Shown here: positions 1 to 34,528 of the stretch, one piece after another | How positions within the stretch are numbered: position 1 is the stretch's first letter | Layout of the letters: each line of letters begins with the position of its first letter | Origin: a virus | Reading direction: 5' to 3' (one strand) | Virus record (IMG/VR): IMGVR_UViG_3300017971_000565 | Location: 1 to 34,528 of that record | Length of the DNA: 34,528 nucleotides | The notes under the pieces: generated by a model | What the model was told of the DNA's origin: nothing | The model's database searches: none | Seen by the model: the letters and a program-made list of their open reading frames with translations, nothing else | Position numbers and translations under genes: made by a program

Positions 1-30
1 AAAGTGTATGTATTTATATTTACTTTTCAT
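1..30 (-). CDS. N-terminal fragment of a small protein running off the left edge
   Basis: An ATG at position 30 is preceded by a strong ribosome binding site (AAGGAG, six bases upstream) and reads MKSKYKYIHF to the window edge. The lysine- and tyrosine-rich start is typical of the cytoplasmic side of a membrane anchor. If the window is circular, this would be the start of the membrane protein whose remainder ends at 34257 on the same strand, but direct joining is out of frame by one base. An in-frame ATG at 93 would add 21 residues but has no ribosome binding site. The fragment is too short to identify alone. Confidence 0.45.
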   Translation of the reverse strand, partial: MKSKYKYIHF

Positions 31-42
31 TGTCCGCTCCTT

Positions 43-56
43 GCAAGCTAACTTGC
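43..56 (-). promoter_or_regulatory. Small hairpin just upstream of a ribosome binding site
   Basis: GCAAG and CTTGC form a five-pair stem with a four-base loop immediately before the AAGGAG of the gene starting at 30. The surrounding 60 bases are more GC-rich than the neighbourhood. It could modulate translation of the edge gene; no function can be shown from sequence alone. Confidence 0.25.
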
Positions 57-120
57 GGTTCAAGCCGATTGCGTAGCCGTTTCCCGCTTCCATAAAAAAG
101 TTCAATTTTATATTTGCCAC

Positions 121-137
121 ATTGCACCCGGTGCAAT
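121..137. repeat. Perfect dyad downstream of the gpZ-like gene
   Basis: ATTGCACCCGGTGCAAT has 8-base arms around one central base. It begins five bases past the stop codon of the gpZ-like gene. As RNA it could fold into a six-pair stem with a five-base loop, but no T-run follows on either strand, so a protein-binding dyad or processing site fits as well as a terminator. Confidence 0.4.
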
Positions 138-141
138 AATT

Positions 142-726
142 TTAATTCAACTTTCGTTCAACATTATTGAAAAAATCTTTTGCAAATCTATCCGCCGCCA
201 CATCCGCAAACAATTGAACCGATTGATCGGATCCAAACAATTGCGCCGCCTGTGTTCCATATAACAATTTCACATCACCACGTTTGGATGATCTTCTTTT
301 GAATATGCCGGTTCCATATTGCATTGATGCAATGAACGCATCCGCAAACAATTGCCGCCGCCGTTTGATCACCGTTACTTTCACACCCGCATTTTTGCTT
401 TTTCTTCTTTTTCTTCTTTTCACTCCCGGTTTGGTTGGTGCCGGTTTACCAAATTGTTTTGGTGATCCGAATTCAAACAATGATATTCCCCTTGCCGGGA
501 TCTCAACAACAAATTCCGGATTCTTCAAACTGCCCTTTGTTGTTTTTACTTTTTGATCAAGATCTTTTTTCTTGATTGTATATTGTTTCCTTATTTCTTT
601 TGAAACATTTGATGCCGCACTTTTCCCGGCACGATTCAACGCACCAACGGCGGATGTTTCAATGATCTTTGCCAAACGCCGCATTTCTTGATTCCTGTAA
701 TTCAAAATGGCTAATATTATACTCAT
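142..726 (-). CDS. gpZ-like minor tail protein (tail completion)
   Basis: The 194-aa product resembles lambda gpZ (prophage minor tail protein Z family), which helps complete the tail end that joins the head. Shared features run in order: an N-terminal helix with ALNRAGKSAA, a basic stretch around KKKDLDQKV, a KNPEF segment, a hydrophobic ISLFEFG strand, a basic linker (KRRKRRKSK), then DAFIASMQYG and a C-terminal helix. Size matches the family. A second start at 684 (MRRLAKIIE) has a better AGGA site and may be the real one. In lambda, Z sits between FII and U; here it lies beyond the replication genes, about 19 kb from the FII-like gene. Confidence 0.82.
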   Translation of the reverse strand: MSIILAILNYRNQEMRRLAKIIETSAVGALNRAGKSAASNVSKEIRKQYTIKKKDLDQKVKTTKGSLKNPEFVVEIPARGISLFEFGSPKQFGKPAPTKPGVKRRKRRKSKNAGVKVTVIKRRRQLFADAFIASMQYGTGIFKRRSSKRGDVKLLYGTQAAQLFGSDQSVQLFADVAADRFAKDFFNNVERKLN

Positions 727-745
727 TTGATCTTCTTTCTTATTG

Positions 746-918
746 GTTCACACCATCCCACGTGTGAACCACGTGTGAACCAACCTGTGAACCAACCTAA
801 ATTATTATAAATAATACATTTATATAAATATATTCACAGTTCACACCTAATATTAGATATTATATACTCTAAGGTGTGTGGAATAGAAACACACCCGTGA
901 ACGTGTGAACGTGTGAAC
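746..918. repeat. Iteron-like GTGTGAAC repeats flanking an AT-rich stretch; candidate replication origin
   Basis: The octamer GTGTGAAC occurs exactly at 762-769, 773-780, 903-910 and 911-918, inverted at 746-753 and 839-846, with a one-mismatch copy at 785-792. Between the outer clusters lies a nearly pure A/T segment at about 797-834 and another at 847-870. Direct repeats beside an AT-rich unwinding segment, next to the helicase gene (stop codon at 919), is the usual look of an iteron origin. It fills the only gap between the helicase and gpZ-like genes. Origin function is inference; it could instead be an operator cluster. Confidence 0.6.
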
Positions 919-2268
919 TTAGATAATATTTTCATCATTTTCCGCACCTTTTTCACCATAATCAATTTGTGGATCATCATCCAAAAGGATTTTCTTTACG
1001 ATCCACGCACGTTTGTTTGATTTATAACCTCTTATTTTAATGAACTTTTGCCGGAACTCATTTGCGCTTAAAACCTTCCCAATATCATTAACATATGTGT
1101 TGTTTGCATTTAATCTTGGATATTTTTCATTGATCTTTGCCATTATATCACTTGATGATAAATATTGAACAAACGGATCTTTTTCCTCAATTTCTTCCGG
1201 TGTTGGTTTTTCCCACATCCGCATTATATATTCTTCAATCAATGTTCTTTTCCGGAACGGATCATTGTGTGATTCAATCAATTCAATTTCATCCGTATCA
1301 AACCAATATTTAAATCCTGCTTTATACAATCCCAATGCCTGTGAGTAAACATTTTTTATATCAATGGCATCATTGAATTTTATGTTTTCAACTTTGAAAA
1401 CAAGAAAACGCCGGTTGCCCGTTAAATCAGTCAAAAATTCATCACCATTTATTGATCCGCAAAATGTTGCCCGGCGAATAAAATTTTCCGGATGCCGTTC
1501 AAACGGGCGGCGAACTTCAATTTGTGATTGTGATAATCTTGATTTCAAACTTTCAATATCCGAACGGTTCAACGTTGCAAGTTCATCAAGATTTATAAGC
1601 CATTTAATTCCCAAAAATGTTTCGTGTTCTTTGTCCCGTGTTTGATAAATCCCGTTGTAAAGATAATCCGTTTGGTATTCTTCCGGAACAAGATTATTCA
1701 AAAATGTTGTTTTCAAACGTCCTTGTTTACCTGTTAAGATAAAACATAATTGATTCACGATCTTTGGATTCGCAAATGATGCAACCATACCAACCATCCA
1801 ACGTTTGAATGAATCAATAAGATGTTCACGATTGCTTTCATCATCAAGTTCAATTTGTTCCAAATATTTTTCAATGAACGGTGTTGTTCCATCCCACTTT
1901 GGTAAACCCATTAAATATTCGTGCATTGGATCATAATTTATCGCCATATATGGTGAACATAAAATATCATCAATTTTATCTTTTGTGCATTTACTCAATC
2001 CCTTGCGTGAACGGATGATCGTGTTCAATGTTTTCAAATCCCAATTTCTTATTTTCCTAAATTCTTTTTCTTCTTTAAACTTCAATTCAATCTTAAACGT
2101 GATCACGTTCCGCCGCACATCAACCAATTGTTTCAACTGATCAAGAACTTTTCGCACTTCCGAATTTTTCATTCCGCCCAATAATTTTGGTTCCGTTTGA
2201 TCAATAACGTTTTCAAAAATTTGATCAATTTCTTTTTTCTTTTGTTCTTTTTTATCCATTATATACAT
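919..2268 (-). CDS. VapE-family (virulence-associated E) replicative helicase/ATPase
   Basis: The 449-aa product has the VapE-type ATPase core common in phage and island replication modules. A P-loop variant GKQGRLKTT lies at 180-188 (leucine where a glycine is usual), a Walker B-like INLDEL with DE at 228-229, and the family signature RRATFCGSINGDEFL followed by TGNRRF at 283-288. The N-terminal part holds the usual MGLPKWDGTTP segment. It likely unwinds DNA with the primase just upstream, whose gene it overlaps by 17 nt (8 nt if translation starts at the fourth codon, MDKKEQ). The C-terminal 130 residues are less conserved and may bind DNA. The iteron-like repeats start at its stop codon. 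Confidence 0.85.
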   Translation of the reverse strand: MYIMDKKEQKKKEIDQIFENVIDQTEPKLLGGMKNSEVRKVLDQLKQLVDVRRNVITFKIELKFKEEKEFRKIRNWDLKTLNTIIRSRKGLSKCTKDKIDDILCSPYMAINYDPMHEYLMGLPKWDGTTPFIEKYLEQIELDDESNREHLIDSFKRWMVGMVASFANPKIVNQLCFILTGKQGRLKTTFLNNLVPEEYQTDYLYNGIYQTRDKEHETFLGIKWLINLDELATLNRSDIESLKSRLSQSQIEVRRPFERHPENFIRRATFCGSINGDEFLTDLTGNRRFLVFKVENIKFNDAIDIKNVYSQALGLYKAGFKYWFDTDEIELIESHNDPFRKRTLIEEYIMRMWEKPTPEEIEEKDPFVQYLSSSDIMAKINEKYPRLNANNTYVNDIGKVLSANEFRQKFIKIRGYKSNKRAWIVKKILLDDDPQIDYGEKGAENDENII

Positions 2269-3400
2269 CCATTATTTTTTGGTTTATATCCTTCCCGGAA
2301 AAATCTAAAAAGCCATTTGCAATATCTAACCGGTTGAATTTTTCTTTTAGTTCATTCTTAAATTTCATCCCGGCATCATCATTATCCGCAATGATGATTG
2401 CCATTTTATTTTTCAACAATTTTAATTGTGATGTTCGTGGTATGTTCCCCACACCCGGAATTCCAATCCCGTTTTTTCCCGATTGACAAACAACCATTGC
2501 ATCAAATTCACCTTCCGTGATGAACACCCGTTCACATTCAATTTCATCTAATATATCAACATTAAAAAACCGTTTCGGTGTGTTAATGCCGAATTCATCA
2601 TTCCTTAAACCAAGATATTTATTTTGATCCGTTTGTGTTTTGTAATCTTGATCAAAATATCTTCCACGCATATAAACAATTTTCTTTTTGTATTTATACG
2701 GAATGATCAACCGGTGATTGTAAAAAATCAAATTCCCCTTTTCGTTAAATAATCCGGAACGCTTTAATCTTTCAATTGAATATTTATCACGCAAAAATTC
2801 CGAAACCTTTTTGTAATCACCGATAAAAAACAAATCGAAACTTTCAATCGTTTCCCTTTCAATGCATCTTGATTCAAGATATTTAAAAAATCTTTCATCC
2901 CTGTAATTTGTTAAACAATGATACCTAAGATCAACCATCACTTCCGCATTTTGTTCAATCCTTTGTTTCTTTATTCCCAAAATAATGTTTTCAAATGTTT
3001 CACCCATCCCGGAACGTTCATCAAATTCATATCTTTCATCCGTTGTTAAACAATCCATCAAATTCTTTTTTTCATCTTCCAATTTCTTTTCCGCATAATC
3101 GTTTGGTTTGATCTTATAATCACCGCTTGAAAGATCCAACCCGGCAAGTTGTGAAAGATCCCGCAACGCCGTTTGCAAATCAACGTTGTATATTAACATA
3201 TAAAAATCAACAACCGATCCGCCGGTGGATGATCCATAATCATAAAACGAATTTGTTCTTGAATAAATTTTCACGGATGCATTCTTTTCATTTCGTGTTG
3301 GTGATTTTACAAACCCGGATTTATTTATTTCCAAACCTGCTTTTGAACACAACATTTCAATTGTAATTCGTTCTTTTATTTCTTCAATTGTATTCATCAA
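2252..3400 (-). CDS. DnaG/CHC2-like primase with TOPRIM domain, zinc ligands missing
   Basis: This 382-aa protein has the DnaG-like order. The N-terminal module (about residues 5-90) keeps the CHC2 fold landmarks SPTRNEKNASVKIY, FYDYG and GGSVVDF, but the Cys/His zinc ligands are replaced (FYDYGSSTGG where FHCFGCGxGG is usual). The middle has the primase core (IFYNHRLIIPY, then MRGRYFD near 244-250). The TOPRIM domain shows the catalytic glutamate in ITEGEFDA (294-301) and the acidic IIADNDDAG (336-344). It should make primers for the overlapping VapE helicase. The catalytic residues are intact, so loss of zinc is not simple decay. Confidence 0.85.
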   Translation of the reverse strand: MMNTIEEIKERITIEMLCSKAGLEINKSGFVKSPTRNEKNASVKIYSRTNSFYDYGSSTGGSVVDFYMLIYNVDLQTALRDLSQLAGLDLSSGDYKIKPNDYAEKKLEDEKKNLMDCLTTDERYEFDERSGMGETFENIILGIKKQRIEQNAEVMVDLRYHCLTNYRDERFFKYLESRCIERETIESFDLFFIGDYKKVSEFLRDKYSIERLKRSGLFNEKGNLIFYNHRLIIPYKYKKKIVYMRGRYFDQDYKTQTDQNKYLGLRNDEFGINTPKRFFNVDILDEIECERVFITEGEFDAMVVCQSGKNGIGIPGVGNIPRTSQLKLLKNKMAIIIADNDDAGMKFKNELKEKFNRLDIANGFLDFSGKDINQKIMDVYNG

Positions 3401-3651
3401 AATTTTATGTTTCTATTTATAAAAAATAAAAACATTGCACGTGCCGCAATATCCGTTTCACGAAAATTTTTCAAATCTTGATTAAAATCACCACGCAAAT
3501 CCCGTTCGATTTTTTCGGAAGATCTCGGATCATTCCATCCCAAATATCCTTTTTCAATTTTCATATATAAACGCCTTTTCATTTCTTTTGCAAATTCATC
3601 AACCGCAAGATCAATTTTTGTTTTTTCAAGTTTTTTTAAATCTTCATCCAT
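3397..3651 (-). CDS. Small alpha-helical protein, weakly like phage all-alpha NTP hydrolases
   Basis: The 84-aa product overlaps the primase start by four bases. It is predicted almost entirely helical, with a conserved-looking GYLGWNDP followed by a segment ending in DIAARAMFLFF. This order (GW-x-D, then DxAxxAM) recalls small MazG-like or dATP/dGTP pyrophosphohydrolase-type phage proteins, but the acidic catalytic set is not clear. The position in the replication operon would suit a nucleotide-pool role. I do not recognise it with confidence. Confidence 0.6.
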   Translation of the reverse strand: MDEDLKKLEKTKIDLAVDEFAKEMKRRLYMKIEKGYLGWNDPRSSEKIERDLRGDFNQDLKNFRETDIAARAMFLFFINRNIKF

Positions 3652-3660
3652 TGTTCCACC

Positions 3661-4158
3661 TTATAATAAATAATAAATAATGATCACACCCATTAAATAA
3701 ATTGTTTTTACATACCACGTTCCCAACGGATCAAGAATTGCCGTTGTGTTTGGTGATTGATAAAACCACGCATTCCCATTTAATAAATTATAAACACCAT
3801 CACGCACGAACCACCGGATCCCGGAAAACAATAAAACATCTTTAATGTATCCATAAATGTTTTCCTTATTCTTCAAACCGGAAAAAATCCCAAACCCAAT
3901 TGATAATGATAATTCAATCCCGCCCGTGATATGCCACATCCGGTTGTGATGTTTTTTCAATTCTTGATTTCCTGTTTTGTAAAAATGCCGATCACGCATT
4001 TGATGGAATGCACTAAATCCGGAAACAACCGAATGCGATAATGAAAAAACCGGAATAATGTGTTCGTTTTCAAACCACCGTTCCGGTTCATTGATTTTTA
4101 ATTCAATCCCTTGCGAATAAATAATTGTTGTGAACGATATGAACAAAAACCATTTCAA
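3661..4158 (-). CDS. Membrane protein with signal-like N terminus, unknown function
   Basis: The 165-aa product begins with a hydrophobic leader ending in IIYSQG, like FCB-group signal peptides. It has three or four further hydrophobic stretches (IIPVFSLSHSVVSGF, ITGGIELSLSIGFGIF and a C-terminal IYLMGVIIIYYLL). Charged histidine- and lysine-rich linkers lie between them. The gene overlaps its upstream neighbour by four bases (ATGA). I do not recognise the family. Two membrane proteins placed ahead of the primase could attach replication to the membrane or alter the envelope early in infection; neither is shown. Confidence 0.65.
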   Translation of the reverse strand: MKWFLFISFTTIIYSQGIELKINEPERWFENEHIIPVFSLSHSVVSGFSAFHQMRDRHFYKTGNQELKKHHNRMWHITGGIELSLSIGFGIFSGLKNKENIYGYIKDVLLFSGIRWFVRDGVYNLLNGNAWFYQSPNTTAILDPLGTWYVKTIYLMGVIIIYYLL

Positions 4159-4496
4159 TTGATGTTCAACTTTTTAATTATCCGTTCAATTTCTTTTTTA
4201 TCAACTACTTTAAATTGATGCATCAAATTTTCAACAAGATCCGCCCGGTTTGTTAATGCGGCGATTGAATCATAACCACCTTCAAATTCCGTTGCAATGA
4301 ATAATTTATTTTTATATAAACAATAACCACCTTTTATCATATAACGAAACACAATTGATTCATTGTTTTGATGCCAACAATCTTTTTTTAATTCCTTATT
4401 TTTTTGAACCCAAATGTTTTTTTGAAAAAAATACCAAAACGCACAAAGGCAATAAACCACCACACCGGCGGAAATTGCCGAATAATATACATCCAT
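4155..4496 (-). CDS. Single-pass membrane protein, unknown function
   Basis: The 113-aa product starts with a hydrophobic segment (about residues 4-26, AISAGVVVYCLCAFWYF) followed by a lysine-rich cytoplasmic-type flank and a soluble domain of about 80 residues ending in a helix (KKEIERIIKKLNIN). The pattern suggests an N-terminal anchor. It is second in the operon starting at 4693 and is coupled by an ATGA overlap to the next membrane protein. No family recognised. Confidence 0.6.
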   Translation of the reverse strand: MDVYYSAISAGVVVYCLCAFWYFFQKNIWVQKNKELKKDCWHQNNESIVFRYMIKGGYCLYKNKLFIATEFEGGYDSIAALTNRADLVENLMHQFKVVDKKEIERIIKKLNIN

Positions 4497-4498
4497 TT

Positions 4499-4693
4499 TT
4501 ATCCCTTCCGTTTGTTAATGTTTTGTTCCCGGCGGATCCCGTTTATTAAACTTTCATTGTGTGATACAATAGGTGTGTTAAATTTTATTTGAAGATTATC
4601 AATTGAACTTATCGTTTCCCCATATTTTGTTTTTACGATAGTGATGTAATTGCGGCGAATTGAAAGATCCCGGTTTTTTTGATCCTTTTCCAT
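4499..4693 (-). CDS. Small basic protein, first gene of the replication operon
   Basis: The 64-aa, lysine/arginine-rich product is the first gene after the promoter at 4722-4752. AAGGA precedes its ATG. It has no clear domain; a small early regulator is possible but unproven. It ends two bases before the next gene. Confidence 0.5.
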   Translation of the reverse strand: MEKDQKNRDLSIRRNYITIVKTKYGETISSIDNLQIKFNTPIVSHNESLINGIRREQNINKRKG

Positions 4694-4721
4694 AATTCCT
4701 TCACTTTTATTTGATTCGTTT

Positions 4722-4752
4722 CAAAGATATATGATCACTTAATACAAATCAA
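4722..4752 (-). promoter_or_regulatory. Bacteroidota-type promoter for the replication operon
   Basis: On the minus strand, TTG (4750-4752), a 20-base spacer and TATCTTTG (4722-4729) match the TTG / TAnnTTTG promoter pattern of Bacteroidota primary sigma factors. The ATG of the first gene (4693) lies about 29 bases downstream, a sensible leader length. The site directly borders the CAATGTTATA array, so binding there could control it. Confidence 0.6.
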
Positions 4753-4789
4753 GAACATTCACAAATTATTTTTTAATATTTTTTTGTTT

Positions 4790-4919
4790 CAATGTTATAT
4801 ATCAATGTTATAAATATATCAATGTTATATATCAATGTTATAATATATCAATGTTATAATATATCAATGTTATAATATATCAATGTTATAATATATCAAT
4901 GTTATATATCAATGTTATA
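4790..4919. repeat. Nine-copy CAATGTTATA array between divergent genes
   Basis: CAATGTTATA starts at 4790, 4803, 4820, 4833, 4849, 4865, 4881, 4897 and 4910; start-to-start distances are 13, 17, 13, 16, 16, 16, 16 and 13. All copies share one orientation and the spacers are A/T only. It lies between the minus-strand promoter at 4722-4752 and the plus-strand gene pair. It could be an operator array, an iteron set or a centromere-like site. The GTTATAT ends match the arms of the operator at 30276-30292. Confidence 0.85.
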
Positions 4920-4968
4920 TAATAAAATTATCTTGAATGTTTATCCGCAAAATATTATATTCCCGGAT

Positions 4969-5154
4969 ATGAAAAACGTGTTCCGGGAAATATACAAGAT
5001 CCAAAAACAAATTGATCACAACGCCGAAATTATCCAATCATCAAATGATGGTAAAAAGATCCAAACCGCACGTGATAAAAATTTGAAACTTTCGGATCAA
5101 CTTGTTGCATTAAAAATAATTGCTGATAAATTATTGGAAGGAAACAAACAATGA
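4969..5154 (+). CDS. Small helical protein, first of the plus-strand pair
   Basis: The 61-aa product starting MKNVFREIYK is a predicted coiled-coil or long-helix protein (KIQKQIDHNAEIIQSS, then LSDQLVALKIIADKLLEG). A longer reading from the ATG at 4912 is open but would start inside the last copy of the repeat array, so the ATG at 4969 is preferred. Its stop overlaps the next start (ATGA), so the two are likely co-expressed. These two are the only genes facing right in the window. Function unknown. Confidence 0.6.
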   Translation: MKNVFREIYKIQKQIDHNAEIIQSSNDGKKIQTARDKNLKLSDQLVALKIIADKLLEGNKQ

Positions 5155-5600
5155 AAGATATTTTGGTTCACCATTTTTATTGTTTTTTAAGTGCCGTTTA
5201 TTATCTGATAAAATTTATGCCATTCATAATTATTTATTTGGTAATAATTATTTTGATTTTCGGTTGCACCGAACAACCGGTTGTTAATTTGGAACCACCG
5301 GTTCATCCACTTGCCGGTGAATTTGTTATCCACTCACAAGATCCATTGCCGGGATCCGCAACAATCAAGATCCGGGAAAACGGGAAAATTGAAAATGGGA
5401 TCTTGATTGATAAAATAGCTATTTGGATAGATGGAACCGTTGATCCTTCCGGATCCTTCACGGGAAAATTTTGGAATGATGATTCGGTACCCGGGAAGAT
5501 CACCGGGATCTTTACAAGATCGGTTGGTGCCGGGATTTATTCAATAAAATTTGATTCCGTGTTGTTTCACGGAACGTGGTATGCAAAAAGAACCAAATAA
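5151..5600 (+). CDS. Predicted lipoprotein, possible lysogenic-conversion or exclusion factor
   Basis: The 149-aa product has a long hydrophobic N terminus (about residues 14-38) ending in the lipobox-like LIFGC with the acylated cysteine at about residue 39. The mature part is rich in glycine and alternating strands (for example GSFTGKFWNDD and GIYSIKFDSV), like a small beta-sandwich or barrel. It is coupled to the gene before it. Phage lipoproteins expressed apart from the lytic operons often block superinfection (for example Llp of T5), and its strand and position would suit that; this is inference. Base composition matches the rest of the phage, including nine GATC between 5340 and 5521. 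Confidence 0.7.
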   Translation: MKDILVHHFYCFLSAVYYLIKFMPFIIIYLVIIILIFGCTEQPVVNLEPPVHPLAGEFVIHSQDPLPGSATIKIRENGKIENGILIDKIAIWIDGTVDPSGSFTGKFWNDDSVPGKITGIFTRSVGAGIYSIKFDSVLFHGTWYAKRTK

Positions 5601-5684
5601 ACGTGATATTTGCCCTCTGTAACGTCCCCAAATGCGATTTCCGGCATCTTTATGCAAAACTTGATTAAATGTTCAATGAATTGT

Positions 5685-7595
5685 TTAATTGTCCGGGAAA
5701 ACGAATTCCGTGTGATATGTGGTTGATGGTGATTGATTGTTGTGTTCCAACATCACAAACCTTTTGTGATCTTTTATCAATTCCGTTTTTTCATACATTA
5801 TCAAAAACCACGTTGTTCCATCACCATCCAAATCCCCTTCCACCACATCCATAAAATCCAGCGCAAAACCCGGTTTGATATTAACATCAAAACCTTTTGT
5901 TTTCCTGTTAAATTTCAACGCACGTTTCACCAACGTTTCAATTAAAAAATCACCGTCCGGGAAATAATCATCCAACGGTTTTAAATATTCATCATATGGT
6001 GGATCATAATTCCGTTTCCATAATGTTACGCCCGTATATGGATTGTAATCCGCAAATAAAATTTCTTCCGTTCTTTTTTGTTTCGGTGATGCAATGCCGC
6101 AAACATATCTTAATTCATTTGGTGATGAATATTCACTTGCATTTTCATTCTTTTTTCTTACATATGCGAAATTGTGGAATGCCGTTTTCTCAAACGGATA
6201 ATTATTCCCGGTTGCCGCTTTTCCGCCGTATAATTGAATCACAATATTTCCGTTTTCCGCCGGTAACGTTGTATCAATATCAACTTCAATGGTTATCCGA
6301 TCATAACGTTTCAAATATCCACCATCATAATATCCCAACATTGGTTCCCCTCTGATATGCCTGTTATCATTATATGCATCCCACCGTTGATCAATAAAAT
6401 TCCACCAATAAGTTGTTGATGAACCAAGATATTTGATCATACACATTTTATTATCATAATAATTTTGTATTGTTTGCGGCAATGATAAAATCATCCTTAC
6501 AACCGTTGATGAAACTTTTATTATTATTTTTTCACCCGATAAAAGATTGCCGGATGTTTGATCAATTTGCGCACCGTATGGAACCTCAACACCATCTTCC
6601 CGGTAAACCGGCGAACCGCTAATTGTAGTCCACCCGGTGGATCCTTCTTTAAAAAATCCGTTTACCCACGTTAATTGTTCGGTTTCTTCTTTTAACGCCG
6701 GAACATCATCCGGATTGTAACAATTATGTTTAATGGTAAATTGATCAATCTTATCATATTTGAACGTAAACGGATCACCAACAAAATTTGATAGTGCAAC
6801 CGCTTTATCCATATCAAGTTTATTCCCACTATTGTTGGAATACACACCGGCGGATGTAATCTTTTCCAAATAAATCCCGTTTAATAATATTGATTGAACG
6901 TGTTCATATGTTTCGATTTGCCTTAATATAAATTCATTTTCAAATTGAAAAATTTGCCAATGATGTTGTTTGCATATATGCATCAATAATTCATAACAAT
7001 CAAGATCAATCCCACCCGTTGCCAAATAATCTTCCACATAGATCCGCATTGATCCAATATAATGTGATGCCTTTGTGGTGTCAATTCCCTGCCTTAACTT
7101 CCCATAATGTGCAATGGTTGAACCAAATCCCAATTGGTTGATGATCTCAATCAACACATCACCCATTGGTTGCACACCCAACGTTAATTCCTTAGCTTTA
7201 AAATCTTTTAATCTTTTCAAACCATCATATGCACGGATCCGAACCAACGGATTATCAACATTTAATTTTGTTCGATCTAACATCACGGATGGGAAACCCG
7301 TGAAAATGGTTGTTGAATCCTTCACAACCTCAATTTTGAATTCCGTTTCATCTTCATCTTTTAATAAATCATATATTGTTTTATTTTCATCCCACAAAAC
7401 GAATTCAACATATGTTGGTAAATGCAAATTATCATATTTATTTTTCACGGATGATGATCCACGCACCAATGTTATATCACTTTGCAACATTATTTCTTCC
7501 GCTTCCGTTTCCCCAATGTTTTGATAAATATTTATTTTATATGCGCCGTGATCGTGATCAACCGTTTGCGTGTAATATATTAAACCAAATGCCAT
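5685..7595 (-). CDS. Tail hub / baseplate-like protein downstream of the tape measure
   Basis: The 636-aa product follows the tape measure by three bases, the usual place of the distal tail and hub proteins. The N-terminal half is strand-rich with segments typical of tail hub proteins (DLLKDEDETEFKIEVV, IFTGFPSVMLDRTK, LVRIRAYDGLKRLKDF). The middle (about 310-480) looks like a jelly-roll or carbohydrate-binding insert (VPYGAQIDQTSGNLLSGEK, RITIEVDIDTTLPAENGN). The C-terminal part returns to hub-like sequence ending near LEHNNQSPSTTYH. It probably forms the tail tip and contacts the cell. It converges with the plus-strand lipoprotein gene, leaving 84 bases with no clear terminator. Confidence 0.65.
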   Translation of the reverse strand: MAFGLIYYTQTVDHDHGAYKINIYQNIGETEAEEIMLQSDITLVRGSSSVKNKYDNLHLPTYVEFVLWDENKTIYDLLKDEDETEFKIEVVKDSTTIFTGFPSVMLDRTKLNVDNPLVRIRAYDGLKRLKDFKAKELTLGVQPMGDVLIEIINQLGFGSTIAHYGKLRQGIDTTKASHYIGSMRIYVEDYLATGGIDLDCYELLMHICKQHHWQIFQFENEFILRQIETYEHVQSILLNGIYLEKITSAGVYSNNSGNKLDMDKAVALSNFVGDPFTFKYDKIDQFTIKHNCYNPDDVPALKEETEQLTWVNGFFKEGSTGWTTISGSPVYREDGVEVPYGAQIDQTSGNLLSGEKIIIKVSSTVVRMILSLPQTIQNYYDNKMCMIKYLGSSTTYWWNFIDQRWDAYNDNRHIRGEPMLGYYDGGYLKRYDRITIEVDIDTTLPAENGNIVIQLYGGKAATGNNYPFEKTAFHNFAYVRKKNENASEYSSPNELRYVCGIASPKQKRTEEILFADYNPYTGVTLWKRNYDPPYDEYLKPLDDYFPDGDFLIETLVKRALKFNRKTKGFDVNIKPGFALDFMDVVEGDLDGDGTTWFLIMYEKTELIKDHKRFVMLEHNNQSPSTTYHTEFVFPDN

Positions 7596-7598
7596 TTT

Positions 7599-10199
7599 TT
7601 AAAATCTTTCAATCACTTGATTTTGATAATTTTCATATTGTTCATCAAGATGCGCCGGATCCAAACGAACCACACGTTCAATTTCTTCCAATCTTTTTGT
7701 TTGATAATTTATCGCATTGATTATTCCGCCGAATCCATCACCCATTGATTTAATGTTCAATGATTTCCCGGCATTGATCGCTTCCAAGATCTCAATATTT
7801 TTTCTTGTTGATTCCCGGTTCACAATAAATTCGCCGCCTTCCATATTCACAAGTTCACCACCTTGTGAATGCCGTTTTCCGGATACCAAGCCGCCAACCT
7901 CAAATGATGGAATTAATTTTTCCATTAACGCTTGAACTGCCAAACCTGCCGCCGGTGCCGCAATAATATTAAACGGGAACGGAATACTCGAAATTGCTTT
8001 TGCAAGTTGTGTTGCGACCGCTTCCGCAATTAGTTGTTTGATCCTATCACGCACAATGTTTTCCAATTGCCGCCCGAACGCAACGTTTGCATCATATTGC
8101 CAACGCCCGGCATCAATCATTCTTTTTGTTGCATCATCCCGTGCTTTAATTTCCCCCTCAATCAATTTAATTTTTTGTTGTTGAACTTGATGTTCTTTTT
8201 TTAATTGCTCAAATTGATCTTTCGTTTGTGCATCACGCAATTTATTCAACGTGTTCCCGGCGGCAAGTTCTTGATTCACCAAATGATTCAACAATTCTTC
8301 CCGTGATGAATACATCATTTGTTCTTCAAACAAATCCATTTCCTTCCGTGCTTTTTCTTCATCCATCAAATCCCATTTCATTTGATTTATTTCCATCCAC
8401 GTTTCAAGATCTTGATTATAAATTTCTTCAAGATCTTCCATTGTTTCTTCAAACATTTTTGTTTGTTCATCCAAAACATCTTGTGAAAAAATCAATGGTG
8501 GTTCAAATGCCGGTTTGATCTTTTCACCGCCCGGTGGTGTTCCGCCCGGTGGTGTCCCGCCCGGTGGAATTACCGGTGGAACGGTTGGTGTTGTCAATAA
8601 ACCCGTTAATTTTATTCCCTCTTTTTCCGCAAATTCCATTAAATCTTTAAATTCTTTTTTATATTCTTCCAAATTCCCCAATGATTTTGTGATCATTGCA
8701 TTCCCGATTTGCCCGACCGTTTGAATAGATCCGCCAACAAGAACAATATTATCCAACGCACCTTGTTGTTCCGCTTTATTATATGCCATTCTTAATTTAA
8801 AAAGATTTTTCATTTCATCCGATTGTTTCTTAATCACTTCCGCATATAATTCTTCCGCCGCCTGGATTTCGATTTTTTCGATCATTGCTTTATTCACTTC
8901 ACGTTGCCACGTATTTATTTCCTGCAATGATGCATTTTCAATATCAAGATTTCCCAAATAATCTTTGTATGATATATTTAATTCTTCCACCGCACGTTTC
9001 CGCACATCTTGATGAATGTTGTGATCCTTGATCAATTCGATCAACGCATTAAATTCAATTCTTTGTTCTTCCATCCGATCCGAAAGATCAACGGATATTA
9101 AATCAATCAAATCATCAATTGCAACCGTAACGTTTCCAAATATCCCGGATAATGCCGGTGCGAATCTTTCAACCGCTTTAATCACAAGAACTTGAATTGT
9201 TTCACCAAGTTGATCAATATCAAATTGTAGTGATTTCGTTTGTTCCCGAAACGCCGCTTCCATTGATCCGAATGAATTGTTCATTGCTTCAAGATCTTCC
9301 GCCGCCATTTTTGAATTTTCACCGGTTAATGAAAGAACGGCATTAACACCTTCCACCCGTCCCATCAATTCTTTTAATTTATTTTGTGATCCACCGGCAC
9401 GTTTTTCAATCTCAATCAATCCTTCTTGATATGTCATTGTATCCGCCCAACCATCACCAAGAACTTCATTCATCCCGATTATTGAACGTTGAATTCTTGT
9501 CATTGCCTGTTCGGTGGGAACACCTTGTTTTGTCATTGTCGCAATTGCCGCACTTATTTCTTCAAATGAAATTCCGGATGCGGCGGCAAGTGATGCAACG
9601 TTTGCAATTGAACCGGATATTTGATCAAATGTTGTTTTCCCACGTTTCACCGTTTCAAACATAATATCCGCAACCTTGTTCACATCTTTTTGTTCCAAGT
9701 GCCACGCATTCACCACCGTTGTTAAACCATCCACCGCAACTTCCACACCCGCCAAACCTGCCTTTGCGCTTTTGGTTGCAATTGTCAAAAACTCAATTGA
9801 ATTCCCGGCGGAAACACCGGCGGAAACCGTTTGATACAATGCATTTGTTAAATCCTTGTTTGTTACGCCCAACTCCTTTTGAATCATTAAAACTTCATTT
9901 CCAAGATTCCCGATCACTTGTTCGGTTTCACCAATAATGGAATTCACGTTCCGCATACCAACTTCAAATTCCGTGAACGGTTTTATCGCCGTACTTATTG
10001 CGTGAAAACCACGTTGTAATAATGCCACACCTTGATTCACACCGGCAACGATCGTTCCCCACTTTGCAATGTTCACACCCACACCGAACGTTTGTTTTTT
10101 CACACGTGCCACAAGTTGATCAACGTTCTTGATGGTTACGGTTGCACTTTTCCCATCAATGTTTAAATTCAAAGTGATATCTTTTGCTTTTTTAGCCAT
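7599..10199 (-). CDS. Tail tape measure protein (TP901-like)
   Basis: From the ATG at 10199 (MAKKAKDITLN) the product is 866 aa. Upstream in-frame codons to 10283 overlap the preceding gene and are unlikely to be used. The N-terminal third is a clear TP901-type tape measure domain (FEVGMRNVNSIIGET, GVTNKDLTNALYQTVSAG, ATMTKQGVPTEQAMTRIQRS). Long helical and coiled-coil stretches follow, a PPGG-repeat linker at 8528-8572, another coiled coil (EEQMMYSSREELLNHL), then a small hydrophobic segment (AISSIPFPFNIIAAPAAG) and SFEVGGLVSGKRHSQGG near the C terminus. It sets tail length. Its ATG overlaps the chaperone frame's stop (ATGGCTAA). Confidence 0.92.
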   Translation of the reverse strand: MAKKAKDITLNLNIDGKSATVTIKNVDQLVARVKKQTFGVGVNIAKWGTIVAGVNQGVALLQRGFHAISTAIKPFTEFEVGMRNVNSIIGETEQVIGNLGNEVLMIQKELGVTNKDLTNALYQTVSAGVSAGNSIEFLTIATKSAKAGLAGVEVAVDGLTTVVNAWHLEQKDVNKVADIMFETVKRGKTTFDQISGSIANVASLAAASGISFEEISAAIATMTKQGVPTEQAMTRIQRSIIGMNEVLGDGWADTMTYQEGLIEIEKRAGGSQNKLKELMGRVEGVNAVLSLTGENSKMAAEDLEAMNNSFGSMEAAFREQTKSLQFDIDQLGETIQVLVIKAVERFAPALSGIFGNVTVAIDDLIDLISVDLSDRMEEQRIEFNALIELIKDHNIHQDVRKRAVEELNISYKDYLGNLDIENASLQEINTWQREVNKAMIEKIEIQAAEELYAEVIKKQSDEMKNLFKLRMAYNKAEQQGALDNIVLVGGSIQTVGQIGNAMITKSLGNLEEYKKEFKDLMEFAEKEGIKLTGLLTTPTVPPVIPPGGTPPGGTPPGGEKIKPAFEPPLIFSQDVLDEQTKMFEETMEDLEEIYNQDLETWMEINQMKWDLMDEEKARKEMDLFEEQMMYSSREELLNHLVNQELAAGNTLNKLRDAQTKDQFEQLKKEHQVQQQKIKLIEGEIKARDDATKRMIDAGRWQYDANVAFGRQLENIVRDRIKQLIAEAVATQLAKAISSIPFPFNIIAAPAAGLAVQALMEKLIPSFEVGGLVSGKRHSQGGELVNMEGGEFIVNRESTRKNIEILEAINAGKSLNIKSMGDGFGGIINAINYQTKRLEEIERVVRLDPAHLDEQYENYQNQVIERF
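8528..8572 (-). repeat. 15-base tandem repeat encoding a PPGG linker in the tape measure
   Basis: Three near-identical 15-base units (CCGCCCGGTGGTGTT-like on the plus strand) encode repeated GGTPP, giving a flexible proline/glycine hinge between two helical parts of the tape measure. Copy number could vary by slippage. Confidence 0.75.
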
Positions 10200-10449
10200 T
10201 GCTAATATCCAAAACTTTTTTATAAATAAATTTCCACAATTCACCGATCCGCACGTGGTTGTATATAAAATAAAAATCTTCAACGCCCGTTGAAGATTTC
10301 AAAATTAAATATTCAATAAACCACATATGGTTTCCAATTATTGTGTTTTTAATTCTTCCGAATTCATCAAGAAAAATATCCGCTTTTGTTTTCTTCCCTT
10401 CACTTTGTTGTTTCGGCAAGTTTTTCAAAACATCAAGTTTTGAATTCAA
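10192..10449 (-). CDS. Tail assembly chaperone, frameshifted T-like extension
   Basis: The 85-codon frame has no good start (only a TTG at 10449) and lies in the -1 frame relative to the upstream chaperone gene. The frame is open back through the T-run at 10475-10482, so slippage there would fuse it to the upstream protein, as in lambda G-GT. It lies directly before the tape measure, the usual place of the T extension. The sequence is mixed helical (GRIKNTIIGNHMWFIEYL, then GELWKFIYKKVLDI) and not itself family-diagnostic. The assignment rests on position and the slippery site. Confidence 0.7.
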   Translation of the reverse strand: MNSKLDVLKNLPKQQSEGKKTKADIFLDEFGRIKNTIIGNHMWFIEYLILKSSTGVEDFYFIYNHVRIGELWKFIYKKVLDISNG

Positions 10450-10460
10450 TAATTCTTGAT

Positions 10461-10826
10461 CTATTTCAAAAAGGAAAAAAAATAATCACTTGCCGCATTC
10501 ACTTCGCCAAGAATAATATCATCAAATTTTATTTTTTCAAGTTCACCATCCGGATCAATCAATAATATGTTCACCAATTGTTCATAATATTTTTCAACAC
10601 CGTATTCTTCATTTTTTAATTCTGATATTTTCTTTTTTTGATCTTCCACATTATCGCCAACGATTCCGAACTCTTTTAATATTGCAACCCTTTGGTTTGT
10701 TGGTGTTGCATTATATTTTGCAATTGCCATTTTTATCTTTTTATAAACGGCACCTGTGCATTCCTTCACCGCAAACGCTTTTGTTGATCCCGATTTAACC
10801 CGGAATTTTTTTTGTTCATCACTCAT
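10461..10826 (-). CDS. Tail assembly chaperone (gpG-like)
   Basis: The 121-aa, mostly helical product sits between the tail-tube genes and the tape measure, where tail assembly chaperones lie. It ends DYFFSFLK-stop a few codons past an eight-T run. Near-end slippage would replace its last residues with the 85-codon frame downstream. The protein should coat the tape measure during tail assembly. It uses TAG as stop, the only clear TAG among the recognised genes I checked. No strong sequence match is claimed; location and frameshift support the call. Confidence 0.7.
   Translation of the reverse strand: MSDEQKKFRVKSGSTKAFAVKECTGAVYKKIKMAIAKYNATPTNQRVAILKEFGIVGDNVEDQKKKISELKNEEYGVEKYYEQLVNILLIDPDGELEKIKFDDIILGEVNAASDYFFSFLK
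10475..10482 (-). promoter_or_regulatory. -1 ribosomal frameshift site in the tail chaperone genes
   Basis: On the minus strand the codons TAT TTT TTT TCC contain a T TTT TTT heptamer (10482 to 10476) in the correct phase for tandem -1 slippage. The shifted frame reads FLFEIDQELLNSKLDVL and continues to 10192. This explains the lack of a good start in the downstream frame. Confidence 0.75.
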
Positions 10827-11091
10827 TTGTTTTTCCCTTTCGTTTTAAAATAAATTCATCAATATTCCGGTTAAAATTTTCATCTTCCCGGATCTCTTTG
10901 AACCTATTTGTTAAACAACTTTTTGCATCATCACTTATAAAAAACCACGAAACGTGATTCAAACAAAATTGAACATATTCCGGATCCTTCATAATCACTT
11001 GATGCAATGTTAATTTGTCCAGTTCATATTTACCAAAGATCATTATTTCATCAAGTTGATAAATCTTGAAACCGTTTTTCGTTTCCATCAA
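10819..11091 (-). CDS. Small protein resembling the ExoX-like C-terminal domain
   Basis: The 90-aa product contains FGKYELDKLTLHQVIMKDP followed by YVQFCLNHVSWF and a helix. This is the layout FGKY-x-G-x-TL-x-x-V-x-x-DP-x-Y-x-x-W-x-L found C-terminal to ExoX-type exonucleases and as free-standing small proteins in Bacteroidota and their phages. No nuclease domain is present. Encoded between tail-tube and chaperone genes with ATGA-type overlaps on both sides, it may be a tail accessory protein or a nuclease-associated adaptor; the role is unknown. Confidence 0.55.
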   Translation of the reverse strand: MMETKNGFKIYQLDEIMIFGKYELDKLTLHQVIMKDPEYVQFCLNHVSWFFISDDAKSCLTNRFKEIREDENFNRNIDEFILKRKGKTNE

Positions 11092-11942
11092 TATGTTATA
11101 TCTTTATGTTCACCCAAACGAACACCCAAATATGGATATTTCATTTCCACATCAAAACCGTTTGATGTGGATCCATCAATTAAAAGTGCAACAAGTTTAT
11201 AAAAGCTATCAATGGTGGTAAAATTTAATAATGCCGTTGAAATTCCCACATTGTTTGTTGAATCAAACCCACCATATAAATATTGATCCACCGCAAGTTT
11301 CACGGATCCTTCATTTGCCAACGAAACCTTGTTGAAACTCAATTGCAATTCCGCACCGGCAATTGGAAAAATTATTTCGCCGCTTTTAAACTCCGCACCA
11401 ATTTGTGCGGATGATGTTCCAAGATTTTGGACAAACGTTACCGGATCAAAATCTTTTGTATCAAAATTCCCGCCAATTAATGTGTAATTATCCGCAACTT
11501 CATCCGTGTTTGCATCAACCCAACCATTGATGATGTGCAACAAATTCATCCCGGTTTTAATATTGTCCGTATAACCGGCGAATCTTATTCCAACCAAATA
11601 TGAATTCCTGTTCCCAACAACGGATCCATATTGTTTTTTCACATAAATTTCACTTGATTCATACCATAAAATATGTTCTTCAATTCCCAACACAACCAAA
11701 CGAACCGGTGTTTCGTTTTTCATCCACGTTTCAAGTTGTGAAAAACCGGCAAGTTCATTTGATACAAATTCAAAATTCCATTCATTCCCGGCATATAACA
11801 AATTTCCGGCGGCATTCTCTGAATTATATGATGGCATTTCAATGGATCCATCCGGTGATAAATTATTTATTTGAACCACCGTTCCGGTTGCCGGATCATA
11901 AATCGCAACCTTTTTTATTCCGCTTTTTGCATATGATGGCAT
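11088..11942 (-). CDS. Tail-tube-like protein with C-terminal extension (paralog 3)
   Basis: The 284-aa product has an N-terminal domain of about 125 residues shared with its two upstream neighbours. Landmarks are AGNLLYAGN near residue 45, LETWMKNETPVR, then YGSVVGNRNSYLVGIRFAGY. A second domain of about 150 residues, strand-rich, follows (for example GEIIFPIAGAELQLSF and YPYLGVRLGEHKD). It likely belongs to the tail tube or decorates it. The C-terminal domain ends like that of the next paralog (HLPYLGVKRNDY), so the two long versions are closer to each other. Confidence 0.6.
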   Translation of the reverse strand: MPSYAKSGIKKVAIYDPATGTVVQINNLSPDGSIEMPSYNSENAAGNLLYAGNEWNFEFVSNELAGFSQLETWMKNETPVRLVVLGIEEHILWYESSEIYVKKQYGSVVGNRNSYLVGIRFAGYTDNIKTGMNLLHIINGWVDANTDEVADNYTLIGGNFDTKDFDPVTFVQNLGTSSAQIGAEFKSGEIIFPIAGAELQLSFNKVSLANEGSVKLAVDQYLYGGFDSTNNVGISTALLNFTTIDSFYKLVALLIDGSTSNGFDVEMKYPYLGVRLGEHKDITY

Positions 11943-11954
11943 TTTATTTTTCCT

Positions 11955-12791
11955 TTAATAATTTATATTTGAATAATCATTTCTTTTTACACCAAGATAC
12001 GGCAAATGAAATTTCACATTGTTTCCCAACGAAACCGAAATTGTGATCCTCACATGATATGTTGTTGCCGGAAGATTTATTGAAAGTAAACTATCAACGC
12101 TGGATGCGGTTGCCTGTGTTAATAGTAAAGATGAATAATTATAAATTTGTAAATATAACGTCCAAACCTGTGATGGTGATTGAACCTTTTGATTCATCTT
12201 TGCATATAACGCAACACCGGAAACCGGGAAAACAATTAAACCGGTTGTTGCTGTATCGCCGGATGCGCCGCCCGTCATATATTGATATGTTGGATCCGCC
12301 GTTTCAAAAAATGTTCTTGATCCCGTCCCGGAAAATGTTAAACAATCAACCTCTTCATCAACATCCGCATCCACCCATTTCCCGCCCGTTCTTACCAAAT
12401 TACTTAGCAATTTAATATCGTGTGTTCCCCTTTTTTTTGCGACCCGGCATATAATAAAATTTCTATTCCCCACACCCATATTCATTTTCTTTTCAATTAG
12501 TATTGGAACCGATTCCCGCCACAATAAATTTTGTTCGATCCCGGTTCCCACGATCCGGATTCCCGTTCCCGCATCCATCCACGTTTTCAATTGATCATAT
12601 GCATTTGAACGATCATAAAATCCAAATTCAAAATAAGATTCATCACCATCATAAACATATTCACCATCCGGATCCATTATATGCAACGGCGAACGGATTT
12701 TTACATCACCATCCGGCGCAACGTGATTTAATTGCACGACTACGCCGGTTGATGGATTATAAATTGATATTTTTCTTAAACCGCTTATCAT
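11955..12791 (-). CDS. Tail-tube-like protein with C-terminal extension (paralog 2)
   Basis: The 278-aa product starts MISGLRKISIYNPSTG, parallel to GIKKVAIYDPATG in the next gene. It repeats the shared domain in diverged form (LKTWMDAGTGIRIV, then MGVGNRNFIICRV) and carries the same kind of second domain (LIVFPVSGVALYAKM, YPYLGVKR-like end). The duplication gave two adjacent long copies of unequal divergence. A role in the tail tube or its surface is inferred from position before the chaperones and tape measure. Confidence 0.6.
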   Translation of the reverse strand: MISGLRKISIYNPSTGVVVQLNHVAPDGDVKIRSPLHIMDPDGEYVYDGDESYFEFGFYDRSNAYDQLKTWMDAGTGIRIVGTGIEQNLLWRESVPILIEKKMNMGVGNRNFIICRVAKKRGTHDIKLLSNLVRTGGKWVDADVDEEVDCLTFSGTGSRTFFETADPTYQYMTGGASGDTATTGLIVFPVSGVALYAKMNQKVQSPSQVWTLYLQIYNYSSLLLTQATASSVDSLLSINLPATTYHVRITISVSLGNNVKFHLPYLGVKRNDYSNINY

Positions 12792-12798
12792 TCAATTT

Positions 12799-13182
12799 TT
12801 ATGTTGAATATCCCGTGAATCTAACTTCAAATGAATTTCGACTTCCAACGGCACTTCCATATAATTTTTTTACCGTTGCCAACGCATATGTTAAAATAAC
12901 TTCCGTTGTATCATCCATAAACGTGATCCGCACATCCACTTCCGTATCTGCTTTCATTATTGTTTCCAATGCGGCGAACTTTGAAAGATCCGGAATATTA
13001 AATGCGTGTGCATCTTTGTTCCCGGCATATAACAAATTTCCGGCGGAATTTTCAACCGTTTGCGGATCAAATCCAACACCTTCCGAATCCGCCAACGGTT
13101 TACCCAATGAAACTTCACTTCCACCCCAACTTGCCGGTGATGCCTCATATTCCACAAGTTTTATTCCACTATATTTACTCAT
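12799..13182 (-). CDS. Tail-tube-like protein, short form (candidate major tail protein)
   Basis: The 127-aa product is the single-domain version of the two genes that follow. It has AGNLLYAGN at about 47-55, a helix LSKFAALETIMK, and the closing YGSAVGSRNSFEVRFTGY. A compact strand-helix-strand domain of this size before the tail chaperones is what a major tail-tube protein looks like, so this short copy is the best candidate for the tube itself. AAGGAAA precedes its ATG. Not recognised by motif alone. Confidence 0.6.
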   Translation of the reverse strand: MSKYSGIKLVEYEASPASWGGSEVSLGKPLADSEGVGFDPQTVENSAGNLLYAGNKDAHAFNIPDLSKFAALETIMKADTEVDVRITFMDDTTEVILTYALATVKKLYGSAVGSRNSFEVRFTGYST

Positions 13183-13212
13183 TTCAAATTTCCTTTCTTA
13201 ATGATTGATAAA

Positions 13213-13500
13213 TTATTGGTTTACAATTTTATAAATTAAATTCCATCTTTTGACTAAATCAATATTTATAATCGGATACGGTTTCGCATCCCATTCACCG
13301 ATCCCGTTTTCAAAACTTTCTTCACTAACTTTCACGATCGAACCAAATTTTATTTTGTTCGTTTCATTCTTATCACCATCAACGTGAACAATCCCATCCG
13401 GTGGTGATCCCTGCCCGATCGTTTCAACGTGTTCCGGTGTTTGAATCTCAATCAACATACCATCTTTTAATTCTTCCGTTTCCTTTTTCTTTTTTCCCAT
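13213..13500 (-). CDS. Hypothetical protein between endolysin and tail genes
   Basis: The 95-aa product starts with a lysine/glutamate-rich tail (MGKKKKETEELKDG) followed by a small strand-rich domain (LIEIQTPEHVETIG, NKIKFGSIVKVSEE). AAGGAAAA precedes the ATG. It could be a tail accessory protein given its place before the tail-tube genes, but no family is recognised. Confidence 0.55.
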   Translation of the reverse strand: MGKKKKETEELKDGMLIEIQTPEHVETIGQGSPPDGIVHVDGDKNETNKIKFGSIVKVSEESFENGIGEWDAKPYPIINIDLVKRWNLIYKIVNQ

Positions 13501-13517
13501 TTTAATTTTCCTTTTTA

Positions 13518-14096
13518 TTATTCAACCAATAATTCAATTTCACGTTTAACATTTTCAACCAATTGTTTCCGGTTCATCAATCGCCGCAACCAACCACGTC
13601 CGAATTTCCAAAACGTGTTCAATGAACGATAATATTTTTCCGCACGTTTAACAAGTTCATCATAAATTGAAACTTGATCAATTTTCAACACCGCTTCGTG
13701 TGTTTTCATACCATATGCACCATCAACTTTTAATTTCTTTGGGATCCGGTTCCATATTCGCCAACCATAAAGATGGTTCACGGATCTTTGCAACATCTTA
13801 ACTATTCGCCGCACACCCATATTCACACCAAGATCAAATAATTTATAAGCCAACGGTGTATATTTAAAATCATTATAAAATTCATTCCAAAAATTTACCC
13901 GATAAAATCTTTTTGCGGCGGCAAGTGCATCATTTATTTGCCCTCTTTTATACAAACCATAAATTTCAAAAAATGCATCCTTCCAATATTTTGATGCAAC
14001 ACCATAAATTGTTTTCCCGCCCGGATCCACCGGATCATTTGATTCCACACCTTCCCATTTCATCAATTCTTCAAATGCAATATCAAATTTTTTCAT
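13518..14096 (-). CDS. Endolysin, glycoside hydrolase family 108-like muramidase
   Basis: The 192-aa product matches the GH108 lysozyme layout. The catalytic glutamate lies in KWEGVESNDP (E15), followed by VDPGGKTIYGV, then a helical core (AAKRFYRVNFWNEFY, YKLFDLGVNMG), a peptidoglycan-binding-type end with LKVDGAYGMKTHEAV (about 122-136) and a closing GRGWLRR motif. Length fits the family. It should cut peptidoglycan at lysis. No signal peptide is visible, so it needs the holin candidate whose gene it overlaps by four bases. Confidence 0.88.
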   Translation of the reverse strand: MKKFDIAFEELMKWEGVESNDPVDPGGKTIYGVASKYWKDAFFEIYGLYKRGQINDALAAAKRFYRVNFWNEFYNDFKYTPLAYKLFDLGVNMGVRRIVKMLQRSVNHLYGWRIWNRIPKKLKVDGAYGMKTHEAVLKIDQVSIYDELVKRAEKYYRSLNTFWKFGRGWLRRLMNRKQLVENVKREIELLVE

Positions 14097-14461
14097 TTAA
14101 TATCAACACCTTTTGATTTTAATAATTCCTTAATTTCTTTTTCAAACTTCAAACTTCCCTTTATTCCCGTCTTTTGGTTTGATTGTTTATCATATAACTT
14201 TGTCAAACCACCCGGCAATTCATCACGTTGATAATCTTTTTTCATCTTCATTGATTTCAGCAAAAAACCAATCGGCAATGCAAGTTTAAATGCCAACGTA
14301 TGTTCCGGGAACAATTGCAATATTTCCGGCGCAAATGCAATTGCGGTTGTAATTAAAGTTTCGCCGCCGGTTTTCAACCACCACCAAACGTTCCGTTTTT
14401 CAACACGGGATTTTTTGATGATGGTTGAAACATCATTTAATATTTGAACTGCTTTTTTCAA
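14093..14461 (-). CDS. Putative holin
   Basis: The 122-aa product has one long or two short hydrophobic segments (about residues 32-68, ETLITTAIAFAPEIL and LAFKLALPIGFLL) split by a turn (FPEHT). Charged ends flank them, with lysine-rich sequence on both sides. It overlaps the endolysin gene by ATGA, the classic holin position. Size is within holin range. The family is not recognised and other small membrane proteins lie nearby, so a different one could be the holin. Confidence 0.55.
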   Translation of the reverse strand: MKKAVQILNDVSTIIKKSRVEKRNVWWWLKTGGETLITTAIAFAPEILQLFPEHTLAFKLALPIGFLLKSMKMKKDYQRDELPGGLTKLYDKQSNQKTGIKGSLKFEKEIKELLKSKGVDIK

Positions 14462-14464
14462 ATC

Positions 14465-14905
14465 TTAATTTCCGGAATTTGATCCGCCGTTTTTAGCTTT
14501 CAAATATTTGAACACGGAAGAAAACGCAACCACCACAAGAACCACAAGATCTTCCGCAAGATCTTCCGCCGCCGCTTTTGTTTCATCCGTGAATTCAATG
14601 TGATCCATTGCGGTTTGTTTAAGTTCACCAAGTTCTTCCAACGTGATTTCATCATTCAATTCCTGCATCACTTCATTGATTCCCATTATCGCATTGAATG
14701 CCTTAACACCAAGATCCGGATCCAAAAACGATTCTTTGTTTACCGCTTTTGATATCCCGGTGCAAACGAAAATCACAACATCTTTTGTTTGATCAATCCC
14801 AAAAAGATTTAATGATGGTGCATCCACACCGTGAACTTCCACCGGTTCAAATCCTTTTGATTTTAATTTTTCCACCAAAGATGTTAAATCATTTTCATTT
14901 CCCAT
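14465..14905 (-). CDS. Hypothetical protein with C-terminal hydrophobic segment
   Basis: The 146-aa product has an acidic, helical middle (GINEVMQELNDEITLEELGE) and a hydrophobic C-terminal stretch (LVVLVVVAFSSVFKYLK) close to its end, resembling a tail-anchored membrane protein. The gene lies just upstream of the holin candidate. It may belong to the lysis group or be an antiholin-like regulator; nothing in the sequence settles this. Confidence 0.5.
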   Translation of the reverse strand: MGNENDLTSLVEKLKSKGFEPVEVHGVDAPSLNLFGIDQTKDVVIFVCTGISKAVNKESFLDPDLGVKAFNAIMGINEVMQELNDEITLEELGELKQTAMDHIEFTDETKAAAEDLAEDLVVLVVVAFSSVFKYLKAKNGGSNSGN

Positions 14906-14967
14906 TGCATCACCTTTTTATTTTGTTTATAAATGATTGTTTATTTGATCCATCAAGATCAAAAACC

Positions 14968-15216
14968 TTATTCGTTCAACAAACTTTCGATCACAATATT
15001 AAATTGCTTTTTAATATCTTCATTTGTTTTATACATCAAATCAACCGTTTTTTCAATTGATACAACCTTTGCTTTCAAATCAACATATGATATGTAATTC
15101 CCGCCCAATGCCAACACCGCCGAATAAACAACAAACAAAACCCATTTTATCCAACCATAATTTTTGTTTATTTCCTTGATCCAATTCACTTTTTCTTTTG
15201 TCCCGCCGTTGTTCAT
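14968..15216 (-). CDS. Small single-pass membrane protein with coiled coil
   Basis: The 82-aa product has a basic N terminus, one membrane segment (WVLFVVYSAVLALGGNYI, about 25-42) and a helical C-terminal part (VVSIEKTVDLMYKTNEDI). This layout resembles inner-membrane spanins and XhlA-like proteins. Its start overlaps the stop of a short lipoprotein-like gene (ATGA), suggesting they work together. Spanin assignment is inference from layout. Confidence 0.55.
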   Translation of the reverse strand: MNNGGTKEKVNWIKEINKNYGWIKWVLFVVYSAVLALGGNYISYVDLKAKVVSIEKTVDLMYKTNEDIKKQFNIVIESLLNE

Positions 15217-15392
15217 TTTTTTCTTTTTGTTGAATCAATTTTCAAAATTGTTTTTAAAGAATCCAATTGTTTGATCATTTCCTTTTGTTGCACATAAATC
15301 AAATTTAATTTTGTTTCGGTTGAATCCTTTGTTCTTAATGAATCCGGATTATCGCATATCAAAAAAAATAATATGATCACCAACCATTTCAT
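15213..15392 (-). CDS. 59-aa lipoprotein-like peptide, possible outer spanin
   Basis: A short gene in what would otherwise be a 170-base gap. ATG at 15392 overlaps the stop of the gene before it (ATGA), and its TGA overlaps the ATG of the gene after it (ATGA). The peptide starts MKWLVIILFFLICDNPDS, a short hydrophobic leader ending at a cysteine, followed by a hydrophilic helix (VQQKEMIKQLDSLKTIL). The residue before the cysteine is Ile, not the usual Gly/Ala/Ser, so lipidation is uncertain. A small leader-cysteine protein coupled to a membrane coiled-coil protein is how spanin pairs look. Confidence 0.6.
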   Translation of the reverse strand: MKWLVIILFFLICDNPDSLRTKDSTETKLNLIYVQQKEMIKQLDSLKTILKIDSTKRKK

Positions 15393-15739
15393 TTTAATCG
15401 TTTTATCATATCTTCAATTTGATTTAATTCACGCAACGATTGTTTGTGCAATTCAAGATGTTGCTTTTCATAATTATCAAATTCGGTTCTTGTTAAAAAC
15501 AATTGAATTTTATCTTTCAACGGCATATGCACGTTTTCATTTTGCCGGTGTTCACTCAATGTTAATTCAATACTATCAATTTTTTGCGCATACCTTCCGG
15601 CATAAATTAAATTTCCGCCAACCGTCCCCAATGCGCCGAAAACAACCGCAATGATTGCAATTGTAATATAAATTTTTTTCAATGTTACCGCATCCACATT
15701 CACCGCCGCATTTTTTTTATTTGATAAATCCTGTTTCAT
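15389..15739 (-). CDS. Single-pass membrane protein with long coiled coil
   Basis: From the ATG at 15739 (MKQDLSNKKN) the product is 116 aa; the frame is open to an ATG at 15775. It has one membrane segment (IYITIAIIAVVFGALG) followed by a helical region with SIELTLSEHRQNENVHM and a C-terminal coiled coil (NYEKQHLELHKQSLREL). The architecture is that of an inner-membrane spanin or phage envelope factor. It is coupled by ATGA to the 59-aa gene. Confidence 0.55.
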   Translation of the reverse strand: MKQDLSNKKNAAVNVDAVTLKKIYITIAIIAVVFGALGTVGGNLIYAGRYAQKIDSIELTLSEHRQNENVHMPLKDKIQLFLTRTEFDNYEKQHLELHKQSLRELNQIEDMIKRLK

Positions 15740-16199
15740 AAAAATAATTGAATGATAAATTCCATCCCAATGCATAAATGATATTTAAAATCAAGAATGA
15801 AACCACATAATGCCACAACTTTTGTTTAAATAATTGTTTCCGATAAAACCACCGGAATATAAAAATCAAAATTATTATTTCCACCATCACCGCTTTTATC
15901 ATATGCCAACCATCAAACCACAACGGATGATTAAACGGAACCACCCGGATGTTCATCCAAAACCGGCGGATCCTGTTTCCATCTTCATCATACAACAATT
16001 CACCGGTGATTGGATCCGTTTCCCATTTCTTTTTCCAATCTTCTTTCCAATAATCTTTTCCGGGAAAATTCCATTCGGCAAAAATTGATTGATCATAATG
16101 GTGCCGCAATGTATCCATCCCGGCATTTAACATTCCCGCAATGGCAATTCCAAAAAATGTTGCAAGAACAAAAACAATATCACGTTTTTCAATCTTCAA
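15717..16199 (-). CDS. Polytopic membrane protein, unknown function
   Basis: The product of about 160 aa has an N-terminal membrane segment (IVFVLATFFGIAIAGML). A charged, tryptophan-rich domain of about 50 residues follows (KDYWKEDWKKKWETDP), with two more membrane segments (IKAVMVEIIILIFIFRW and WHYVVSFLILNIIYALGW). No ATG is available near the start; the frame extends to a TTG at 16211 and another TTG at 16199 fits better. The family is not recognised. Confidence 0.55.
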   Translation of the reverse strand: MKIEKRDIVFVLATFFGIAIAGMLNAGMDTLRHHYDQSIFAEWNFPGKDYWKEDWKKKWETDPITGELLYDEDGNRIRRFWMNIRVVPFNHPLWFDGWHMIKAVMVEIIILIFIFRWFYRKQLFKQKLWHYVVSFLILNIIYALGWNLSFNYFYETGFIK

Positions 16200-16290
16200 G
16201 ATCCACACCAAAGCAAGTTAAATAAAATTTAATTATTTTAATTAAAAGTAATATCACGAACACCACGACAACCGAAATTAAAACATCCAA
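16189..16290 (-). CDS. Possible 33-aa membrane peptide
   Basis: A TTG-started frame overlaps the end of the 41-aa gene and the start of the next. It encodes a single strongly hydrophobic stretch (LISVVVVFVILLLIKIIKF) and ends in VDLED. Tight overlap and uniform hydrophobicity suggest a real holin-sized peptide, but the start codon is weak and there is no ribosome binding site. Confidence 0.3.
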   Translation of the reverse strand: MDVLISVVVVFVILLLIKIIKFYLTCFGVDLED

Positions 16291-16403
16291 TCGAACGCAC
16301 CAATTTTCAATAAAAAAACAAACAACACCAACATCAACACAACAAATGTGATGTTTTCAAATTTTCTTTCAAGATTTTTTATTTGGTTCCAACGTTTAAA
16401 CAT
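16278..16403 (-). CDS. 41-aa single-pass membrane peptide
   Basis: ATG at 16403 lies one base past the stop of the LamG protein gene. The peptide starts MFKRWNQIKNLERKFEN (basic, amphipathic) and continues with a membrane segment (ITFVVLMLVLFVFLLKIG). Short genes of this kind in phage late operons are often holins or lysis regulators. It is too short for standard gene-length cutoffs. Confidence 0.55.
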   Translation of the reverse strand: MFKRWNQIKNLERKFENITFVVLMLVLFVFLLKIGAFDWMF

Positions 16404-16404
16404 T

Positions 16405-18447
16405 TTAATCACTATATTTTTTTAATTTCACTTGATCATTTTCTTGATCCATATTAACTCCAGTTAAATCATTATTACCTTGTTCATCTTGTAGGAATAC
16501 GGTGTTATCTTTTCCTGCAAATTTCCACCAACTGATTATAGTGCCGTCTGAATAAGAATCTGAAAATGGCTTCCCTTTTATTCCATTGTTATAATTAGCA
16601 AGTATCTCTGCGGCTGTTAAAGCGTAACCTCTTACTATTTGTGTTTCGCCTATGTAGCCCTCGAAGAAAGTTCCACCGTTTAATCCATTTAATTCTACTT
16701 TGGATATAGCAAACAGACTTCTTGCATAGGTTGATATATCTCTCCCAACCTTTGCCACCCCATCAACATATAAACTACAAGTCCCAGCGACGGCATCTCG
16801 AACCAATGAAACCAAGTGCCAACTTCCCGAAGTTAGGGCAGTAGTATTGGAGAAGCCACCCAAACGAAATCTTATTAAATCAGTAGCCCTTAGTTCAAGC
16901 GCAAAATTCCCAGACGCATCAAAGGTTGCCAACCATTTATTCCCTGTTGTTGTTACGTTTACCCATTGGTTCCAACTCCAATCGTATGCTTCGGAAATAT
17001 CTACCTCGTCTATGTATATTGTGTCTGGTTGAGATGAGTAGAGTTTGATGTCTGGTGTAGGGTTTCCCGTAGTATCCCATTCAAAGTTTTTAACCAATAC
17101 TTCTCCACCGCTTGTCGGGTCAACATCTGAGAAAGTCCAAGAGCTATCTCCTATTGCAAGTGTTAGGTCGGGGGGTGTTACAGCAAAAACATCTACATCA
17201 TCAATTACAAAATTTGTAGCTTCGCCATTTAGGGTGCTGAATTGGAAATAAGTATTAGATGTGTTGGCAGTCATAGTGAAATATACATCATTATATCCAT
17301 CAACTGCATCTTCTTCGTTTGCCTTATTACCGCTTACCCCCGTAGTGCCATCAGTCATCCTCAAAAAAGGTAACTCGCCTGAATTAAGAGTTAATGTAAA
17401 TTGCACTCTATATATATCTCCTATGCTTGAAGCCCCTATATTGTTAGTGTGTCCGCCACCCCAATCGGCTGAGTTTATTACTGAACTTGCACTATCCCCG
17501 CTTGTTGTAAATGTTTCATAATCAAAAGTCCCACCATTAGCCAAACTTGTCGCCAAATCAGAACCATTCACCCCAACGCTCTGCGCTTCCATTTGGAATG
17601 TGTATTTGTTACCGTGTTCTAATGCTGTGAAGTCTGCGGCTGGAAGGTAAGCGTAGTTAGAATCTGCATCGCCTGAGTATTGGTAAAGGATTACGTTATC
17701 AATATAGAATTTATCCCCAACAGTTACGGTGACGCCACCGACATCAGTGCATAAATAAAATCTAAGTTGACCATCCTCAGTAGCGGTAAAGGTGGTATTA
17801 ACAGTTGTCCAAGCATCTTGTACTATTTGTACACTCGTAAATGCTGTTGTATTATTTGTTGCCTTTATCCCCTCCCCCAAAGTATTAGCCGAAGGGAGGT
17901 AGTAAACAAACCACAATTTATAAGTAATCCCTTCTTGTATAATTATGTTGTTGTTAAACGCAACAAAGGGAGAAGATGCAACCGTGACAGAATCTAACAA
18001 AGCTCCACCATTTGGGGGAGATACACCATTCCAATCTGAATCATAATGATAAGAACTAGAATTGGTAGAAGTCCAGTCCGTAATACCAGCAGTAAACTCC
18101 TCATCAATTACCGGTGTTTCCGTAGTATCACTAACAATCATCCCTGAGTACGTTCCTGTAAGTGCTGTAGAGCTACTATCGAATGAGTGGTTGCCTGTGG
18201 CTGTCCATTTAATATAAGAGTCTCCATCACTCTCAAAATCATTGTTTGGTGTTAAAACTCTATTAGTATCATTAAGATCAAGATCATTTGGTGAATGGTT
18301 CACAAAATATTCCGTTGCACCATCATAATCACCGGCATAAACATTTCCAAGAATATCACCGCCAACATATAAAACCGGATTTTGTGCAACCGCAATTGAA
18401 AAAAATAAAACTGAAAAGATTAAAATATTTTTTATTGTGCGAATCAT
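16405..18447 (-). CDS. Exported LamG/carbohydrate-binding protein, candidate host-binding protein
   Basis: The 680-aa product has a Sec leader ending FSIAVAQN. After a phage-like N-terminal segment (GGDILGNVYAGDYDGA) come two or three carbohydrate-binding-like beta-sandwich domains (ESDGDSYIKWTATGNHSF; YYLPSANTLGEGI to KFYIDNVILYQ; GNKYTFQM to NFVIDDVDVFA). A LamG/concanavalin-like domain follows at about 500-640 (GSWHLVSLVRDAV, CSLYVDGVAKVGRD, YIGETQIVRGYALTAAEI). LamG domains bind glycans or proteins. Codons and word use of the inner 1.8 kb differ sharply from the phage, while both ends look native, so the adhesin core was probably acquired. Fibre, surface protein and secreted factor are all possible. 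Confidence 0.72.
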   Translation of the reverse strand: MIRTIKNILIFSVLFFSIAVAQNPVLYVGGDILGNVYAGDYDGATEYFVNHSPNDLDLNDTNRVLTPNNDFESDGDSYIKWTATGNHSFDSSSTALTGTYSGMIVSDTTETPVIDEEFTAGITDWTSTNSSSYHYDSDWNGVSPPNGGALLDSVTVASSPFVAFNNNIIIQEGITYKLWFVYYLPSANTLGEGIKATNNTTAFTSVQIVQDAWTTVNTTFTATEDGQLRFYLCTDVGGVTVTVGDKFYIDNVILYQYSGDADSNYAYLPAADFTALEHGNKYTFQMEAQSVGVNGSDLATSLANGGTFDYETFTTSGDSASSVINSADWGGGHTNNIGASSIGDIYRVQFTLTLNSGELPFLRMTDGTTGVSGNKANEEDAVDGYNDVYFTMTANTSNTYFQFSTLNGEATNFVIDDVDVFAVTPPDLTLAIGDSSWTFSDVDPTSGGEVLVKNFEWDTTGNPTPDIKLYSSQPDTIYIDEVDISEAYDWSWNQWVNVTTTGNKWLATFDASGNFALELRATDLIRFRLGGFSNTTALTSGSWHLVSLVRDAVAGTCSLYVDGVAKVGRDISTYARSLFAISKVELNGLNGGTFFEGYIGETQIVRGYALTAAEILANYNNGIKGKPFSDSYSDGTIISWWKFAGKDNTVFLQDEQGNNDLTGVNMDQENDQVKLKKYSD

Positions 18448-18462
18448 AATTTTTTCTTTGTT

Positions 18463-18849
18463 TTAATTATATGTTCCGTATCCAATCCGGAACACGTTGT
18501 TCCCGGTTTGTGCCGTGTTTGTATCAATGATAATAAACTTTTTTAATGCGTGAACAATATACGGCGGCAAACTTACTTCCACACCGGGAACAAATTCAAC
18601 TTCATAAATGGATCCATCATAATATATTGGATAAAATGTTGAATCCGGATCAATTGCGGAATATAAATGTGCGGTTGATCCTTCCATCCCGGCACCGGCA
18701 ATGAATGAAACCATCCGTTCAATTCTTGACGTGGATGATGTTGCCGTGTCCCCATCCGCAATTTCAAGATAAATATATTCATCCGCAACTTGTGAAAACG
18801 TTGCAACGGATAATAAAAGAAAACAAATCAAGAAAAATATTTTTTTCAT
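18463..18849 (-). CDS. Exported small beta-rich protein in the virion operon
   Basis: The 128-aa product has a strong signal peptide (KIFFLICFLLLSVATFSQ) and a mature domain of about 108 residues resembling phage beta-sandwich decoration proteins (STFYPIYYDGSIYEVEF, EVSLPPYIVHALKKFIII). Export is odd for a virion component, since heads and tails assemble in the cytoplasm. It sits next to the exported LamG protein and the tail terminator candidate. It may act at the cell surface instead of in the virion. Not recognised by motif. Confidence 0.6.
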   Translation of the reverse strand: MKKIFFLICFLLLSVATFSQVADEYIYLEIADGDTATSSTSRIERMVSFIAGAGMEGSTAHLYSAIDPDSTFYPIYYDGSIYEVEFVPGVEVSLPPYIVHALKKFIIIDTNTAQTGNNVFRIGYGTYN

Positions 18850-18870
18850 TTTTACACCTTTTTTATTTTA

Positions 18871-19356
18871 TTAAAATTCTTCTATCATAAAAAACGGATC
18901 ATCCGCAAACGTTACACGCAACACGCATATCAAACCGGCAACGATCCGGTTTTCTTCTTTTACCTGAATTTCCAAACGTGGAATTTCAAACACGGTATCT
19001 TTATATTTTATAAGTGATGCGATTGATAATTTCCCGATACAATGAACAAGATCCATCCGGATTTTTCTAATTTCCGCAATGGATGAATCCCCTTTTGCCT
19101 GAAATGCCTTAATTGAAAAAATATATGCGAACTTGTGATGATCCATTGGTTCATCTTCCGGGATCTTTTCAATCACCGGATCTTCAAGAATGAATTCATC
19201 ATTGTTTTCTTGCGGCACCGGATGAACTTCCCACGTTTCAATAAAATTCCCAATGTTGGTTAAATAGTTCTTGCCGGTTGCCCATTCGTTTGTTGTTTTG
19301 ATGGTTCCCAATGCCGCCAAAAGATCCGTTTTTATTTGATCTAATTTGAATGCCAT
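18871..19356 (-). CDS. Tail terminator / tail completion candidate (gpU-like position)
   Basis: The 161-aa product has an N-terminal helix (FKLDQIKTDLLAALGTI), central strands around HHKFAYIFSIKAFQAKG, a helix (SSIAEIRKIRMDLVHCIG) and a closing strand (VAGLICVLRVTFADDP). The order helix, strands, helix, strand and the place two genes after the FII-like joiner match gpU-type terminators that cap the tail. Sequence identity to known families is not claimed. The gpZ gene, which would normally lie between FII and U, is absent here. Confidence 0.5.
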   Translation of the reverse strand: MAFKLDQIKTDLLAALGTIKTTNEWATGKNYLTNIGNFIETWEVHPVPQENNDEFILEDPVIEKIPEDEPMDHHKFAYIFSIKAFQAKGDSSIAEIRKIRMDLVHCIGKLSIASLIKYKDTVFEIPRLEIQVKEENRIVAGLICVLRVTFADDPFFMIEEF

Positions 19357-19358
19357 AA

Positions 19359-19661
19359 TTATGAATCATAAGATAAAACAAACCTTGTGATTGGTTCACT
19401 TAGTTTTTGAATATCAAAAATTTTATATTCCCTAAATCCCGAAACATTTATTTTATCACCAACTTTTTCATCACCCGGAAGATCATCATTCCCCATTTCA
19501 AAAAACGGTTTTGATGATTCGATTTCAATTTCCAAAATTTCCGCCGCTTCAAATTCATCCACGAACATCCCATTAACAACGTGATCACCCGAATCCGTTT
19601 TTAATGTTGCGGATGTGGTGATCACGTTTGAATCAAATAAATGTGAAAAATCCAATGCCAT
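19359..19661 (-). CDS. Head-tail joining protein, gpFII-like
   Basis: The 100-aa product starts LDFSHLFDSN and continues VNGMFVDEFEAA, EIESSKPFFEMGNDDLPG, GDKINVSGFREYKIFDI and RFVLSYDS. This matches the lambda gpFII layout (xFDxLFD start, GxFDDP-like turn, DLPxxxxGDxLxIxGxxYxV). Size is close to the family's 110-120. FII sits at the head-tail interface. It lies in the standard place after the major capsid gene. Confidence 0.68.
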   Translation of the reverse strand: MALDFSHLFDSNVITTSATLKTDSGDHVVNGMFVDEFEAAEILEIEIESSKPFFEMGNDDLPGDEKVGDKINVSGFREYKIFDIQKLSEPITRFVLSYDS

Positions 19662-19847
19662 TTATTTTTTTGTTTCCTTTGGTTCATCAACACGAACGGC
19701 ACGGTTTGATGCAAGTAATTGCACCTTATCATTTCCTTTTATGGAAACGGTTTCACCTGCTTTCATTGCTTTTCCGGCAACGAACACATCCGCCGTCAAT
19801 TTCAGTTTTTCAACCTTGTTGAATTCTTCACTTGTTTGTCTTTTCAT
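19662..19847 (-). CDS. Small protein between capsid and joining genes
   Basis: From the ATG at 19847 (MKRQTSEEFNK, preceded by AGGTGA) the product is 61 aa; an in-frame ATG at 19901, preceded by GGGAAGAAAG, would give 79. It is a basic, strand-rich domain (LKLTADVFVAGKAMKAGE, KVQLLASNRAVRVDE) with a charged C-terminal tail. Position suits an FI-like or head-completion accessory role, but the sequence resembles small strand-rich capsid-adjacent proteins more than FI. Not recognised. Confidence 0.55.
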   Translation of the reverse strand: MKRQTSEEFNKVEKLKLTADVFVAGKAMKAGETVSIKGNDKVQLLASNRAVRVDEPKETKK

Positions 19848-19930
19848 TATTTCACCTGTTGTTTTTATTGTGGAATTAAAAATTCTTCCCGTTGATTTCA
19901 TTCTTCTTTCTTTCTTCCCTTTTAAAGATT

Positions 19931-19961
19931 GGTGGAACCGGCACCGAAACACGATTCCACC
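19931..19961 (-). terminator. Hairpin downstream of the capsid gene, possible weak terminator
   Basis: GGTGGAA (19931-19937) and TTCCACC (19955-19961) form a seven-pair stem with a 17-base GC-containing loop, located 37-67 bases past the capsid stop. No strong T-run follows on the minus strand (AATCTTT), so it would stop transcription only partly or stabilise the capsid mRNA end. Such structures often raise capsid yield over downstream genes. Confidence 0.35.
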
Positions 19962-19997
19962 GCACCGGGTAGGGAAGGAATTATGAAAAATAATTAT

Positions 19998-22139
19998 TTA
20001 TGGTGCAACGTCTGTTGCAATGTTGAATGCCGCCGGATTAAGAACAAACACATCAACAAATTGCAACGCACGAACTAACACATCACCCGCTTTAAATGCA
20101 TCATCATCATATTCATTTGCTCGGATTTGCAGCATATCCCAATACATTCCAAGAATTTGATTCCAAACACCAAACATCAAATCACCTGCCGTGAACATAT
20201 TTGAAACGTTTGAATAATCATATCCGATCATTTCATTTTCATCATTGCATAAAAATCTTCCGGAACCGGCATCAATTTTAATATCTTTTAATTCGGAACG
20301 AACCGCCGGTTTGGATAACCATTTCATTGTTCCAAGATCCGCCGCATTTGCGGTTTCAATACTCGCTTCCATTGACAACGCTTTTTTGCGATTGAATCCG
20401 GCACCGGATGTTGCACCAACGCCCGTCCAATTCTTTAAACCTTTCGGTTGCCCGGATCCGGTTCCATAACCGATTGCCGCATCAAATCCACGTCCGCACA
20501 CACCCGCCAATCTTCTTTCAATGTATGCTTCCACCGCAAGTGATGTTTGGTTTAAAAATTCATATGAATATTTTGCCAACGCACCACCTTTGTTTGGAAC
20601 CACACGTTCTTCACCGAATGTTATATTTGATTGTGTGATCCCGGATCCTTCCGCCGCCCAATAATATGTAAAATCATCAAGTTCACGAACCATTGGGATA
20701 TCACCTTTCAACCCGGTGATCACCTGAACACCCGCACTTTTGAACACCATTGCATTCACAAGATAATCAATAAAAGATTGTGCAATGTATTGATCTTGAA
20801 CCGTGTATCCGCCGGATGCATCCGTGCCAACAACAAGATCACGCACCGAACGTTTCCCGGTTAATAAATCAAGTTCATTTGGAACCAATTTTCGCAAATT
20901 CAAAACACGGCGGCGATTCATTATTTCTTCCGGGATCAATACGGAATTCTTTGAATCCATATCCATATCCGCACCAAGTTTTTTTCTCAATGTTTTATCC
21001 GCTTCAAGTTCAACGCCAACATCACCATCCTTTAAAACGCCCAACGAATACAATATTACCTTCCGGATGGAATAATCACGAATTTCTTTTTCATCCATAC
21101 CAACTTTCAGATCCGGAATTTCGGTTGGTTTCTTCAAATGTTTTTCATTTACTTCATTAAAAAAATCCAATGCCGTTTTCGATTTATCCGCCAAAAATTC
21201 ATTTCTTAATTCTGATAAATCCACCGTTGTTTGTCCTTGCAAACGTTCACACGCTTTTGAAATTCCATCCCTTCTTTGAAGTTCTTTTGAAACAAGTTCA
21301 TTCACTTCTTTTTCGTTTTCTTTCGGTTCCATTTCTTTTTTCCTTTCGTTTGATTGTTGTTTGTTTATTGTTACAAATAATTTTGGTTTTTCTTTTTCAT
21401 TATCCACCACCGCATCAAAATCAATTTGATTTCCATCTTGATCTTTCACATCAAGAACAAAAAACTTATCATCACTTTTTTCTTTTGCGGTTTGTGATTT
21501 TAATTTTGCAAGTTTATCCGCACCAACCGGTGTTAAACTATTTTCAAACAATTGCCATTTTTTCCGGATCACAAGATCAAATCCATCACCATAATCATTT
21601 TTTATTTCCTGCCCGTTCACGATTCCGGTTTCGTTCGGTGGGATCCGCACGGTTTCATTATCAAATGTGCGATATCCAATTGATGTATCCGTTAAATGTT
21701 TTTCACGAATCAACCGAATTATTTTTTCTTCCCCACTATCAATAAATAATTTTCCTTTTAAAACATCACCGGTGTAATCTTTACTTAAACGAACATTCTT
21801 TTCCAAATGAATTTCCCGTGTGGATCCGATCACATCCGAAATTGTAAACCGGGAATGATTGTTCAATGAAACCACCTGTTTGGATTCCGGGATCATTGCG
21901 CCTTCCATTAAAAGAACTTCACGCACCGGTTCCCATTTCACCCAATCCCACACAAGAACCGGCAATTCGGTTGCCACTATATTATCAACCGATAGATCCT
22001 TTTCATTGAATGATTCGTTTACAACCGGAACGGCACGTGAAAAACAATTATCAAATTTGTGAACATCAAATTTTGGATCTTCATTTTCCCGCAACATTAA
22101 ATCACTCAATGGTATTAAAATTGATTTATCATTTTTCAT
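19998..22139 (-). CDS. Prohead protease-major capsid protein fusion (HK97-like)
   Basis: The 713-aa product joins two head proteins that are usually separate. Residues 1-240 are a prohead protease: the catalytic histidine is in LNNHSRFTISDV (H95), the serine in LTDTSIGYR (S153), and NSLTPVGAD follows. Residues 270-713 are an HK97-type major capsid protein with a helical delta/scaffold part (270-380) and the capsid fold (GYTVQDQYIAQSFID, YYWAAEGSGITQSN, GYGTGSGQPKGLKNW, GDLMFGVWNQILGMYWD). An internal ATG at 21332 (M270, MEPKENEKEV) sits behind an AAAGGAAA site and could yield a separate 444-aa capsid subunit. Confidence 0.9.
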   Translation of the reverse strand: MKNDKSILIPLSDLMLRENEDPKFDVHKFDNCFSRAVPVVNESFNEKDLSVDNIVATELPVLVWDWVKWEPVREVLLMEGAMIPESKQVVSLNNHSRFTISDVIGSTREIHLEKNVRLSKDYTGDVLKGKLFIDSGEEKIIRLIREKHLTDTSIGYRTFDNETVRIPPNETGIVNGQEIKNDYGDGFDLVIRKKWQLFENSLTPVGADKLAKLKSQTAKEKSDDKFFVLDVKDQDGNQIDFDAVVDNEKEKPKLFVTINKQQSNERKKEMEPKENEKEVNELVSKELQRRDGISKACERLQGQTTVDLSELRNEFLADKSKTALDFFNEVNEKHLKKPTEIPDLKVGMDEKEIRDYSIRKVILYSLGVLKDGDVGVELEADKTLRKKLGADMDMDSKNSVLIPEEIMNRRRVLNLRKLVPNELDLLTGKRSVRDLVVGTDASGGYTVQDQYIAQSFIDYLVNAMVFKSAGVQVITGLKGDIPMVRELDDFTYYWAAEGSGITQSNITFGEERVVPNKGGALAKYSYEFLNQTSLAVEAYIERRLAGVCGRGFDAAIGYGTGSGQPKGLKNWTGVGATSGAGFNRKKALSMEASIETANAADLGTMKWLSKPAVRSELKDIKIDAGSGRFLCNDENEMIGYDYSNVSNMFTAGDLMFGVWNQILGMYWDMLQIRANEYDDDAFKAGDVLVRALQFVDVFVLNPAAFNIATDVAP

Positions 22140-22140
22140 T

Positions 22141-23787
22141 TTAATTATCCTCTAAATAATCTTGAATAATATTTTCTAATTCGTCTTTAAAATCCTGCGT
22201 GTGCGATTTGCCGTTTCCGTTGTTCCGGGATCCGGATGGCTCCGGTTCATTAAGATCATATTTTTTTAAAAGATCCTTCACACGTTTTTCTTCTTTCAAT
22301 ATTTTTTCTATATCACCACCATCTTCATTAACAACTTGGATCAACGATTTGAAACGGTTTCGAACATTTATTTCTTTCGATTCCGCTTCCTCTTTCGGTC
22401 TTACCCATTCATATGAACGTGGGATCCAATTGTGTTGTAAATATTTATCAATCAACGAATAATTGTCCAATGGTTTCAACGCACCAAAAAGTAAACACCA
22501 ATCAATCCATTTGTTTGCGAACGGAATTAAGAATGAATCAATAATAAATGATTGTTCCATTTTCCAATTATCACGTTCATCAATTGAACCTTGCCGGATT
22601 GAACTGAAATTTACATTTTCAAGATCACCGGCGGCAAGATTGTAATTTGTTCCGATTGCGGCGGCAACCTTCCGCAACATTGTGCGGTTAAACGGTGCGT
22701 GTTGTTCCGCCGGGAATTTTGGATCCAATGTATCCACCTTCCAACCATACGGGATTTTTTGCATCACACCCGGCGCAAGATCCATATATTTGCCACCATA
22801 TTGTTGTTCTTGTTGAACCTTTTTTTGTTCTTCCTCACTTAAATTCACGTTCCGGGAAGATCCAAGAAATTTATCCGCATCCATTTTTTCTTTATATAAA
22901 AATGCCATTGTGGATGCACCGGCGGCGGCATTTATTAAACTTGCATCATCCCAACGTTCCACACCTTTTAACGTTACCAACACGGATGCAAGTGAACTCA
23001 TTCCACGCAATTGGTTGATCTCAACAACATCATAATCATAAATAATTTCATTCGCCGGGATGAAATATCTTTCATTTCCAATTGCGGTTCCGAACGGATA
23101 CATTGGTGTTTTCATCCATACGCCAACGATCTTTCCCCAATTATCAACGTGAACACCGTTGATTACAAAAGAATTTTTATAATCTTCATTGAATTGTGTA
23201 TCAATGTTTTTAGGATTTAAAACTTGCAAAGATATGCCGAACGGATTTTGTTGTTTTTTTACATTGGTAACAACACGAATTAAAAATTCACCACTCAAAA
23301 CTTTTTGTGTTCCCACAACCCATTGAACACGGCGAAATGTTAAACGCCCGTTCATTGTGCAATATTCCGGATTGCACCATTGTTTAAATTTTCGTTCAAT
23401 CACATCATTTGCAAGATCATCAAATTCACCATCCGGGAACCTTGCCAACGCTTGAAACCGGATTCCATTATGCCCGAACACGTTTGTTAAATATCTTCTT
23501 AAATATGCGGCAACATATGGATTATTCTTTTGCGCATCATACGTTCTTCCATCCACACGTTCTTTATCATTCCGGATCTCACGGTTAATATTCTCTTTTG
23601 TTCCCAACCAATCAAGAGATAAACGATCAAGTTTTGCCGCATTGAATCCTTTCAACGATACACCACCAAGATCATCATCATCAACCAAACGGATCCGCCG
23701 TTTACCAAGTGAACGTGAACGTGCCGGATTCACGTTTGCGTGAACCCGGCGAATTGTTTTTGCTTTTTTCTTTTTAAAGAATGCCAT
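22141..23787 (-). CDS. Portal protein, lambda gpB-like
   Basis: The 548-aa product matches lambda-type portals. It has a basic N terminus (FFKKKKAKTIRR), then DAQKNNPYVAAYLRRYLTN and VFGHNGIRFQ (the VVGxGI region), WVVGTQKVLSGEFLIR, LNPKNIDTQF, IPANEIIYDYDVVEINQLRG, GVERWDDASLINAAAGAS and a late segment NYNLAAGDLENVNFSSIRQG. It forms the DNA entry ring and docks the terminase. The C terminus is acidic and helical (SHTQDFKDELENIIQDYLED). It ends one base before the protease-capsid fusion. Confidence 0.93.
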   Translation of the reverse strand: MAFFKKKKAKTIRRVHANVNPARSRSLGKRRIRLVDDDDLGGVSLKGFNAAKLDRLSLDWLGTKENINREIRNDKERVDGRTYDAQKNNPYVAAYLRRYLTNVFGHNGIRFQALARFPDGEFDDLANDVIERKFKQWCNPEYCTMNGRLTFRRVQWVVGTQKVLSGEFLIRVVTNVKKQQNPFGISLQVLNPKNIDTQFNEDYKNSFVINGVHVDNWGKIVGVWMKTPMYPFGTAIGNERYFIPANEIIYDYDVVEINQLRGMSSLASVLVTLKGVERWDDASLINAAAGASTMAFLYKEKMDADKFLGSSRNVNLSEEEQKKVQQEQQYGGKYMDLAPGVMQKIPYGWKVDTLDPKFPAEQHAPFNRTMLRKVAAAIGTNYNLAAGDLENVNFSSIRQGSIDERDNWKMEQSFIIDSFLIPFANKWIDWCLLFGALKPLDNYSLIDKYLQHNWIPRSYEWVRPKEEAESKEINVRNRFKSLIQVVNEDGGDIEKILKEEKRVKDLLKKYDLNEPEPSGSRNNGNGKSHTQDFKDELENIIQDYLEDN

Positions 23788-23797
23788 TTAATTTGTT

Positions 23798-24274
23798 TTA
23801 ATCTTTAATGAAAAATATATCAACATCCAAAACAACATCACTTGGATTCCCGGTTTCCGCCGTGTTTAAGATCCTGTAATAAGGATATAATTTACCCGGA
23901 TTATTTGTAATGGTTCCCGTTTGATATGTTTCAACACTATCACTCACAATTCCCAATGTATCAACCGCAACAAAATTTGTTCCATCAAATGTTCCCTGCA
24001 ATGTTGTGGTGATTCGTGGTTTCAATGATGCCGAAACATATTGTTTTGCATAATATGCATCCCACGTTCCGTGATATCCGCTAAGTGAAAACAATTGTGA
24101 ATCATAACTTGTTAATGTGTCAAAATCTGCCGCCGCAATATCCATTTTTAACATCATATCATCACCGGAATATTCCCGGCTCATTCTCACTTCCGTTTGT
24201 GCAAACAAAGATCCCATTAAAAGAATTGTAACAAAGAAAATCAAAACCGATTTGGAAAAATTTTTGAAACGCAT
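23798..24274 (-). CDS. Exported protein between connector and portal genes
   Basis: The 158-aa product has a signal peptide (SVLIFFVTILLMGSLFAQ) and a mature beta-rich domain (LKPRITTTLQGTFDGTNF, KLYPYYRILNTAETG, VVLDVDIFFIKD). The LQGTFDGTNF-x-x-VDT pattern resembles statistical-domain decoration proteins of phage heads. Together with the 128-aa and 680-aa exported proteins it makes three Sec-leader genes inside the head/tail operon. Gene order would suggest a head protein; the leader says the periplasm or cell surface. I cannot decide between these. Confidence 0.6.
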   Translation of the reverse strand: MRFKNFSKSVLIFFVTILLMGSLFAQTEVRMSREYSGDDMMLKMDIAAADFDTLTSYDSQLFSLSGYHGTWDAYYAKQYVSASLKPRITTTLQGTFDGTNFVAVDTLGIVSDSVETYQTGTITNNPGKLYPYYRILNTAETGNPSDVVLDVDIFFIKD

Positions 24275-24299
24275 TTTTTTATTCTCCTTTTTATTATTG

Positions 24300-24851
24300 T
24301 TATTGATTAAAGAAACGAATTAACATTCTTTCATCATTTTGAAAATTTTCACCACGTTCATCCGCAATTCTTGATTCAACAAAGTTCAAACGTTTTTGTA
24401 ATTCCGATATATTACTCAACGTGTATTTTCTTCCCATATATTCCGCACTCATAACAATTTCATTGTTTAATTTTTCAATTGCGGTTTTCAAAAGATCACG
24501 TTGTTGTTCCCAATATGTGCGATATTCTGCGGCGGATGTTAGCAACGGTCTAACATTCACAGGTTTATCCGGGATCAACAAAAACTTTTTTGAATCACTT
24601 AATCTTGTAAAAACATATTGAACAAAATATTCACCCGGTGTATAACCATTCGTTGTTATTGCCGGAACATCAAAATCAAAATCGTTCCCATCTTTTGTAA
24701 CAAAAGATGAAAGATCTTTTGCACTTTCGGATCCGGTTTTGATCAACGGAACAAGATCAAATTCACTTGCCGGATAATCATCAAGTGATTCCGTAAAAAT
24801 CCAATCAACACCGGCGAATAAATTTATACCGGCAATGGTTAAATTTGCCAT
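24300..24851 (-). CDS. Head-tail connector with gpW-like C terminus
   Basis: The 183-aa product has an N-terminal immunoglobulin-like strand domain (DWIFTESLDDYPASEF, GEYFVQYVFTRLSDSKKFL) and a C-terminal helical part (LLKTAIEKLNNEIVM, EYMGRKYTLSNISELQKR, LNFVESRIADERG) that follows the gpW pattern of a short strand and an L-x-x-R/E helix. gpW closes the portal in lambda; a gene for it just ahead of the portal is expected. It is first after the strong terminator. Confidence 0.6.
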   Translation of the reverse strand: MANLTIAGINLFAGVDWIFTESLDDYPASEFDLVPLIKTGSESAKDLSSFVTKDGNDFDFDVPAITTNGYTPGEYFVQYVFTRLSDSKKFLLIPDKPVNVRPLLTSAAEYRTYWEQQRDLLKTAIEKLNNEIVMSAEYMGRKYTLSNISELQKRLNFVESRIADERGENFQNDERMLIRFFNQ

Positions 24852-24912
24852 TTAATTTTTAATCATTTTTGGTGGGAATTTTGTTTGTAAAATTTCACAA
24901 CGGAAATTTCGT

Positions 24913-24963
24913 AAAAAACCGGGAATTGTTGCAATGTGGTTTTTATTACACAACAATTCCCGG
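24913..24963 (-). terminator. Strong intrinsic terminator ahead of the head genes
   Basis: CCGGGAATTGTTG and its perfect 13-base inverse (24919-24931 and 24951-24963) form a long stem with a 19-base loop, followed on the minus strand by TTTTTT (24918 to 24913). This is the clearest rho-independent terminator in the window. It separates the terminase/MazG group from the connector-portal-capsid group. Confidence 0.85.
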
Positions 24964-24994
24964 CAACGGATGGAAGAAAAATTTTGTAAATTAT

Positions 24995-25264
24995 TTATCT
25001 GAAAAGGATTGTCCGGATTTGTTCATCCGATCTTCCATATTTTTTTGCCAAATATTCCCGGCATTCAATTGATGGAATTTCCCGGGATCTCATTTCTTTA
25101 TATTCAATCTTGATGCAATAATTCCGATATTTTGTTTCATCCAAAAATCCAAATTCCTTTGCATATTTTGCGATATAATGCGGCAACATAATTTTCACTT
25201 TGTTCCAATTGATGGAACCATCAACAAGTTCTTTTAATTCTTTTTTTATTTCCCGGATCTTCAT
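24995..25264 (-). CDS. Hypothetical basic protein, last gene before the terminator
   Basis: From the ATG at 25264 (MKIREIKKEL) the product is 89 aa; the frame extends to a TTG at 25288. It is basic and helical, ending SIECREYLAKKYGRSDEQIRT, which could be a small helix-turn-helix (LAKKYGRSDEQIRTIL). A DNA-binding role is possible. It closes the group that starts with the small genes after terminase. Confidence 0.5.
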   Translation of the reverse strand: MKIREIKKELKELVDGSINWNKVKIMLPHYIAKYAKEFGFLDETKYRNYCIKIEYKEMRSREIPSIECREYLAKKYGRSDEQIRTILFR

Positions 25265-25347
25265 TTTAATATGTGCGATTGGATCCAATTTATTTTATTG
25301 CCTTGATCGGAAAACAACAAACATCCACCAAACCCAACCGCACCAAT

Positions 25348-25587
25348 TCAATTTGCTTTTCTCTTTTTGAATTCTTCCATCATCAAGATTTTATGAACAC
25401 CATCACGCACCAAATCAGTCAATGCAAAAAATATTTTATCGGTGAACCTTTTTAATATTTCCGGATCTTCTTTTCCGGTTTGAATCGCCGGTTTAACTTG
25501 ATCAATATATTCTTTTGATGCATCCGCAACAAGTTCAAACCGTTGCCCGGTTTCAACCACTTCAATTTTTAATGTTAATTGTTCCAT
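25348..25587 (-). CDS. Hypothetical small protein
   Basis: The 79-aa product starts with a strand (LTLKIEVVETGQRFELV), then helices (SKEYIDQVKPAIQTG, ILKRFTDKIFFALTDL) and a basic tail. No family recognised. It lies downstream of the MazG-like gene in the same operon. Confidence 0.5.
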   Translation of the reverse strand: MEQLTLKIEVVETGQRFELVADASKEYIDQVKPAIQTGKEDPEILKRFTDKIFFALTDLVRDGVHKILMMEEFKKRKAN

Positions 25588-25604
25588 AATCCCTTCCCGG
25601 TTGT

Positions 25605-26273
25605 TTATTTAAAATCGGAACCCGCAATGATCCCGTTAATTGTATTTCTTAATTTTTGCACTTCAATTTTCAAATTTCTAATATCAAATTTTAATTCATC
25701 AATATATTTATATTTTTCTTGCAACAATCTTTTATAATATTCTTCCATTGATTCAAATTTGCCCGGTTGATCTTTCATCATTTCTTGATCTGTGTGTTCT
25801 CCGATTTTCTCCGCCGCAATGGGTGCGATCACATCCGCATTATCCGGGAAATTTTTCCAAGATCTTATTTCAACTTGTTCCCACGTTTTCGCAATTACTT
25901 TTGAAAGATCAATTTGATTCAACGAACAATAATTCATTAAATAAATAACAAGATCACCGATTGCATCATCACGTTCTTCAATATATTTTTTTTCGTTTTC
26001 GTATCCACGAATTTTTTGTTTGTTCTTTAATGTTGCGTGTGAAAGTTCACCAAGTTCTTCCATCATCCCGAAAATCATATCGTTTGGATTTTGTATCCCA
26101 AAGTTATTTTTAGCCCAAACAAATTGTTTTTCCTGTATTTCATCAAGATCCACAAAACCTTCAAAGATTTCATTGATCCCTTCAACTAACATTCCTAATA
26201 TGGAAGTTCTTCCATCAAATGTTAATTTAAGGTATTCCTTTAATTTCAAAACACGGTTTTTTATTTTTTCCAT
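25605..26273 (-). CDS. MazG-like nucleotide pyrophosphohydrolase
   Basis: The 222-aa product carries the all-alpha NTP pyrophosphohydrolase core: MMEELGELSHA supplies the EExxE set (E72, E73, E76), and EERDDAIGDLVIYL supplies ExxD (E100, D103, plus D107). Magnesium-binding acidic residues are complete. The 60 residues before it include a helical region and the C-terminal 90 form a coiled coil (KYIDELKFDIRNLKIEV), longer than usual. Phage MazG-type enzymes hydrolyse nucleotide triphosphates, adjusting pools or alarmone signalling; the substrate is unknown here. Confidence 0.78.
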   Translation of the reverse strand: MEKIKNRVLKLKEYLKLTFDGRTSILGMLVEGINEIFEGFVDLDEIQEKQFVWAKNNFGIQNPNDMIFGMMEELGELSHATLKNKQKIRGYENEKKYIEERDDAIGDLVIYLMNYCSLNQIDLSKVIAKTWEQVEIRSWKNFPDNADVIAPIAAEKIGEHTDQEMMKDQPGKFESMEEYYKRLLQEKYKYIDELKFDIRNLKIEVQKLRNTINGIIAGSDFK

Positions 26274-26274
26274 T

Positions 26275-26511
26275 TCACAATTCCTTTGTAATTAAAGAAT
26301 ATTCAATTATGAATGCGGTAAAAATTAAATCTTCACCCGCAATTTTTTTTGTATCTATAAACCTCACACCGGCACCGGGAAACATTTTAAAAAACACATC
26401 CCGTGTGATTCGCTGATTCGGTGAAAATTTTACTTCAATTCCATTCCGCTTGAATTCACAAACACCAATCGGTGTTTGAAAATCGTGATCTTTTAACAAT
26501 GGCATTATCAT
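26275..26511 (-). CDS. Hypothetical small protein
   Basis: The 78-aa product is a small alpha/beta domain (GVCEFKRNGIEVKF, ITRDVFFKMFPGAGVRFID) and overlaps its upstream neighbour by ATGA; an in-frame ATG at 26505 is an equally good start. It lies one base ahead of the MazG-like gene. Not recognised. Confidence 0.5.
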   Translation of the reverse strand: MIMPLLKDHDFQTPIGVCEFKRNGIEVKFSPNQRITRDVFFKMFPGAGVRFIDTKKIAGEDLIFTAFIIEYSLITKEL

Positions 26512-26825
26512 AATAAACCCCGCCGTATATTTTTAATAATTTGATTTACAATTGTTTTGTTTTTAAAACGTGTGTTAAAAAATTTCCACCGCATTAAATG
26601 TAATTGCGGATGGTGTTCTTTCTTTATTACAATCTGAATTCTTCCACAAACTTTTTGATCCGCAATTTCTTTTCCCAATTCAAAAATCACTTCCGCAAAA
26701 CGTTGATCAAGAACAATTTTTTCTTCCGTTCTTAAATCATCCCGGTAATATCGCACAATTTGAAAAACGGATTCGCCAAAATAAATATCCCTATACATCA
26801 ATAATTTTATAAAACCATAATTCAT
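26508..26825 (-). CDS. Hypothetical protein
   Basis: The 105-aa product begins MNYGFIKLLMYRDIYFGE, then an alpha/beta core (VLDQRFAEVIFELGKE, RIQIVIKKEHHP) and a strongly basic end (NIRRGLL). The basic C terminus could bind nucleic acid. Coupled by ATGA to the next gene. No family recognised. Confidence 0.5.
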   Translation of the reverse strand: MNYGFIKLLMYRDIYFGESVFQIVRYYRDDLRTEEKIVLDQRFAEVIFELGKEIADQKVCGRIQIVIKKEHHPQLHLMRWKFFNTRFKNKTIVNQIIKNIRRGLL

Positions 26826-26835
26826 TTATCACCCA

Positions 26836-27141
26836 TCAATTGTTAAATAAAGATCCGAACATTGAATCCGCCGCAAATCTTAAATCCTTAAAATCGGATA
26901 AATACCAAAACACCTTCCAATGATCCTTCCACGCACCGGTGGAATAATCGGAAGATCTTCCCGGTGGTTCAACATATGCAACCCGTGATGTTGCAACCAT
27001 TTTATGATCAAAATAAAATAAAATTTTTTCACCCGGTTCACATTTTGGTTTTTCCTTATACGCCCAAAATTCAACATCACATTCCGGCGGCGGATCTTCC
27101 CAAAAATGATTTCGTTTATTTTTCGGAACAAATATTTTCAT
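26836..27141 (-). CDS. Small PUA/EVE-like protein, tentative
   Basis: The 101-aa product follows terminase without a gap. It has the outline of a PUA-like fold: a tryptophan-rich start (NHFWEDPPPECDVEFWAY), CEPGEKILFYFDHKMVATS (the PGDxIxFY pattern followed by an alternating strand), AYVEPPG, then WKDHWKVFWYL. EVE/ASCH-type folds bind modified bases or RNA. The match is by outline only. Confidence 0.45.
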   Translation of the reverse strand: MKIFVPKNKRNHFWEDPPPECDVEFWAYKEKPKCEPGEKILFYFDHKMVATSRVAYVEPPGRSSDYSTGAWKDHWKVFWYLSDFKDLRFAADSMFGSLFNN

Positions 27142-29061
27142 TTAATAGATTCCCTTAAACCGATCACTTCTTTCTTCCGGTGGTGGTGGTGGAATAACAT
27201 CATCAACCGGTTTATCTTTTTCTTTTTTCAGTTCTTTTTCAAAACGTTCTTTTGTTGCTTCCAAATTTGGCATCAACGCCCGGAACATTGCAAAGTTATA
27301 AACCCAAAGATCCAAAATTTCCACACGTTGATGTGATGATTTCGGTTTCCATTCATACACCACACCCATTGATGGTTTCCAAACACGTTTGAATTTTTCA
27401 CCGATCAATTGATCAAAATAATCTTCATCCGTGAACGTTTTATTAAAATGAATTACATAATCACCGGAACGGTTTTTATTTCGCAACCGGCGATAAATAA
27501 TTTCCTTGCAACCATCCACACCAATGTTGATTAAAATTGTATCTTTTAATTCACCCACCATTGTTTTGTTCAATAAAATTGCTTTTCCTGTTCCGCCCTT
27601 CCCTTTTAACGAATAAACATCAAGATGTTGATGTTCACGTGTGTATGCGTAAACGGATGATGTGTTTGCGCCGCCCGAATCAACACCCGTGATGGAAATT
27701 CCAATTTGAATTCCATCATCACGTTCATAAACCACTTCAAGAAAATTATCAAGTTCATCCCAAACTTCTTGTTTGTCCGGATCTCCCCACAATTTTTTAA
27801 AAGCTAATTGAAAACTTTCTTCCCCAATTCCCCACCCAACCGTTTGAACTTCCAAACGATCCGGTTGAACATCCACTGCACACGTGATAATTAAAACTTC
27901 ATTTGGAATTGTTGGATGATCTTGATCCAAATAATCTTCACAACGATCAATCAATTCTTTAATTTCCGGCATCTTATATTCACGGGATTTTTCAAACGGT
28001 TCACCCAACGTTAAATTCGTGAACACTTCCAATTTTTCCGGATCATTTTTTGCATCCAAAAATTCTTCCACCACTTCTTGCCACGTTGAAAAAAGCGAAT
28101 ACAATTCATTTATCCAATAACCGGTGTGTTGTTTACGATCCGGATGTTCCGGGATCCATTCAACACCGGCGATTAAATCACGTTTATCTTTTTCATACAT
28201 TCTTCCGTTGCAATGTTCGCATTCAAGATAAACCGTTTCCGGTTTGTGCTTTGGTTTTAAACCAAACAAATCCGTTTTTTCTTTTTCCCATTTAATATGA
28301 TCCCGGAAATTTATCACAAATTTTCCACCGCAATGTTTGCAAGTGATGAACGGTTTGCATTTGTTGGATCTTTCATAAAAATCCATAATCCGGGATTCAC
28401 CTTTTATTGTTGGTGTGGATGATCTGATGTGTTTACGTTTACCACGAAATGTTTTTGTCCTTTTTTCCGCCCGGATAACCGGATCACCTTCTTTAATTCC
28501 TTTTGTGCCACGTTCTTTTTCAATGGCATCAATATCATCCACAAAAACTTTTGCAATTGAAACACCACGTAAACCAACGGCGGAATTTGCACCAACAAGA
28601 ATTATAAACCCACCGGCGAAACGAACATATAAGGTTGTATATTCACCATCACGTGAACGTTTCCGTGCAACCTTCCGTTTCAATGTTTTGGTATCATCCA
28701 ACATTGGATGCAATTTATCCTTTGAATATTTTCTTGCCGCATCAATGGTTGGTTGCATTATTAAGATTGATACCGGATCCACATCAATGGTGTATCCTAT
28801 CATATTGTTCAACATTTCGGTTTTCCCCACCTGTGCGGATGCAACAATCGTGATGGAAATAATTTTGGGATCCGTATAATCCAACATTGGTTGAATTAAA
28901 TAATTCACAATATCATTCCGCCAACGCCCGGTAATTGCGGCATAATCCGGAAGAACACGGTGTTGTTCCGCCCAATCCGGCACCGTTAAATGCCGTTGCG
29001 GTTTTAACATCATCCGGGATTCCCGGATGATCACCAACAATGTATCCGGATAATCAATCAT
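27142..29061 (-). CDS. Terminase large subunit, GpA family
   Basis: The 639-aa product is a lambda GpA-type packaging motor. ATPase: Walker A SAQVGKT (75-81), Walker B VFVDDID (172-178), then the coupling STPTIKGESR. A zinc-binding insert has CKHCGGKF (C241, C244) and CEHCNGRM (C281, C284), as in GpA. Nuclease: AVDVQPDRLEV (D397) and TGVDSGG (D461), followed by the TFTDEDYFDQL region. The C terminus has a PPPPPP linker and an acidic/basic tail for portal docking. GpA-type enzymes usually cut at cos sites, so cohesive ends are likely. Coupled by ATGA to the 39-aa gene before it. Confidence 0.94.
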   Translation of the reverse strand: MIDYPDTLLVIIRESRMMLKPQRHLTVPDWAEQHRVLPDYAAITGRWRNDIVNYLIQPMLDYTDPKIISITIVASAQVGKTEMLNNMIGYTIDVDPVSILIMQPTIDAARKYSKDKLHPMLDDTKTLKRKVARKRSRDGEYTTLYVRFAGGFIILVGANSAVGLRGVSIAKVFVDDIDAIEKERGTKGIKEGDPVIRAEKRTKTFRGKRKHIRSSTPTIKGESRIMDFYERSNKCKPFITCKHCGGKFVINFRDHIKWEKEKTDLFGLKPKHKPETVYLECEHCNGRMYEKDKRDLIAGVEWIPEHPDRKQHTGYWINELYSLFSTWQEVVEEFLDAKNDPEKLEVFTNLTLGEPFEKSREYKMPEIKELIDRCEDYLDQDHPTIPNEVLIITCAVDVQPDRLEVQTVGWGIGEESFQLAFKKLWGDPDKQEVWDELDNFLEVVYERDDGIQIGISITGVDSGGANTSSVYAYTREHQHLDVYSLKGKGGTGKAILLNKTMVGELKDTILINIGVDGCKEIIYRRLRNKNRSGDYVIHFNKTFTDEDYFDQLIGEKFKRVWKPSMGVVYEWKPKSSHQRVEILDLWVYNFAMFRALMPNLEATKERFEKELKKEKDKPVDDVIPPPPPEERSDRFKGIY

Positions 29062-29177
29062 ACAAATAAATGATCAATCCACAACCAAACAACAAAACCC
29101 GCATAAAACAAACCGGTTGTGTATGCACCAACCGCTAAAAGAAAACCGATCCAATCTCTCATTTTTGTTGCCTTCAT
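29058..29177 (-). CDS. 39-aa membrane peptide between the two terminase genes
   Basis: ATG at 29177 follows the small terminase stop by five bases and the TGA overlaps the large terminase ATG (ATGA). The peptide starts MKATKMRDW and continues with a hydrophobic stretch (IGFLLAVGAYTTGLFYAG, then FVVWLWI) ending HLFV. Start, overlap and hydrophobic pattern all support a real gene. A membrane peptide in this position is unusual. Function unknown. Confidence 0.6.
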   Translation of the reverse strand: MKATKMRDWIGFLLAVGAYTTGLFYAGFVVWLWIDHLFV

Positions 29178-29182
29178 TTTAT

Positions 29183-29719
29183 TTATGATTTTGATTCCAT
29201 TTTAATATCATATTCATCAAGATTTTCCATTATCTCTTTTTCATCCGCAACCGGATCAAGATCCGCAAGTTGATTTAACATATCATCAACAAGATCTTGG
29301 ATCACCTGCCGCCGTTCTTCGCCCGTTTCCATCCCTTCAAGTTTAATCATTGCCACACCCGGCATTCCGTTCAACATTTGTTTAATCAACAACATTTCAT
29401 TTTTCCACGCAACGTTCACCATTTCAATATCAATTTTTTCACCACGAATTGATTTCAATTTTTCTTCTTTAATTTTCAAATCCATTTCAACATTTCGTTT
29501 ACGCATTTCACGCAACGTTTCGTCCCCGCCGCCCTCTTTTAAGATCTCAATTTCACGTGCATCTTGATCAAGTTTCCATTTAACACACGCAAACAATGGA
29601 TATTCACCTTGTTTGTTTTTCGGCATTCCTTTCAACACCCAATTTTGAATCGTGCGAACATCACATTCAAAAAAATCCGCCAACAAATTAACATCCACCG
29701 GCAATTCAACAAGTTTCAT
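29183..29719 (-). CDS. Terminase small subunit, Nu1-like
   Basis: The product has an N-terminal winged-helix-type DNA-binding motif (LLADFFECDVRTIQNWVLKG, then MPKNKQGEYPLF), as in lambda Nu1. A helical region follows (LREMRKRNVEMDLKIKEEK) and a C-terminal helix that should bind the large subunit. It recognises the packaging site. The start at 29719 is preferred because GGGGA precedes it and it overlaps the previous stop (ATGA); the frame is open to 29737. Confidence 0.8.
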   Translation of the reverse strand: MKLVELPVDVNLLADFFECDVRTIQNWVLKGMPKNKQGEYPLFACVKWKLDQDAREIEILKEGGGDETLREMRKRNVEMDLKIKEEKLKSIRGEKIDIEMVNVAWKNEMLLIKQMLNGMPGVAMIKLEGMETGEERRQVIQDLVDDMLNQLADLDPVADEKEIMENLDEYDIKMESKS

Positions 29720-29982
29720 TGTATCTTCCCCACGCATTGTTCATAATACATTGATTGATTTTCTCGATCACTAATTTCACTTTTTCTTTTCAATACATTC
29801 TTGATGGATGAATCAATCAATTTTAAAACTTCCATTTTTTGCATATGAAGAACTTTTGCAAGTTCATTATCTGAATGATCAAAACAATCATCCGTTAATG
29901 CATAATTCATATCATCATAAATTTCATCCGTAATTTCCTTAATTAAAAAATCAAAATCTTGTTCTTCAATTATTATTTTCAT
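29716..29982 (-). CDS. Small acidic protein, unknown function
   Basis: The 88-aa product starts with an acidic helical region (IIIEEQDFDFLIKEITDEI) and contains HSDNELAKVLHMQKMEVLK. It overlaps the small terminase start (ATGA) and follows the regulator gene by one base, so it shares its promoter. No family recognised; a regulator partner is possible. Confidence 0.5.
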   Translation of the reverse strand: MKIIIEEQDFDFLIKEITDEIYDDMNYALTDDCFDHSDNELAKVLHMQKMEVLKLIDSSIKNVLKRKSEISDRENQSMYYEQCVGKIQ

Positions 29983-29983
29983 T

Positions 29984-30271
29984 TTAAGTTTTCCCGTTTG
30001 ATTTTATAATCCCGTTTTTTACAAAGTGAATTAAAATTTTTAATGATGTGGATGGATTCCTTTTCCCGGATTCGATCATATAAAGTGAATGTGATTCAAT
30101 CCCAACATAATATGCAAATTCTTTTCTTGTTAAACCGGCACGTTCCCGGATCTTCAATATTTCCGTTCCATCAAGATCAATAAGATCCGGAAGATCTTCA
30201 ATATCAACCTTCCGGATTCCCTGTTTTAAATAACCGTTTTTTGTTGTTCCCAAATTCCTACCTATTGACAA
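29984..30271 (-). CDS. XRE-type helix-turn-helix regulator
   Basis: The 95-aa frame has an N-terminal extension of about 35 residues and then a helix-turn-helix domain (TEILKIRERAGLTRKEFAYY, VGIESHSLYMIESGKRNPS, about 36-84) of the XRE/Cro-CI type. The only starts are TTG at 30271 and 30253; with transcription predicted near 30277, 30253 leaves more room and has AGGT upstream. Its promoter overlaps a perfect palindrome, as expected for self-repression. The HTH domain is confident; operator binding and a role in the lysis-lysogeny choice are inference. Confidence 0.82.
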   Translation of the reverse strand: MSIGRNLGTTKNGYLKQGIRKVDIEDLPDLIDLDGTEILKIRERAGLTRKEFAYYVGIESHSLYMIESGKRNPSTSLKILIHFVKNGIIKSNGKT

Positions 30272-30294
30272 TGATATATAACAAAGTTATATTA
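30265..30294 (+). promoter_or_regulatory. Sigma70-like divergent promoter
   Basis: TTGACA (30265-30270), a 17-base spacer and TATATT (30288-30293) match the E. coli-type consensus at 11 of 12 positions. Transcription would start near 30300 and run into the hairpin at 30331. It faces away from the regulator and overlaps the regulator's own promoter and operator. Confidence 0.5.
30276..30292. promoter_or_regulatory. Palindromic operator candidate
   Basis: ATATAACAAAGTTATAT has perfect seven-base arms around three bases. It overlaps the -7 element of the regulator promoter (30282-30289) and the spacer of the divergent promoter, so one bound protein could block both. The arm GTTATAT also occurs in the 4790-4919 array. 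Confidence 0.65.
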
Positions 30295-30312
30295 GTAATG
30301 TTTCAAATGCAA
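30282..30312 (-). promoter_or_regulatory. Bacteroidota-type promoter for the regulator and packaging genes
   Basis: TTG (30310-30312), a 20-base spacer and TAACTTTG (30282-30289) on the minus strand give the same spacing as the replication-operon promoter at 4722-4752. It sits just upstream of the regulator gene and would also serve the terminase genes if no terminator intervenes. Confidence 0.55.
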
Positions 30313-30356
30313 TTGCATCCATTATTTATTCCCGGCAACGTTGCCGGGATTTTTTA
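30300..30356 (+). ncRNA. Candidate ~55-nt plus-strand small RNA
   Basis: The segment runs from the start expected for the 30265 promoter to the T-run of the hairpin terminator. It contains a 12-base palindrome ATGCAATTGCAT (30307-30318) and then the 18-base terminator stem. It holds no open reading frame of useful size. It is antisense to the last codons of the gene ending at 30322. RNA existence is inferred from promoter plus terminator only. Confidence 0.4.
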
Positions 30357-30912
30357 TTTCACCATCATCAACTTGTTTTTTATATGCAAGTTGTTTTTCA
30401 TAATATTTTATTATACTGCTAATATCACCAAGTGCATTTTTTGCCCGGTGATATTTTTTCATCCACTTTTCATTCCGATCCAACAAACGTTGAATGTGAT
30501 CTTCATAATATTCAATGGATCCACGTTTCAGTTTCCCGGATGGTTCCGGGATCTTAAATTTAATCGTGATTCCATCCGCAAATGAAAGATCATAATTATC
30601 ACACATTTCATTGTGTTTTTTCCCGATACAATGTTCCAATTCGTGAACGATCGTTTGCGCAACCCGTGTTGTTTTGATCCTATCAACGCCGGGATGCCGG
30701 TTCAAATATAAACGCATCCAACGTTGATTATAATATGCACATCCCAACCGGGATGTTCCGGATCTTTTATAAACTACTTCCACCGTTAAATGATAAACCG
30801 GATCAAAACGCCCGATCCAAGAATTAAAATATTTTATGGATGCCAAAATTAGTTTTCGTAAATCCTTTGTTGAATATGCCGTTTTGTTTTTAATCTTGAT
30901 TTCAATTTTCAT
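30322..30912 (-). CDS. Metzincin-like zinc protease candidate (HExxHxxGxxH)
   Basis: From the ATG at 30912 (MKIEIKIKNK) the product is 196 aa; the frame is open to 30939. It contains TIVHELEHCIGKKHNEMCD, an exact HExxHxxGxxH zinc-binding motif with catalytic Glu, about residues 90-100. Before it are strands (YHLTVEVVYKRSG, WMRLYLNRHPG) consistent with a small zincin fold. After it come a short strand and a coiled coil (IEYYEDHIQRLLDRNEKW). It may cleave a host or phage protein early in infection, but a structural zinc protein is possible. The gene's last codons form the palindromic terminator of the opposite strand. Confidence 0.7.
   Translation of the reverse strand: MKIEIKIKNKTAYSTKDLRKLILASIKYFNSWIGRFDPVYHLTVEVVYKRSGTSRLGCAYYNQRWMRLYLNRHPGVDRIKTTRVAQTIVHELEHCIGKKHNEMCDNYDLSFADGITIKFKIPEPSGKLKRGSIEYYEDHIQRLLDRNEKWMKKYHRAKNALGDISSIIKYYEKQLAYKKQVDDGEIKNPGNVAGNK
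30331..30355 (+). terminator. Intrinsic terminator (plus-strand orientation)
   Basis: CCCGGCAACGTTGCCGGG is a perfect 18-base palindrome followed by A and six T on the plus strand. On the minus strand no T-run follows, so it works rightward only. It lies inside the last codons of the minus-strand HExxHxxGxxH gene. Confidence 0.75.
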
Positions 30913-31531
30913 CACCATCAAATAATTTTGGTTTATCATTCACCGGTTTAACATCAACAAGATCAATCCCACGTTTCACAAGATCTTCCAATTCTTTTTC
31001 CGTTTCCGTTCCCTTCACAACATATTCAATTCGTTGCGGTTGGAACGCTTGAAATATTCCCGGAATGAATTCACCATCAATGTGTGTTTGTTTCCCTTCC
31101 AAATCCCGCATAATACATTTCCGGTGTGCAACGAACACCCACGTTTTCCCAACCACAAAACCGTTTGGAACCGATTTGATCCGCCGGGAAACACCCATTG
31201 CACCGCATTCATTTGAAAACTTTTGCGGTGCGGGATAATACTTTTCACCGATCCATAATAAACCGCAACGCCCGGTGATGGATCTTAAACCACAAATATT
31301 TTTGCAATGATCCGTTCGTTCCAACCTGCAATGATTTGATGTTACAAGATCCGCATCAACCCACGTGAAACCACGTGATGGTTTGATTCCGGATCCGCAA
31401 CGTGTGCAAACTTCCAACGGAACCGGCAACAACCCGCAATTCACCGCAAGTGCATCCGATCTTAAATATAATCCGCCCGGTTTCCGGTATCCGCAACCAC
31501 GTTTGTTTTCATAAACTGTTTTTATTTTCAT
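30902..31531 (-). CDS. Cysteine-rich phage protein of a conserved uncharacterised type
   Basis: The 209-aa product starts with GCGYRKPGGLYLRSD, then CTRCGSGIKPSRGFTWV, four further cysteines (CKNICGLRS, RCGLLWIGEKYYP), GVSRRIKSVPNGFVVG, TWVFVAHRKCI and PGIFQAFQPQRIEYVV. I recall proteins of this layout as conserved hypotheticals in several phages, with CxxC zinc sites and a PSRGxTW motif; no function is known to me. It is coupled by ATGA to the zinc-ribbon gene before it and overlaps the HExxH gene by 11 bases. Confidence 0.65.
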   Translation of the reverse strand: MKIKTVYENKRGCGYRKPGGLYLRSDALAVNCGLLPVPLEVCTRCGSGIKPSRGFTWVDADLVTSNHCRLERTDHCKNICGLRSITGRCGLLWIGEKYYPAPQKFSNECGAMGVSRRIKSVPNGFVVGKTWVFVAHRKCIMRDLEGKQTHIDGEFIPGIFQAFQPQRIEYVVKGTETEKELEDLVKRGIDLVDVKPVNDKPKLFDGDEN

Positions 31532-31794
31532 TTCCCAACCTCACTTTTATATTGATATGCTTTGTTCCCGTGTGCAAAAACGGCACCACAAAATTCACAA
31601 CGTTTCCCGGATCCCGCAAAACTCCACAAATAAACTCTGTTTCTAAATTTGCAAAATGGACAATCCGCATTTATATATGATCTTCCAAACAACGGGCGAA
31701 CACCCGTTGTTTGAAATTCTTTTTCAACAATATCATCACGTTCACCACGAATGAATTCACCAACATCTTGATATTTTATTTTTTTATTCTTCAT
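31528..31794 (-). CDS. Small zinc-ribbon protein
   Basis: From the ATG at 31794 (MKNKKIKYQD) the product is 88 aa; the frame is open to 31809. Two CxxC pairs (DCPFCKF and RCEFCGAVFAHG) about 20 residues apart form a classic zinc ribbon. Such ribbons bind nucleic acid or protein. It overlaps both neighbours. Confidence 0.6.
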   Translation of the reverse strand: MKNKKIKYQDVGEFIRGERDDIVEKEFQTTGVRPLFGRSYINADCPFCKFRNRVYLWSFAGSGKRCEFCGAVFAHGNKAYQYKSEVGK

Positions 31795-32320
31795 CATCAA
31801 ACCCATCAATTATTTTTTCAATTTTATTTTTAAAATCCGCAATATCCCTTCGGATCTTTTCAACCGCAATTCTTGAAATAAAAAATTTCGGTTCACCGGT
31901 TCCATATCTTGATTTTGAATATGATGCAATTATTTTTTCATCATATTTCAGATCACCACGATCAACTTCAAAATTATAAATATTATAATCCTTCAATTTT
32001 CCTTCAATAATTTTTTCCCATTCACCCGCCGGTTTTATAAAATAAAACCAAAACACAACGTGGTGTGTTCTTTGAAAATCACCTTTCACATCCGGATCCC
32101 AATCAACACCCGGTTCATTTTCTTCAAACCGAACACGAAATTCATATTTGCTTTTTTTAGCAACGAACATTCCGGAACCTTTTCCATTCATCTTGATGGA
32201 AAACCCGGATGATAATAATTCCATCATTGCAACTGCAACTTCCGGGAATGCGGCAAGATCATCCCGCATTCCGTTTGTCAATAATGGATAACGTTCAATA
32301 AAATTTTTAATTTCTTCCAC
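31784..32320 (-). CDS. Hypothetical protein, unknown function
   Basis: The 178-aa product is an alpha/beta protein with several aromatic strands (KYEFRVRFEENEPGVDWD, HHVVFWFYFIKPAGEW, NIYNFEVDRGDLKYDEK) and a C-terminal helix (EKIRRDIADFKNKIEKI). No catalytic motif is evident. It overlaps the genes on both sides and lies among small zinc-binding genes. Not recognised. Confidence 0.55.
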   Translation of the reverse strand: MEEIKNFIERYPLLTNGMRDDLAAFPEVAVAMMELLSSGFSIKMNGKGSGMFVAKKSKYEFRVRFEENEPGVDWDPDVKGDFQRTHHVVFWFYFIKPAGEWEKIIEGKLKDYNIYNFEVDRGDLKYDEKIIASYSKSRYGTGEPKFFISRIAVEKIRRDIADFKNKIEKIIDGFDDEE

Positions 32321-32558
32321 AATCTGTTTCCTTCCGTTTTTTATATTGATATTTGAATTGATAATTTTCCCGCACGTTCAAAAGATCTTCCCGGTGTTCA
32401 ATCAAATAATTCTTCACCACTTCAAGAACTTTTAAGATTGGTTTATTTTCAAAACGTGCATCAACTGAATATGCCACCCAAACTTCCCGGATCTTGGAAT
32501 AATAAAAATTGAATCCAACGCCCTTTGTTTCGGTGTATATTTTTTTAAACCTTGCCAT
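32307..32558 (-). CDS. Hypothetical small basic protein
   Basis: The 83-aa product is rich in lysine, tyrosine and arginine (ARFKKIYTETKG, NFYYSKIREVWVAY, YQFKYQYKKRKETD), suggesting RNA or DNA binding. It overlaps both neighbours by 1 and 14 bases. No family recognised. Confidence 0.5.
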   Translation of the reverse strand: MARFKKIYTETKGVGFNFYYSKIREVWVAYSVDARFENKPILKVLEVVKNYLIEHREDLLNVRENYQFKYQYKKRKETDCGRN

Positions 32559-32980
32559 TAACTATTCCACACAAAATATTTTCTAAATACATTATAATAT
32601 GTTGTGAACAAATCACCGTTCCATTGGATGGTGATGGTTGTTGATCCCGTTAATTCTTCCACACCGGCATCCACAACCTTAACAAGATCACCGGGATCCC
32701 AAACCTTGCCACCTGCCTTAATCGGTGAAACACATTTCCACCAACCCATTTTCACTTGTGTTGGTGCGGTTTGAATATGCGGCAACCCAACGGTTGATTT
32801 TTTCCTTTCAATATATTCTTGGAATTCATCCGGCAACATTGAAGGATCCGCAATAACTTGTTCACGTCCTTTGAAAACGTTCCCGCAATTGCGGCAACCC
32901 CAATCAAACGATTTAAGATGAACGCATTCCGGCGAAAAACATTTTGTGCAACTTGGAATGCGATATTCGGTTTTTTTCAT
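32558..32980 (-). CDS. Zinc-ribbon protein with C-terminal strand domain
   Basis: The 140-aa product has an N-terminal zinc ribbon (CTKCFSPECVH, then WGCRNCGNVFKGRE) and a second domain with MGWWKCVSPIKAGGKVWD, PGDLVKVVD and TITIQWNGDLFTTYYN. The PGDLV-x-V-x-D outline resembles small SH3/KOW-like folds. DNA or RNA binding is likely; the target is unknown. Its start follows the DnaJ-finger gene by 37 bases. Confidence 0.55.
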   Translation of the reverse strand: MKKTEYRIPSCTKCFSPECVHLKSFDWGCRNCGNVFKGREQVIADPSMLPDEFQEYIERKKSTVGLPHIQTAPTQVKMGWWKCVSPIKAGGKVWDPGDLVKVVDAGVEELTGSTTITIQWNGDLFTTYYNVFRKYFVWNS

Positions 32981-33017
32981 TCTGTTATTCCTTCCCTTTT
33001 AATTATTGATGTTTGAT

Positions 33018-33410
33018 TTAATGAAAACAACGGATGCGATTATCATAATAATTGTTTCTTTTCACATCCGCTTTTGTTTGATATCCTTTTCCGCCGCAAC
33101 GATAACACGTTCCAACGTATCCTTGAAACACACCATTCAACACATATCCTTTTCCAAAATATAATCCGGATCCGCCGCAAGTGCATTCAATGCATCCTTC
33201 CGGGATCTCTTTTATCTTTTTCTTTTCATCCATCAATTGCATTTTCTTCAATTCGTTTATTTCCAATGCGGAATAAATCATTGAATGATGGTTTGCACGA
33301 TCCACAAGATATTCACCCGGAACACCGTGATCAATTAGATCTTGATCCGTTCCCGTTTGCATCAAGTGAACGATAAAATCTTTTTGATCTTGATTTAATT
33401 TCCTTGCCAT
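33018..33410 (-). CDS. DnaJ-type zinc-finger protein
   Basis: From the ATG at 33410 (MARKLNQDQKD, behind GGAAGGAAA) the product is 130 aa; the frame is open to 33470. The C-terminal half has CTCGGSG and CYRCGGKGYQ, the CxxCxGxG cysteine repeats of DnaJ central domains, giving one zinc centre. No J domain is present. The N-terminal part is helical (KDFIVHLMQTGTDQDL). Phages often carry such orphan fingers; role unknown. Confidence 0.6.
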   Translation of the reverse strand: MARKLNQDQKDFIVHLMQTGTDQDLIDHGVPGEYLVDRANHHSMIYSALEINELKKMQLMDEKKKIKEIPEGCIECTCGGSGLYFGKGYVLNGVFQGYVGTCYRCGGKGYQTKADVKRNNYYDNRIRCFH

Positions 33411-33430
33411 TTTTCCTTCCCGTTTAATTA

Positions 33431-33601
33431 TTAGAATTTGATTTTGAAATTTCCGTTCCCGGTGATCCACTCAAAAGTAAATCCCGGATCCAAATTTTTT
33501 ATCCGGTTCAATAGATCTTCAAGATTGTATGAACCGAATTTCCCGATTTCACGGGATCCGTTTTTAATTTTGATCTTATAAAATATTTTATTGTTTTTCA
33601 T
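33431..33601 (-). CDS. Hidden 56-aa protein
   Basis: A gene shorter than usual cutoffs fills the gap between the DnaJ-finger gene and the next. ATG at 33601 overlaps the neighbour's stop (ATGA) and TAA lies at 33431. The peptide starts MKNNKIFYKIKIKNGSREI and contains NLEDLLNRIKNLDPGFTFEW, a regular strand-helix-strand pattern. Function unknown. Confidence 0.6.
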   Translation of the reverse strand: MKNNKIFYKIKIKNGSREIGKFGSYNLEDLLNRIKNLDPGFTFEWITGNGNFKIKF

Positions 33602-33864
33602 ATTGATTTTTTATTTTTTACTATTTTGAAATAACGATCAACCTTAATTCCAAATTGTTCACAACAATCTTGATAAATACACAACCGATCAATCAACGGA
33701 ATATCATCCGAATATTTCAAACCGGAACATTCCAAATGTGTTTCTTCACGATCATATATCATTTGCCATAAATCCATTTTGATTTCATCATCAAGTGAAT
33801 CAACGTGATCACGGATCACGTTGAATCTTTCTTTTAATATTTCTTGTTTTTTTCTTCGTGCCAT
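33598..33864 (-). CDS. Hypothetical small protein
   Basis: The 88-aa product is mostly helical (KQEILKERFNVIRDHVDSL, EIKMDLWQMIYDREE) with three cysteines (LCIYQDCCEQFG). It overlaps the genes on both sides by one and four bases. No family recognised. Confidence 0.5.
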   Translation of the reverse strand: MARRKKQEILKERFNVIRDHVDSLDDEIKMDLWQMIYDREETHLECSGLKYSDDIPLIDRLCIYQDCCEQFGIKVDRYFKIVKNKKSI

Positions 33865-34085
33865 TACATCAAACCCACATATTCAAATGAAGGAAACATT
33901 TTTGATAATTTTGTTGCATATTCAACGGCGGCATCAACTGAAAAACATTTGCGTGAATATTTTTCAAAACCTTCATAATCACCGTTCATAAAATCATCCG
34001 AAATAAATACATAATAAACTTGTGATTCGGTTCCCTGTAATTCGTTAAAATCGGCATCATCAATGATAAATATTGCAAGATCCAT
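33864..34085 (-). CDS. Hypothetical small acidic protein
   Basis: From the ATG at 34085 (MDLAIFIIDDAD, behind GGGAG) the product is 73 aa; in-frame starts at 34121 (ATG) and 34157 (TTG) are possible. It is acidic with alternating strands (SQVYYVFISDDFMNGDYEGF) and a closing helix. A small alpha/beta fold is likely; function unknown. Confidence 0.5.
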   Translation of the reverse strand: MDLAIFIIDDADFNELQGTESQVYYVFISDDFMNGDYEGFEKYSRKCFSVDAAVEYATKLSKMFPSFEYVGLM

Positions 34086-34256
34086 TTTATTAACTCCCGG
34101 TGTGTGTGTTGTGTTTTTCATTTCACAATAAAAAATGCAAAAATCATTCCGGTTCAAATTCTTTGTTTTTGTTTTATTCTTAATAACACCCGGTTGTAAT
34201 GTTTACCGGTTTTGAAATTGTTACCAGTAAATTTTTCAAAAATAATTTCGTGCCAA

Positions 34257-34528
34257 TTATTCGCCGTAATTTTCCGGAACGATATTATCCCGGCGGAACG
34301 TTTCCGGAATCTGATCAACCGGATCAATGATCACGGTGATGTTGCAAGATTCCCGGTAACGTTCACGGATATCTTTTTCGATCAATTCCATTTCTTCCAA
34401 ACTTATTGAATTATATTGAATGATAAATCGAACCTCATAATTGGTTCCGTTCATCTTCCCGGAAGAACAACGAACGATTCCAAAAAAATAAATTATTGTC
34501 CCCAAAATTATGATGATTGCCGTTAATA
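34257..34528 (-). CDS. Partial membrane-anchored protein running off the right edge
   Basis: The frame is open to the window's right edge, so the start is missing. From the edge it reads LTAIIIILGTIIYFFGIV, a membrane anchor, then a soluble domain of about 70 residues (NYEVRFIIQYNSISLEEMEL, EKDIRERYRESCNITVIID). A TTG at 34505 would give an 82-aa form but lies inside the hydrophobic segment. The missing basic start is what the left-edge fragment (MKSKYKYIHF) would supply if the genome is circular. Function unknown. Confidence 0.6.
   Translation of the reverse strand, partial: LTAIIIILGTIIYFFGIVRCSSGKMNGTNYEVRFIIQYNSISLEEMELIEKDIRERYRESCNITVIIDPVDQIPETFRRDNIVPENYGE

Follow-up and report, generated by a model that had tools for sequence, protein, structure and literature searches.

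What does a phage control from a short gap that holds a promoter on each strand, a palindrome across both and, just beyond, a hairpin followed by a run of T? This arrangement lies beside a small regulator gene of an uncultured tailed phage, in a linear record of 34,528 nt, perhaps incomplete, the whole of which is called the window here. An earlier note on this DNA had listed a plus-strand promoter, a palindrome, minus-strand promoter elements and a hairpin with its T-run, and had read them as an uncommon kind of phage decision switch. All of these elements are present. The locus is best read as the control site of a small, self-regulating XRE protein, whose operator covers two overlapping divergent promoters. 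What raises the locus above chance is that its strong terminator is unique in the window and that the operator motif recurs at 4798–4919.

The regulator gene is on the minus strand (29984–30253) and encodes 89 amino acids from a TTG codon at 30253. The ORF is readable from another TTG at 30271, and the codon at 30253, which is preceded by TAGGTAGGA, is the more likely start; the intergenic gap is therefore about 68 bp. The protein belongs to the small XRE/HTH_3 type: it scores 24.7 bits against Pfam HTH_3 (PF01381), above the cut-off of 23, and matches PHROG 2104 (E 6.7e-9), and its NCBIfam scores are far under their cut-offs. A single-sequence AlphaFold model (pLDDT 77) has a four-helix HTH fold, for which Foldseek returned HipB and restriction–modification controller proteins with a probability of about 0.99 and weak E values (0.01–0.2).

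The candidate operator for this protein, ATATAACAAAGTTATAT (30276–30292, no strand), has perfect 7-bp arms around a 3-bp centre. Its core, TATAAC-N3-GTTATA at 30277–30291, is the sole perfect copy in the window. The palindrome shares bases with the spacer and with the −10 hexamer of the plus-strand promoter, and overlaps the −10/−7 elements of both promoters. As a palindrome it is ordinary: the window holds 36 of the same class for about 26 expected, and one arises in 193 of 3000 shuffles (6.4%) of the 72-bp intergenic region. It nevertheless looks like a genuine protein site, and the main evidence is that the motif recurs in an array. When at most one mismatch to TATAAC-N3-GTTATA is allowed, the window contains 9 sites for 0.03 expected, eight of which, each with one mismatch, lie in tandem at 4798–4919 and form an array (4797–4919, unit TATATCAATGTTATA, no strand, spacing 13, 16 or 17 bp). 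Since the array consists of a single duplicated unit, the recurrence amounts essentially to one independent coincidence and not to eight. Outside its own bounds, the array finds its best match in the operator region (score 19, compared with at most 17 in about 4,890 other windows), and only 9 of 3000 shuffled versions of the intergenic region fit an array unit equally well; the array and the operator are both rich in A and T, and part of the likeness is composition. The array occupies the gap between a leftward operon (4693 to 919), which encodes a primase and a VapE-type helicase, and two rightward ORFs (4969–5600), and it holds nested leftward promoter-like elements (TTGATA-16/17-TATTAT or TATAAC, 10/12). 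The shared motif suggests that the regulator probably acts at the array too. The proposal that an XRE regulator has an operator over its own promoter is thus upheld by the HTH_3 domain and by the eight-copy recurrence, with binding itself a prediction; the earlier note had overlooked this recurrence.

Each of the two promoters, taken alone, is less distinctive. The plus-strand promoter (TTGACA-17-TATATT, 30265–30293) matches the sigma70 consensus at 11 of 12 positions. Matches of this quality number 2 in the window, compared with 2.2 in dinucleotide shuffles and 1.1–1.35 in order-2/3 Markov genomes, and one arises in 57 of 3000 shuffles (1.9%) of the 72-bp intergenic region; on its own, the promoter is ordinary, near chance genome-wide. 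The other match in the window (7084–7056, minus strand, again TTGACA-17-TATATT) lies within a coding gene, and therefore such matches do arise by chance here. The minus-strand promoter of the regulator can be read in two ways, as a Bacteroidota-type promoter (TTG-N20-TAACTTTG, 30312–30282) or as a sigma70 promoter (TTGAAA-17-TGTTAT, 9/12, 30306–30278). The Bacteroidota consensus, TTTG / TANNTTTG, has been refined to TAHHTTTG, and Bacteroidota mRNAs are described as devoid of Shine–Dalgarno sequences (PMC6847099). A Bacteroidota-like promoter arises in 26 of 3000 shuffles of the 72-bp region. A second TTG-N20-TAHHTTTG element, TTGATTTGTATTAAGTGATCATATATCTTTG (4722–4752, minus strand), is found upstream of the leftward primase and helicase operon and is present in 36 of 3000 local shuffles. 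The two intergenic sites fit the Bacteroidota consensus, and the helicase is closest to those of Cellulophaga phages (36%), but the host may not be a Bacteroidota: AAGG/AGGA-type Shine–Dalgarno cores precede 16 of 34 genes, for a background of 5–7%. The choice between the two readings hangs on the host, and the Bacteroidota assignment, correct as to the element itself and contested by this use, is only a possible one. As a separate observation, Shine–Dalgarno cores stand ahead of minus-strand gene starts, even though the genome otherwise strongly avoids AG.

Downstream of the plus-strand promoter is an intrinsic terminator oriented on the same strand (30330–30355), made of the hairpin TCCCGGCAACGTTGCCGGGA (30330–30349) followed by TTTTTT. 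It is the only one of its class (perfect stem of at least 8 bp with 6 or more G/C, and 6 or more T among the following 8 bases) on both strands of the window, and none of this strength was found in 80 simulated genomes. The hairpin as a minus-strand terminator was ruled out, as there is no T-run on that side. The terminator points against every nearby gene. The hairpin, perfect as had been described, does not lie in empty DNA: it is placed within the 3′ end of a minus-strand ORF (30322–30939), the last codons of which form it. This upstream neighbour runs toward the regulator gene and carries a metallopeptidase-like HExxH motif (HELEHC); the function suggested for it is based on the motif only, because no significant match was found in Pfam, PHROG or NCBIfam. 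Further strong 11-bp hairpins with weaker T-rich plus-strand tails occur within minus-strand genes at 31686–31713 and 33800–33824.

Promoter and terminator together predict a plus-strand RNA of about 56 nt (about 30300–30355). The spacing between them would give a compact stable RNA, with a minimum free energy of −18.1 kcal/mol (z about −3.6). The genome's one strong terminator favours the terminated RNA that had been proposed earlier, which stays a prediction. A feature that had escaped notice is that the last 34 nt of the predicted RNA would lie antisense across the end of ORF 30322–30939 on its 3′ side, stop codon included. Pairing of the predicted RNA with the starts of other phage genes was no better than that of shuffled RNA (81/200), and Rfam gave no match at gathering scores in any part of the window. 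A leader peptide on the plus strand was set aside, since the ATG at 30298 precedes the predicted transcription start and its frame passes through the terminator without a stop codon.

These elements can be assembled into a model. A regulator dimer would bind the core at 30277–30291 and thereby cover the cores of both promoters, which overlap and would be mutually exclusive, one directing leftward transcription of the regulator gene and the other the 56-nt RNA ending at the terminator. The regulator would thus repress both its own gene and the short RNA. Through the eight sites at 4798–4919 it might also control the leftward replication operon, the two rightward genes (4969–5600), or both. When the regulator is scarce, the short RNA would be made and would pair through its 34 nt with the 3′ end of the HExxH-gene mRNA, which might lower the stability or read-through of these transcripts and so limit those that enter the regulator gene from upstream. 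The antisense action is the least certain step, and we propose it tentatively, as something that may well not occur. For the whole model, that is a self-repressing regulator, a divergent short RNA, nine sites including the array, and antisense action, we put the chances at about even. A more elaborate version can be imagined, in which the regulator uses its own operator and the array about 25 kb away as a joint sensor: as the phage replicates, the sites would multiply, the array would be a sponge whose capacity rises with the number of phage copies, free regulator would fall, and the promoters of the short RNA and of the regulator would be released, so that RNA control of the genes preceding the terminase genes would be tied to replication. 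We regard this version as very unlikely. Should the model be true, one regulator in a phage of a poorly sampled lineage would join its own gene, an antisense RNA and a replication operon by one motif; one protein, nine sites and one RNA would make a compact, directly testable model, and it would suggest that antisense units like OOP occur beyond the lambdoid phages.

The same regulator and operator are compatible with an RNA that does nothing. The plus-strand promoter would then be a by-product of the AT-rich operator, and the terminator would serve to stop stray antisense transcription into the genes at 30.3–34.5 kb. The chance-level frequency of 11/12 promoters would be expected in this case, a single strong terminator directly after the promoter suits insulation, and the comparison of gene starts with shuffled controls gave the short RNA no trans target. 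However, TTGACA contains GAC, which is strongly depleted in this genome, so that a perfect −35 hexamer is less expected than dinucleotide shuffles suggest. We consider an idle RNA of this kind unlikely, though a serious contender. That the elements have nothing to do with one another is most improbable in our view. Here palindrome, promoter match and hairpin would be independent of one another, with the hairpin acting on the minus-strand mRNA alone, for instance in processing or stabilising it between the HExxH gene and the regulator; promoters and palindromes of these classes are indeed at chance level genome-wide, the hairpin folds on the minus strand too, and CCCGG/CCGGG words are abundant in the genome. 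Yet the T6 tail is on the plus side only and makes this hairpin the window's single strong terminator, and the operator motif recurs in the array.

That recurrence could have another origin if the shared motif were bound by a replication initiator and not by the XRE protein. The sites at 4797–4919 would then be an iteron origin, which eight tandem AT-rich repeats beside primase and helicase genes do resemble, and the copy at 30277 would be a secondary site or a second origin, with the short RNA as a primer. This interpretation has to accommodate a lone copy that sits precisely on an HTH regulator's promoter; moreover, no initiator belonging to a known protein family was identified, and GC skew does not reverse near either site. 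It is in our opinion quite unlikely.

The closest parallel to the predicted RNA is the pO-oop-tO unit of lambda, which likewise makes a short RNA from a promoter of its own and stops it at an intrinsic terminator, and in which this RNA covers the 3′ end of the adjoining phage gene in antisense (in our case by prediction). Lambda OOP overlaps cII and lowers the stability or read-through of cII transcripts; the RNA predicted here overlaps the HExxH-motif gene. The oop/cII overlap is 52 bases in lambda (PMC5869508), compared with 34 predicted in this phage. The OOP promoter carries a site for a repressor, LexA, whereas the site found here would belong to the adjacent XRE regulator, which has a divergent overlapping promoter. 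The resemblance suggests at most that the locus works like OOP; it is not counted as a member of the OOP family, having no Rfam match. The arrangement of the promoters recalls RcoLS20 of plasmid pLS20, in which two promoters, one of them that of the regulator, are divergent and overlapping; one operator spans the two, another lies at a different place, and looping is supported by experiment for this switch (PMC4207663). In contrast with pLS20, one of the promoters here would yield only a terminated RNA, and the other sites form an array of eight copies about 25 kb away on a linear record. With the C proteins of restriction–modification systems and autoregulators of the HipB/MqsA type, the regulator shares small size, an HTH_3 domain, a similar predicted fold and the presumed action of a dimer on a palindrome at its own promoter, but no restriction–modification, HipA or MqsR-like gene was recognised beside the regulator of this phage, and the best Foldseek E value was 0.014.

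These parallels make the 'uncommon kind' of switch proposed earlier doubtful, as the locus resembles the lambda unit as well as known cases of divergent, overlapping promoters under an HTH protein. The idea of a lysis–lysogeny decision is not supported either. No integrase, CI-type repressor, Cro or excisionase was found among the scanned proteins, in a record that is linear and perhaps incomplete and of which a few small ORFs fell outside the scan. No plus-strand gene that could encode a divergent opposing repressor lies beyond the terminator. A switch of the CI/Cro type was rejected on present evidence, with neither lysogeny genes nor a second repressor detected among the scanned proteins. 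The style of control seems to be already known and the phage to be new, with an RNA that is so far predicted only.

The regulator, terminase, HExxH protein, portal, capsid and helicase served as queries for relatives, singly or as pair alignments, against viral contigs, genome contigs and phage records; no relative covering the locus was found in these collections. L004 (portal 66%) was the single near relative, a fragment of 5.6 kb with the portal and capsid genes that stops short of the locus. L005–L008 gave distant capsid matches (about 25%), and L003, which encodes an unrelated HTH protein, was rejected as a relative. A scan of the collection for tandem operator copies matched eight contigs, none of which has proteins in common with the phage, and in the four that were inspected no HTH gene adjoins the operator-like sites; the motif alone is consequently not evidence of kinship. 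In L009, operator-like repeats lie inside coding sequence. Six viral contigs unrelated to the window by protein carry perfect TATAACNNNGTTATA sites in pairs spaced 18 bp (L010 3523–3555, L012 702–734, L013 5591–5623, L014 4603–4635, L015 6651–6683 and L016 10719–10751). In the two inspected, L010 and L013, the pairs are upstream of a conserved 107-aa gene and downstream of a capsid-like gene, and no HTH gene adjoins them. Within the window itself, the intergenic stretch 727–918 is rich in repeated GGTTCACACGT and GTGTGAAC words in both orientations, with TRF arrays at 758–798, and may be a second cluster of binding sites or a packaging site.

The genome also has a marked word bias. On both strands of the window (1–34528), CGCG and GGCC are absent, CATG and CTAG occur twice each and GTAC 10 times, for 71–228 of each expected from independent bases. 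The AG/CT dinucleotide odds ratio is 0.38, and GAC/GTC is at about 0.12 of expectation. GATC (650 for 228 expected) and CCGG (622 for 71) are enriched. The scarcity of GAC, CATG, GGCC and CGCG extends to all three codon phases. The same pattern of avoidance is seen in L004 (1–5570) and not in unrelated loci, and, judging from these counts, it looks like the avoidance of many restriction sites in the lineage formed by this phage and L004.
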